Source: Loxodes magnus (lineage: Eukaryota; Ciliophora; Karyorelictea; Loxodida; Loxodidae). Taken from it: a stretch of DNA of 64,000 nucleotides. Made by a program: the position numbers and the translations under genes. The notes below the pieces were generated by a model. That model ran no database searches. It saw nothing but the letters and a program-made list of their open reading frames with translations, and was not told the origin of the DNA. Within the stretch, counting starts at the first letter, position 1. Every line of letters begins with the position of its first letter. The stretch is from positions 38,762-102,761 of the forward strand of contig CAMPDV010001582.1 in NCBI GenBank assembly GCA_946699065.1, written 5' to 3'. Shown one piece after another: positions 1 through 64,000 of this stretch.

Positions 1-93
1 CTACTAAATAACATATCAATAAAATGGAAGAAAATTAGGCTTTTATAAAAAATTACAATGTTAATTCAAAATAGCTAAGAGACTTTATATTAT

Positions 94-430
94 CTAACTT
101 TTGAAGAAGAACTAATTTCTAAACTATAATTTAAAGCAGATACGTTGTACTTGACTAAGAACTTGATAAAGGATAGATTGACAGTCAAGTAGTTAAAATT
201 AGCATTGATAAGAGATTATTAAAGATATATAGCAGAAAATATCTCTATATTATAATTTAATTTTATGACTAAAATAAATAACATTAAAAAAATAGGTTCA
301 TCTTGAAATGAGGGGACAAAAAAAGAAATTTTAATTTATGAACCTGGGTGGAAAAGAGGCTCTTAACTAAATCAACAAGGAAAAAAAATTATTTTAGATC
401 AAGATAATCACTAAAGAGAAGTAGCGTCAA
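94..430 (+). pseudogene. LINE ORF segment upstream of the endonuclease
   Basis: With TAA/TAG as Gln and TGA as Trp this stretch is open and protein-like, beginning LTFEEELISKL and reaching PGWKRGSQLNQQG before the endonuclease. It is in a different frame from the endonuclease domain that follows directly. It may be the end of ORF1 or the N-terminus of ORF2 with a frameshift. A second frame with an ATG at 24 is also open and leads in phase into the endonuclease, so the true start is undecided. Confidence 0.4.
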
Positions 431-431
431 T

Positions 432-1125
432 CAAATTAAGATTGGATATGTCAACATAAATGGATTAGCAAGTAAACTATATAAAATAGAAGAATTCATA
501 AGAGAAAATAGTATTGACATTTTTCAATTAATGAAACTTGGTAAAAACAAGATTTCCATCCAATATTAATATAAGGTTATAAGACTTATTACAAAAATTC
601 AGGAAAAGGAGGAGTGTATGTCTAGTTATTAAAGAAGAACTCAATAGTACTGAAGAAACTAATATAATTGATATATCCTAGAATCGATTTATCATAGCCA
701 AACTAGATAATATATTAATTACGTCCAGTTACATGCCAGATAATAGCTAAAATGAGAACATAAAAAACCAAGCATATAACTATATTAATTTGCTACTTAA
801 TCAATTCCTAAATAGCCCACATATTCTAATGGGAGATTTCAATGCTCCCCTATAAGATTATGGAGATAATCCTAATAATGACTATGATAATACAAACAGA
901 TTCTAGGAACTTCTTATTCAGAAGTATCTTGAAATAGTAAATAATATGAAAAACAACATTTGCATACATAAAGGAACATATTTTATGTATTACAATGACT
1001 ATATTGTAATAAATAATCACCTGAATATTAATCAATTTGAAAACTTCTAGGTTCATTATAACTAACTATTTACTGATCACATACCAATTACGGTAAATTT
1101 TCTCTTCAACACAATTCTCTATTTG
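432..1125 (+). pseudogene. LINE endonuclease (EEP/AP-type) domain, frameshifted
   Basis: Endonuclease/exonuclease/phosphatase fold of a LINE ORF2, the enzyme that nicks the target DNA. Visible motifs in order are IKIGYVNINGLASKLYKIEE (N-terminal strand with the Asn), NETW with the metal-binding Glu (about 528), GKGGVYV (about 607), LMGDFNAP (about 832) and TDHIPITVNF (about 1072) with the catalytic Asp-His. Several Gln positions are TAA or TAG. At least one single-base frameshift lies near 526, between the first two motifs, so the copy is dead. Confidence 0.8.
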
Positions 1126-1136
1126 GACATAATTAC

Positions 1137-2262
1137 CTAAAGAAAATATAAAATTAGCAGGCCACAAGACCCTATTGACAGATAAAAATATTAAGAATCT
1201 TTTTTTTTGAAACTTATAATGAATTTTTCAAATTGATAGGAATAATTTAGAGGATTAATACTAATGTATTAAACGCAATATATAATATAATGCAGATGTA
1301 ATATTAGGTTCATTTATTCCAGACCCTAAATATAATAAACTTACAAAAGACCTCATGAAGAAGTATATTGAAGTTAAAAGAGCTAATCAAGTATATAAAG
1401 AAACTCACACGAAGTTTGGAAGAATTAATTAATAAGTAATTCCCTTTTTAAGAACAATTGGTAAGAAGGATATTAATATAGAGATTAAGTAACAAGACTA
1501 TCTGAATGTTACGAAATAGATATTAATAATTAGGAATATAGTAGTAGCTTTAATACTTTTACAAAATATATTAAAAGTAAGATTCAACATTAATTTTATG
1601 AAGTAACTATTAAAAGACTAAAAAGAATGACCACTGTAAAGTTATTTATAGAATAATTAGAATAATAATAATTCCCGTAAATTACCTATCCAAAACTAAA
1701 TAAATAGTATCGAAAAGAAATAATTAGTATATACAAACTCAGAACCTGAAGTTACAATTCTCGCAAGGATCTTTAAGACAGACATTATTTAGTTGAGAAT
1801 TCCCATTGTATATGTGGAGATTTGATTAATTTGAACATATTCTGGAATGCGATTGCTATATAGATATGCGAGAATGGTTAATAACAAAAATTGGAAAATG
1901 CGACATTAGAAAATTAATAACCTATGACCAAATTATATCAATTAATTTCCAAAAAACAAATTAGAATACATTTATCTGCAAATTAAAATTTTTCATAGGA
2001 TGTTACTTAAAAGGAGATTAGAATTATTCGAATTAGAAAAAAAACTTATAATAAGAAAGTTCTGAGACTAAGGGTAAAGAAGCGAAAGAGCAAAATAAAG
2101 ATGAAGAGAATAATGAAAATAAGGAAGGAAAAGAAGAACAAGAAGAAAAAGATGAGCAAGTGGAAGATTAGAATGAATAAACTGATAACGAAGATAATAA
2201 AGCTGAAGAAGAAGACGAAGTAGAAAGTTTTTGAGTTGAAAAACTTTAAAAAAACATTATAA
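1137..2262 (+). pseudogene. LINE ORF2 C-terminal remnant: linker, CCHC-like motif, acidic tail
   Basis: The linker (QRKYKISR, then GSFIPDPKYNK) aligns with the array LINE at 6640-6860. The Cys/His motif reads HCICGD, a frameshift, then FDQFEHILEC and YIDMREWL. This is the C-x-C ... H-x4-C motif found after the RT of several LINE clades. The Trp of REWL is TGG here, but TGA in the paralogous fragments at 7410 and 29453. The tail is Glu/Asp/Lys-rich (2085-2240). The RT domain is absent. Confidence 0.75.
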
Positions 2263-2333
2263 CAACTTTAATTGAAGGAAGTAATTCCAACAATGAAAAG
2301 ATGTCTCAAGACTCTTTTAGTTAAATTTAAATA

Positions 2334-4449
2334 AAGAACAACATGTGTAAGAGAAGGATTTAGATTAGCTATCTATAATTAAATATTGCACTAGTGTTGG
2401 GAATACTAGTTGATTTTTGCCTTTCATTATAATATCAGTAATGCTAGCTCCAATTTAACAAAAAAAATTCTACTTAGTAAAAAGATAAAAATTACACCAT
2501 TTAATCTTTATTCTCAAAATCAGAGCAAAGAAATAAATCTGAAGTAAGATAACTATTTATTAAAAATTAAGAGTTGTCAAGATAATCAAAATCTTGCTTA
2601 CTTATGAATATTTGCAAATAGATATTATAATTGATGATTTCAAAGAGTTTAATAAGCATAGCAATATTTAAATAAAAATGTTTATTCTAAGAATGCCTTT
2701 AAAGAATGCAGTCATGTCAACAGTAAAAAGATTTGCTAAATTAATAAAAGATATATAAAACATTTTCTCTTTAATAATATACGCTAAATACAATAGATAT
2801 CTAATTTAAGAAACTATTTCAATCTAAAAACTAATTACTTATACATATAATTTTTAATATGAACTGAATCATCGATATATCAAATTCAATTTAATAAACT
2901 TTGCTTAAGTAAATAGGAATTTGATACATTTGAGTACATTTTCAAGTGTAATCTTTTTACAAATATTTAAAATTTTTTTTAATAAACTTAAAATAATTAA
3001 TGGAAAATAGTGTAAAAAACTTTTTTTATATGATTAAACTATATGAAATCGTTTTCAAAAGATAAGATAATTAAATTAAATAAGTACATAAAAATATTTA
3101 AATAATATTTAGAAGACCATTAGAGATTTTAAGAACTAGAGTAAATAGAAAATAGATTATATTAAAAACCCATAAACAGATTTAATGAGCTAAAAAATTC
3201 TTTATCAAGAGGAGAGTGAAAGAGAACCATGAATGAAATATACAAACTTTTAAATTTAGCTTAATTTGCCTGGTTAAATGCCAATAATTATACAATTATG
3301 TCTCAATATTTAAAATATTTAAACTCTTATAGTTTATTATTATTACTTATTATTTAAACTTTTAAATAGTGAATAAGATTTTTAAATTATTTTAATAATT
3401 ATCATTTATTTTATTATTTTTAAGCTAAAATATGAAAATTTTCTAATATAATTCTTGATATATATCAATAATAAAAATGATAGGATAAATAAAATTTAAT
3501 CTTTTAGCATTTATAATATTAAAGGATAGTTTTAGTTAAAATATGTTTTTAAATAAAAGAAATAAAGTAATTTAATTATAGTTAAATATTTTATGTAAGT
3601 ATAATTTTCTTATTATTAGCAAATTAATAATAATGACTTATATTTAAATTTCTTTAACTAACAATGATAAAATAATTAATTTTACATAATTATACTAAGT
3701 TTAATTAAATTTTGATATATAAATTAATAATTTATACTTAACTTTAAAATATAATAAAAGTTAGTTAAGATTATTATTATAATTACTTATATTACTTAGA
3801 ACTAAAAATTATACATTCATTAAATTTATAATTATTGATAATTCTTTATTAATTTTATTTTATACAGTTATCTCTAAAGATATGTTTAACTATATTTACT
3901 TTTTAATTTACTAAATTATTGTTTTAATTATTGTAGACATTAATTATTAAATGTGAACTTTTATATTTTTATAATCTAGTAATCAAATGCTTATTGTTAA
4001 CCAATTATTTAAAACTCTTATCAAAATTATGAAAAGCATCCTATTTATTAGTTTTAAATTAATACAAAGATAATTAATTCTAGCTAAGCATATAATTATT
4101 GAATTATTTTAGATTTTTGATATAGTATTTTTAATATTAATATCTTACTATTATAAAGGATTATTTTAAACTATATTTTGCTATCATTTAGAATTTATAT
4201 TATTAAAGTAATAAAGCTAAGGTTCTCTTTAGTTTACTTAGAACTTAAATTCCTTTTAGATATTTCTTCCTTTATATTATCTATGTTTTATTAATTGTAG
4301 TTAAATAAAGAGTTCTTTAAATGGCTTGATTAGCAATTTAATTAGTTTTTAGAACTTAAATTTTAATATTTATTTATAAAAATAAATGGTATAAATTAAA
4401 GCTATTTAGTAATAATATTTCAATTTAATAATAGAGTTATTGTATGAAA
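2334..4449. other. AT-rich DNA without recognisable genes
   Basis: No coding pattern, RNA gene or structured repeat was recognised. The stretch recurs in units 2 (24369-26489) and 3 (46219-48349) with more small indels than the genic parts. Confidence 0.6.
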
Positions 4450-6900
4450 CTGTTTATTTAAATTTTAAATTAAAAGAGTTTTTTGAAATCTATAACTGCA
4501 TGAATTGCTTCCTTCAATTATAGACATTAGTAAATGTTTTTAATGCTTTTTAATTATAATCTTGATTTCATAAATTTTAAATTACTCTTGTTATAGTCTC
4601 TCTTTTATGTCTTCCTTTTTTACTTTTTTCATTTCTAAAAATCTAATCTTCTTGATATAAGTTACTTGTGAAATACTTTTATTTATAAATCTAAATATCC
4701 CAAATAAGACTTTGGAAAGAAGTTTATAAGTATTTAATCATATATTATAAAGCGTCTTAAGTCATAATACTCAATCTTTTACGATAGTCAATCTCTTATA
4801 TTAGAATAGTATATACATCTAAAAATGTGCTAAATTTTACCATACTCTCCACACATACAGTAGGGATTATCAATAGGATAATGATGATCTTAAAGATATT
4901 TTCGAAAACTATAAGATTGGGTTCTAAGCTTATATATACTGATAATTTCTTGTCTAAATTATTTGTTCAATTTAGTGTAAGTAATTACTAGAATTGGTTA
5001 AGATATGAAATTGTTTAGTATATATTTTAGCTTTTTCATTCTCTTAAAATTTTGAGTAGCTGTATTATAGAAATATTATTGTATTTTGTCTCTTATATAT
5101 TTAGTAAAAATTTTTTAATTTGTACTAATCTTAGAATTCTACTGATCGATACTATAGAGGTCTGATAATTGCTAAACTTGATCATAGCATTGAAATCCTT
5201 TTTTTCAGTTGGTAATGAAAAGAGAGTCTATTGTCGACGTTGGAAAATCAATATTTTCTTATTTCATTTTATAATAGAATTAAAAAAACTTTATTGCCAT
5301 AATGTGTTTGAAAGATAACCAGTTTAAATCTATGAAGCATAACTTATTTATGTGCTTAAAGTGCTTTTCTTGAAATCATTCTCATATTTGATTCAATTCT
5401 ATTCAAAACTCAAGTTATTCCTCTCTGAATACACCATGGTACTAGTTCTCTCCATATTCTGCTTTAGGTAATGTAAAAAGTCTGCATAAAGTTTTAAAAT
5501 GTCAAGAAATCACATTCTTATATCTCATAAGTTAAAAACAGCTTTTTCATTGCAACTAAATACTTGATCACGACTTCTCTACAATGAGAATTAAAATTCT
5601 TCTTCTAATGTAGCATTACATCTAAATATGTTACTTGTTCCTTTTAAATAATTGGTTAATTAACTAATCATAAATTTAAATTTTATTATTTCTAATGTTT
5701 CTTTAAAATTTAGATGCATTCAGATTTGATAAATTTGATCTTTAATTGATTTTATGTAAAAATGCTTACCTTTAGCACGTTTCCGATAGTTATCAATTAT
5801 TTGTTATATTATTCAAATTTATTAAGTTGCTTATCTAATTTTTATAAATCCCATTTATGTAGGGTGAATCAAATTTCTCTAATAAAGCAGATTGCAAATT
5901 CTTTTTGTTAAAGCTTTATCATATAGTTTTATAATAATATTAATAAGAGAAACAGGTAATCAGTTTTTCCAGTCATCTTTGATTCCTTTTTTAAATATTG
6001 AAATTATCGCCAATGTATTTAATTCCTAAGAGATTCTTCCAAATCTTAGCATATTATTCAGAAAAGAGTGAAGAATTATTATCAAATATTATCCACCATA
6101 TTTCAGAAATTCACCTTTTATTCTGTCTGAATCAGCTGATTTTCCATTCGTAATTTCTTGTATTTCTTGTATGGTAAAAAGATAAAATCCTAATAAATAT
6201 GAGAGTTGATAATTTTTAATTTCCTATATGCTATCTTATATTTTATCTATTTTTTAATTACTGAGAATTATATTATTTAGTTAGATTAAAATTTTTCTAA
6301 AAAATAAATTCTTCCATGACTCAATGGATTTATTTTTGATTTCTTAATCAAAGTTCATTTAATTTATTATTTTAGGGTTTTTAATTTTCTTAGTATGTGA
6401 AAATATTTCTTTAGCATCTCCATTTAGAAGTAAAAGTTTCTTTTTTGCTTTGTTTTTTCAAAATTTCACAAATTAGAATTGAAGTCATTCAGAATGTCGT
6501 TTCACTTTTTCATGAATATTAGTTACTTATTAGTTTATTCTTCCAGATATAATGTATGCTTCTTATATACTGAGTTAGCCCTTTTAGGCCTACATATTTC
6601 TTAGTAAGATCTCGAGGAAATTTGTTATAACTTGAGTCTGGAATAAAGGATCCCAATGTTTAATCAGCATATTATTAGATGTTATTTTTGATAAATTCAT
6701 ATTAAACTTCAAGATTATCTTAATCTATCTAAAAGAATTCTAGATAAGTTTGCAGGAAAGATTCTAAATATTTTTGACAATATATTGTATCTTATAACCT
6801 ATTTATTTTATATTTCCTCAAATTCTTGCTCATCTTCAATTAATCTCATATAAAATTAAGTTTTGTTTTATAAATAAATTTGCAGAAAAAAATTATCTTT
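4450..6900 (-). mobile_element. LINE ORF2 on the minus strand, RT catalytic core deleted (unit 1)
   Basis: Reading leftwards from about 6860: the linker (LRKYKINR, then GSFIPDSSYNK near 6640), RT region 0 (GKSADSDRIKGEFLKY, about 6150-6105), RT regions 1-2 (ISIFKKGIKDDWKN, then WLPVSLINIII, about 6005-5940) and QMGFIKIR (about 5850). The element then jumps directly to sequence that lies beyond the catalytic motifs. The C-terminal motif NPYCMCGEYG...IQHIFRC is at about 4880-4840. The W of NWLPVSL and of the RDW after the Cys/His motif is TGA. About 400 bp holding RT motifs A to C, still present in unit 3 at 50010-50410, are missing here. There is no endonuclease domain, so the copy is also 5'-truncated. 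Confidence 0.8.
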
Positions 6901-7168
6901 TTAAGCTATAATATCATCTTATCACTGTTTATCTTATAAAAGAATTGTTTTAATAATTAAGTTTTTATCTTTAAATAATCTAGCAATTTTCAGTTGATAT
7001 CATACTTTATGAATAAATATAATTACAATCTTTAAAATATTAATAAAATAGATAAATAAACAATAAATAATGACTATTTAATTAGAAAATGAATATGAAA
7101 ACATTTTAATTTAATTTCTTGATAAGATATTTTAAATTTAAATAAGTGTTTAATCTTTTAAAAATCAT

Positions 7169-7999
7169 ATTTATTAAACCACTACAGAACAATTTTAAAA
7201 CCTAAGATAATTCCCCAAAATAACATACACGAAATTAAACAAAAAATATTTGAAAGAAATAATTTGCATCTATAAGATTAGAAGCCAGTCTTACGCATTT
7301 CGAAAGACTCTGAAAGATCGAAATTATATTATTGAAAATCCTTTTTGTATATGCGGAGAATATGACACTCTCCAACATGTAATGGAATGTATATATTACA
7401 TTGATATAAGAGAATGATTGGTCTCCAAAATTGGTTAATGTGATATTTTTAAACTAATAAATTACGATTAACTATATATAAACTCTTTTCCTAAGAAAAA
7501 TAGAAATTGTGGATGAATAAATAAAAATATTCATTCAAATGTTTATCAAAAGGAGGCAAGAAATTCTATAACAAGAGAAAGAAGAAGAGCAATACGAGAA
7601 ATAATAAAAAGAAGCAAATCTAAGAATAGAAAATTTTAATGAAGAGAATGAAGAATAATAAAATCAAGAAACAAAGAATAAGATGTCCAACAAAATTAGA
7701 TGAAAAATGATGAGGAAGAAGAAGATTGGAACGAAGAGGAAAACGATAGCGAAGATGAAGAAGAAGAAGATTGACAACAGAAAATAGAAAAAAATGAAAG
7801 TTAGCTTGAAAATGAACAAGAAAGGAGATACTCAGAAGAAAAAAAACCTAAACTAGAAAATTAGTTCTGAAGAGCAATAAACTTGATATATAATAACATT
7901 TAAAAACAATATAATACCTTCAATTGGAAGAACATATTCTGAAAATTGAAGGTACCACAAATTTTTTTAGTTAAATTAAATTTAATTTATTAAATCACT
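7169..7999 (+). mobile_element. 5'-truncated LINE 3' fragment with 15-bp target-site duplication (unit 1)
   Basis: An 801-bp insertion (7184-7984) is flanked by ATTTATTAAACCACT at 7169-7183 and ATTTATTAAATCACT at 7985-7999. Unit 3 has a single uninterrupted copy of this site at 51830-51844. The insert codes for the ORF2 C-terminus: KKYLKEIICIYKIRSQSYAF, CICGEYDTLQHVMEC, IREWLVSKIG and a tail rich in Glu/Asp (DEEEEDW, NDSEDEEEED). TGA occurs at the Trp of REWL and again in the tail. Severe 5' truncation with a long TSD is the usual outcome of target-primed reverse transcription. Confidence 0.9.
7915..7954 (+). other. Hairpin in LINE 3' UTR
   Basis: Perfect 11-bp inverted repeat TACCTTCAATT (7915-7925) and AATTGAAGGTA (7944-7954) with an 18-nt loop, about 30 nt before the LINE 3' end. 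Unit 2 has it at 29958-29997. The other LINEs carry a related AATTGAAGGAAG element (2269-2288 plus strand, 4502-4520 minus strand). It may be the 3' structure recognised by the LINE's own RT. Confidence 0.6.
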
Positions 8000-9271
8000 T
8001 TAAATATTATTATGTTTTGAATATTTAGTATCTTAAATTAAAAATTACTATATTGTATAATAACCAAACATTTATTAAAGGAATGTGAAATTAAAAATTA
8101 TAATTTAGTTGTCTAATAATTTAGCATATAACAAAAATAGTTCATTATTAAGGTTGTTTATGAAATTGTGTACTATTAGCATTATTGGCTTAGTAGAAAC
8201 TTTGCTTTTTATTATGCTATATATGTTTCTTTTTATATTGTACGAAATATTTCCCATTTTTTATAGATATAATTATAATAGTTATTAACTTACACTTTGT
8301 ATATTATTTTAATTAATACAAAAAATTAAAGCTTTTCTTTTAACCTTTTTTGATATAATGAAGGTATATTGATTTCTTAATTATTTACACTTTCATTTTG
8401 CTAATTCTTATTATTTAATATTAGAATATAATTTTATTCTTATTTTAGATGGAATATAAGATAATTTACAAGAAAGTGAAGATTTTTATAATTTTGCATA
8501 TATTCAAATTATTTATATAGTTTACTAGCAAATGCTTTTTATATGATAAATAATCAATCTATTTTTTAAAAAAGCTTTCAGCTTTAATAAAATAGCTTCA
8601 TTAGAAATTCAAATTTTAAGATTAATAAATAAAATCGATTTTCTACATGCACAGTAGATATGCTTAAGTTGCTTATAATCAGAAAGTTTATCTTTAAAGC
8701 TTTTCTTTTAATATTACAGAATGAGAAAAATTTTAAAGAGAAAAAATACTTAATATAGCAATTTTTCTTAAAAACTTGTTTTCCTCTTCTAAATTAACAT
8801 CTTTTCGCAAACTAAAAACAGATAGTTAGTCGTAATAAGCTCTTTTCAAAACTCTTTTACTAATCTTAAATTTTTAATATTTTTATAATTATTATAATAA
8901 AGCAGAATATTTTTAAACTTGATTAATAAATTTTTGTTTCTATATTTTATATAGTTAGGTTAGATACATTATTTAGATCCTTGTTTAATTCCTTTTTTTA
9001 GATTCTTTGTAAATTGGCCTAAAATTTATTATTACAGATGCATTATACCTCATTTTTTTTATTTGATTGATCATATTTTTATAAAGAGATTTTTTAGCTC
9101 TTTTTAGATTAGTTATTTTTAAAAATTTACAATATCCATTAAAAAAATAGTTTTAAGCCCTCTTATAAAAAAAAATTTTACTGATTTTGTTTCTTCAAAA
9201 ATTGTAATTTATTTTTTTATCTTTACTTCTTAAAAGTCATTTAAAAAACTTTTCAAATCTTTTAAAATTCT
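8000..9271. other. AT-rich DNA without recognisable genes
   Basis: Nothing recognised. It repeats at 30043-31308 and 51845-53118 with high identity. Confidence 0.5.
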
Positions 9272-9360
9272 ATCCTTTAAGAAAAGGATTTATCCACCCG
9301 AAATTCTTTTGTAGCGTATAACTCAGAGCGAAAAAAGGATAATTTTTTCACGATTTCATG
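9272..9360. other. Box A: inverted repeat plus diverged copy of the B/C box (unit 1)
   Basis: A 7-bp inverted repeat, ATCCTTT/AAAGGAT (9272-9289), precedes CCGAAATTCTTTTGTAGCGT and CTCAGAGCGAAAAAAGG. This matches the core of boxes B and C (CTTTGGTAGTGTAAAACGCT then GAGCAAAAAAAC) at roughly two bases in three. GC content is locally higher than around it. Conserved in units 2 and 3. Function unknown. Confidence 0.5.
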
Positions 9361-9790
9361 GTTATTTTATTATATCTCCTTTTTTCTTGAGATCCTTTTC
9401 ATTTAAGTAAATTCATATAATATTAAAAATTTTAAAACAAATTTTTTCATTTACTCAAAAAGATGTTCAAAATTAAAAATTGTATTTTTTCCAAAGCATA
9501 AACAATAAATTTTTTTTATAATTTCAAACATAATTAACCTTATCAAAAATATACTTTTAAATAAAAAAGAAAAAAGTTTTGATGAAAATTTTTCAAAAAA
9601 TTTTCTTAAAAACAAATTTTTTTTTTTAATTTTTACAAAAGACCATTTCTACAAAAAAAATTTCCAAATTCTATTTTAATATAAAATTTTTTTTAATTCC
9701 TATTTTTTCTCAAAAATTTTATATATTTGGAATTTTTTCTTGAAATTTTATTCCTATTTTAAAATTTTTATCCCGAAATCATTAAATTTA

Positions 9791-9947
9791 TTCCGTGCCG
9801 AAAATCTTTGGTAGTGTAAAACGCTGAGCAAAAAAACAAAATTTTTATTTTCATGAAATTTAAGCTCTAAAATTGAAAGATAATGATAAATAAAAAACTT
9901 AATATCAAAAAATTTTATAATCCAATCGGAAACGAAACATATTAAAA
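9791..9947. repeat. Box B, ~155-bp direct repeat of box C (unit 1)
   Basis: Begins TTCCGTGCCGAAAATC, contains TTTGGTAGTGTAAAACGCTG and ends with AATCGGAAACGAAACATATT. It is a near copy of box C 665 bp downstream, and both are preceded by the same 40-bp motif. Present in all three units. It could be a control element or a small non-coding transcript; no known family is recognised. Confidence 0.7.
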
Positions 9948-10295
9948 TAAAAATTTATTATTGAACTTAAACACAAGAATAAACAAATTTAAATAAATTT
10001 ATAAACATATAACTTAAAAAACTAAATTACCATCCAAAAATTCAAAATTTTTTTAGTTTTAAGTCTATTTAAAAAAAAAACCTTTTTTACATATTAAAAA
10101 AATGTATCCCGTCCCAGAAATATTTATCAAAAAAAGTTTTCAAAAAAATTCCTTAAAAAAAATTTAAAGATTTTTAAAATTAATTTCCAAATTTAATTTC
10201 AAAAACGATTTTAGATAATTATTTTCGAAATTATTTTAGAAACGCTTTTCTAAGAAGTTTTAAAAACTTTTTTTAAAATTACTTTCAAAATTTTT

Positions 10296-10454
10296 ATTCC
10301 TATAATGAATTTTTTATCCCAAAATAAAAAAATTTATTCCTATTTAGATTTTTTTATCCCAAATAAAAAAATTTATTCCTATTTAGAATTTTTTATCCTG
10401 AAATAAAAAAATTTATTCCTATTTAGAATTTTTTATCCCAAAATAAAAAAATTT
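10296..10454. repeat. 40-bp tandem repeat, four copies (unit 1)
   Basis: Copies start at 10296, 10336, 10375 and 10415, each ATTCCTATTTAGAATTTTTT followed by ATCCCAAAAT and an A/T run. Units 2 and 3 have three copies each (32331-32450, 54127-54246). A single diverged copy precedes box B. The array leads directly into box C, whose first bases (ATTCCG) continue the repeat. Confidence 0.85.
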
Positions 10455-10455
10455 A

Positions 10456-10610
10456 TTCCGTCCCAGATATCTTTGGTAGTGTAAAACGCTGAGCAAAAAA
10501 ACAAAATTTTTATTTTCATGAAATTTAAACTCTAAAATCGAAAATAATGATAAATAAAAAACTTAATTTCAGAAAATTTTATAATCCAATCGGAAACGAA
10601 ACATATTAAA
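10456..10610. repeat. Box C, ~155-bp direct repeat of box B (unit 1)
   Basis: Begins TTCCGTCCCAGATATC, shares TTTGGTAGTGTAAAACGCTG with box B and ends AACGAAACATATTAAA. It lies about 540 bp past the 3' end of the WD40 gene. The same order (40-mers, box C, spacer, WD40 3' end) holds in all units. Confidence 0.7.
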
Positions 10611-11147
10611 CTTAAATATTAAAATTTTATAATATCAATAAATAATTAATAATTAATAATAATTAATAAATAATAAAAAAACAAAATTTAATTTAATTTA
10701 AAATAAATACTTAATTAAATTTTTTAAATTATAATCAAGATTATTAACTTACTTTAACCTTATAAATAATATTTTAACCACTTCACAAAAAAAATGATAA
10801 TTTATACTCAACTTGAAATTTTTACTAAATCTAAAAATTAATCCATAAAATTTTATAGCATAAATTTAAACTTTAACTTATTTCATTCTTTCATTTTACA
10901 AAATTATATTTTAAATATTTTTAAACATCACCCAGTTTAAATCAACATACCTCACTAATTTCTATAACCTATCACTCAACCTTTTTTTTAAACTAATAAT
11001 ATTTAAGAATATAACAAATTTTTAATTAATAAATTAAAAAACTTAATATAACTAAAAACATTATTAACATTAAACATTCATTTAAATACATTACCAATAT
11101 CTTATATCTTTAATCGTAAAATTAAATTAAGTCAAATAGCAAGTTAC
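10611..11147. other. AT-rich spacer downstream of the WD40 gene, strongly G-poor
   Basis: Very few G on the plus strand while C is common, so base composition is strand-asymmetric. It starts with AATAATTAAT-type low-complexity sequence. No gene recognised. Confidence 0.5.
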
Positions 11148-12359
11148 TCAACTCGAAACTCTCCACTTTCTTATTGTCTTGTCCCATCCTCCCGATACCA
11201 ACCATCTATTATCAACACTCAATGCTATAGAAGATATTGCATATTTATGCCCTTATAAAGTCTATATACACTCACCCTTATCAAAGTTCCAAATCTTGAT
11301 TGTTTTATCATTTGAACCAGAAAAGATAACACTTGAATCAACACTTAACTGAATACTTGATACACCCCTTGTATGACCTTGAAGAGTACGAATACACTAA
11401 CCAGAAGAGAAGTCCCATATCTTAATAGTACTGTCAACAGAACCCGATATTATATACCTATTATCCTTAGACACTATCACCGATAAAACTGAGTCTGAAT
11501 GCCCAGTAAGAGTTCGCACAAGCTGACCAGTCTAGAAATTCCAAATCTTTATTGTTGTATCCCAAGATCCCGATATAATATATCTAGAGTCATAGGAGAT
11601 TACTACCGATATAACTACATTAGTATGTCCAGACAAAGTTCTTTGGAGATCACCATTGAGGAAATTTCAGATCTTTATAGTGTTATCGTAAGATCCCGAT
11701 ACTATATAGCTAGAGTCTGGGGAAATTACTACCGATATAACTACATTAGTATGTCCAGACAAAGTTCTTTGGAGATCACCATTGAGGAAATTTCAGATCT
11801 TTATAGTGTTATCAGCAGATCCCGATACGATATAGCTAGAGTCCTAGGAGATTACTACCGAGTTAACTGAGGAAGTATGCCCCGTTAAAGTTCTTATGAG
11901 AGAACCAGTCTATAAGTTTCAGATCTTGATCGTGTTATCAGCAGATGCTAACACTATACAATTAGAGTCAGGGGAGATTACTACCGAGTTAACTGAGGAA
12001 GTATGTCCTGTTATAGTTCTTATGAGAGCACCTGTCTGGAAATTCCAGATCTTTATAGAATTTTCTGGATATCCTGAACCTGATACAATCCAATTTAGGT
12101 CACTTGATATGGCTACCGATAAAACAGGTGAAGAGTGACCAGTGAGGACTTAGTCTAAAAATATTAAAGAAATACCTTTACTTTGGTCATAACTGATCTT
12201 ATTTATTAACTTTTAGTAGCATAAGTTAGGCAGAATTTCATACTTAAAATGAAGTAGAGATATTTTCCCTAGGATGTGGCTTCTCACTCTTAGGAGTTTT
12301 CTTAAAAAAATACTTTTAGTAAATTGCTTTTCTTTTTTCTCCATTTATTTTTTCTCCAT
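11148..12359 (-). CDS. WD40-repeat protein, 8 blades (unit 1 copy)
   Basis: Two exons on the minus strand: 12176-12359 (ATG at 12359) and 11148-12154, with a 21-nt GT-AG intron at 12155-12175. The product is 396 aa. A ~60-residue basic N-terminus (MEKKQMEKKEKQFTK) is followed by eight 42-residue blades of the form GHTNVVISVVISPDSSYIVS-GS-DNTIKIWNF, which should fold into a beta-propeller for protein binding. TGA stands at the blade-ending Trp in three blades (11919, 11793, 11667) where sister blades have TGG. TAG/TAA stand at Gln in QTG and LQG. The last blade ends KWRVSS then TGA (11148-11150), read as stop and conserved in all three copies. No frameshift was found. Blades 3-5 include an exact tandem duplication with a 126-bp period. 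Partner and pathway are unknown. Confidence 0.9.
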
Positions 12360-15300
12360 TTTAATTTTATAACTTAATTCAATAAATATTTAATTAAAAT
12401 AACTCAATGAATTTTACTTACTTAATTTCAATATAATTAAACAATTAAATTATTTATTAAGCATACTTTTAAATATCTTCTAAAGCATTGGTTTTTCTAT
12501 TTTTGTCTTAAAACAAGACAAAGTATTAAACTAATAGTGTACAAACTTTTATAATTTTAATTATTTTATATCTTTTTACTTTTAAATGAAAGGATAAATT
12601 ATTATTTCAAAAGTTTATAACGAAGAATTTGTATCCCTATTATAATAACTTTAATATGCATTTATTAATTATTACTTATTTGTGCTTAAAATAAAAGACT
12701 CTTAATAAGAAAACCTTATTTCGTTGTAGATCTTTTAAATGATAAATAAAATATTACAATTCTTTTAAATCTACTGTTATTAATTATTATTTTTCACTTA
12801 CTTTTAATCAAAAAAAATTATTTCTTTAAGCTATTTACTAATTAAAAAAAAATTAAATAAAATAAGTTTCTTATTAATTAGTTTGAATAAATATTAAAAA
12901 ACATCAAATTATTTAAAACAAAGTATTTTTAGAATCTATAAGATAAACTCTTTTAATTGTCCACTTTCTTACTACTATTTAATTAAAACTTTTTATTTAT
13001 AAAAGTCTCTCTTATAATAATAAACTAATATAATTTATTATAATGTTGATTCTAAGCAAAATATATAAATGTAATAAATATAAGTAGTAGAAAGTAAATA
13101 TTTAATCTAGCTATAAATGGTGTATCACTAATTTTATCTTACAATTATTAAATAGTAATATTTAATTTTATTATTAAAATAAGCTTTAATATGTTTAATT
13201 ATGTCTATTAAATACTTAAAATTTTATCCTTTTAGCTTTATTAGTTATTAATTAATTTCTCTTTAATTTAGATATTAGATTAGTTATAATTAATACATTT
13301 AGATAACTTTCTCTTTTTATAGCAAACTAATATTATATTTATTATTTATGTTATTTTTGTATCTATCATTTCTAATTAATAATACCTAAATTATTCTAGA
13401 TTATTTAAAGATAAAAACTTAATTCTATTATTATATACAAATAGAAATTATATTGTTACCACTATTAATACTCTCTTTCTTAAAATTATTTGTTTGATAT
13501 TAAGAAAATTATAAGCTTTTAAGAAAGAAAGCATATTTTTAATATCTTCTATTATTATTTTCTGAATTAATAGAAAGAGTAAACTTAACATAATATGTTT
13601 CTTTGTAATAAGCATGAGATAATATAAGTATTAGATTAGCTAATATAAGTTATTTAAAACTAATCTAATAAATTATTATTTACTCTTAATACATTTATTA
13701 GTCTATTATTATTCTATATCTTTCTGTTCCTAATCAACAATTCTGCATGTTTTGCTTTATAGCGCATCCTCATTTATTAATCTTATTACAAAAGATTTAA
13801 ACCTAAAAAGATGATATAGATATTTATAGAAATATTTGAAGCTGAGATATTAAAATAAGTTTGAATTTTAGATTATTTATAATTTTCCTAAATTTAAATT
13901 ATATTTATATATTCCTTTTTATTAACTATCTTTTGTAATTAACTTTTGTTTGGAAAACTGACAAAAAGATACATTTTGTAAAATATTTAGTCTTAATTTA
14001 TCTAAGTTTATTTTAGTGATTATAAGAATATATTAAATTTAAAGTATTATACTAGTTCTATAAAACATTTAGGTAATTATATGTACTAAAATAAATAGTA
14101 AAGAGAAAACATTATTCTTTTATATAATTAAATAAAGAAAAGCTAATTTAAATATTCAATAGAGTCAATTATTCATATATCTAAAATTCTCTATTTATCT
14201 TAAAATCAAGAGTTTAATATATTATAGCCTCCTTTACTAACTCATTTAGTAATACTAATTCATAAAATCTTAAAAGAAAATTCCTTTTTACTTTAACTGT
14301 ACTTGCAAATATTCTAAGTCCTTTAACTAGTTAAAGATAGGCTTAATTAGAGACTAATAAGAAATTTTCTTATCCTCTAGATAAAATATTTAATAAAGTT
14401 GTGGTTGCATTTCTTACTAATGAAGAATAATATTTTAAATTAAAATAAGGAAAATTAATATTTTTCTATTTGTTTAATAAAAATTTAAAATAATTTATTA
14501 TATAAAATCTATTAATATTTTATAAAAAACCAAAGTAAATGCAAAAACATCAGCTAAATATAATTTAAAAAATATTAAGAAAATTTATAATTCTAAATGA
14601 TATTATAAATAAATATTTTAAATATTTACTAATGTTTAGATAAAACATATAATAAATTATGTAATCTCTATTTTAACCTTAGAAATGTAGTAAAATATTT
14701 TTAAAAGTTAAATGAAAAATTATAAGGGAAACTTATGAAATTAAATATTTCTATAAAAAATGAATATAAAATTTACTAATTATTTTATTGACACTATCAG
14801 TTCTATTAAATTATTTAAAAATATTACTAAAAGAATAAAATAAAGTATAAATTAATTAATTAAAAAATTTAAAAAATTATAATTTAAAACTTTATATTTA
14901 ACAATATTTGTGATAAAGATAAATATTAAAGAATAAAAATTTCATTAATCTAGCATGGATTGACTTTTTAAATAAAGTAATTCAACATAAAAATAATTAT
15001 TCTTAGAAATTTTCAATTTCAATTTCAAAAATATAAAAAATGTTAAAAATGTTAAAAAATTCTCTAACTCTCAGATTTTTATAATCAGCCTATTCAAAGA
15101 TAGTTTATTTTTACTATTTTTCATAGATTATGGATGTATATATGGTATAAGTATTAATTATTTTACTAATCTCAAATTTACTTCTGCTTAAGTGAAAACT
15201 TTTAATAAATAAGTAAAAATAATTTAATTTTTTATTTTCTAAACTTAATATGAAATCCCACTAAATGTTTTTAAAAATAATTTAATTTATATCAATATTA

Positions 15301-17451
15301 AGATTCTAACTTTAAATGTTAAGTAAAGTAGCAAAATAAATTATAATTTTGAATTAAAAACATATTTATTTTTAATTTTATTGATTCAAATATGCCTATA
15401 AATAAAAAAATATGAAATTAGAACAATTTTTTATTAAAAGGAGAGTTAAAGATTGTCTAAGAACAATAAATAAAATAAAATTAAATTAAAGTTTTTGATA
15501 AATTTGTATTAATAAAATATAAACTATATAAATTTGAATATTATTCTTGCTTATTTAAAATTTAATATTATTTAAATATTTTAAATATTTCTGGTAATTA
15601 AATTTTATAAAAACTTACTCATTTATAGTTATTAATTATTAGTGAAAATAATATTATTATAATACTATTTATAATTTATTTACGTATCTTATATTTATTA
15701 TTTTTATATATTAAATTTCATAGAAAAATAATTAGTAATAATTAGTATTTAATAATTAATGCAATTCTACTAATTATAATTAAAATCCAAGTTTTCAAAT
15801 TCTAGGTTTAACAGACTGGAAAATGCTATTTTTTTACTTAAAATAGGTACATAAGGAAAAATTATTTATTTATAAAATAAATTATATCAATAGAGTATAT
15901 ATCCCTTCTTATTTTTAGTTTAAAATATCCCTTTCTATAAACATTTATTTTTTAAACAATTTTGTCGAAACTAATTATAAAAATCTATTTTGTAATAAAT
16001 TAAAAACTCTATCAAGTTGATAAGTAATATTTATACTTTTATCGAAGAGAATTTCTTTCTAATTATATTATAGCAAGTGGTTATCATACTTTCAAATATA
16101 TATAAAAATTAAAATATAAATGAGAATAGCATTTTAAAGCCTTTACATTATAAAAAGATGTATTTTATAGATAGTAAATTTAAGCAAAGAAATGATAAAG
16201 TAATAAAGAATATAATAAATAATTTATATAATGAATGGATTCTTTTTATCTATTATAAAAATATTTAATTTCTTATTATATATTAAAATAATATATTTTT
16301 ATATTTATAAAATAGTTTTAATTAATTTCTCATATAACTTTAGTTTAGTAAAATCTTTATAAATTAAAAAGAATTTAGATATCAAATTTAAAATATTTAA
16401 TTTGTAAAATGATTAAAAATTTAATAAAACTATAATATGATTTTAAGATATAATTAGAAATAAAAGAAAGTATAAAATTTATGTATCGTATTTAAAAAAT
16501 ATAATTAAACTTATTTAATATATTTAAATAACTTAAAAAATAATTTTCTTTATTTTTAAACATTTTAAGCATAGTTTTAAATAATTTTAAGTTATATATA
16601 AATATAAATATTATTATTTTAATAAAAATTATAAATCAAATAGTTTAATTTATATAATTCTTTCACACTATATTTATAGCATTTTCATTTCTTATTATTT
16701 TTATTATTAGATTCTAAATATTTTTAATAGTGAAATTTTATATTTAGTTTTTATTTGTTTCAATACATTTTTCTTCGTTATAACTTTATTATTAAATTGT
16801 GTCATTTATAATATTTATCATATTCTTTTTTTGATTAAATATTATCTTATATTTGTTAAATTCTTGTCATAATAACTTATTAATATCGTAATTATATTAC
16901 TTAAAATTTAAGCTCCAATTAATTTAATTCTAGCGAATATCTTCCAATAAATTAAATTTCTTCACTATTAAATTAAATTAATCTATTTTTTCTATATTTT
17001 TAAATTATTTTATTTCAAATTGTCATATTCTATTAAAAAATTACTCTGATGTTTAATAAAGTTCGAAAAGTTATTTTTGCTCATTTTTTCACTTAAATTT
17101 TTTTATATCAAGAAAAATTTGACTAAAATCTTAATTATCACAGTATCAGCCAAGCTTTTTTCTCAACTAGAATCGAATGATTAAGTTTAAATGAAATTCA
17201 TAGTTTATTTAATAGTATTATTTTAATTTTTCATTTGTATTATCGATATCCTTTTTTATATAAAAGCTTCTAACTTTTGGAGTAAAACAAATATCTTTGG
17301 AATTAATGAGGAGAAAATGCATACTTAAAATTAAATCATTTGATACTATAAAGTTTTAGATAAAACACCAAATATTAGGTTTTGTAATTATTATTATATA
17401 AAATTGTTTCTCCATTATTAAGGAGTTTTACCCTCTCAAAAGTACAGCGCT
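12360..17451. other. 5.1-kb AT-rich desert
   Basis: No coding pattern, RNA gene or repeat recognised apart from simple AT-rich runs. It is nevertheless almost unchanged in unit 2 (34227-39309). Its first 1.3 kb is shared with unit 3. Promoters of the WD40 gene should lie in its first few hundred bases, but no motif could be assigned. Confidence 0.5.
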
Positions 17452-18328
17452 TCAAGCTTTTCGCTGTTCGTTAAAATACTTGGGCAACAGAAAGATTACA
17501 CGTACCCATCCGCGGGTTTTTTTAATAGGTTTTACGTTATAATTCCCTTAGGACTTGGTTATAGCTCCATTTTCTTCCTCTTGTTCGTACTTCCATTCTC
17601 GTGCAAAAAATCTTGTTCAGCCCAATTGCTTTTGTTCGCTTTGCTTATCAGAAATTCTATTGTTTCCATTGAAACTTCTTACAGTTCCGATATAGTTTTT
17701 ATTGGTTTTAGAAGCGAAAGCATCTCTTCTTGATCGGAATTAGTCTCATTTGAAGTTAAGCTTAGGGTTTGACGATCATTGAGATCGATCCATTATTTAG
17801 CTATTCCATTCTTGATTCTTTTAGGAGTTGAATTTCATATTCTTATTTCACTACTTAATCCCTCAGCTAAGTTGTGTTTTATCCTAATGGTGTTGGATGC
17901 TGAAGAACGCATCCATTTGCGTTCATAGTCATCTATACGATCCCCGTCCATTTAATTTTCTTTGTGGCTTGAAAATTAGTTTTTTGTTCTAGTATTTAAA
18001 CTTTTAAACCTCTTCATTGAAGTTCACCACTCTTAATGCAAACTACACTACATCAAATTGCTCAGAGTTAAAGCCAAAGGATCGTTCCTAGTCACGCAAT
18101 ATCATCTCCTACTGCCTTCGAGGCCTCTCTTCCGTTTTGGAGTTTACCAAGTTTGTTTCTGTCGTTTACGACTTTGGAAGTTGTTAGGTCTGTTATTAGT
18201 TTTTTTGCTGATAAAAGGTTGTTCTAATTAAAGAAAAGACGTGAGGTTAGAAGAATGACATCTCGCTTCCTCTCTTCCTTTTTGTCTTTTGAAGAGGTGG
18301 CAAAGAAGCCCTATCGGATGTTTGACAT
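17452..18328 (-). CDS. Unknown basic protein, intron-rich (gene X, unit 1)
   Basis: A block clearly richer in GC than its surroundings, purine-rich on the minus strand. ATG at 18328 directly follows an A run (MSNIRQGFFATSSKDKKEER). Two 19-nt GT-AG introns (18129-18147 and 18012-18030) bring three different frames into register: exon 1 181 nt, exon 2 98 nt, then a long exon with IDDYERKWMRSSASN and SLLKPIKTISELQEV. A third small intron is needed to reach the conserved TGA at 17452: either 17 nt at 17574-17590 or 23 nt at 17479-17501. Both keep frame and give 273 or 271 aa. The protein is Lys/Arg/Ser/Asn-rich with no signal peptide or membrane segment. No family recognised. It is codirectional with the WD40 gene and gene Y. 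Confidence 0.6.
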
Positions 18329-18686
18329 TTTTTTAATTACATATAAATTGATGTAATTTATAATTATCCAAGCTAGAAAAAACTTAAAATTTTATGAAGT
18401 TAATAATTTAAAATAATTTAATTATTAGATTTAACCTTTTAAATAAAATTTAGTCTTAAACATTTTTTATTTTAAGTTTTGAATATTAAATTATTAAATT
18501 AAATTATTAAATTAAATATGTTAAAGTAAATAATTTTAATTATTTTTAGCTTTTAATATTGCTTCAATAAGAGCTTGCAATATTATTAGAATATAAATAT
18601 TTAAAGGTAGTTTAATTAAAAGCGTTTTTAAAGTTTCTATCTATATAGAGGACAAAACTTCAAACTCTATAAATATATTTCGCATT

Positions 18687-20999
18687 TCAAATGACGTGGA
18701 TCACCATGCAAAGCAGCCCCCTAAATTTATGAGAATGATGAAAAACATATAGGATATCCTGCCACGTCTTCTATTTGCTGTTATATTCTTTCTTTTTCTT
18801 AGTTGAAGATTCCTACTACTTAAATAGATTTTTCTGAAGGAATATAGTCAGTTTCCTCTTATGTTTCCTCTTATATTTCTTCCTGCTTTTCTTCACTTTC
18901 TTCTACATATTTTTGTTATACATCCTGATTTGCTCTTATAGTTTATCCAAATTACATTGCTATAAGACTTGCTTATTCTTTACATGATTTTCTTTTTTTT
19001 CTCCAATTCATATCGTAATTGTTAAGCTTGGAAGTTTTTTCTTGAAAACCTCATATACTGCGCTATTTTAAAATACTGTTCTTGCAATTATAAATAAAAT
19101 AAATTTGACTCCTAAAGGTGGCGTAGGTTTTTCTTCTTTATAACCATCTAATTTTCTCTTATATAACTCGAGCATTTTCTTCAGTTCGATCTTTTGCTAA
19201 ACTGAAAATAATAATTTTTCATTCTTTGCTATTTTAAGATGTATAAATTTGATTTGAAAAAGGGATATCTTAAGATTTGATAAATATTTAACATTTATTT
19301 AGTTTTATTTACTTTTTCTTATTCAGTTTATTAAGTACTAAGAACATTTTAAGTATTTTAGTCTATTTTTTAGTGGGAGCATTTTATTATACTACTTTAA
19401 GTATCTACTCTCCTGTTCAAACAGCACATCTATTAAACTTACTAGCTCCTAGAATAAATTCGGCAACTCCTGCTTCACTTAAGGAGCTTTTCCCACTTGG
19501 ACAGATTGCTAAACATAGAATAGTAATTCCATTCAAATTTTTACAATTTTACCTTACTAAAAATTAATTCTTCTAAGTAGAATATAAGCTAGACATTCTT
19601 CATGGTCTCTAAAATACTGTTCTGAAGCAATCTAATTCAAAATTTCAACTTATTGTCTTATTTTGCACTGAACTTCATACTTTTTTGTGTAAATATTCAA
19701 TCAGTTAATCACTTTCAAGTATGCTTTTCATTTAAAGACTTGGAATATTTCTAGCAAATCTTTCCCAAATCATTCTAAGGATTTAATCAGATAATCCATC
19801 AGCTGTTATATTTTATTGATGAGTAAAATATAAACCATAGAAAAAACACCATAAATCGGTTATTTAAGAATGCTTTACTATTTCAAAATATCTCATATTA
19901 TAAAGTATGAAGTCATAGTCACTAGGATCAAGAAAATTTTTATAATCTCTATATTTTAAAGCTGCTTCAAGAGAGCTATTTCTCTTCATCATCAATTCTT
20001 CCAATAGCTATATTCCTTACAATTTCAACTAAAAGCTTACCAAGTTAGGAACTTTCACGGATTATTCTCTTAGAATTATTTATACAGTGTTTATCATAGC
20101 CAATATATAGATTAAAAATTTGTCTTCTTCTGATCTATAATAAGCCATTAAAGTACCATAAATACATGCTAGGTAAGACTAAACCATTTCAAGAGCATAT
20201 ATTTTTTATTTCCCCTCTAATCTTAAAAACTTATTCTATGCATCAGACTCTAGATGTACAAAAGATGATATTAATCAGTTTTAGTTCTCAGGGAGTTTCT
20301 TTCTCCAAAATGCATTATTTATTATACTGCAAGGTAATAATCCTAAAACACCTCACTAATTTACACGCTTCATCCAGACCCAATTATTAGTTCTAAAATA
20401 CAAACAGGTACAGTTCCCTTTTGTAATGTTACATCTGTTTCTGGTAGTTAAAAAACTAGCACTAAATACGCATCAGCTTCAGTTTTTCCATCATGATTTT
20501 TAAAGGTATCATTAAGCATTTCAATTACTACATTTTATCTCAATAAATTTTATCTCTCTGCAGCTCACTAAGTATGAGATGGTATTTAATAATTAATTAT
20601 TGGAGTCAGGCAATCTTAATAAGATATAAAAAGTACAGGGACTGTAAATTTAATAACAATAAAAAGTGTTAATTAATATATAATAGATTTTTAGAATATT
20701 TATACTACTGAAGACGCGGTATGGGTCAGAATTAATTACTTGAACTATTCTTCAGAGATAAAAAATAAAATGATATAATCACTAGCTAAAGATAAGTAGC
20801 AAGATGTACTTTAAAAAAGTCTTATCTACTTTTAATGAATCTTACTTTATTGTCTTTAATTGGTTATTCTTTTAAAATTACATTGCAATGTATTATTTCA
20901 AATTCTATATAAAACTTCACACTGAATCTTAAGTGGATCCCAACTCTGATGTAGCATTTATTTTAACAAAGTACAGTAACCTTAAATATTTAAAGAATT
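18687..20999 (-). CDS. Unknown large protein with Glu-rich C-terminus (gene Y, unit 1)
   Basis: Multi-exon gene read leftwards. Candidate GT-AG introns are 20615-20636 (22 nt), 20393-20411 (19), 20169-20184 (16) and 18798-18816 (19). From 20392 to the TGA at 18687 the three exons (208, 1352 and 111 nt) join without a break into 556 residues. Visible stretches are LGLDEACKLVRCF, GTLMAYYRSEEDKFLIYI, LSDQILRMIWERFARNIPSL, SSLSEAGVAEFILGASKF, a Glu/Gln-rich segment (VEESEEKQEEIQEETQ) and a last exon ending LLCMVIHVI. TGA is used for at least six internal Trp. Upstream of 20411 coding continues (DAYLVLVFQLPETDVTLQ; further up NATSELGSTQDSVWSFIQNL) to near 21000. One junction there stays unresolved and one-base differences from unit 2 occur. 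No family recognised; helical repeats are possible. Confidence 0.55.
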
Positions 21000-21289
21000 T
21001 AAAATAAATGACTTAACATTTTCAAATAGAACTTTAAGATGCTAGTAGTAGCAAATAATTTTAAATAAAGTTTTAAATAAAATAGAATTAAAATTTTATT
21101 CAGATGTAATAGGAAGGTTGAGTGCGATGCCTACTTCACACCTTTATTTTAAAGATTAAGATAATAACATTGACTAATAGAAATTTCCAACTTATACTTA
21201 CACAATATTAAACAAGACAATGATTAAAGAAATAGTATCAATTTTCAAATTAATGACCTTTAGTTTCAATTTTTAGTATTATTTGAAAT

Positions 21290-21660
21290 ATATGTACTAT
21301 TAAATAAAACACTCTTAAATATAGATTTGCAGAGAATAAGAAACCTATTAACATATTTCTTAATGTGAAGCTCTGCAAGATTTAATGGAAGAATTTAAAG
21401 ACTTGAAAAATTATGATTTGCTTAAACTTATAACTAGCAAAAAATTTAAATTAATCCTAACTTCCATACTCTAAGATAACTTTAACAAATTGACAACAGA
21501 ATTAAATACTTTCATTCAAAATTGCTTCAAAGAAGAATTTAAATTTTAGAGTAAAAAAACGAACAAGTGGAAGAGTTAATGGAATAATTTGACTAGTGAG
21601 CAAGTGCAGAAGAAAATGATTAAAGAAAATTAAACCAAGATTATTGAGATGGAAGTTGTA
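21290..21660 (+). pseudogene. LINE ORF2 C-terminal fragment (unit 1)
   Basis: Plus-strand remnant with the Cys/His motif ICREQETYQHISQCEAL (codons 21328-21366), with Gln as TAA or TAG, followed by MEEFKDLKNYDLLKLIT and a Lys/Glu-rich tail (EQVQKKMIKENQTK). It aligns in spacing with CICGEYDTLQHVMEC of the other LINEs but is more diverged, so it is probably an older insertion or a related family. It runs tail-to-tail with nothing recognisable and starts just beyond the 5' end of gene Y. Confidence 0.5.
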
Positions 21661-22029
21661 AAATATTTTTTATTATCTATATGAAATATAGTAAACACAT
21701 ATAAATTTTAATTATTATATATATTAATCAATATAAGTAAAAAAAATAACCATTTTTAATATTTAACTTAGTTTTTAAATTATATATCAAAAAATTTTAA
21801 TTTAAATTAGAATTATAATTGAAAATATTATTAAAATTAAGGCTTTAAAAATGAAAGCTAATGTTTTCATAGTTAAATTATTTTTTTAATTAAATTAGTA
21901 ATTAGTTATCATTTTCATATTATATCAAGATTAAAAATTGCTTTGCAATTACAACAATTTTTCTGTTTAATTAAAATGCTGCAAAAATTTTAATTAATTA
22001 TAAATAATAAAAATTAAAGTTTAGGTTTA

Positions 22030-22549
22030 AATCTTGAGTTATTGTCGCCTTCAATTATCATTGGATCATTTCTTTATTCTTTCAATTCCATTTAATGCTG
22101 CAATTTTTACTGATTTTCTTCTATTTCCTAATTTGCTGATTAGTTCTTTCTGCTTCTATTGTTAGTTTTGAGATTAACAGCTCTAGTCTTGTGATATATT
22201 TCAAAATGCGTTAAGGTCTCTTTCTTAGGTCATGAATCTCGATTCTATTTCCTCTGCAAGTTGAAGTTTTTCCATAAACTTCTTATTGTCTTTCTTCAAC
22301 TTTTTAACCTCTTCCTGGAAATCTAGCACCACTTTAATCAGCTAATCTTAGCTTATTTACTATTATGTAGCGAGATTCAAAGACTTCCGAGCGCATAATA
22401 TTCTTAGCCTGTTTTAGGCTTTTTTTAGAGCTGGAAGATTCATCTTGATTGATGATTTTTTTATTACTCTTTTCCTGGTCCTAACCTTTCTAGGATGTCG
22501 TTAACTCCTATTTTTAGGAGCCGCGAAGAATCTTTTTGAATCCTGACAT
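22030..22549 (-). CDS. Small coiled-coil protein, partly decayed (unit 1)
   Basis: ATG at 22549 opens MSGFKKILRGS. Exon 1 is 189 nt and ends SRYII; a 19-nt intron, GTAAATAAGCTAAGATTAG (22342-22360 on minus), joins it in frame to LIKVVLDFQEEVKKLKKDNK and KFMEKLQLAEEIESRF, a heptad-like coiled coil. An in-frame TGA follows at 22201 (109 aa if it is the stop). Beyond it, other frames continue the homology to relics at 60.1-60.7 kb and 61.2-61.6 kb (EIEENQQKLQ, NDPMI near the end), so the gene was probably longer and has lost an intron donor or gained frameshifts. It might be a LINE ORF1, but no RNA-binding motif is seen. Confidence 0.5.
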
Positions 22550-24368
22550 CTTTTAAAAAAAATAAGGTTAAAAGATAATAATTTATAAAAATAAAATGTA
22601 AGATAAACTTTAGAATTTATAATAAATAAAATTAAAAAAGTAAAATTTCATTCAATTAGCAGATAATCCTTATTATTTTTAATTTAGATCCTCTTAAAAT
22701 AAAATAGATAAAAAGATATTTTAATTAATGTTATAATCTAAAAATATTAGAAGTAAAAAATGAGTGAAATCTTAAATGATTCTTTAGTAATAATATTTCT
22801 AGATAATCGTTAGTAAAGAAAAAGAAAAGCATAAATTTTAAGATTTTTTATTAAGTTTATGAAGAAAAAATTAATATTAAAATTCATTCCTAAAATGAAT
22901 TATAATTTAAACATATTTAACTACTAATTATTTAAATTTTACATCTTTTTAAAAAGCTAAAATTTTATATAAAGTAAAGAACTATTTCTAAAATTAAATA
23001 AATATTTTTATTATATTCTAAAGAATTTTAAAATTTATAAAATGTGTAAGACAGTTACAAATAAATCTTTCTTAAAAAAAGTTTAGCGTTTAGAAAATTA
23101 TAAATAAATATACAATTACTAAAACATTTAAACTAAAAATTACATTAATATTCTTATTTTTAGCAAATTTTGGCTTTAAATTCTAAAATTAAAAGGTTAT
23201 CTTAATTTAATAAATAGAGCGAAAGATATCTAAAACTTAATAAATTCTAATAGAAAAAAGTTGAAATTAAAAGAGATAATATTTATGTGATATTAATGAA
23301 CCTATTAAGTAAAAATAATTTCTAAAGTTTTATTATTATTATTATTATTATTAAATAATTAATTCTTATGCTACATAATTATTTAATTTAGTATAAGCTA
23401 GCTAAAATGTAATAAAAATATAATATAAAATTAGTTGTTTAAGTTTAATAAAATAGATTTAAAATACTTTGATTAATATATAGTTAAATATTCTAAAAGG
23501 GATTCCTTGATTATGAAAGTTTTAAATTAGGCTTTTTAATAAATTGAATATGATTTAGTGATAATTTTAGAATATTTAAAGTAAATTAGGATTATTTAAT
23601 AAATGATAATTGAATTTGATTAAAAAGGATAAAATGATTAGTTAGTATTTTGACTTAAAGTAGTTAATGAATAATAGACTAATGATTTAATGATTATATT
23701 GATTTTGAATAATAATGTTTATAGTTTTAAAATATTAGTAGTATAATCCCTTATAATGCTTTTATATTTTTGATGACTAATTTAAATTAATCTTTTTTGA
23801 TAAAATAATAATTTAATTAATTAATTTTATTATTTTTAAATTAAATATACTAATTATTTATTTATCAATTCATAGTCATTTAACATTATTTAAATAACAT
23901 TTAACTATATCAACAGTAACTATCAAAACTACTATTACTACTATCAAATATACTATTTACATATTTTTACTAACAAACCTAAATAACTCATTTCAAATTA
24001 CTTCTTTAATAACTTATATAATATCTATTTATTATTTAACATACAAATATTACATTCTACTATTATAACAAAAACTATAACCTATTTTACTTCTACTAAA
24101 TCCAAACCCATACCTAGTTATTAGATTATTAGAAACTAAAAAAAACTAAATACCATTTACTTTATTCCTATTAATATCAAACCTTTACTAACATTATTTC
24201 TATTTCTTAAATAAGAAAGCCAGCAATAGTTTAAGGGTACTTCTAAAATTAAAATTTAGAAATTTAAAATGTTTGCTTCAAAGTTTCCTCCTTAATAAAC
24301 CATTATTTGAGTTATTTGCTTTACTATAATAAAGCATAATATTATTTCCTAAAATAGAATTTTAACAT
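22550..24368. other. AT-rich unit end with TTA microsatellite and a skew switch
   Basis: No gene recognised. A (TTA)n run sits at about 23331-23353 (unit 2 has fewer repeats at about 45185). From about 23400 to 23750 the plus strand has G but almost no C; from about 23880 to 24200 it has C but almost no G. The same switch is in unit 2 at about 45600-45720. Confidence 0.55.
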
Positions 24369-26489
24369 AAGAACAACATGTGTAAGAGAAAGATTTAGAT
24401 TAGCTATCTATAATTCATTAAATATTGTACAAGTGTTGGGAATAATAGTTTATTTTTACCTTTCATTTTAATATCGACAATGATAGCTCCAATTTAGCAA
24501 AAATAATTCTACTTAGTAAAAAAGATAAAATTACATCATTTAATCTTTATTCTCAAAATCAGAGTAAAGAAATTAATTTGAAGTAAGATAAATATATTTT
24601 TTAATTAAGAGTTGTCAAGATAATCAAAACCTTGCTTACTTATGAATATTTGCAAATAAATATTATAATTGATGATTTCAAAGAGTTTAATAAGCATAGA
24701 ATTATTAAAAAAAATTTATTCTAATAATGCCTTTAAAGAAATGCAGTCATATAAACAGCGAAAAGATTTGTTGACTTAATAAGAGATATATATATAAAAC
24801 GTTTTCTCTTTAATAATATACGCTAAATAAAATAGACATCTAATTTAAGAAACTATTTCAATCTAAAAACAAATTACTTATTCTTATAACTTTTAATATG
24901 AACAGAATCGTCGATATATCAAAACTCAATTAAATAAACTTTGCTTAAGTAGATAGGAATTTGATACATTTGAGCACATTTTCAAACTTAATCTTTTTAC
25001 AGATATTTTAAAAAATTTTAATAAACTTAAAATAATTAATGGAAAATAGTGTAAAAGACTTGTTTTATATGACTAAACTATATTAATAAATAGTTTACAA
25101 AAGATAAGATAATTAAATTAGATAAGTACATAAAAATATTTAATAATATTTAGAAGACCATTAGAGATTTTAAGAACTAGAGTGAAGAGAAAATAAGTTA
25201 TATTAAAAACCCATAAACAGATTTAATGAGCTTAAAAATTCTTTATCAAGATGAGAGTGAAAGAGAACCATGAATGAAATATGCAAACTTTTAAATTTAG
25301 CGTAATTTGCATGGTTAAATGCCAATAATTATACAATTATGTCTCAATATTTAAAATATTTAAACTCTTATAGTTTATTATTATTACTTATTATTTAAAC
25401 TTTAAATAGTAAATAAGATTTTTAAATTATTAATTTAAAAAATTAAAATAAATTATTTTAATAATTATCATTTATTTTATTAATTTAAGCTAAAATAATA
25501 AAAGTTTCTAATATAATTGTTGATATATATATAAAAATAAAATTTAATCATTTAGCACTTTAAATATTAAAGGATAGTTTTAGTTAAAATATGTTTTAAA
25601 TAAAAGAAATAAAGTAATTTAATTATAGTTAAATATTTTAAGTAAGTATAATTTTCTTATTATTAGCAAATTAATAATAATGGCTTATATTTAAATTTAT
25701 TTAACTGACAATGATAAAATAATTAATTTTACATAATTATACTAAGTTTAATTAAATTTTGATATATAAATTAATAATTTATACTTAACTTTAAAATATA
25801 ATAAAAGTTAGTTAAGATTATTATTATAATTACTTATATTACTTAGAACTAAAAATTATACATTAATTAAATTTATAATTATTGATAATTCTTTATTAAT
25901 TTTATTTTATACAGTTATCTCTAAAGATATGTTTAACTATATTTACTTTTTAATTTACTAAATTATTGTTTTAATTATTGTAGACATTAATTATCAAATG
26001 TGAACTTTTATATTTTTATAATCTAGTAATCAAATGCTTATTGTTAACCAATTATTTAAAACTCTTATCAAAATTATGAAAAGCATCCTCTTTATTAGTT
26101 TTAAATTGATACAAAGATAATTAATTCTAGCATATAATTATTTAATTATTTTAGATTTTTGATATAGTATTTTTAATATTAATATCTTAATATTATAAAG
26201 GATTATTTTTAACTATATTTTGCTATCATTTAGAATTTATATTATTAAAGTAATAAAGCTAAAGTTCTCTTTAGTTTACTTAGAACTTAAATTCCTTTTA
26301 GATATTTCTTCCTTTATATTATCTATGTTTTATTAATTGTAGTTAAATAAAGAGTTCTTTAAATGGCTTGATTAGCAATTTAATTAGTTTTTAGAACTTA
26401 AATTTTAATATTTATTTATAAAAATAAATGGTATAAATTAAAGCTATTTAGTAATAATATTTCAATTTAATAATAGAGTTATTGTATGA

Positions 26490-28940
26490 AACTGTTTATT
26501 TAAATTTTAAATTAAAAGAGTTTTTTGAAATCTATAACTGCATGAATTGCTTCCTTCAATTATAGACATTAGTAAATGTTTTTAATGCTTTTTAATTATA
26601 ATCTTGATTTCATAAATTTTAAATTACTCTTGTTATAGTCTCTCTTTTATGTCTTCCTTTTTTACTTTTTTCATTTCTAAAAATCTAATCTTCTTGATAT
26701 AAGTTACTTGTGAAATACTTTTATTTATAAATCTAAATATCCCAAATAAGACTTTGGAAAGAAGTTTATAAGTATTTAATCATATATTATAAAGCGTCTT
26801 AAGTCATAATACTCAATCTTTTACGATAGTCAATCTCTTATATTAGAATAGTATATACATCTAAAAATGTGCTAAATTTTACCATACTCTCCACACATAC
26901 AGTAGGGATTATCAATAGGATAATGATGATCTTAAAGATATTTTCGAAAACTATAAGATTGGGTTCTAAGCTTATATATACTGATAATTTCTTGTCTAAA
27001 TTATTTGTTCAATTTAGTGTAAGTAATTACTAGAATTGGTTAAGATACGAAATTGTTTAGTATATATTTTAGCTTTTTCATTCTCTTAAAATTTTGAGTA
27101 GCTGTATTATAGAAATATTATTGTATTTTGTCTCTTATATATTTAGTAAAAATTTTTTAATTTGTACTAATCTTAGAATTCTACTGATCGATACTATAGA
27201 GGTCTGATAATTGCTAAACTTGATCATAGCATTGAAATCCTTTTTTTCAGTTGGTAATGAAAAGAGAGCCTATTGTCGACGTCGGAAAATCAATATTTTC
27301 TTATTTCATTTTATAATAGAATTAAAAAAACTTTATTGCCATAATGTGTTTGAAAGATAACCAGTTTAAATCTATGAAGCATAACTTATTTATGTGCTTA
27401 AAGTGCTTTTCTTGAAATCATTCTCATATTTGATTCAATTCTATTCAAAACTCAAGTTATTCCTCTCTGAATACACCATGGTACTAGTTCTCTCCATATT
27501 CTGCTTTAGGTAATGTAAAAAGTCTGCATAAAGTTTTAAAATGTCAAGAAATCACATTCTTATATCTCATAAGTTAAAAACAGCTTTTTCATTGCAACTA
27601 AATACTTGATCACGACTTCTCTACAATGAGAATTAAAATTCTTCTTTTAATGTAGCATTACATCTAAATATGTAACTAGTTCCTTTTAAATAATTGGTTA
27701 GATATCTAATCATAAATTTAAATTTTATTATTTCTAATGTTTCTTTAAAATTTAGATGTATTCAGATTTGATAAATTTGATCTTTAATTGATTTTATGTA
27801 AAAATGCTTATCTTTAGCACGTTTCGATAGTTATTAATTATTTGTTATATTATTCAAATTTATTAAGTTGCTTATCTAATTTTTATAAATCCCATTTATG
27901 TAGGGTGAATCAAATTTCTCTAATAAAGCAGATTGCAAATTCTTTTTGTTAAAGCTTTATCATATAGTTTTATAATAATATTAATAAGAGAAACAGGTAG
28001 TCAGTTTTTCCAGTCATCTTTGATTCCTTTTTTAAATATTGAAATTATCGCCAATGTATTTAATTCCTAAGAGATTCTTCCAAATCTTAACATATTATTC
28101 AGAAAAGAGTGAAGAATTATTATCAAATATTATCCACAATATTTCAGAAATTCACCTTTTATTCTGTCTGAATCAGCTGATTTTCCATTCGTAATTTCTT
28201 GTATTTCTTGTATGGTAAAAAGATAAAATCCTAATAAATATGAGAGTTGATAATTTTTAATTTCCTATATGCTATCTTATATTTTATCTATTTTTTAATT
28301 ACTGAGAATTATATTATTTAGTTAGATTAAAATTTTTCTTAAAAATAAATTCTTCCATGACTCAATGGATTTATTTTTGATTTCTTAATCAAAGTTCATT
28401 TAATTTATTATTTTAGGGTTTTTAATTTTCTTAGTATGTGAAAATATTTCTTTAGCATCTCCATTTAGAAGTAAAAGTTTCTTTTTTGCTTTGTTTTTTC
28501 AAAATTTCACAAATTAGAATTGAAGTCATTCAGAATGTCGTTTCACTTTTTCATGAATATTAGTTACTTATTAGTTTATTCTTCCAGATATAATGTATGC
28601 TTCTTATATACTGAGTTAGCCCTTTTAGGCCTACATATTTCTTAGTAAGATCTCGAGGAAATTTGTTATAACTTGAGTCTGGAATAAAGGATCCCAATGT
28701 TTAATCAGCATATTATTAGATGTTATTTTTGATAAATTCATATTAAACTTCAAGATTATCTTAATCTATCTAAAAGAATTCTAGATAAGTTTGCAGGAAA
28801 GATTCTAAATATTTTTGACAATATATTGTATCTTATAACCTATTTATTTTATATTTCCTCAAATTCTTGCACATTTTCAATTAATCTCATATAAAATTAA
28901 GTTTTGTTTTATAAATCAATTTGCAGAAAAAATTATCTTT
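26490..28940 (-). mobile_element. LINE ORF2 on the minus strand, RT core deleted (unit 2)
   Basis: Near-identical to 4450-6900, with the same domain order (linker, RT regions 0-2, C-terminal Cys/His motif at about 26920-26880) and the same ~400-bp deletion of RT motifs A-C. The deletion therefore predates the split of units 1 and 2. Confidence 0.8.
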
Positions 28941-29208
28941 TTAAGCTATAATATCATCTTATCACTGTTTATCTTATAAAAGAATTGTTTTAAGAATTAA
29001 GTTTTTATCTTTAAATAATCTAGCAATTTTCAGTTGATATCATACTTTATGAATAAATATAATTACAATCTTTAAAACATTAATAAAATAGATAAATAAA
29101 CAAAAAATAATGACTATTTAATTAGAAAATGAATATGAAAACATTTTAATTTAATTTCTTGATAAGATATTTTAAATTAAAATAAGTGTTTAATCTTTTA
29201 AAAATCAT

Positions 29209-30042
29209 ATTTATTAAACCACTATAGAACAATTTTAAAACCTAAGATAATTCCCCAAAATAACATACACGAAATTAAACAAAAAATATTTGAAAGAAAT
29301 AATTTGCATCTATAAGATTAGAAGCCAGTCTTACGCATTTCGAAAGACTCTGAAAGATCGAAATTATATTATTGAAAATCCTTTTTGTATATGCGGAGAA
29401 TATGCCACTCTCCAACATGTAATGGAATGTATATATTACATTGATATAAGAGAATGATTGGTCTCCAAAATTGGTTAATGTGATATTTTGAAACTAATAA
29501 ATTACGATTAACTATATATAAACTCTTTTCCTAAGAAAAAAATAGAAATGGTGGATGAATAAATAAAAATATTCATTCAAATGTTTATCAAAAGGAGGCA
29601 AGAAATTCTATAGCAAGAGAAAGAAGAAGAGCAATACGAGAAATAATAAAAAGAAGCAAATCTAAGAATAGAAAATTTTAATGAAGAGAATGAAGAATAA
29701 TAAAATAAAGAAAACAAAGAATAAGATGTCCAACAAAATTAGATGAAAAATGATGAGGAAGAAGAAGATTGGAACGAAGAGGAAAACGATAGCGAAGATG
29801 AAGAAGAAGAAGATTGACAACAGAAAATAGAAAAAAATGAAAGTTAGCTTGAAAATGAACAAGAAAGGAGATACTCAGAAGAAAAAAAACCTAAACTAGA
29901 AAATTAGTTCTGAAGAGCAATAAACTTGATATATAATAACATTTAAAAACAATATAATACCTTCAATTGGAAGAACATATTCTGAAAATTGAAGGTACCA
30001 CAAATTTTTTTAGTTTAATTAAATTTAATTTATTAAACCACT
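29209..30042 (+). mobile_element. 5'-truncated LINE 3' fragment with perfect 15-bp TSD (unit 2)
   Basis: Same insertion as 7169-7999. Here the target-site duplication ATTTATTAAACCACT is perfect on both sides (29209-29223 and 30028-30042). It carries CICGEYATLQHVMEC, REWL with TGA for Trp, the acidic tail and the 3' hairpin (29958-29997). Confidence 0.9.
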
Positions 30043-31308
30043 TTAAATATTATTATGTTTTGAATATTTAGTATCTTAAATAAAAAATTACTATATTGTA
30101 TAATAACCAAACATTTATTAAAGGAATGTGAAATTAAAAATTATAATTTAGTTGTCTAATAATTTAGCATATAACAAAAATAGTTCATTATTAAGGTTGT
30201 TTATGAAATTGTGTACTATTAGCATTATTGGCTTAGTAGAAACTTTGCTTTTTATTATGCTATATATGTTTCTTTTTATATTGTACGAAATATTTCCCAT
30301 TTTTTATAGATATAATTATAATAGTTATTAACTTACACTTTGTATATTATTTTAATTATACAAAAAATTAAAGCTTTTAACCTTTTTTGATATAATCAAA
30401 ACTATATTGATTTCTTAATTATTTACACTTTCATTTTGCTAATTCTTATTATTTAATATTAGAATATAATTTTATTCTTATTTTAGATGGAATATAAGAT
30501 AATTTACAAGAAAGTTAAGATTTTTATAATTTTGCATATATTCAAATTATTTATATAGTTTACTAGCAAATGCTTTTTATATGATAAATAATCAATCAAT
30601 TTTTTAAAAAAGCTTTCAGCTTTAATAAAATAGCTTCATTAGAAATTCAAATTTTAAGATTAATAAATAAAATCGATTTTCTACATGCACAGTAGATATG
30701 CTTAAGTTGCTTATAATCAGAAAGTTTATCTTTAAAGCTTTTCTTTTAATATTACAGAATGAGAAAAATTTTAAAGAGAAAAAATACTTAATATAGCAAT
30801 TTTTCTTAAAAACTTGTTTTCCTCTTCTAAATTAACATCTTTTCGCAAACTAAAAACAGATAGTTAGTCGTAATAAGCTCTTTTCAAAACTCTTTTACTA
30901 ATCTTAAATTTTTAATATTTTTATAATTATTATAATAAAGCAGAATATTTTTAAACTTGATTAATAAATTTTTGTTTCTTTATTTTATATAGTTAGGTTA
31001 GATATATTATTTGGATCCTTGTTTAATTACTTTTTTTAGATTCTTTGTAAATTGGCATAAAATTTATTATTACAGATGTATTTACCTCATTTTTTCTATT
31101 TGATTGATCATATTTTTATAAAGAGATTTTTTAGCTCTTTTTAGATTAGTTATTTTTAAAAATTTACAATATCCATTAAAAAAATAGTTTTAAGCCCTCT
31201 TATAAAAAAAAATTTTACTGATTTTGTTTCTTCAAAAATTGTAATTTATTTTTTTATCTTTACTTCTTAAAAGTCATTTAAAAAACTTTTCAAATCTTTT
31301 AAAATTCT

Positions 31309-31397
31309 ATCCTTTAAGAAAAGGATTTATCCACCCGAAATTCTTTTGTAGCGTATAACTCAGAGCGAAAAAAGGATAATTTTTTCACGATTTCATG
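31309..31397. other. Box A (unit 2)
   Basis: Inverted repeat ATCCTTT/AAAGGAT followed by the diverged B/C-like core with GTAGCGTATAACTCAGAGCG; same as 9272-9360. Confidence 0.5.
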
Positions 31398-31826
31398 GTT
31401 ATTTTATTATATCTCCTTTTTTCTTGAGATCCTTTTCATTTAAGTAAATTCATATAATATTAAAAATTTTAAAACAAATTTTTTCATTTACTAGAAAAGA
31501 AGTTCAAAATTAAAAATTGTATTTTTTCCAAAGCATAAACAATAAATTTTTTTTATAATTTCAAACATAATTAACCTTATCAAAAATATACTTTTAAATA
31601 AAAAAGAAAAAAAGTTTTGTTTAAAATTTTACAATAAATTTTCTTAAAAACAAAAATTTTTTTTAATTTTTACAAAATACCATTTCGACAAAAAAGATTT
31701 CCAAATTATATTTTAATATAAATTTTTTTAATTCCTATTTTTTCTCAAAAATCTTTTATATTTGGAATTTTTTCTTGAAATTTTATTCCTATTTTAAAAT
31801 TTTTTATCCCGAAATAATTAAATTTA

Positions 31827-31982
31827 TTCCGTGCCGAAAATCTTTGGTAGTGTAAAACGCTGAGCAAAAAAACAAAATTTTTATTTTCATGAAATTTAAA
31901 CTCTAAAATTGAAAGATAATGATAAATAAAAAACTTAATATCAAAAAATTTTATAATCCAATCGGAAACGAAACATATTAAA
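31827..31982. repeat. Box B (unit 2)
   Basis: Copy of 9791-9947 with the core TTTGGTAGTGTAAAACGCTG. Confidence 0.7.
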
Positions 31983-32330
31983 ATAAAAATTTATTATTGA
32001 ACTTAAACACAAGAATAAACAAATTTAAATAAATTTATTAACATATAACTTAAAAAATTAAATTACCATCCAAAAATTCAAAATTTTTTTAGTTTTAAGT
32101 CTATTTAAAAAAAAAACCTTTTTTACATATTAAAAAAATGTATCCCGTCCCAGAAATATTTATCAAAAAAAGTTTTAAAAAAATTCCTTAAAAAAAATTT
32201 AAGGAATTTTAAAATTAATTTCCAAATTTTATTTCCAAAACGATTTTAGATAATTATTTTCGAAATTATTTTAGAAACGCTTTTCTAAGAAATTTTAAAA
32301 ACTTTTTTTTAAATTACTTTCAAAATTTTT

Positions 32331-32450
32331 ATTCCTATAATGAATTTTTTATCCCAAAATAAAAAAATTTATTCCTATTTAGATTTTTTTATCCCAAAAT
32401 AAAAAAATTTATTCCTATTTAGAATTTTTTATCCCGAAATAATTAAATTT
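32331..32450. repeat. 40-bp tandem repeat, three copies (unit 2)
   Basis: Copies start at 32331, 32371 and 32411 with an exact 40-bp period, one copy fewer than unit 1. Confidence 0.85.
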
Positions 32451-32451
32451 A

Positions 32452-32607
32452 TTCCGTCCCAGATATCTTTGGTAGTGTAAAACGCTGAGCAAAAAAACAA
32501 ATTTTTTATTTTCATGAAATTTAAACTCTAAAATCGAAAAATAATGATAAATAAAAAACTTAATTTCAGAAAATTTTATAATCCAATCGGAAACGAAAAA
32601 TATTAAA
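32452..32607. repeat. Box C (unit 2)
   Basis: Copy of 10456-10610. The G-poor spacer 32608-33142 separates it from the WD40 3' end. Confidence 0.7.
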
Positions 32608-33142
32608 CTTAAATATTAAAATTTTATAATATCAATAAATAATTAATAATTAATAATAATTAATAAATAATAAAAAAACAAAATTTAATTTAATTTAAAA
32701 TAAATACTTAATTAAATTTTTTAAATTATAATCAAGATTATTAACTTACTTTAACCTTATAAATAATATTTTAACCACTTCACAAAAAAAATGATAATTT
32801 ATACTCAACTTGAAATTTTTACTAAATCTAAAAATTAATCCATAAAATTTTATAGCATAAATTTAAACTTAAACTTATTTCATGCTTTCATTTAACAAAA
32901 TTATATTTTAAATATTTTTAAACATTACCACTTTAAATCAACATACCTCACTAATTTCTATAACCTATCACTCAACCTTTTTTTTAAACTAATAATATTT
33001 AAGAATATAACAAATTTTTAATTAATAATTAAAAAACTTCATATAACTAAAAACATTATTAACATTAAACATTCATTTAAATACATTACCAATATCTTAT
33101 ATCTTTAATCGTAAAATTTAATTAAGTCAAATCATAAGTTAC

Positions 33143-34226
33143 TCAACTCGAAACTCTCCACTTTCTTATTGTCTTGTCCCATCCTCCCGATACCAACCAT
33201 CTATTATCAACACTCAATGCTATAGAAGATATTGCATATTTATGCCCTTATAAAGTCTATATACACTCTCCTTTATCAAAGTTTCAAATCTTGATTGTTT
33301 TATCCCATGAACCAGAAAAGATAACACTTGAATCAACACTTAACTTAATACTTCATACAACATCTACGTGACCTTGAAGAGTACGAATAAACTAACCAGA
33401 AGAGAAGTCCCATATCTTAATAGTCCTGTCATAAGAACCTGATATTATATACCTATTATCCTTTGACACTATCACCGATAAAACTCGGCCTGAATGCCCA
33501 GTAAGAGTTCGCACAAGCTGACCAGTCTAGAAATCCCAAATCTTTATAGTTTTATCCCAAGACCCCGATATAATATATCTAGAGTCATAGGAGAGTACTA
33601 CCGATATAACTACATTAGTATGTCCAGACAAAGTTCTTTGGAGATCACCATTGAGGAAATTTCAGATCTTTATAGTGTTATCGTAAGATCCCGATACTAT
33701 ATAGCTAGAGTCTGGGGAAATTACTACCGATATAACTACATTAGTATGTCCAGACAAAGTTCTTTGGAGATCACCATTGAGGAAATTTCAGATCTTTATA
33801 GTGTTATCAGCAGATCCCGATACGATATAGCTAGAGTCCTAGGAGATTACTACCGAGTTAACTGAGGAAGTATGTCCTGTTATAGTTCTTATGAGAGCAC
33901 CTGTCTGGAAATTCCAGATCTTTATCGATTTTTCAGGATATGCTGAACTTGATACTATTCAATTCAGGTCACTTGATATGGCTACCGATAACACAGCTGA
34001 AGTGTCAGTAAGGACTTAGTCTAAAAAATATTAAAGAAATACCTTTACTTTGGTCATAACTGATCTTGTTTATTAACTTTTAGTAGCATAAATTAGGCAG
34101 AATTTCATACTTAAAATGAAGTAGAGATATTTTCCCTAGGATGTGGCTTCTCGCTCTTAGGAGTTTTCTTAAAAAAATACTTTTAGTAAATTGCTTTTCT
34201 TTTTTCTCCGTTTGTTTTCTCTCCAT
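33143..34226 (-). CDS. WD40-repeat protein, 7 blades (unit 2 copy)
   Basis: Exon 1 is 34043-34226 (ATG at 34226) and exon 2 33143-34020, with a 22-nt intron at 34021-34042, giving 353 aa. The intron is one base longer than in unit 1 yet the exon frames agree, which shows it is a real intron. The N-terminus is MERKQTEKKEKQF, with CAA (34212-34214) where unit 1 has TAA, direct support for TAA=Gln. Seven blades; relative to unit 1 one 126-bp blade is absent. TGA replaces unit 1 TGG at two Trp positions (33959-33961 and 33284-33286). Blade 1 begins DTSAV instead of GHSSPV (one residue shorter). It ends RVSS then TGA at 33143-33145. Confidence 0.9.
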
Positions 34227-37200
34227 TTTAATTTTTATAACTTACTTCAATAAATATTTAATTAAAATAACTAAATAAATTTTACTTACTTAATTTCAAT
34301 ATAATTAAACAATTAAATTATTTATTAAGCATACTTTTAAATATCTTCTAAAGCATTGGTTTTTCTATTTTTGTCTTAAAACAAGACAAGATAATAAACT
34401 AATAGTGTATAAACTTTTAAGATTTTAATTATTTTATATCCTTTTACTTTTAAATGAAAGGATAAGTTATTATATCAAAAGTTTATAATGAAGAATTTAT
34501 ATCCTTATTATAATAACTTTAATATGCATTTATTAATTATTACTTATTTGTGCTTAAAATAAAAGACTCTTAATAAGAAAACCTTATTTCGTTGTAGATC
34601 TTTTAAATGATAAATAAAATATTACAATTCTTTTAAAAGCTACTGTTATTAATTATTGCTTTTCACTTACATTTAATAAAAAAAATTATTTCTTTAATCT
34701 TTTTACTAATTAAAAAAATTAAATAAAATAAGTTTCTTATTAATTAGTTTGAATAAATATTAAAAAACATAAAATTATTTAAAACAAAGCATTTTTAGAA
34801 TCTATAAGATAAACTCTTTTAATTGTCCACTTTCTTACTACTATTTAATTAAAACTTTTTATTTATAAAGGTCTCTCTTATAATAATAAACTAATATAAT
34901 TTATTATAATGTTGATTCTAAGCAAAATATATAAATGTAATAAATATAAGTAGTAGAAAGTAAATATTTAAACTAGCTATAAATGGTGTATCACTAATTA
35001 TATCTTACAATTATTAAATAGTAATATTTAATTTTATTATTAAAATAAGCTTTAATATGTTTAATTATGTCTATTAAATACTTAAAATTTTATCCTTTTA
35101 GCTTTATTAGTTATTAATTAATTTCTCTTTAATTTAGATATTAGATTAGTTATAATTAATACATTTAGATAACTTTCTCTTTTTATAGCAAACTAATATT
35201 ATATTTATTATTTATGTTATTTTTGTATCTATCATTTCTAATTAATAATACCTAAATTATTCTAGATTATTTAAAGATAAAAACTTAATTCTATTATTAT
35301 ATACAAATAGAAATTATATTGTTACCACTATTAATACTCTCTTTCTTAAAATTATTTGTTTGATATTAAGAAAATTATAAGCTTTTAAGAAAGAAAGCAT
35401 ATTTTTAATATCTTCTATTATTATTTTCTGAATTAATAGAAAGAGTAAACTTAACATAATATGTTTCTTTGTAATAAGCATGAGATAATATAAGTATTAG
35501 ATTAGCTAATATAAGTTATTTAAAACTAATCTAATAAATTATTATTTACTCTTAATACATTTATTAGTCTATTATTATTCTATATCTTTCTGTTCCTAAT
35601 CAACAATTCTGCATGTTTTGCTTTATAGCACATCCTCATTTATTAATCTTATTACAAAAGATTTAAACCTAAAAAGATGATATAGATAGTTATAGAATTA
35701 TTTGAAACTTAGATATTAAAATAAGTTTGAATTTTAGATTATTTATAATTTTCCTAAATTTAAATTATATTTATATATTCCTTTTTATTAACTATCTTTT
35801 GTAATTAACTTTTGTTTGGAAAACTGACAAAAAGATACATTTTGTAAAATATTTAGTCTTAATTTATCTAAGTTTATTTTAGTGATTATAAGAATATATT
35901 AAATTTAAAGTATTATACTAGTTCTATAAAACATTTAGGTAATTATATGTACTAAAATAAATAGTAAAGAGAAAACATTATTCTTTTATATAATTAAATA
36001 AAGAAAAGCTAATTTAAATCTTCAATAGAGTCAATTATTCATATATCTAAAATTCTCTATTTATCTTAAAATCAAGAGTTTAATATATTATAGCCTCCTT
36101 TACTAACTTATTTAGTAATACTAATTCATAAAATCTTAAAAGAAAATTCCTTTTTACTTTAACTGTACTTGCAAATATTCTAAGTCCTTTAACTAGTTAA
36201 AGATAGGCTTAATTAGAGACTAATAAGAAATTTTCTTATCCTCTAGATAAAATATTTAATAAAGCTGTGGTTGCATTTCTTATTAATGAAGAATAATATT
36301 TTAAATTAAAATAAGGAAAATTAATATTTTTCTATTTGTTTAATAAAAATTTAAAATAATTTATTATATAAAATCTATTAATATTTTATAAAAAACCAAA
36401 GTAAATGCAAAAACATCAGCTAAATATAATTTAAAAAATATTAAGAAAATTTATAATTCTAAATGATATTATAAATAAATATTTTAAATATTTACTAATG
36501 TTTAGATAAAACATATAATAATTATGTAATCTCTATTTTAACCTTAGAAATGTAGTAAAATATTTTTAAAAGTTAAATGAAAAATTATAAGGGAAACTTA
36601 AGAAATTAAATATTTCTATAAAAAATGAATATAAAATTTACTAATTATTTAATTGATACTATCAACTTCATTATTATTTAAAATTATTACTAAAAGAAAA
36701 AATAAAGTATTAATTAATTATCTTAAAAATTAAAAAAATTATAATTAAAAATTTTATATTTAACAATATTTGTGATAAAGATAAATATTAAAGAATATTA
36801 AAATCTTACAAATCTAGCATCGATTGACTTTTAAATATAGAAATTCAACATAAAAATAATTATTCTTAGAAATTTTCAATTTCAATTTCAATTTCAAAAA
36901 TATAAAAAATGTTAAAAATGTTAAAAAATTCTCTAACTCTCAGATTTTTATAATCAGCCTATTCAAAGATAGTTTATTTTTACTATTTTTCATAGATTAT
37001 GGATGTATATATGGTATAAGTATTAATTATTTTACTAATCTCAAATTTACTTCTGCTTAAGTGAAAACTTTTAATAAATAAGTAAAAATAATTTAATTTT
37101 TTATTTTCTAAACTTAATATGAAATCCCACTAAATGTTTTTAAAAATAATTTAATTTATATCAATATTAAGATTCTAACTTTAAATGTTAAGTAAAGTAG

Positions 37201-39309
37201 CAAAATAAATTATAATTTTGAATTAAAAACATATTTATTTTTAATTTTATTGATTCAAATATGCCTATAAATAAAAAATATGAAATTAAAACAATTTTTT
37301 ATTAAAAGGAGAGTTAAAGATTGTCTAAGAACAATAAATAAAATTAAATTAAAGTTTTTGATAAATTTGTATTAATAAAATATAAACTATATAAATTTGA
37401 ATATTATTCTTGCTTATTTAAAATTTAATATTATTTAAATATTTTAAATATTTCTGGTAATTAAATTTTATAAAAACTTACTCATTTATAGTTATTAATT
37501 ATTAGTGAAAATAATATTATTATAATACTATTTATAATTTATTTACGTATATTTATTATTTTTATATATTAAATTTCATAGAAAAATAATTAGTAATAAT
37601 TAGTATTTAATAATTAATGCAATTCTACTAATTATAATTAAAATCCAAGTTTTCAAATTCTAGGTTTAACAGACTGGAAAATGCTATTTTTTTACTTAAA
37701 ATAGGTACATAAGGAAAAATTATTTATTTATAAAATAAATTATATCAATAGAGTATATATCCCTTCTTATTTTTAGTTTAAAATATCCCTTTCTATTAAC
37801 ATTTATATTTTAAACAATTTTGTCGAAACTAATTATAAAAATCTATTTTGTAATAAATTAAAAACTCTATCAAGTTGATAAGTAATATTTATACTTTTAT
37901 CGAAGAGAATTTCTTTCTAATTATATTATAGCAAGTGGTTATCATACTTTCAAATATATATAAAAATTAAAATATAAATGAGAATAGCATTTTAAAGCCT
38001 TTACATTATAAAAAGATGTATTTTATAGATAGTAAATTTAAGCAAAGAAATGATAAAGTAATAAAGAATATAATAAATAATTTTATATAATGAATGGATT
38101 CTTTTTATCTATTATAAAAATATTTAATTTCTTATTATATATTAAAATAATATATTTTATATTTATAAAATAGTTTTAATTAATTTCTCATATAACTTTA
38201 GTTTAGCAAAATCTTTATAAATTAAAAAGAATTTAGATATCAAATTTAAAATATTTAATTTGTAAAATGATTAAAAATTTAATAAAACTATAATATGATT
38301 TTAAGATATAATTAGAAATAAAAGAAAGTATAAAATTTATGTATCGTATTTAAAAAATATAATTAAACTTATTTAATATATTTAAATAACTTAAAAAATA
38401 ATTTTCTTTATTTTTAAACATTTTAAGCATAGTTTTAAATAATTATAAGTTATATATAAATATAAATATTATTATTTTAATAAAAATTATAAATCAAATA
38501 GTTTAATTTATATAATTCTTTCACACTATATTTATAGCATTTTCATTTCTTATTATTTTTATTATTAGATTCTAAATATTTTTAATAGTGAAATTTTATA
38601 TTTAGTTTTTATTTGTTTCAATACATTTTTCTTCGTTATAACTTTATTATTAAATTGTGTCATTTATAATATTTATCATATTCTTTTTTTGATTAAATAT
38701 TATCTTATATTTGTTAAATTCTTGTCATAATAACTTATTAATATCGTAATTATATTACTTAAAATTTAAGCTCCAATTAATTTAATTCTAGCGAATATCT
38801 TCCAATAAATTAAATTTCTTCACTATTAAATTAAATTAATCTATTTTTTCTATATTTTTAAATTATTTTATTTCAAATTGTCATATTCTATTAAAAAATT
38901 ACTCTGATGTTTAATAAAGTTCGAAAAGTTATTTTTGCTCATTTTTTCACTTAAATTTTTTTATATTAAGAAAAATTTGACTAAAATCTTAATTATCACA
39001 GTATCAGCCAAGCTTTTTTCTCAACTAGAATCGAATGATTAAGTTTAAATGAAATTCATAGTTTATTTAATAGTATTATTTTAATTTTTCATTTGTATTA
39101 TCGATATCCTTTTTTATATAAAAGCTTCTAACTTTTGGAGTAAAACAAATATCTTTGGAATTAATGAGGAGAAAATGCATACTTAAAATTAAATCATTTG
39201 ATACTATAAAGTTTTAGATAAAACACCAAATATTAGGTTTTGTAATTATTATTATATAAAATTGTTTCTCCATTATTAAGGAGTTTTACCCTCTCCAAAG
39301 TACAGCGCT
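34227..39309. other. 5.1-kb AT-rich desert (unit 2)
   Basis: Counterpart of 12360-17451; nothing recognised. Confidence 0.5.
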
Positions 39310-40186
39310 TCAAGCTTTTCGCTGTTCGTTAAAATACTTGGGCAACAGAAAGATTACACGTACCCATCCGCGGGTTTTTTTAATAGGTTTTACGTTATAA
39401 TTCCCTTAGGACTTGGTTATAGCTCCATTTTCTTCCTCTTGTTCGTACTTCCATTCTCGTGCAAAAAATCTTGTTCAGCCCAATTGCTTTTGTTCGCTTT
39501 GCTTATCAGAAATTCTATTGTTTCCATTGAAACTTCTTACAGTTCCGATATAGTTTTTATTGGTTTTAGAAGCGAAAGCATCTCTTCTTGATCGGAATTA
39601 GTCTCATTTGAAGTTAAGCTTAGGGTTTGACGATCATTGAGATCGATCCATTATTTAGCTATTCCATTCTTGATTCTTTTAGGAGTTGAATTTCATATTC
39701 TTATTTCACTACTTAATCCCTCAGCTAAGTTGTGTTTTATCCTAATGGTGTTGGATGCTGAAGAACGCATCCATTTGCGTTCATAGTCATCTATACGATC
39801 CCCGTCCATTTAATTTTCTTTGTGGCTTGAAAATTAGTTTTTTGTTCTAGTATTTAAACTTTTAAACCTCTTCATTGAAGTTCACCACTCTTAATGCAAA
39901 CTACACTACATCAAATTGCTCAGAGTTAAAGCCAAAGGATCGTTCCTAGTCACGCAATATCATCTCCTACTGCCTTCGAGGCCTCTCTTCCGTTTTGGAG
40001 TTTACCAAGTTAGTTTCTGTCGTTTACGACTTTGGAAGTTGTTAGGTCTGTTATTAGTTTTTTTGCTGATAAAAGGTTGTTCTAATTAAAGAAAAGACGT
40101 AAGGTTAGAAGATTGACATCTCGCTTCCTCTCTTCCTTTTTGTCTTTTGAAGAGGTGGCAAAGAAGCCCTATCGGATGTTTGACAT
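39310..40186 (-). CDS. Unknown basic protein, intron-rich (gene X, unit 2)
   Basis: Same length (877 bp) as 17452-18328, with ATG at 40186, 19-nt introns at 39987-40005 and 39870-39888, and the TGA at 39310-39312 retained. The few differences include no indel in the span. In a competing downstream frame the TGA of unit 1 is GGA here, which argues that the stop at 39310 (17452 in unit 1) is the true one. Confidence 0.6.
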
Positions 40187-40544
40187 TTTTTTAATTACAT
40201 ATAAATTGATGTAATTTATAATTATCCAAGCTAGAAAAAACTTAAAATTTTATGAAGTTAATAATTTAAAATAATTTAATTATTAGATTTAACCTTTTAA
40301 ATAAAATTTAGTCTTAAACATTTTTTATTTTAAGTTTTGAATATTAAATTATTAAATTAAATTATTAAATTAAATATGTTAAAGTAAATAATTTTAATTA
40401 TTTTTAGCTTTTAATATTGCTTCAATAAGAGCTTGCAATATTATTAGAATATAAATATTTAAAGGTAGTTTAATTAAAAGCGTTTTTAAAGTTTCTATCT
40501 ATATAGAGGACAAAAACTCAAACTCTATAAATATATTTCGCATT

Positions 40545-42860
40545 TCAAATGACGTGGATCACCATGCAAAGCAGCCCCCTAAATTTATGAGAATGATGAA
40601 AAACATATAGGATATCCTGCCACGTCTTCTATTTGCTGTTATATTATTTCTTTTTCTTGGTTGAAGATTCCTACTACTTAAATAGATTTTTCTGAAGGAA
40701 TATAGTCAGTTTCCTCTTATGTTTCCTCTTATATTTCTTCCTGCTTTTCTTCACTTTCTTCTACATATTTTTGTTATACATCCTGATTTGCTCTTATAGT
40801 TTATCCTAATTACATTGCTATAAGACTTGCTTATTCTTTACATGATTTTCTTCTTTTTCTCCAATTCATATCGTAATTGTTAAGCTTGGAAGTTTTTTCT
40901 TGAAAACCTCATATACTGCGCTATTTTAAAATACTGTTCTTGCAATTATAAATAAAATAAATTTGACTCCTAAAGGTGGCGTAGGTTTTTCTTCTTTATA
41001 ACCATCTAATTTTCTCTTATATAACTCGAGCATTTTCTTCAGTTCGATCTTTTGCTAAACTGAAAATAATAATTTTTCATTCTTTGCTATTTTAAGATGT
41101 ATAAATTTGATTTGAAAAAGGATATCTTAAGATTTGATAAATATTTAACATTTATTTAGTTTTATTTACTTTTTCTTATTCAGTTTATTAAGTACTAAGA
41201 ACATTTTAAGTATTTTAGTCTATTTTTTAGTGGGAGCATTTTATTATACTACTTTAAGTATCTACTCTCCTGTTCAAACAGCACATCTATTAAACTTACT
41301 AGCTCCTAGAATAAATTCGGCAACTCCTGCTTCACTTAAGGAGCTTTTCCCACTTGGACAGATTGCTAAACATAGAATAGTAATTCCATTCAAATTTTTA
41401 CAATTTTACCTTACTAAAAATTAATTCTTCTAAGTAGAATATAAGCTAGACATTCTTCATGGTCTCTAAAATACTGTTCTGAAGCAATCTAATTCAAAAT
41501 TTCAACTTATTGTCTTATTTTGCACTGAACTTCATACTTTTTTGTGTAAATATTCAATCAGTTAATCACTTTCAAGTATGCTTTTCATTTAAAGACTTGG
41601 AATATTTCTAGCAAATCTTTCCCAAATCATTCTAAGGATTTAATCAGATAATCCATCAGCTGTTATATTTTATTGATGAGTAAAATATAAACCATAGAAA
41701 AACACCATAAATCGGTTATTTAAGAATGCTTTACTATTTCAAAATATCTCATATTATAAAGTATGAAGTCATAGTCACTAGGATCAAGAAAAATTTTATA
41801 ATCTCTATATTTTAAAGCTGCTTCAAGAGAGCTATTTCTCTTCATCATCAATTCTTCCAATAGCTATATTCCTTACAATTTCTACTAAAAGCTTACCAAG
41901 TTAGGAACTTTCACGGATTATTCTCTTAGAATTATTTATACAGTGTTTATCATAGCCAATATATAGATTAAAAATTTGTCTTCTTCTGATCTATAATAAG
42001 CCATTAAAGTACCATAAATACATGCTAGGTAAGACTAAACCATTTCAAGAGCATATATTTTTTATTTCCCCCTCTAATCTTAAAAACTTATTCTATGCAT
42101 CAGGCTCTAGATGTACGAAAAATGATATTAATCAGTTTTAGTTCTCAGGGAGTTTCTTTCTCCAAAATGCATTATTTATTATACTGCAAGGTAATAATCC
42201 TAAAACACCTCACTAATTTACACGCTTCATCCAGACCCAATTATTAGTTCTAAAATACAAATAGGTACAGTTCCCATTTGTAATGTTACATCTGTTTCTG
42301 GTAGTTAAAAAACTAGCACTAAATACGCATCACCTTCAGTTTTTCCATCATGAGTTTTAAAGGTATCATTAAGTATTTCAAATCTACATTTTATCTCAAT
42401 AAATTTTATCTCTCTGTAGTTCACTATGTTGGAGATAATATTTAATAATTAATTATTGGAGACAGGCAATCTTAATAAGATATAAAAAGTACAGGGACTG
42501 TAAATTTAATAGCAATAAAAAGTGTTAATTAATATATAATAGATTTTTAGAATATTTATACTACTGAAGACGCGGTATGATTCAGAATTAATTCCTTGAA
42601 CTATTCTTCAGAGATAAAAAATAAAATGATATAATCACTGACTAAAGATAAGTAGCAAGATGTGCTTTACAAAGTCTTATCTACTTTTAATGAATCTTAC
42701 TTTATTGTCTTGAATTGGTTATTCTTTTAAAATTACATTGCAATGTATTATTTCAAATTCTATATAAAACTTCACACTGAATCTTAAGTGGATCCCAACT
42801 CTGATGTAGCATTTATTTTAACAAAGTACAGTAACCTTAAATATTTAAAGAATTTAAAAT
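40545..42860 (-). pseudogene. Gene Y copy with several one-base indels (unit 2)
   Basis: Counterpart of 18687-20999, with introns at 42471-42492, 42250-42268 and 40656-40674 and TGA at 40545. Relative to unit 1 it has one C more in the C run near 42068, one A fewer near 41700, one base fewer near 41119 and one fewer near 42382, and it lacks one base that unit 1 has in the N-terminal part. Reading frames are thus broken in the region where unit 1 is open, while the N-terminal part (KFTVPVLFIS, SEEQFKELIL) reads better here than in unit 1. Sequencing errors in homopolymers could mimic this. Confidence 0.5.
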
Positions 42861-43149
42861 AAATGACTTAACATTTTCAAATAGAACTTTAAGATGCTAG
42901 TAGTAGCAAATAATTTTAAATAAAGTTTAAATAAAATAGAATTAAAATTTTATTCAGATGTAATAGGAAGGTTGAGTGCGATGCCTACTTCACACCTTTA
43001 TTTTAAAGATTAAGATAATAACATTGACTAATAGAAATTTCCAACTTATACTTACACAATATTAAACAAGACAATGATTAGAGAAATAGTATCAATTTTC
43101 AAATTAATGACCTTTAGTTACAATTTTTAGTATTATTTGAAATATATGT

Positions 43150-43510
43150 ACTATTAAATAAAACACTCTTAAATATAGATTTGCAGAGAATAAGAAACCT
43201 ATTAACATATTTCTTAATGTGAAGCTCTGCAAGATTTAATGGAAGAATTTAAAGACTTGAAAAATTATGATTTGCTTAAACTTATAACTTACAAAAAATT
43301 TAAATTAATCCTAACTTCCATACTCTAAGATAACTTTAACAAATTGACTACAGAATTAAATACTTTCATTCAAAATTGCTTCATAGAAGAATTTAAATTT
43401 TAGAGTAAAAAAACGAACAAGTGGAAGAGTTAATGGAATAATTTGGCTTGTGAGCAAGTGCAGAAGAAAATAATTAAAGAAAATTAAATCAAGATTATTG
43501 AGATGGAAGT
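43150..43510 (+). pseudogene. LINE ORF2 C-terminal fragment (unit 2)
   Basis: Copy of 21290-21660 with the same REQETYQHISQC motif. Confidence 0.5.
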
Positions 43511-43879
43511 TGTAAAACATTTTTTATTATCTATATGAAATATAGTAAACACATATAAATTTTAATTATTATATATATTAATCAATATAAGTAAAAAAAA
43601 TAACCATTTTTAATTTTTAACTTAGTTTTTAAATTATATATCAAAAAAATATAAATTTAAATTAGAATTATAATTGAAAATATTATTAAAGTTAAGGCTT
43701 TAAAAATGAAAGCTAATGTTTTTATAATTAAATAATTTTTTTAATTAAATTAGTAATTAGTTATCATTTTCATATTATATCAAGATTAAAAATTGCTTTG
43801 CAATTACAACAATTTTTCTGTTTAATTAAAATGCTGCAAAAATTTTAATTAATTATAAATAATAAAAATTAAAGTTTAG

Positions 43880-44404
43880 GTTTAAATCTTGAGTTATTGT
43901 CGCCTTCAATTATCATTGAATCATTTCTTTATTCTTTCAATTCCATTTAATGCTGCAATTTTTACTGATTTTCTTCTATTTCCTAATTTGCTGATTAGTT
44001 CTTTCTGCTTCTATTGTTAGTTTTGAGATTAACAGCTCTAGTCTTGTGATATATTTCAAAATGCGTTAAGGTATCTTTCTTAGGTCATGAATCTCGATTC
44101 TATTTCCTCTGCAAGTTGAAGTTTTTCCATAAACTTCTTATTGTCTTTCTTCAACTTTTTAACCTCTTCCTGGAAATCTAGCACCACTTTAATCAGCTAA
44201 TCTTAGCTTATTTACTATTATGTAGCGAGATTCAAAGACTTCCGAGCGCATAATATTCTTATCCTATTTTTAGGTTTTTTTTAGAGGTGGGAGATTCATC
44301 CTGATTGATGATTTTTTATTACTCTTTTCCTGGTCCTAACCTTTCTAGGATGTCGTTAACTCCTATTTTTAGGAGCCGCGAAGAATCTTTTTGAATCCTG
44401 ACAT
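43880..44404 (-). CDS. Small coiled-coil protein, partly decayed (unit 2)
   Basis: Copy of 22030-22549, with ATG at 44404 and the 19-nt intron at 44197-44215. Two compensating one-base indels in exon 1 change about 20 residues between KSNKK and NIMRSE but restore the frame before the intron, as expected if the N-terminal coding capacity is still under selection. Confidence 0.5.
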
Positions 44405-46218
44405 CTTTTAAAAAAAATAAGGTTAAAAGATAATAATTAATAAAGATAAAATGTAAGATAAACTTTAGAATTTATAATAAATAAAATTAAAAAAAGTAAA
44501 ATTTCATTCAATTAACAGATAATCCTTATTATTTTTAATTTAGATCCTCTTAAAATAAAATAGATAAAAAGATATTTTAATTAATGTTATAATCTAAAAA
44601 TATTAGAAGTAAAAAATGAGTGAAATCTTAAAGGATTCTTTAGTAATAATATATCTAGATAATCGTTAGTAAAGAGAAAGAAAGTCATAAATTTTAAGAA
44701 TTTTTATTAAGTTTATGAAGAAAAAATTAATATTAAAATTCAGTCCTAAAATGAATTATAATTTAAACATATTTAACTACAAATTTCTATAAATTTTACA
44801 TATTTTTAAAAAGCTAAATTTTTATATAAAGTAAAGAACTATTTCTAAAATTAAATAAATAATTTTATTATATTCTAAAGAATTTTAAAATTTATAAAAT
44901 GTGTAAGAAGTTACAAATAAACCTTTCTTAAAAAAAGTTTAGCGTTTAGAAAATTATAAATAAATATACAATTACTAAAACATTTAAACTAAAAATTACA
45001 TTAATATTCTTATTTTTAGCAAATTTTGGCTTTAAATTCTAAAATTAAAAGGTTATCTTAATTTAATAAATAGAGCGAAAGATATCTAAAACTTAATAAA
45101 TTCTAATAGAAAAAAGTTGAAATTAAAAGAGATAATATTTATAGGATATTAATGAACCTATTAAGTAAAAATAATTTCTAAAGTTTTATTATTATTATTA
45201 TTAAATAATTAATTCTTATGCTACATAATTATTTGGTTTAGTATAAACTAGCTAAAATGTAATAAAAATAGAATATAAAATTAGTTGTTTAAGTTTAATA
45301 AAATAGATTTAAAATACTTTGATTAATATATAGTTAAATATTCTAAAAGGGATTCCTTGATTATGAAAGTTTTAAATTAGGCTTTTTAATAAATTGAATA
45401 TGATTTAGTGATAATTTTAGAATATTTAAAGTAAATTAGGATTATTTAATAAATGATAATTGAATTTGATTAAAAAGGATAAAATGATTAGTTAGTATTT
45501 TGACTTAAAGTAGTTAATGAATAATAGACTAATGATTTAATGATTATATTGATTTTGAATAATAATGTTTATAGTTTTAAAATATTAGTAGTATAATCCC
45601 TTATAATGCTTTTATATTTTTGATGACTAATTTAAATTAATCTTTTTTGATAAAATAATAATTTAATTAATTAATTTTATTATTTTTAAATTAAATATAC
45701 TAATTATTTATTTATCAATTCATAGTCATTTAACATTATTTAAATAACATTTAACTATATCAACAGTAACTATCAAAACTACTATTACTACTATCAAATA
45801 TACTATTTACATATTTTTACTAACAAACCTAAATAACTCATTTCAAATTACTTCTTTAATAACTTATATAATATCTATTTATTATTTAACATACAAATAT
45901 TACATTCTACTATTATAACAAAAACTATAACCTATTTTACTTCTACTAAATCCAAACCCATACCTAGTTATTAGATTATTAGAAACTAAAAAAAACTAAA
46001 TACCATTTACTTTATTCCTATTAATATCAAACCTTTACTAACATTATTTCTATTTCTTAAATAAGAAAGCCAGCAATAGTTTAAGGGTACTTCTAAAATT
46101 AAAATTTAGAAATTTAAAATGTTTGCTTTAAAGTTTCCTCCTTAATAAACCATTATTTGAGTTATTTGCTTTACTATAATAAAGCATAATATTATTTCCT
46201 AAAATAGAATTTTAACAT
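44405..46218. other. AT-rich unit end with skew switch (unit 2)
   Basis: Counterpart of 22550-24368, with a shorter TTA run at about 45185. No gene recognised. Confidence 0.5.
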
Positions 46219-48915
46219 AAGAACAACATGTGTAAGAGAAAGATTTAGATCATAAAATATTGTACAAGTGTTGGGAATAATAGTTTATTTTTACCTTTCA
46301 TTTTAATATCGACAATGATAGCTCCAATTTAGCAAAAATAATTCTACTTAGTAAAAAGATAAAATTACATCATTTAATCTTTATTCTCAAAATCAGAGTA
46401 AAGAAATTAATTTGAAGTAAGATAAATATATTTTTTAATTAAGAGTTGTCAAGATAATCAAAACCTTGCTTACTTATGAATATTTGCAAATAGATATTAT
46501 AATTGATGATTTCAAAGAGTTTAATAAGCATAGCAATATTTAAATAACATTTATTCTAATAATACCTTTAAAGAAATGCAGTCATATCAATAGTAAAATG
46601 ATTTGCTAAATTAATAAAAGATATATAAAAAATTTACTCTTTAATAATATACGCTAAATACAATAGACATCTAATTTAAGAAACTATTTCAATTTAAAAA
46701 TTAATTACTTATAATTATAACTTTTAATATGAACTGAATCATCGATATATCAAAACTCAATTCAATAAAGTTTGCTTAAGTAGATAGGAATTTGATACAT
46801 TTGAGCACATTTTCAAACGTAATCTTTTTACAGATATTCTAAAAAAATTGTAATAAACTTAAAATAATTAATGGAAAATAGTGTAAAAGACTTGTTTTAT
46901 ATGACTAAACTATATTAATAAATAGTTTACAAAAGATAAGATAATTAAATTAGATAAGTACATAAAAATATTTCATCAATAATATTTAGGAGACCATTAG
47001 AGATTTTAAGAACTAGAGTGAAGAGAAAATAAGTTATATTAAAAACCCATAAACAGATTTAATGAGCTTAAAAATTCTTTATCAAGATGAGAGTGAAAGA
47101 GAACCATGAATGAAATATGCAAACTTTTAAATTTAGCGTAATTTGCATGGTTAAATGCCAATAATTATACAATTATGTCTCAATATTTAAAATATTTAAA
47201 CTCTTATAGTTTATTATTATTACTTATTATTTAAACTTTTAAATAGTAAATAAGATTTTTTAACTATTAATTTTTTAAAAATAAAATTAAAATAAATTAT
47301 TTTAATAATTATCATTTATTTTATTAATTTAAGCTAAAATATGAAAATTTTATAATATAATTCTTGATATATATAAATAATAAAAATGATAGGAAAATAA
47401 AATTTAATAATTTAACATTTATAATATTAAAGGATAGTTTTAGTTAAAATATGTTTTTAAATAAAAGAAATAAAGTAATTTAATTATAGTTAAATATTTT
47501 AAGTAAGTATAATTTTCTTATTATTAGCAAATTAATAATAATGGCTTATATTTAAAATTCTTTAACTAACAATTATAAAATAATTAATTTACCATAATTA
47601 TAATAAGTTTAATTAAATTTTGATATATAAATTAATAATTTATACTTAACTTTAAAATATAATAAAAGTTAGTTAAGATTATTATTATAATTACTTATAT
47701 TACTTAGAACTAAAAATTATACATTCATTAAATTTATAATTATTTATAGTTCTTTATTAATTTTATTTTATACAGTTATCTCTAAAGATATGATTAACTA
47801 TATTTACTTTTTAATTTACTAAATTATTGTTTTAATTATTGTAGACATTAATTATCAAATGTGAACTTTTATATTTTTATAATCTAGTAATCAAATGCTT
47901 ATTGTTAACCAATTATTTAAAACTCATATCAAAATTATGAAAAGTATCCTCTTTATTAGTTTTAAATTGATACAAAGATAATTAATTCTAGCTAAGCATA
48001 TAATTATTTAATTATTTGATATAGTATTTTTAATATTAATATCTTACTATTATAAAGGATTATTTTAAACTATATTTTGCTATCATTTAGAATTTATATT
48101 ATTAAAGTAATAAAGCTAAAGTTCTCTTTGGTTTACTTAGAATTTAAATTCCTTTTAGATATTACTTCCTTTATATTATCTATGTTTTATTAATTATAGT
48201 TAAATAAAGAGTTCTTTAAATGGCTTAATTAGCAATTTAATTAGTTTTTAAAACTTAAATTTTAATATTTATTTATAAAAATAAATGGTATAAATTTAAG
48301 CTATTTAGTAATAATATTTCACTTTAATAATAGAGTTATTGTATGAAACTGTTTATTTAAATTTTAAATTAAAATAATTTTTTGACATCTATAACTGCAT
48401 GAATTGCTTCCTTTAATTATAGACATTAGTAAATGTTTTTAATGCTTTTTAATTATAGTTTTGATCTCATCAATTTTTAATTACTCTTGTTATAGTCTCT
48501 CTTTTATGTTTTCCTTTTTTACTTTTTTCATTTCTAATAATTCTAATCTTCTTGATATAAGTTTCTTGTGAAATATTTTTATTTATAAATCTAAATATCC
48601 CAAATAAGACTTTGGAAAGAAGTTTATAAGTCCTTAATCATATATTATAAAGCGGCTTAAGTCATAATACCCAATCTTTTACGATAGTCAATCTCTTATA
48701 TTAGAATAGTATATGCATTTAAAAATGTGCTAAAATGTACCATACTCTCCACACATACAGTAGGGATTATCAATAGGATAATGATAAACTTAAAGATCTT
48801 TTCAAAAACTATAAGATTGGGTTCTAAGTTTATATATACTGATAATTTATTGTCTAAATTATTTGTTCAACTTAGTGTAAGTAATTACTAGAAATTGGTT
48901 AAGTTAAGATTACTA

Positions 48916-49258
48916 AACTGCTTAGTATATTAATTAATTTCAACTAAAAAAGTTTTTGGACCGGAAACTCCTTTCCGATTGCACGACCCGACGCTCTCTT
49001 TTTATGGGATAACGGGGATATCCTGTTGTGCTCCAGGCACAGCTGCTAGGGAGCTCCATCGCTATGAGCAGCCAGGCTTCAAGCTCCTACCAAGAGCGGA
49101 TAATCTCAAAGATAGTGTTCCCTTCAGAAAATGACTCTGACCAGGGACTTTCTCAGCGACAGGAAAGGAACTTGTTCCTAGCCATAAAACCAGAAAGTGT
49201 TGTCACGAAGGTCATTCTCAGCTCCCACCATCTTTTCAATTATAACTGTTTAGTATAT
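48916..49258. mobile_element. GC-rich 313-bp insertion with 15-bp target-site duplication
   Basis: 48931-49243 is about half G+C in DNA of about one-fifth G+C. It is flanked by AACTGCTTAGTATAT (48916-48930) and AACTGTTTAGTATAT (49244-49258), one mismatch. Units 1 and 2 have a single similar site here (near 5015 and 27050) and no insert. At its left end is the hairpin CGGAAACTCCTTTCCG (48962-48977); on the minus strand this is followed by a run of six T (about 48955-48950), like a Pol III or intrinsic terminator. A plus-strand frame is open across it (ATG at about 49006; also VLQAQLLGSSIAMSSQASSS), but nothing is recognised. The TSD length equals that of the LINE insertion, so LINE-mediated retroposition of a foreign or structured RNA is likely. 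Confidence 0.7.
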
Positions 49259-50009
49259 ATTTTAGCTTTTTTCATTCTCTTAAACTTTTGAGTAGCTGTA
49301 TTATAAAAATATTATTGTATTTTGTCTCTTATATATTAAAAAAAAAAATTAATTTGTAATAATCTTGGAATTCTACAGGTAGATACTATAGAGGTCTGAT
49401 AATTGCTAAACTGAATCATAGCATTGATATCCTTTTATTCAGTTGTTAATGAAAAGAGAGCCTATTGTCGATGTTGAAAAATCAATACTTTCTTATTTCA
49501 TTTTATAATAGAATTTAAAAAACTTTATTGCCATAATGTGTTTGAAAGATAACCAGTTTAAATATATGAAACATAACTTATTAATGTTGAAGTTGTTGCC
49601 TAAAGTGCTTTTCTTGAAATCATTCTCATATTTGATTCAATTCTATTCAAAACTCCAGTTATTCCTTTTTGAATACACCATGGTACTAGTTCTCTCCATA
49701 TTCTGCTTTAGGTAATGTAAAAAGTCTGCATAAAGTTTTAAAATGTCAAGAAATCACATTCTTATATCTTATAAGTTAAAAAAAAACTTTTTTCATTGCA
49801 GTTAAATACTTGAACGCGACTTCTTTACAATGGGAATTAAAATTCTTCTTCTAATGAAGCATTACATCTAAATGTGTTACTAGTTCCTTTTAAATAATTG
49901 GTTAATTATCTAATCATAAATTTAAATTTTATTATTTATAATGTTTCTTTAAAATTTAGATACATTCAGATTTGATAACATTTATCTTTAAGTGAGTTTA
50001 TGTAAAATA

Positions 50010-50410
50010 CTTACTTGTTTCATTTATTAACTCCTGCATTTACTTTGAAGTTCTGAAAAAAGAATCAAATCATCTGCTCATCATCTGCATGCAAAGCTAA
50101 TACTCCAACCCTGGCATTTGAATTCCGATTAAGTACTTTTACTTTCAAAATATCTAATTACTATGTCATAATACAACAATGCTAAAATTAGTCCATACTA
50201 ACTTCCTTACATAACTACATTGTTGCATTATAATGTTCTGGTGTTCTTTCCTTTATTTTAAATGAAGAATTTAGGTTTATGTAAAAAGATTCTAAGGCTA
50301 TTATTATTCCAAGTGGTAGTTTAACTCTCTTTAATTTATCTAATAAAAGTCTTCTTTCTATTGAGTCAAACATTTTTTCAACATCTATCAGTGTTGCTAT
50401 CAATTTAGTC
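50010..50410 (-). pseudogene. LINE RT catalytic core (motifs A to C), unit 3 only
   Basis: Minus strand. IATLIDVEKMFDSIERRLLL (about 50401-50340) is RT motif A with the catalytic Asp. Further on come VKLPLGIIIALESFYINL and RTPEH (50335-50235), then motif C as ADDLILFSEL (about 50085-50055). Just before ADD a GCAGATGAT/GCAGATGAT short duplication splits the expected FADD across two frames, so the copy is inactive. Units 1 and 2 lack this whole block. Confidence 0.85.
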
Positions 50411-51829
50411 TTACTTTTAGCACTTTTCCAATAGTTATCAATTATTTGTTATATTATTCAAATTTATTAAGTTGTTTATCTATTTTTCATAAATCCCATT
50501 TATGAAGAACGAATCAAATTTCTCTAATAAATTAGATTGTATAGTCTTTTTGTTAAAGTTTTATCATATAGTTTTATAATGATATTAATCAGAGAAATAG
50601 GTAGTCAGTTTTTCCAGTCATCTTTATTTCCTTTTTTAAATATTGGAATTACCGACAATGTATTTAAATTCCTAAGGGATTCTTCTAAATCTTAACATAT
50701 TATTCAGAAAAGAGTGAAGAATTATTAACTAATATTTTCCACCTCATTTCAGAAGTTCACTTTTTATTCTGTCTGGACCAGCTGCTTTTCCATTCGTAAT
50801 TTCTTTTATAATTTTTTGTATTTCTTGTATGGTAAAAAGATAAAATCCTTATAAATATGAGAGTTGATAATCTTTAATTTCTTAAATACTATCTTATATT
50901 CTATCTATTTTTTAATTACTAAGATTTATTTATTATTTAGTTAGATTAGAATGTTTGTTAAAAGTGCAATGCTCCCATGAATCAATGGATTCATTTTTGA
51001 TTTCTTAATTAAAGTTCATTTATTTTATTTTTTAGGGTTTTTAATTTTCTTAGTATTTGAAAATATTTCTTTAGCATTTCCATTTAGAAGTAAAAATTTC
51101 TTTTTTGCTTTGTTTTTTCAAACTTTCACAAATTAGAATTGAAGTCATTCAGAATGTCGTTTCACTTTTTCATGAATATTAGTTACTTATTAGTTTATTC
51201 TTCCAGATATAATGTATGCTTCTTATATAATGAGTTAGCTCTTTTAGGCCTACATATTTCTTAGTAAGATCTTGAGGAAATTTGTTATAACTTGAGTCTG
51301 GAATAAAGAATCCTAATGTTTAATCAGCATTGTATTAGATGTTATTTTTGATAAATTCATATTAAACTTCAAGATTATCTTAATCTATCTAAAAGAATTC
51401 TAGATAAGTTTGCAGAAAAAATTCTAAATATTTTTGACGATATATTGCATCTTATAACCTATTTATTTTATATTTCCTCAAATTCTTGCACATCTTCAAT
51501 TAATCTCATATAAAATTAAGTTTTGTTTTATAAATCAATTTGCAGGAAAAAAATTTTCTTTTTAAGCTATAATATCATCTTATCACTGTTTATCTTATAA
51601 AAGAATTGTTTTAATAATTAAGTTTTTATCTTTAAATAATCTAGCAATTTTCAGTTGATATCATACTTTATGAATAAATATAATTACAATCTTTAAAATA
51701 TTAATAAAATAGATCAATAAGGAAAAAATAATGACTATTTAATTAGAAAATGAATATGAAAACATTTTAATTTAATTTCTTGATAAGATATTTTAAATTA
51801 AAATAAGTGTTTAATCTTTTAAAAATTAT

Positions 51830-51844
51830 ATTTATTAAACCACT
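51830..51844. other. Empty target site of the LINE fragment
   Basis: Single ATTTATTAAACCACT where units 1 and 2 have two copies flanking 801-804 bp of LINE sequence. The AT-rich sequence 51845-53118 that follows holds nothing recognised. Confidence 0.9.
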
Positions 51845-53118
51845 TTAAATATTTTTATGTTTATGAATATTTAGTATCTTAAATTAAAAATTACTATATT
51901 GTATATTAAAGCAAACATTTATTAAAGGAATGTGAAATTAAAAATTATAATTTAGTTGTCTAATAATTTAGCATATAACAAAAATAGTTCATTATTAAGG
52001 TTGTTTATGAAATTGTGTACTATTAGCATTATTGGCTTAATAGAAACTTTGCTTTTTATTATGCTATATATGTTTCTTTTTATATTGTACGAAATATTTC
52101 CCATTTTTTATAGATATAATTATAATAGTTATTAACTTACACTTTGTATATTATTTTAATTAATACAAAAAATTAAAGCTTTTCTTTTAACCTTTTTTGA
52201 TATAATGAAGGTATATTGATTTCTTAATTATTTACACTTTCATTTTGCTAATTCTTATTATTTAATATTAGAATATAATTTTATTCTTATTTTAGATGGA
52301 AATATAAGATAATTTACAAGAAAGTGAAGATTTTTATAATTTTGCATATATTCAAATTATTTATATAGTTTACTAGCAAATGCTTTTTATATGATAAATA
52401 ATCAATCTATTTTTTAAAAAAGCTTTCAGCTTTAATAAAATAGCTTCATTAGAAATTCAAATTTTAAGATTAATAAATAAAATCGATTTTCTACATGCAC
52501 AGTAGATATGCTTAAGTTGCTTAAAATCAGACAGTTTATCTTTAAAGCTTTTCTTTTAATATTACAGAATGAGAAAAATTTTAAAGAGAAAAAATACTTA
52601 ATATAGCAATTTTTCTTAAAAACTTGTTTTCCTCTTCTAAATTAACATCTTTTCGCAAACTAAAAACAGATAGTTAGTCGTAGTAAGCTCTTTTCAAAAC
52701 TCTTTTACTCATCTTTTCAATTTTTATCATTTTTATAATTATTATAATAAAGCAGAATATTTTTAAACTTGATTAATAAATTTTTGTTTCTTTATTTTAT
52801 ATAGTTAGGTTAGATACATTATTTAGATCCTTGTTTAATTCCTTTTTTTAGATTCTTTGTAAATTGGCCTAAAATTTATTATTACAGATGTATTTACCTC
52901 ATTTTTTCTACTTGATTGATCATATTTTTATAAATAGATTTTTTAGCTCTTTTTAGATTAGTTATTTTTAAAAATTTACAATATAGATTAAAAAGGTAGT
53001 TTTAAGACCTCTTATAAAAAAATTTTATTTATTTTATTTCTTCTAAAATTGTCATTTATTTTTTTATCTTTACTTCTTAAAAGTCATTTAAAAAACTTTT
53101 CAAATCTTTTAAAATTCT

Positions 53119-53207
53119 ATCCTTTAAGAAAAGGATTTATCCACCCGAAATTCTTTTGTAGCGTATAACTCAGAGCGAAAAAAGGATAATTTTTTCACGA
53201 TTTCATG
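53119..53207. other. Box A (unit 3)
   Basis: Same inverted repeat and diverged core as in the other units. Confidence 0.5.
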
Positions 53208-53638
53208 GTTATTTTATTATATCTCCTTTTTTCTTGAGATCCTTTTCATTTAAGTAAATTCTAATAATATTAAAAAATTTTAAAACAAATTTTTTCATTT
53301 ACTCAAAAAGAAGTTCAAAATTAAAAATTGTATTTTTTCCAAAACATAAACAATAAATTTTTTTTATAATTTCAAACATAATTAACCTTATCAAAAATAT
53401 ACTTTTAAATAAAAAAGAAAAAAAGTTTTGATGAAAATTTTTCAAAAAATTTTCTTAAAAACAAAAATTTTTTTTTAATTTTTACAAAAAACCATTTCAA
53501 CAAAAAAGATTTCCAAATTCTATTTTAATATAAAATTTTTTTAATTCCTATTTTTTCTCAAAAATCTTTTATATTTGGAATTTTTTCTTGAAATTTTATT
53601 CCTATTTTAAATTTTTTATCCCGAAATAATTAAATTTG

Positions 53639-53794
53639 TTCCGTGCCGAAAATCTTTGGTAGTGTAAAACGCTGAGCAAAAAAACAAATTTTTTATTTTC
53701 ATGAAATTTAAGCTCTAAAATTGAAAGATAATGATAAATAAAAAACTTAATATCAAAAAATTTTATAATCCAATCGGAAACGAAACATATTAAA
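53639..53794. repeat. Box B (unit 3)
   Basis: Copy of 9791-9947; the core TTTGGTAGTGTAAAACGCTG is unchanged although flanks have diverged. Confidence 0.7.
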
Positions 53795-54126
53795 ATAAAA
53801 ATAAAAATTTATTATTGAACTTAAACACAAGAATAAACAAATTTAAATAAATTTATTAACATATAACTTAAAAAATTAAATTACCATCCCAAAATTCAAA
53901 ATTTTTTTAGTTTTAAGTCTATTTATAAAAAAAAAACCTTTTTTACATATTAAAAAAATGTATCCCGTCCCAGAAATATTTATCAAAAAAATTCCTTAAA
54001 AAAAATTTAAAGATTTTTAAAATTAATTTCCAAATTTAATTTCAAAAACGATTTTAGATAATTATTTTAGAAACGCTTTTCTAAGAAATTTTAAAAACTT
54101 TTTTTAAAATTACTTTCAAAATTTTT

Positions 54127-54246
54127 ATTCCTATTTAGAATTTTTTATCCCAAAATCAAAAAATTTATTCCTATTTAGAATTTTTTATCCCGAAATCAAA
54201 AAATTTATTCCTATTTAGAATTTTTTATCCCAAAATAAAAAAATTT
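54127..54246. repeat. 40-bp tandem repeat, three copies (unit 3)
   Basis: Copies start at 54127, 54167 and 54207; exact 40-bp period. Confidence 0.85.
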
Positions 54247-54403
54247 ATTCCGTCCCAGATATCTTTGGTAGTGTAAAACGCTGAGCAAAAAAACAAATTT
54301 TTTATTTTCATGAAATTTAAACTCTAAAATCGAAAGATAATGATAAATAAAAAACTTAATTTCAGAAAATTTTATAATCCAATCAAAAACAAAACATATT
54401 AAA
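54247..54403. repeat. Box C (unit 3)
   Basis: Copy of 10456-10610, core unchanged, then a low-complexity AATAATAAAT run to about 54510 and a G-poor spacer to 54954. Confidence 0.7.
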
Positions 54404-54954
54404 CTTAAATATTAAAATTTTATAATAACAATAAATAATTAATAATAAATAATAAATAATAAATAATAAATAATAATAATAATTAATAAATAATAATAAT
54501 CAATCATAAAAAATAAATACTTAATTAAATTTTTTAATTAATAATCAAAATTATAAACTTACTTTAACCTTATAAATAATATTTTAACCACTTCACAAAA
54601 AAAATGAAAATTTATACTCAACTTGAAATTTTTACTAAATCTAAAAATATATCCATAAAATTTTATAGCATAAATTTAAACTTTAACTTATTTCATTCTT
54701 TCATTTAACAAAATTATATTTTAAATATTTTTAAACATTACCACTTTAAATCAACATACCTCACTAATTTCTTTAACCTATCACTCAAACTTTTTTTTAA
54801 GCCAAGAATATTTATCAATATACAAATTTTAAATAAATATAAAGCAAACACTTCATATAACAAAAAACATAATTAACATTAAACATTCATTTAAATACAT
54901 TACCAATAACTTATATTTAATCGTAAAATTTAATTAAGTCAAATCATAAGTTAC

Positions 54955-56041
54955 TCAACTCGAAATCCTCCACTTTCTCACAGTATTGTCTCTAGCTCCC
55001 GATACCAACCATCTATTGTCAACACTCAATGCTATAGATTCTATTAAACTTGTATGTCCTTACAAAGTCTATATACACTCACCCTTATCAAAGTTCCAGA
55101 TCTTGATTGTTTCATCGTAAGATCCAGAAAATATAACACTTGAATCAACACTTAACTGAATACTTCATACAACATCTGTATGACCTTAAAGAGTACGAAT
55201 ACACTAACCGGAAGAGAAGTCCCATATCTTAATAGTCCTGTCACCAGAACCCGATATTATATACCTATTATCCTTAGACACTATCACCGAATAAACAGAA
55301 CCTGAATGCCCAGTAAGAGTTCGCACAAGCTGACCAGTCTAGAAATCCCAAATCTTTATAGTTTTATCCCAAGATCCCGATATAATATATCTAGAGTCAT
55401 AGGAGAGTACTACCGATATAACTGTATTAGTATGCTCAGACAAAGTTCTTTGGAGAGCACCATTGAGGAAATTTCAGATCTTTATGGTTGCATCGTAAGA
55501 TCCTGATACTATATAGCTAGAGTCATAGGAGATTACTACCGATCTAACGAAGGAAGTATGTCCCGTTATAGTTCTTTGAAGAGCACCAGTCTATGAATTT
55601 CAGATCTTGATCGTGTTATCAGCAGATCCTGATACGATATAGCTAGAGTCATAGGAGATTACTACCGAATTAACTTAATCAGTATGTCCCGTTAAAGTTC
55701 TTATGAGAGAACCTGTCTGGAAATTCCAGATCTTTATCAAATTTTCAGGATAGTCCGAACCTGATACAATTCAATTCATATCACTTGATATGGCTACCGA
55801 TAACACAGCTGAAGAGTGACCAGTGAGGGCTTAGTCTAAAAAATATTAAAGAAATACCTTTACTTTGGTCATAACTGATCTTGTTTATTAACTTTTAGTA
55901 GCATAAGTTAGGCAGAATTTCATACTTAAAATGAAGTAGAGATATTTTCCCTAGGATGTGGCTTCTCGCTCTTAGGAGTTTTCTTAAAAAAATACTTTTA
56001 GTAAATTGCTTTTCTTTTTTCTCCGTTTCTTTTTTCTCCAT
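54955..56041 (-). CDS. WD40-repeat protein, 7 blades (unit 3 copy)
   Basis: Exon 1 is 55858-56041 (ATG at 56041) and exon 2 54955-55835, with a 22-nt intron at 55836-55857, giving 354 aa. The N-terminus is MEKKETEKKEKQF. Seven blades start GHSSAV, GHTDQV, GHTSFV, EHTNTV, GHSGSV, GHTDVV and GHTSLI. TGA stands for Trp in NWIVSG, twice in IKIWN and in VVWSIQLS, the last a standard Trp position in WD40 blades. It ends RISS then TGA (54955-54957). It is intact although it differs at many codons from units 1 and 2, which implies selection on protein function. It lacks the exact 126-bp duplication of the other two. Confidence 0.9.
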
Positions 56042-57335
56042 TTTAGTTTTTATAACTTATTTCAATAAATATTTAAATAAAATAACTCAATAAATTTTAC
56101 TTACTTAATTTCAATATAATTAAACTATTAAATTATTTATTAAACATACTTATAAATATCTTATTAAACATTGATTTTTCTATTTTTGTCTTAAAACGAG
56201 ACAAGATATTAAACTAATAGTGTACAAACTTTTAAGATTTTAATTATTTTATATCCTTTTACTTTTAAATAAAAGGATAAATTATTATTTCAAAAGTTTT
56301 ATAACGAAGAATTTATATCCCTATTATAATAACTTTAATATGCATTTATTAATTACAACTTATTCGTGCTTTAAATCAAAGACTCTTAATAAAAAAACCT
56401 TATTTCTTTATAGACCCTTTTAAATTATAAATAAAATATTAAAATTCTTTTAAATCTACTGTTATTAATTATTATTTTTCACTTACATTTAATCAAAAAA
56501 TTATTTATTTAATCTTTTTACTAATTAAAAAAATGAAATAAAATAAGTTTCTTATTAATTAGTTTGAATAAATATTAAAAAACATCAAATTATTTTAAAA
56601 AAGCATTTTTAGAATCTATAATATAAACTCTTTTAATTGTCCACTTTTTTACTACTATTTAATTAAAACTTTTTATTTATAAAGGTCAACTTATAATAAT
56701 AAACTAATATAATTTATTTTAATGTTGATTTTAAGCAAAATATATAAATGTAATAAATATAAGTAGTAGAAAGTAAATATTTAAACTAGCTATAAATGGT
56801 GTATCACTAATTATATCTTACAATTATTAAATAGTAATATTTAATTTTATTATTAAAATAAGCTTTAATATGTTTAATTAAGTCTATTAAATACTTAATA
56901 TTTTATCCTTTTAGCTTTATTAGTTATTAATTAATTTCTCTTTAATTTAGATATTAGATTAGTTATAATTAATACATTTAGATAACTTTCTATTTTTATA
57001 GCAAACTAATATTATATTTATTATTTATGTTATTTTTGTAATTATCATTTCTAATTAATAATACCTAAATTATTCTAGATTATTTAAAGATAAAAACTTA
57101 ATTCTATTATTCTATACTTATCCAAAAAACATAGTTATCACTATTAATACTCTCTTTCTTAAAATTAGTTGTTTGCTCTTAAGAAAATTATAAGTTTTTT
57201 TAAGAAAGCATATTTTTAATATCTTCTATTATTATTTTCTGAATTAATAGAAAGAGTAAACTTAACATAATATATTTCTTTGTAGTATTAGATAATATAA
57301 GTATTAGATTAGCTAGTATAAGATATTTAAAACTA
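56042..57335. other. AT-rich DNA upstream of the unit 3 WD40 gene
   Basis: Matches the first 1.3 kb of the 5.1-kb desert of units 1 and 2, then the array ends. No gene recognised. Confidence 0.5.
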
Positions 57336-57431
57336 AAATTAAAGCCATAATAAATTCTAGTTGGTTTTAGTCATAAAATTTAAAAAGAATACAGTCTTTA
57401 GTAGTAATAAGAAAGTATTTAAATAAACATA

Positions 57432-58031
57432 ATGGAAGTGAGAAAAAAATTAAACCTACAAGATAAGAGTTTTAAATCTTAAATTGAATATTATTAATTA
57501 AAAAATTCAAGAATATCATTTACGAACTAGAATGAAATAGCTGCTAAGTTACAATTTTTCTCAATAAAATAAAATAATCAATTACAACAAAAATGCATGC
57601 TTGATATTTAAAAAATATTTAAGCTTTTAAGTAGTAATAGATTGGATATTGAGCATGGTTTAACAAGTGTTTCTATAGATAAAATAGAGTAACAAAAGTT
57701 TTACAGAAGAATCAAATAATTATAGAATTCCAGTGTTTCTAAATGAATAAAAAAGAAGTCACTAAAATTTAATTAATCAAAGTCTTAAATAAAAAAGTTG
57801 CTATTAAATGAGAAATGTACATATCCAAAGGGGTTGCCAAAATGTCTATTTTGAACTTATAAATCTAAGAATTGTCCTTTTGAAAAAACAAAAAAGTGTA
57901 AATCCTTCTAGAACTACAAATATTCAATGATTTTTATAAAATTTAGATTGAAATATTCATGCAATAGTTTGAGATTTAAATTCTCAAAGTAGCATAATTG
58001 TACACACTCTTTAAGTTTTTCATTTTCTTGA
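57432..58031 (+). CDS. Possible Cys/His-rich DNA-binding-type protein, 199 aa
   Basis: Begins about 100 bp beyond the array edge. ATG at 57432 gives MEVRKKLNLQDKSFKS and runs with TAA/TAG as Gln and two internal TGA as Trp to TGA at 58029-58031. A Cys/His cluster lies at residues about 130-192: CTYPKGLPKC, NCPFEKTKKC (C-x7-C), SCNSLRFKFSKQHNCTH. The order C-C then H-x-C recalls WRKY/GCM/FLYWCH-type zinc domains of mobile-element and transcription proteins, but the C-to-H spacing is longer and no diagnostic motif is present. Since no codon is an absolute stop, openness alone is weak evidence; the Cys/His spacing is the main support. Confidence 0.35.
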
Positions 58032-60060
58032 TTATCTTAAATCAAAAATTTTCAGTTGCATTTATTTTTTATTTTCTAAAGAACCTAAGTGCTTCAGAAT
58101 GAGAGTGATATCCTAAAAATTATTTTATTAAGCTGAAAGGCAAACATTATTTAATTTAATTTAATATTTTCTAAGGAATATAAAAAATTGCTGTTTTTTT
58201 CTCCAACTTTGCAATATCTTAGATTGAATTTGCTACTTCATTCACTACACTATTCAATAGGCATAAATTTAAATCCCAAAATTACAAAAGCATTCATACT
58301 TTAGTCTCTTGAAAACATTATCATTCTAATCCTTTAAAACTCTATCTGCTTAACTTCCCTTTTCTTAATTTAGATCATACTAATCTATTTTGATTTTCCT
58401 TATATCTCTAAGCTAAAATAAATCTAAAATACTAACTACCATAAAAAGCATTAAAGCTAGATTTTATTTTTAAATTAGTTTAATATACTTATTAGCAAAT
58501 ATCTTGTAAATAAAAGCTTAGAATGAAATATATAGTATATTTAAAGGTTTAATGTATCTTGTTAGTTTATTAAATCTTATTTAAAAATAAACGTTTTTTG
58601 TTTTCCTTTATTTTAACTTTTATTTTATTTTATTTTTCTCTTAAAATGTGAAATTTCTGTAAACCTGTTTCATATGGGAAACTAGATAAAGAGAATCGTT
58701 TTGAAATTTTAGATATGTAGCGAGGCGTCATCTCTTTTAAAAAATAGAGAAAGAAAGTAGAAATACCAGCTGGGATTTATATTTCGGTAAAAACGGAAAA
58801 GAGTTTAAGAAAATACATTTTAAAACTTGAGGTTGATATAGATATGAAAAATATCAAAAGGTAACACAAGTATTTGCATTTAAAGAATGGATACTTTTAT
58901 CTTTATTTGATTGAAAATAGTAGGACCAGATTTTAAATATTATTATAATTAGTCGTTTTACTACTGAAGCACTGAAATTTACGTTTGTTTAGATGTAGTA
59001 TATTAAAATTTAATTATTACATAGAACAAAATGCTAGTGATATGCAATTAATATGAGTTGAACGATTGATAATCGAATTACTTTATAAAAGCATTGTAAT
59101 GATTTAAATATCAGAAATATCTGAGATATAAAAAAATCGAAAGAGAAGTTACTTTTAAATCAATGATAGATTTAAAAAATAACACCAGAGAAAACAAAGG
59201 TAAAGAAAATGTCTACTCTATGCTAGGTAAAGTTAAAAAAATAAAGAGCTGTAATAATTTAAATATCTTAGTCGTAATTTCGATCTATATAGCAGAGATC
59301 TTAAATTATGAATATCTTGACTTTTAATTTATATAAAATAGATCTTACATATATCAGCTTATTTAAAATAGAATGCTTATTTATTTTTTGATTAAGATAC
59401 TACTTATTTCCTAAAGCAACATAAAAATTTGTTAATAATTTTATTCATATTTCCTTAGTTTGATTCACAGCTGTATACGATTTGAGACCTTTGAAATTAT
59501 TTAATTCTAAAAATTATTGATTCCTTCAGACAATATTTTTATTTTGACTTCTATTTTTATATCAATTAGCTTTGCTTGGCTTTCTATATTACCAAACAAC
59601 GTAAGCTTACTTATTGAATATCGATATTTTATTTTATGATTTTCGCATGATTATAAACGTTTTAAGTAAAAACTCCTCATTACTATTTCTTGTTAGTGCA
59701 AATTTTTTTAACTATGACTGAATATGAAAAGCTTTTTAGTTTAATATCTCTTTCATTTACTAAATTTCCTATTTGTTTCGGAAAATAAAAATGTTCGAAT
59801 ATCTTTTTTAGTAGATTGTTAATTCACTAAATTTTTATAGCATAAATCACCCAGTTTCTTCTTATCTTTGAACTTTAGATATTGTTTAATTTAAATCTGA
59901 GAATACTTCTAGCAAATTTTAGTATTTAATTTTGAAATAATTCAAATTTTATCTTATAGAGCTGTAATTATAACTCTCTATTTCAATATAAAATGGAACT
60001 ATGAATGAAAAGAAAATTAAAGGTATAATATAAGACTTTTTGCAAAAATAAATAAAAATA
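58032..60060. other. Unassigned sequence, possibly decayed coding DNA
   Basis: Composition is a little less extreme than the deserts. Short protein-like stretches occur on plus near 58770-58900 (IPAGIYISVKTEKS or, in another frame, DLYFGKNGKEFKK) and on minus near 59500-59640 (KLTLFGNIESQAKLIDIKIE). No consistent gene could be built. Confidence 0.3.
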
Positions 60061-60089
60061 AAAATGCAAAATTAAATGTTTGGCGATCT

Positions 60090-60660
60090 TGGAGATATTT
60101 CAACCTTTTTCCCGCCAACTTCTAGATTGATCTAGAAACATAAAATAAAAGTTTGAAAATCTCTAAAACTCTTCTCCTTGCCCATGCTTGTTGTCCTTGA
60201 ATTCTTAAATCACCTAGATACTAGATATCATTTTTTCTTGCAAGTTTAACATATTTGCTACTATATAGTCTTTCTCTTTATAGTTTTAGTTGTTACTATC
60301 TCTTCTTTTATTTTTCCAAATACTTCTACCAGTTTTAATATTCTTTCTTGAAATTGAGAAACTTCTAGCAGCTTTTTCACAGATATATTTGAGAATTACA
60401 ATATTAACATCTTTTTACTTGTCTTTTAGTTGAAATCTTGAGTAATTTTTGTCTTCAATTATTATTAGATTATTTCTTATTCTTTCAGTTTCATTTAACG
60501 GAGCAATTTTATCTGATTTTCTAATATTTTTCTAACTTGTGAATCAACTCTTTCTACTTCTATTGCTAGTTTTGAGTTTAGCTGTTCTAGTCTTGCTAAA
60601 TATTTCAAAATACGTTAAGGTCTCTTTCTTATGCCTTTGATCCAATTCTGTATTTAAATT
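60090..60660 (-). pseudogene. Coiled-coil gene relic
   Basis: Minus-strand homologue of the array coiled-coil gene, starting with KKETLT-type sequence near 60640 and reading RILKYLARLEQLNSKLAIEV then RKILENQIKLLRQMKLKEQE. The corresponding array sequence reads RLELLISKLTIEAE and ENQQKLQHQMELKEQ. A GT-AG stretch of 18 nt, GTATTTTGAAATATTTAG, sits where the array copy has GC instead of GT. No start codon or clean end was found. Confidence 0.45.
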
Positions 60661-61229
60661 TAAATTTTTACAAAAATATGAAAATTCTATTTTTAATTTT
60701 TAAATAAATAAAGAAAAAACATACTAATTTTTCTATAATTTAAATTTTCTCAATTAATTTACCAAAGTTTGTTTAAATCTTAAATTAAAAAAATTTTGCA
60801 TCTATCGACTACATATCTTTACGTAAAAATAAAGTTTTTAGTAATTTAAAAAATTTATTTGAGATTAAATTAATTAAACGACAAAGTTAATTTATTTTTT
60901 TAAAAATTCTTTCTTTAAAAACATTAATATGAAAAAAAGTTGCCATTTATACAATAAAATAAACTTATATAATCTATGTTTATCTCATTTAATTTGGCTA
61001 ATTTATCTATTTTTTTTATATAATAAAGAATTTTAATTATAGAGTGCGTAGAACCAGGTTGGTATGCAACTTTTTCAATATTAATATTAATATAAAAGTG
61101 TTCTCATTATTCATGTTATTCATTCTATTCATTCAGTAAATCACATCAGCTTTTCCAAGTGGAAAAAACGACCTATTAATAATTAAAAAAATGGAAAATT
61201 ACTAGTAAAAAATCTCTTCTAAAAAGGAA

Positions 61230-61640
61230 TCATCTTAGTACAGTTATGCGTAATAAAAAATAATTAAAAAACTCTAAATCATGCAATAAAAAATTTTAAG
61301 CTATAAAGAACTGTACAAGAAATTGAAAGAAAAAATGAAAACTTGATGAGTAATTCAAAAGAGAGAACATTGAAAATGAAAAGCTAGGAATTATAAGAAT
61401 AGAATAACTAGAAACAAAATTTAATCAAATCGTAGAGCTAACTGAAAGCATATTACTGCAAAAATTTAGATGAATGATCCGATGATTGTAAAGAGAAAGC
61501 CTAAAGAAGATTATATTCCCGAATGGAAATCAAAAAGATGTTAAAAATTAAAGCAACCTAAGCAAAAGTTAGAAACTGCTTACATATCAAATTAAAAAAA
61601 AATAAAATAGAGAACTAATAAGAAACAATCTCGAGGATTT
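61230..61640 (+). pseudogene. Coiled-coil gene relic, opposite orientation
   Basis: Plus strand: KELYKKLKEKM, then in another frame ENEKLGIIRIEQLETKFNQI and VELTESILLQKF, then after a shift MNDPMIVKRKPKEDYIPEW. The NDPMI near the end matches the array coiled-coil gene. Frames change at least twice, so it is broken or spliced. Confidence 0.4.
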
Positions 61641-61816
61641 TTTGAAAATAAGAAGGTAAATTATACAGGAAAAATAACTCAAGATAAACAAAGAAATTAT
61701 TAACATAAAGAAGGCAGCAAACAGTTTATTAAAAAAATGAATGAGAATCGATCTTTCAGAAACTCTAAGAAAAAATAGAATAAAAATTTTTAGAAGATAA
61801 GATATGCAAAATGGCC

Positions 61817-61897
61817 CGAACCCACCAAATTAAGAGTCTGACTGAGCTAGCCGGGCTTATTCTTTATAACTCATCTTTCTTAAATAATTTTTATTTG
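61817..61897 (-). pseudogene. Truncated tRNA-Lys copy with 5' flank
   Basis: 81 bp identical to 62486-62566. The minus strand reads 5' flank, GCCCGGCTAGCTCAGTC (acceptor and D arm of eukaryotic tRNA-Lys-CTT), AGACTCTTAATTTG (anticodon arm) and GGTGGGTTCG, then stops in the T arm. The acceptor 3' half is lost. Confidence 0.6.
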
Positions 61898-62372
61898 CTT
61901 TATTCTCAATAAAAATGTAAATATAATGTGCGTTTTTTTCGAACTTAGAAATAACTCTTTTATGACTGATTTTCATTACTCAAGTATATTCACATATTTT
62001 TCAAACTAAATTGTATCTATTTTAACCAGTTTTTAAAACTTAAACATCGTAATAGTTATATCAAAAGAAAACGGGCCATAAAGATGTGCTTATTTTTAAC
62101 TATATTAAACTTTTTTACTTTTTAGGAAGTTAAAGATGACTGTATATGGCAGGAAATATTCTGAGATTAAATCTCTTTTTTACAAATTTATTTTTAGACC
62201 AAAATCTTAAATAAATGTTATTTGAAAATATTTAAAAAAATATTAGAGCATTTTAAATATGCCTTCAAAACTTATGATTTCAAGTTTATAGCAACTACTA
62301 AAATGACTAATTTGCTGTTTTTAAAAATAACATCCTTATAGATACTCATATGAAATAATTTTGCACTAAAAA

Positions 62373-62443
62373 GATTCAAATGTCCAGTGGTTAGAATATT
62401 CTACTATAACTCGAAAGCCCCGAGTTCAAATCCTGATATTATC
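62373..62443 (+). pseudogene. tRNA-like relic (Glu/Gln/Asp type)
   Basis: TCCAGTGGTTAGAAT resembles the box A region of tRNA-Glu/Gln/Asp, and GAGTTCAAATCC is a good box B. Spacing is right for a 71-nt tRNA, but acceptor, D and T stems pair poorly, so it is probably a relic. Confidence 0.3.
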
Positions 62444-62469
62444 TTTTTATTAATTAATAAAAATAAAAA

Positions 62470-62525
62470 CGCCCAACGTGGAGCTCGAACCCACCAAATT
62501 AAGAGTCTGACTGAGCTAGCCGGGC
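62470..62525 (-). pseudogene. tRNA-Lys(CTT) pseudogene, 56 nt
   Basis: The minus strand has a complete acceptor stem (GCCCGGC with GTTGGGC), an intact T arm (GTGGG TTCGAGC TCCAC) and the anticodon CTT in ACTCTTAAT. About 17 nt of D arm and anticodon stem are missing (GCTCAGTC runs directly into AGACTCTTAA). It cannot form a normal cloverleaf. Confidence 0.7.
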
Positions 62526-62569
62526 TTATTCTTTATAACTCATCTTTCTTAAATAATTTTTATTTGTTT

Positions 62570-63828
62570 TATTATTGTAATTTTTTTTTACTTCATTTTT
62601 TTTTACTTTTTAAACTTTTATATCATTTTTTTATCAATTTTTATTCGTTTCATTTTTTCTTATTTTTAAAGTTTTGATTTATGTTTTATATTTTTTTCTG
62701 CTTTTTTTCTAATTGCTTTATAATGATTTTTTTTTTATTATAATTTTTTTTAAAGTAAGTGATTTGATATATAGATTTATGATAGATACTTATTTTTATT
62801 TATTCGAAAATTATTTTAATTAATTTTTTTAAATTTTTTATTATAATTTAACTTTTCTTTTTTTGTTTTTTCGATGTTTATGTTTACATATACAATATTT
62901 AACTTATATACAAATTTTTAAGAAACGGTAAATTTTCTTTAAATTTAAATCTTTTTATGTTTGACTTTCTTTTAAATATTGATCAAATAGATTTGTAAGA
63001 TTTTTTATTCTTTAATTTATGAATTTTCGTTTTAAGACATATTAACTAATATTAAAAAAATATTTTAAGTGATTTTTTTATTATTAATCCAAAAAAAGTT
63101 TTTTAATCTATTCTTTTTGAATATAAATCATAGAAAAATTAAAATTAAATAAAAAATAAATAATTTTTTTTCTTTATGTTATGGCTCTTTTTGATTTCTA
63201 AGGTTTTTTATATTTTTCTCGAATCAAGTTTTTTTTTTCTTCCAAAAATTTCTTTTTTCTAAGCAGCCTTTATTTTCAATTCTTTTCTCATTAGTCATAG
63301 TTGAAACCTCTATCTTGTTTTCATCTCTTTATATATAAAAGATAAATTTATTTTAAAGGCTTTTATTAAGTAAAGGAATGGATATGAAAACGTGACAGAT
63401 TTTTTTTTAATTATAATAATTAAGTCTAATAAATAGGTTTGAAATGTTTACATTCTTTAGTTTATATTTACTTTCTTAATTTTAAAAAAAATTCATTTTT
63501 CGAATGTTTTTTAGAATTTTTATTCTCTTTATAGGTGATTTTTTTATTATCATGCTTTTAAACTTTCTTAGTTAATAAAGTATCTAAACTTCTATTAAGA
63601 TTTAGTTTTTTAATTTTTTAATTTAGTAAATAGTTTCTTATTATTTTTATCTTTTGTTAATTATTAAGTTTTATTTTACTTTTATATTGTAAAAGCTCTG
63701 TTTTTGGTAAATTTTTCTTTGTATTTAGCTCATATAAAGAATTTCTAAAGGAAAGTTCTGTTTAGGATTTAAACGTTCTAATTTTATATTTTCGAAAAAT
63801 TTTTAATTTTACTATCTTTTTAGTGTAA
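62570..63828. other. T-rich, low-complexity DNA
   Basis: Long T runs on the plus strand; no gene, RNA or repeat recognised. Confidence 0.5.
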
Positions 63829-63830
63829 AT

Positions 63831-64000
63831 GTTAGAGACTTTGAGTATGAATTAAAAAATTGGCTTATCAAAGATATAGATGTAATAGTGCTAGTGATGA
63901 GGTTTTTTTGGTATTTATGTCCAAATTAAAGTACAACTAAGCTAAAAAAGATTAAAGCCATCTGTCCAGTTATTAAAATTGTTAATAAGAAATATAAGAT
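63831..64000 (+). CDS. Possible start of a gene cut by the window edge
   Basis: A protein-like frame runs to the window end: VRDFEYELKNWLIKDIDVIV, then TTKLKKIKAICPVIKIVNKK, with one TAA as Gln. There is no clear start codon and the length is too short for recognition. Confidence 0.25.

Follow-up and report, generated by a model that had tools for sequence, protein, structure and literature searches.

For the karyorelict Parduczia, a nuclear code in which the meaning of a codon depends on its position was published as early as 2016 (PMC4967479), and Swart et al. (2016) proposed translation as the default in such codes, with termination imposed near the transcript end (PMC4967479). For Loxodes magnus itself, with a MAC assembly of 706 Mbp, the published code is NCBI table 27, with UGA as Trp or stop (PMC11441545). 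As far as that account goes, it resembles what is found here in having TAA and TAG as Gln, TGA as Trp or stop and depleted ahead of the stop, AT-rich sequence after the stop and short introns, and no difference was found in the features compared (PMC11441545). Condylostoma magnum is described as sharing the three sense codons, position-based termination and a failure to detect tRNA-Trp(UCA); however, all three codons also serve as stops there, while here TGA is the stop in the genes analysed, with one doubtful TAA (PMC4967479). Blastocrithidia, according to its published description, also has a tRNA-Trp(CCA) with a 4-bp anticodon stem and a changed Ser70 in eRF1, this being Gly there and Ala here, but it reads UAR as Glu and uses UAA as stop, whereas here UAR lies at Gln positions and TGA at gene ends (PMC12153298).

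Judging from the sequence, the Loxodes magnus DNA analysed here almost certainly follows NCBI table 27, the nuclear code published for karyorelicts; Gln would be encoded by TAA and TAG, while TGA would encode Trp inside genes and act as stop near the transcript end. The observation of an earlier note on this DNA, that all three stop codons are used as sense codons with TGA also ending genes, is confirmed. As the code is already published, a new or independent case is not supported.

The window, which is the whole stretch of 64,000 nucleotides that was analysed, contains a tandem duplication (2323-57336) with a repeat of ~22 kb, each unit carrying a WD40 gene and LINE-like pieces. Two of the units lie ~22 kb apart at ~96-97% identity and the third is partial (~90-96%). 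The features referred to below are as follows.

11148..12359, minus strand: WD40 gene of unit 1, from the start ATG at 12359 to the end TGA at 11148-11150 (Pfam and translation)
11919-11921, 11793-11795 and 11667-11669, minus strand: internal TGA codons of unit 1 in the table 27 frame
12155..12181, minus strand: putative GT..AG intron of unit 1, 27 nt, placed by alignment with units 2 and 3
33143..34226, minus strand: WD40 gene of unit 2, with 5 internal TGA and the end TGA at 33143-33145
34021-34048, minus strand: putative intron of unit 2, 28 nt, placed by collinearity with unit 1
54955..56041, minus strand: WD40 gene of unit 3, with 4 internal TGA and the end TGA at 54955-54957
55836-55863, minus strand: putative intron of unit 3, 28 nt, placed by collinearity with unit 1
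7409-7420 and again 29449-29460, plus strand: LINE-like REWL motif with TGA (sequence match)
1869-1880: REWL copy with TGG (sequence match)
5945-5965 and again 27986-28006, minus strand: LINE-like NWLPVSL motif with TGA (sequence match)
50599-50610: NWLP with TGA (sequence match)

Translated with table 27, 11148-12359 gives a protein of 403 residues with 8 WD40 stretches (Pfam PF00400). Units 1, 2 and 3 possess 3, 5 and 4 internal TGA, 4, 3 and 5 TAA, and 5, 4 and 4 TAG codons respectively, making 9, 7 and 9 for TAA and TAG together. The three WD40 genes had been called intact, which holds for unit 1 with its open frame; units 2 and 3, however, are open and collinear with unit 1 only once a 28-nt GT..AG stretch is removed, a putative intron that was missing from the earlier note. 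In unit 1 the corresponding stretch is invisible in the frame because its 27 nt are a multiple of three. Published introns of Loxodes magnus have a mean of 19.3 bp, with 93% of them at or below 25 bp (PMC11441545), and the 27-28 nt WD40 introns would therefore be longer than most.

All six codons singled out previously are correct on the minus strand, these being TGG at 12090-12092 against TGA at 33959-33961, TGG at 11289-11291 against TGA at 33284-33286, and TAA at 12345-12347 against CAA at 34212-34214, and the Gln of LQTG is indeed encoded by TAG in the WD40 genes. Both TGG/TGA pairs had been assigned to the blade Trp, which is right for 11289, but the Trp at 12090 occupies the NWIVS position and not the blade Trp of IKIW.

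Sense TGA had also been claimed for LINE motifs and for a gene Y. With the former, REWL has TGA in two copies against TGG in one, and NWLP has TGA in 3/3 copies. The identity of these pieces as LINEs found no backing from Pfam (zero domains in nine frames); we take them to be LINE-like on the strength of the earlier note and of motifs known from such elements. The search for gene Y covered 17000-21500, which together with 39000-43000 forms a relatively GC-rich repeated stretch; no Pfam match was obtained in six frames of this first copy, nor were a G-periodicity scan and raw translation of help.

A genome of 705,730,643 bases was searched with the WD40 protein, giving at least 197 matching stretches, several of which often belong to one gene, and those listed contain in-frame stop codons. 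The family is thus large in this genome, the 197 stretches being a lower bound and not a gene count. A literature search for papers joining Loxodes and WD40 found none. The three window genes were combined with 12 others, hand-picked and hence non-random, from the listed places into a set of 15 paralogs, which share ancestry and are not independent trials, so that the p value calculated from them overstates the significance. Among the alignment columns with at least six sequences, 11 have Trp in half or more of their cells, and these hold 48 of the 66 internal TGA cells, a count that treats TGA itself as Trp. Without this assumption, 15 of the 66 occupy a single blade-Trp column that has no standard codon at all (TGA in 15/15). 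The other 51 comprise 19 at positions where TGG prevails among the standard codons, 14 in a blade-Trp column that has one AAA as its sole standard codon, and 18 at positions dominated by other residues. There are also TAA/CAA exchanges between WD40 copies, in keeping with TAA and TAG as Gln in table 27.

Protein kinases and eRF1 extend these findings to further gene families. In the kinase search 136 domains were scored, at least one TGA being present in 91 of them (157 TGA altogether) and at least one of TAA, TAG and TGA in 135 (counted by eye). Among the eight best of the 136 domains, the Trp of DxWSxG is encoded by TGG in seven and by TGA in one, while at a different position the TGA of kinase L105 is aligned with a TGG of its relative L108; it is by alignment, in the WD40 genes and the kinases, that TGA inside genes is found to correspond to the Trp of table 27. 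The translated eRF1 copy has 20 TAA/TAG codons and zero internal TGA. Nine of the 20, including that for the Gln of the catalytic GGQ, lie at Gln positions of chain 1dt9_A (counted by eye), which we take to be the human eRF1 structure.

As a gene end, TGA follows the last blade in 15/15 WD40 genes, although one BLAST alignment ended one codon short, leaving 14 in the automatic tally. The conserved terminal TGA described previously is therefore present not only at 11148-11150, 33143-33145 and 54955-54957, but also in 12/12 further paralogs. In the last 20 codons of these 15 related genes the Trp codons are 33 TGG and 1 TGA, against 70 TGG and 65 TGA further upstream, a depletion of TGA just before the stop such as has been published for Loxodes magnus (PMC11441545). 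GC content at the WD40 end TGA is 0.34-0.37 in the preceding 300 nt and 0.18-0.22 in the following 60 nt; the published values for the species are 33.5% for CDS and 18.6% for 3′UTR, the latter having a mean length of 53 bp and a median of 41 bp (PMC11441545). Within the window, 48 of 300 columns before the TGA vary among the three copies (13, 12 and 23 by codon position), and 23 of 235 after it (8, 5 and 10), with 9 gap columns. With the flank no less conserved than the gene and the phase not clean, the window copies alone are no proof of a gene end. No further TGA occurs in frame within 30 codons past the end TGA of units 1 and 2.

Histone genes give evidence independent of these copies. Eight H3-type genes, the best of 31 histone-fold matches, were inspected; all five canonical H3 genes end in IRGERT-TGA and two of the three variants carry their TGA slightly further downstream, by a few codons. 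The remaining H3-like variant, L092, carries TAA at the position of the TGA in its relative L093, and a TGA five codons further on; this may be a rare UAA stop. Five weaker PF00125 places were examined for histone H4, and the expected motifs were absent from all of them. TGA as stop is recognised by its position in the gene (15/15 WD40, 5/5 canonical H3). The earlier proposal of context-dependent termination with sense TAA, TAG and TGA is supported across WD40 paralogs, kinases, eRF1 and H3-type genes, and the likeness to karyorelictids drawn at the same time is borne out, the code matching table 27 in every codon feature tested.

Other explanations of these codons were considered. The WD40 copies could be decaying pseudogenes in which TGA is an ordinary nonsense mutation, so that only TAA and TAG would be reassigned, to Gln. 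Their location within a tandem duplication that is rich in repeats and contains LINE-like pieces would suit such decay, as would paralog L069, which carries TAG at a blade Trp. However, dN/dS is 0.39-0.43 among the three window copies, with an excess of third-position changes, and across the 15 paralogs TGA is concentrated at the blade Trp and near-absent from the last 20 codons; the TGA-containing kinase domains argue against decay genome-wide, making this explanation extremely unlikely. In a small number of genes, internal TGA might instead stand for selenocysteine or programmed readthrough, uses of UGA that are described for other eukaryotes (PMC4967479). As the aligned residue is Trp and not Cys, and as TGA is present in most of the kinase domains scored, there is next to no probability left for it.

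A code of the Condylostoma type, with TAA and TAG also ending genes, would account for the TAA of L092 opposite the TGA of L093. Regular TAA or TAG stops were nevertheless not found, the ends being TGA in 15/15 WD40 genes, 5/5 canonical H3 and 2/3 H3 variants, and L092 itself has the TGA downstream of its TAA, which leaves this type of code very unlikely. A code of the Blastocrithidia type was rejected as well, since UAR falls at Gln positions and genes end in TGA.

The earlier note had called for a search for tRNA-Trp(UCA), tRNA-Gln(UUA) and tRNA-Gln(CUA). As to the second of these, tRNA(UUA) is abundant, its pattern matching 276 places, of which 6/6 fetched were called as tRNA with anticodon TTA by ARAGORN; charging with Gln would be expected from the codon positions. 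No tRNA-Trp(UCA) was found with two patterns. The second of these, which fits the local Trp tRNAs but would miss tRNA-Sec and odd shapes, gave 0 matches (reversed control 1), and a UCA-loop match on contig C68 was discarded, since it is devoid of tRNA stems and is not called by ARAGORN. Likewise, no credible tRNA-Gln(CUA) gene was obtained with two patterns, one of them ill-fitting; this one assumed a 5-nt variable loop, unlike the UUA tRNA here, and is hence weak as evidence of absence. Two CUA matches on contig C245 were rejected, ARAGORN again calling nothing, and look decayed; judged by eye, they are presumably decayed Lys-type tRNAs.

A tRNA-Trp pattern matched 132 places, 100 of them listed, against 2 for the reversed-pattern control. 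On contig C67 the pair 27-43 of tRNA-Trp(CCA) is A.C in 35/35 distinct copies examined (49 listed), and on contig C148 it is U.C in 5/5 copies examined (47 listed), each leaving an anticodon stem of 4 bp, while contig C110 has three single places with the full 5-bp stem. The 4-bp stem is therefore present in 40 of the 43 copies examined and the 5-bp stem in three. The short-stem genes are arranged in tandem arrays (L036-L063 on C67, L066 on C148) with units of ~187 and 241 bp. A tRNA-Trp of this kind has already been reported for Loxodes, as stated in two papers that both cite another (PMC13092985, PMC12005148).

An inspection of eRF1, likewise proposed earlier, showed it to be altered at stop-reading sites. 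There are two eRF1 genes (L002, L003), ~35 kb apart on contig C196 and 96% identical. In human numbering, both copies have Ala55, Arg58, Gln60, Ala70 and Phe125 (read by eye) and keep GTS, NIKS and Cys127. Human Ser70 is thus replaced by Ala in both, a change to a small residue of the sort associated with Blastocrithidia-type decoding. A literature search found no paper stating Ser70Ala for Loxodes eRF1, a key critique being left outside that search. In both genes a TGA follows DPDEDFL, with another TGA three codons later. A further match to the eRF1_1 domain, on contig C2, was inspected by eye and set aside as an eRF1 copy; from the appearance of its sequence it is presumably Pelota. Swart et al. 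(2016) report that none of the changes in eRF1 follows the codes on its own (PMC4967479), and caution is therefore due on the weight given to Ser70Ala.

It is possible, if somewhat doubtful, that Loxodes and the unrelated trypanosomatid Blastocrithidia have converged on one two-part way of reading UGA, namely a tRNA-Trp(CCA) with a 4-bp stem plus an eRF1 that has lost Ser70, and that Loxodes has nevertheless kept UGA as a stop. In Loxodes the short-stem tRNA-Trp(CCA) genes are multiplied in tandem arrays, with a few copies of the 5-bp form besides. Under the main reading, that of table 27, the short-stem tRNA-Trp(CCA) would outcompete a weakened eRF1 at UGA in the body of the mRNA, whereas close to the poly(A) tail the balance may be shifted to termination by poly(A)-binding protein and eRF3.

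The code matters as one in which a single codon has two meanings that are distinguished by position. Of use here are a gene-level collection of 15 WD40 paralogs that share a terminal TGA, and the finding that a short-stem tRNA-Trp occurs alongside an eRF1 without Ser70, a combination that makes the mechanism testable. If the parallel with Blastocrithidia is true, loss of Ser70 would make eRF1 a poorer reader of UGA in general, and recognition of UGA would have to be restored by the transcript end.
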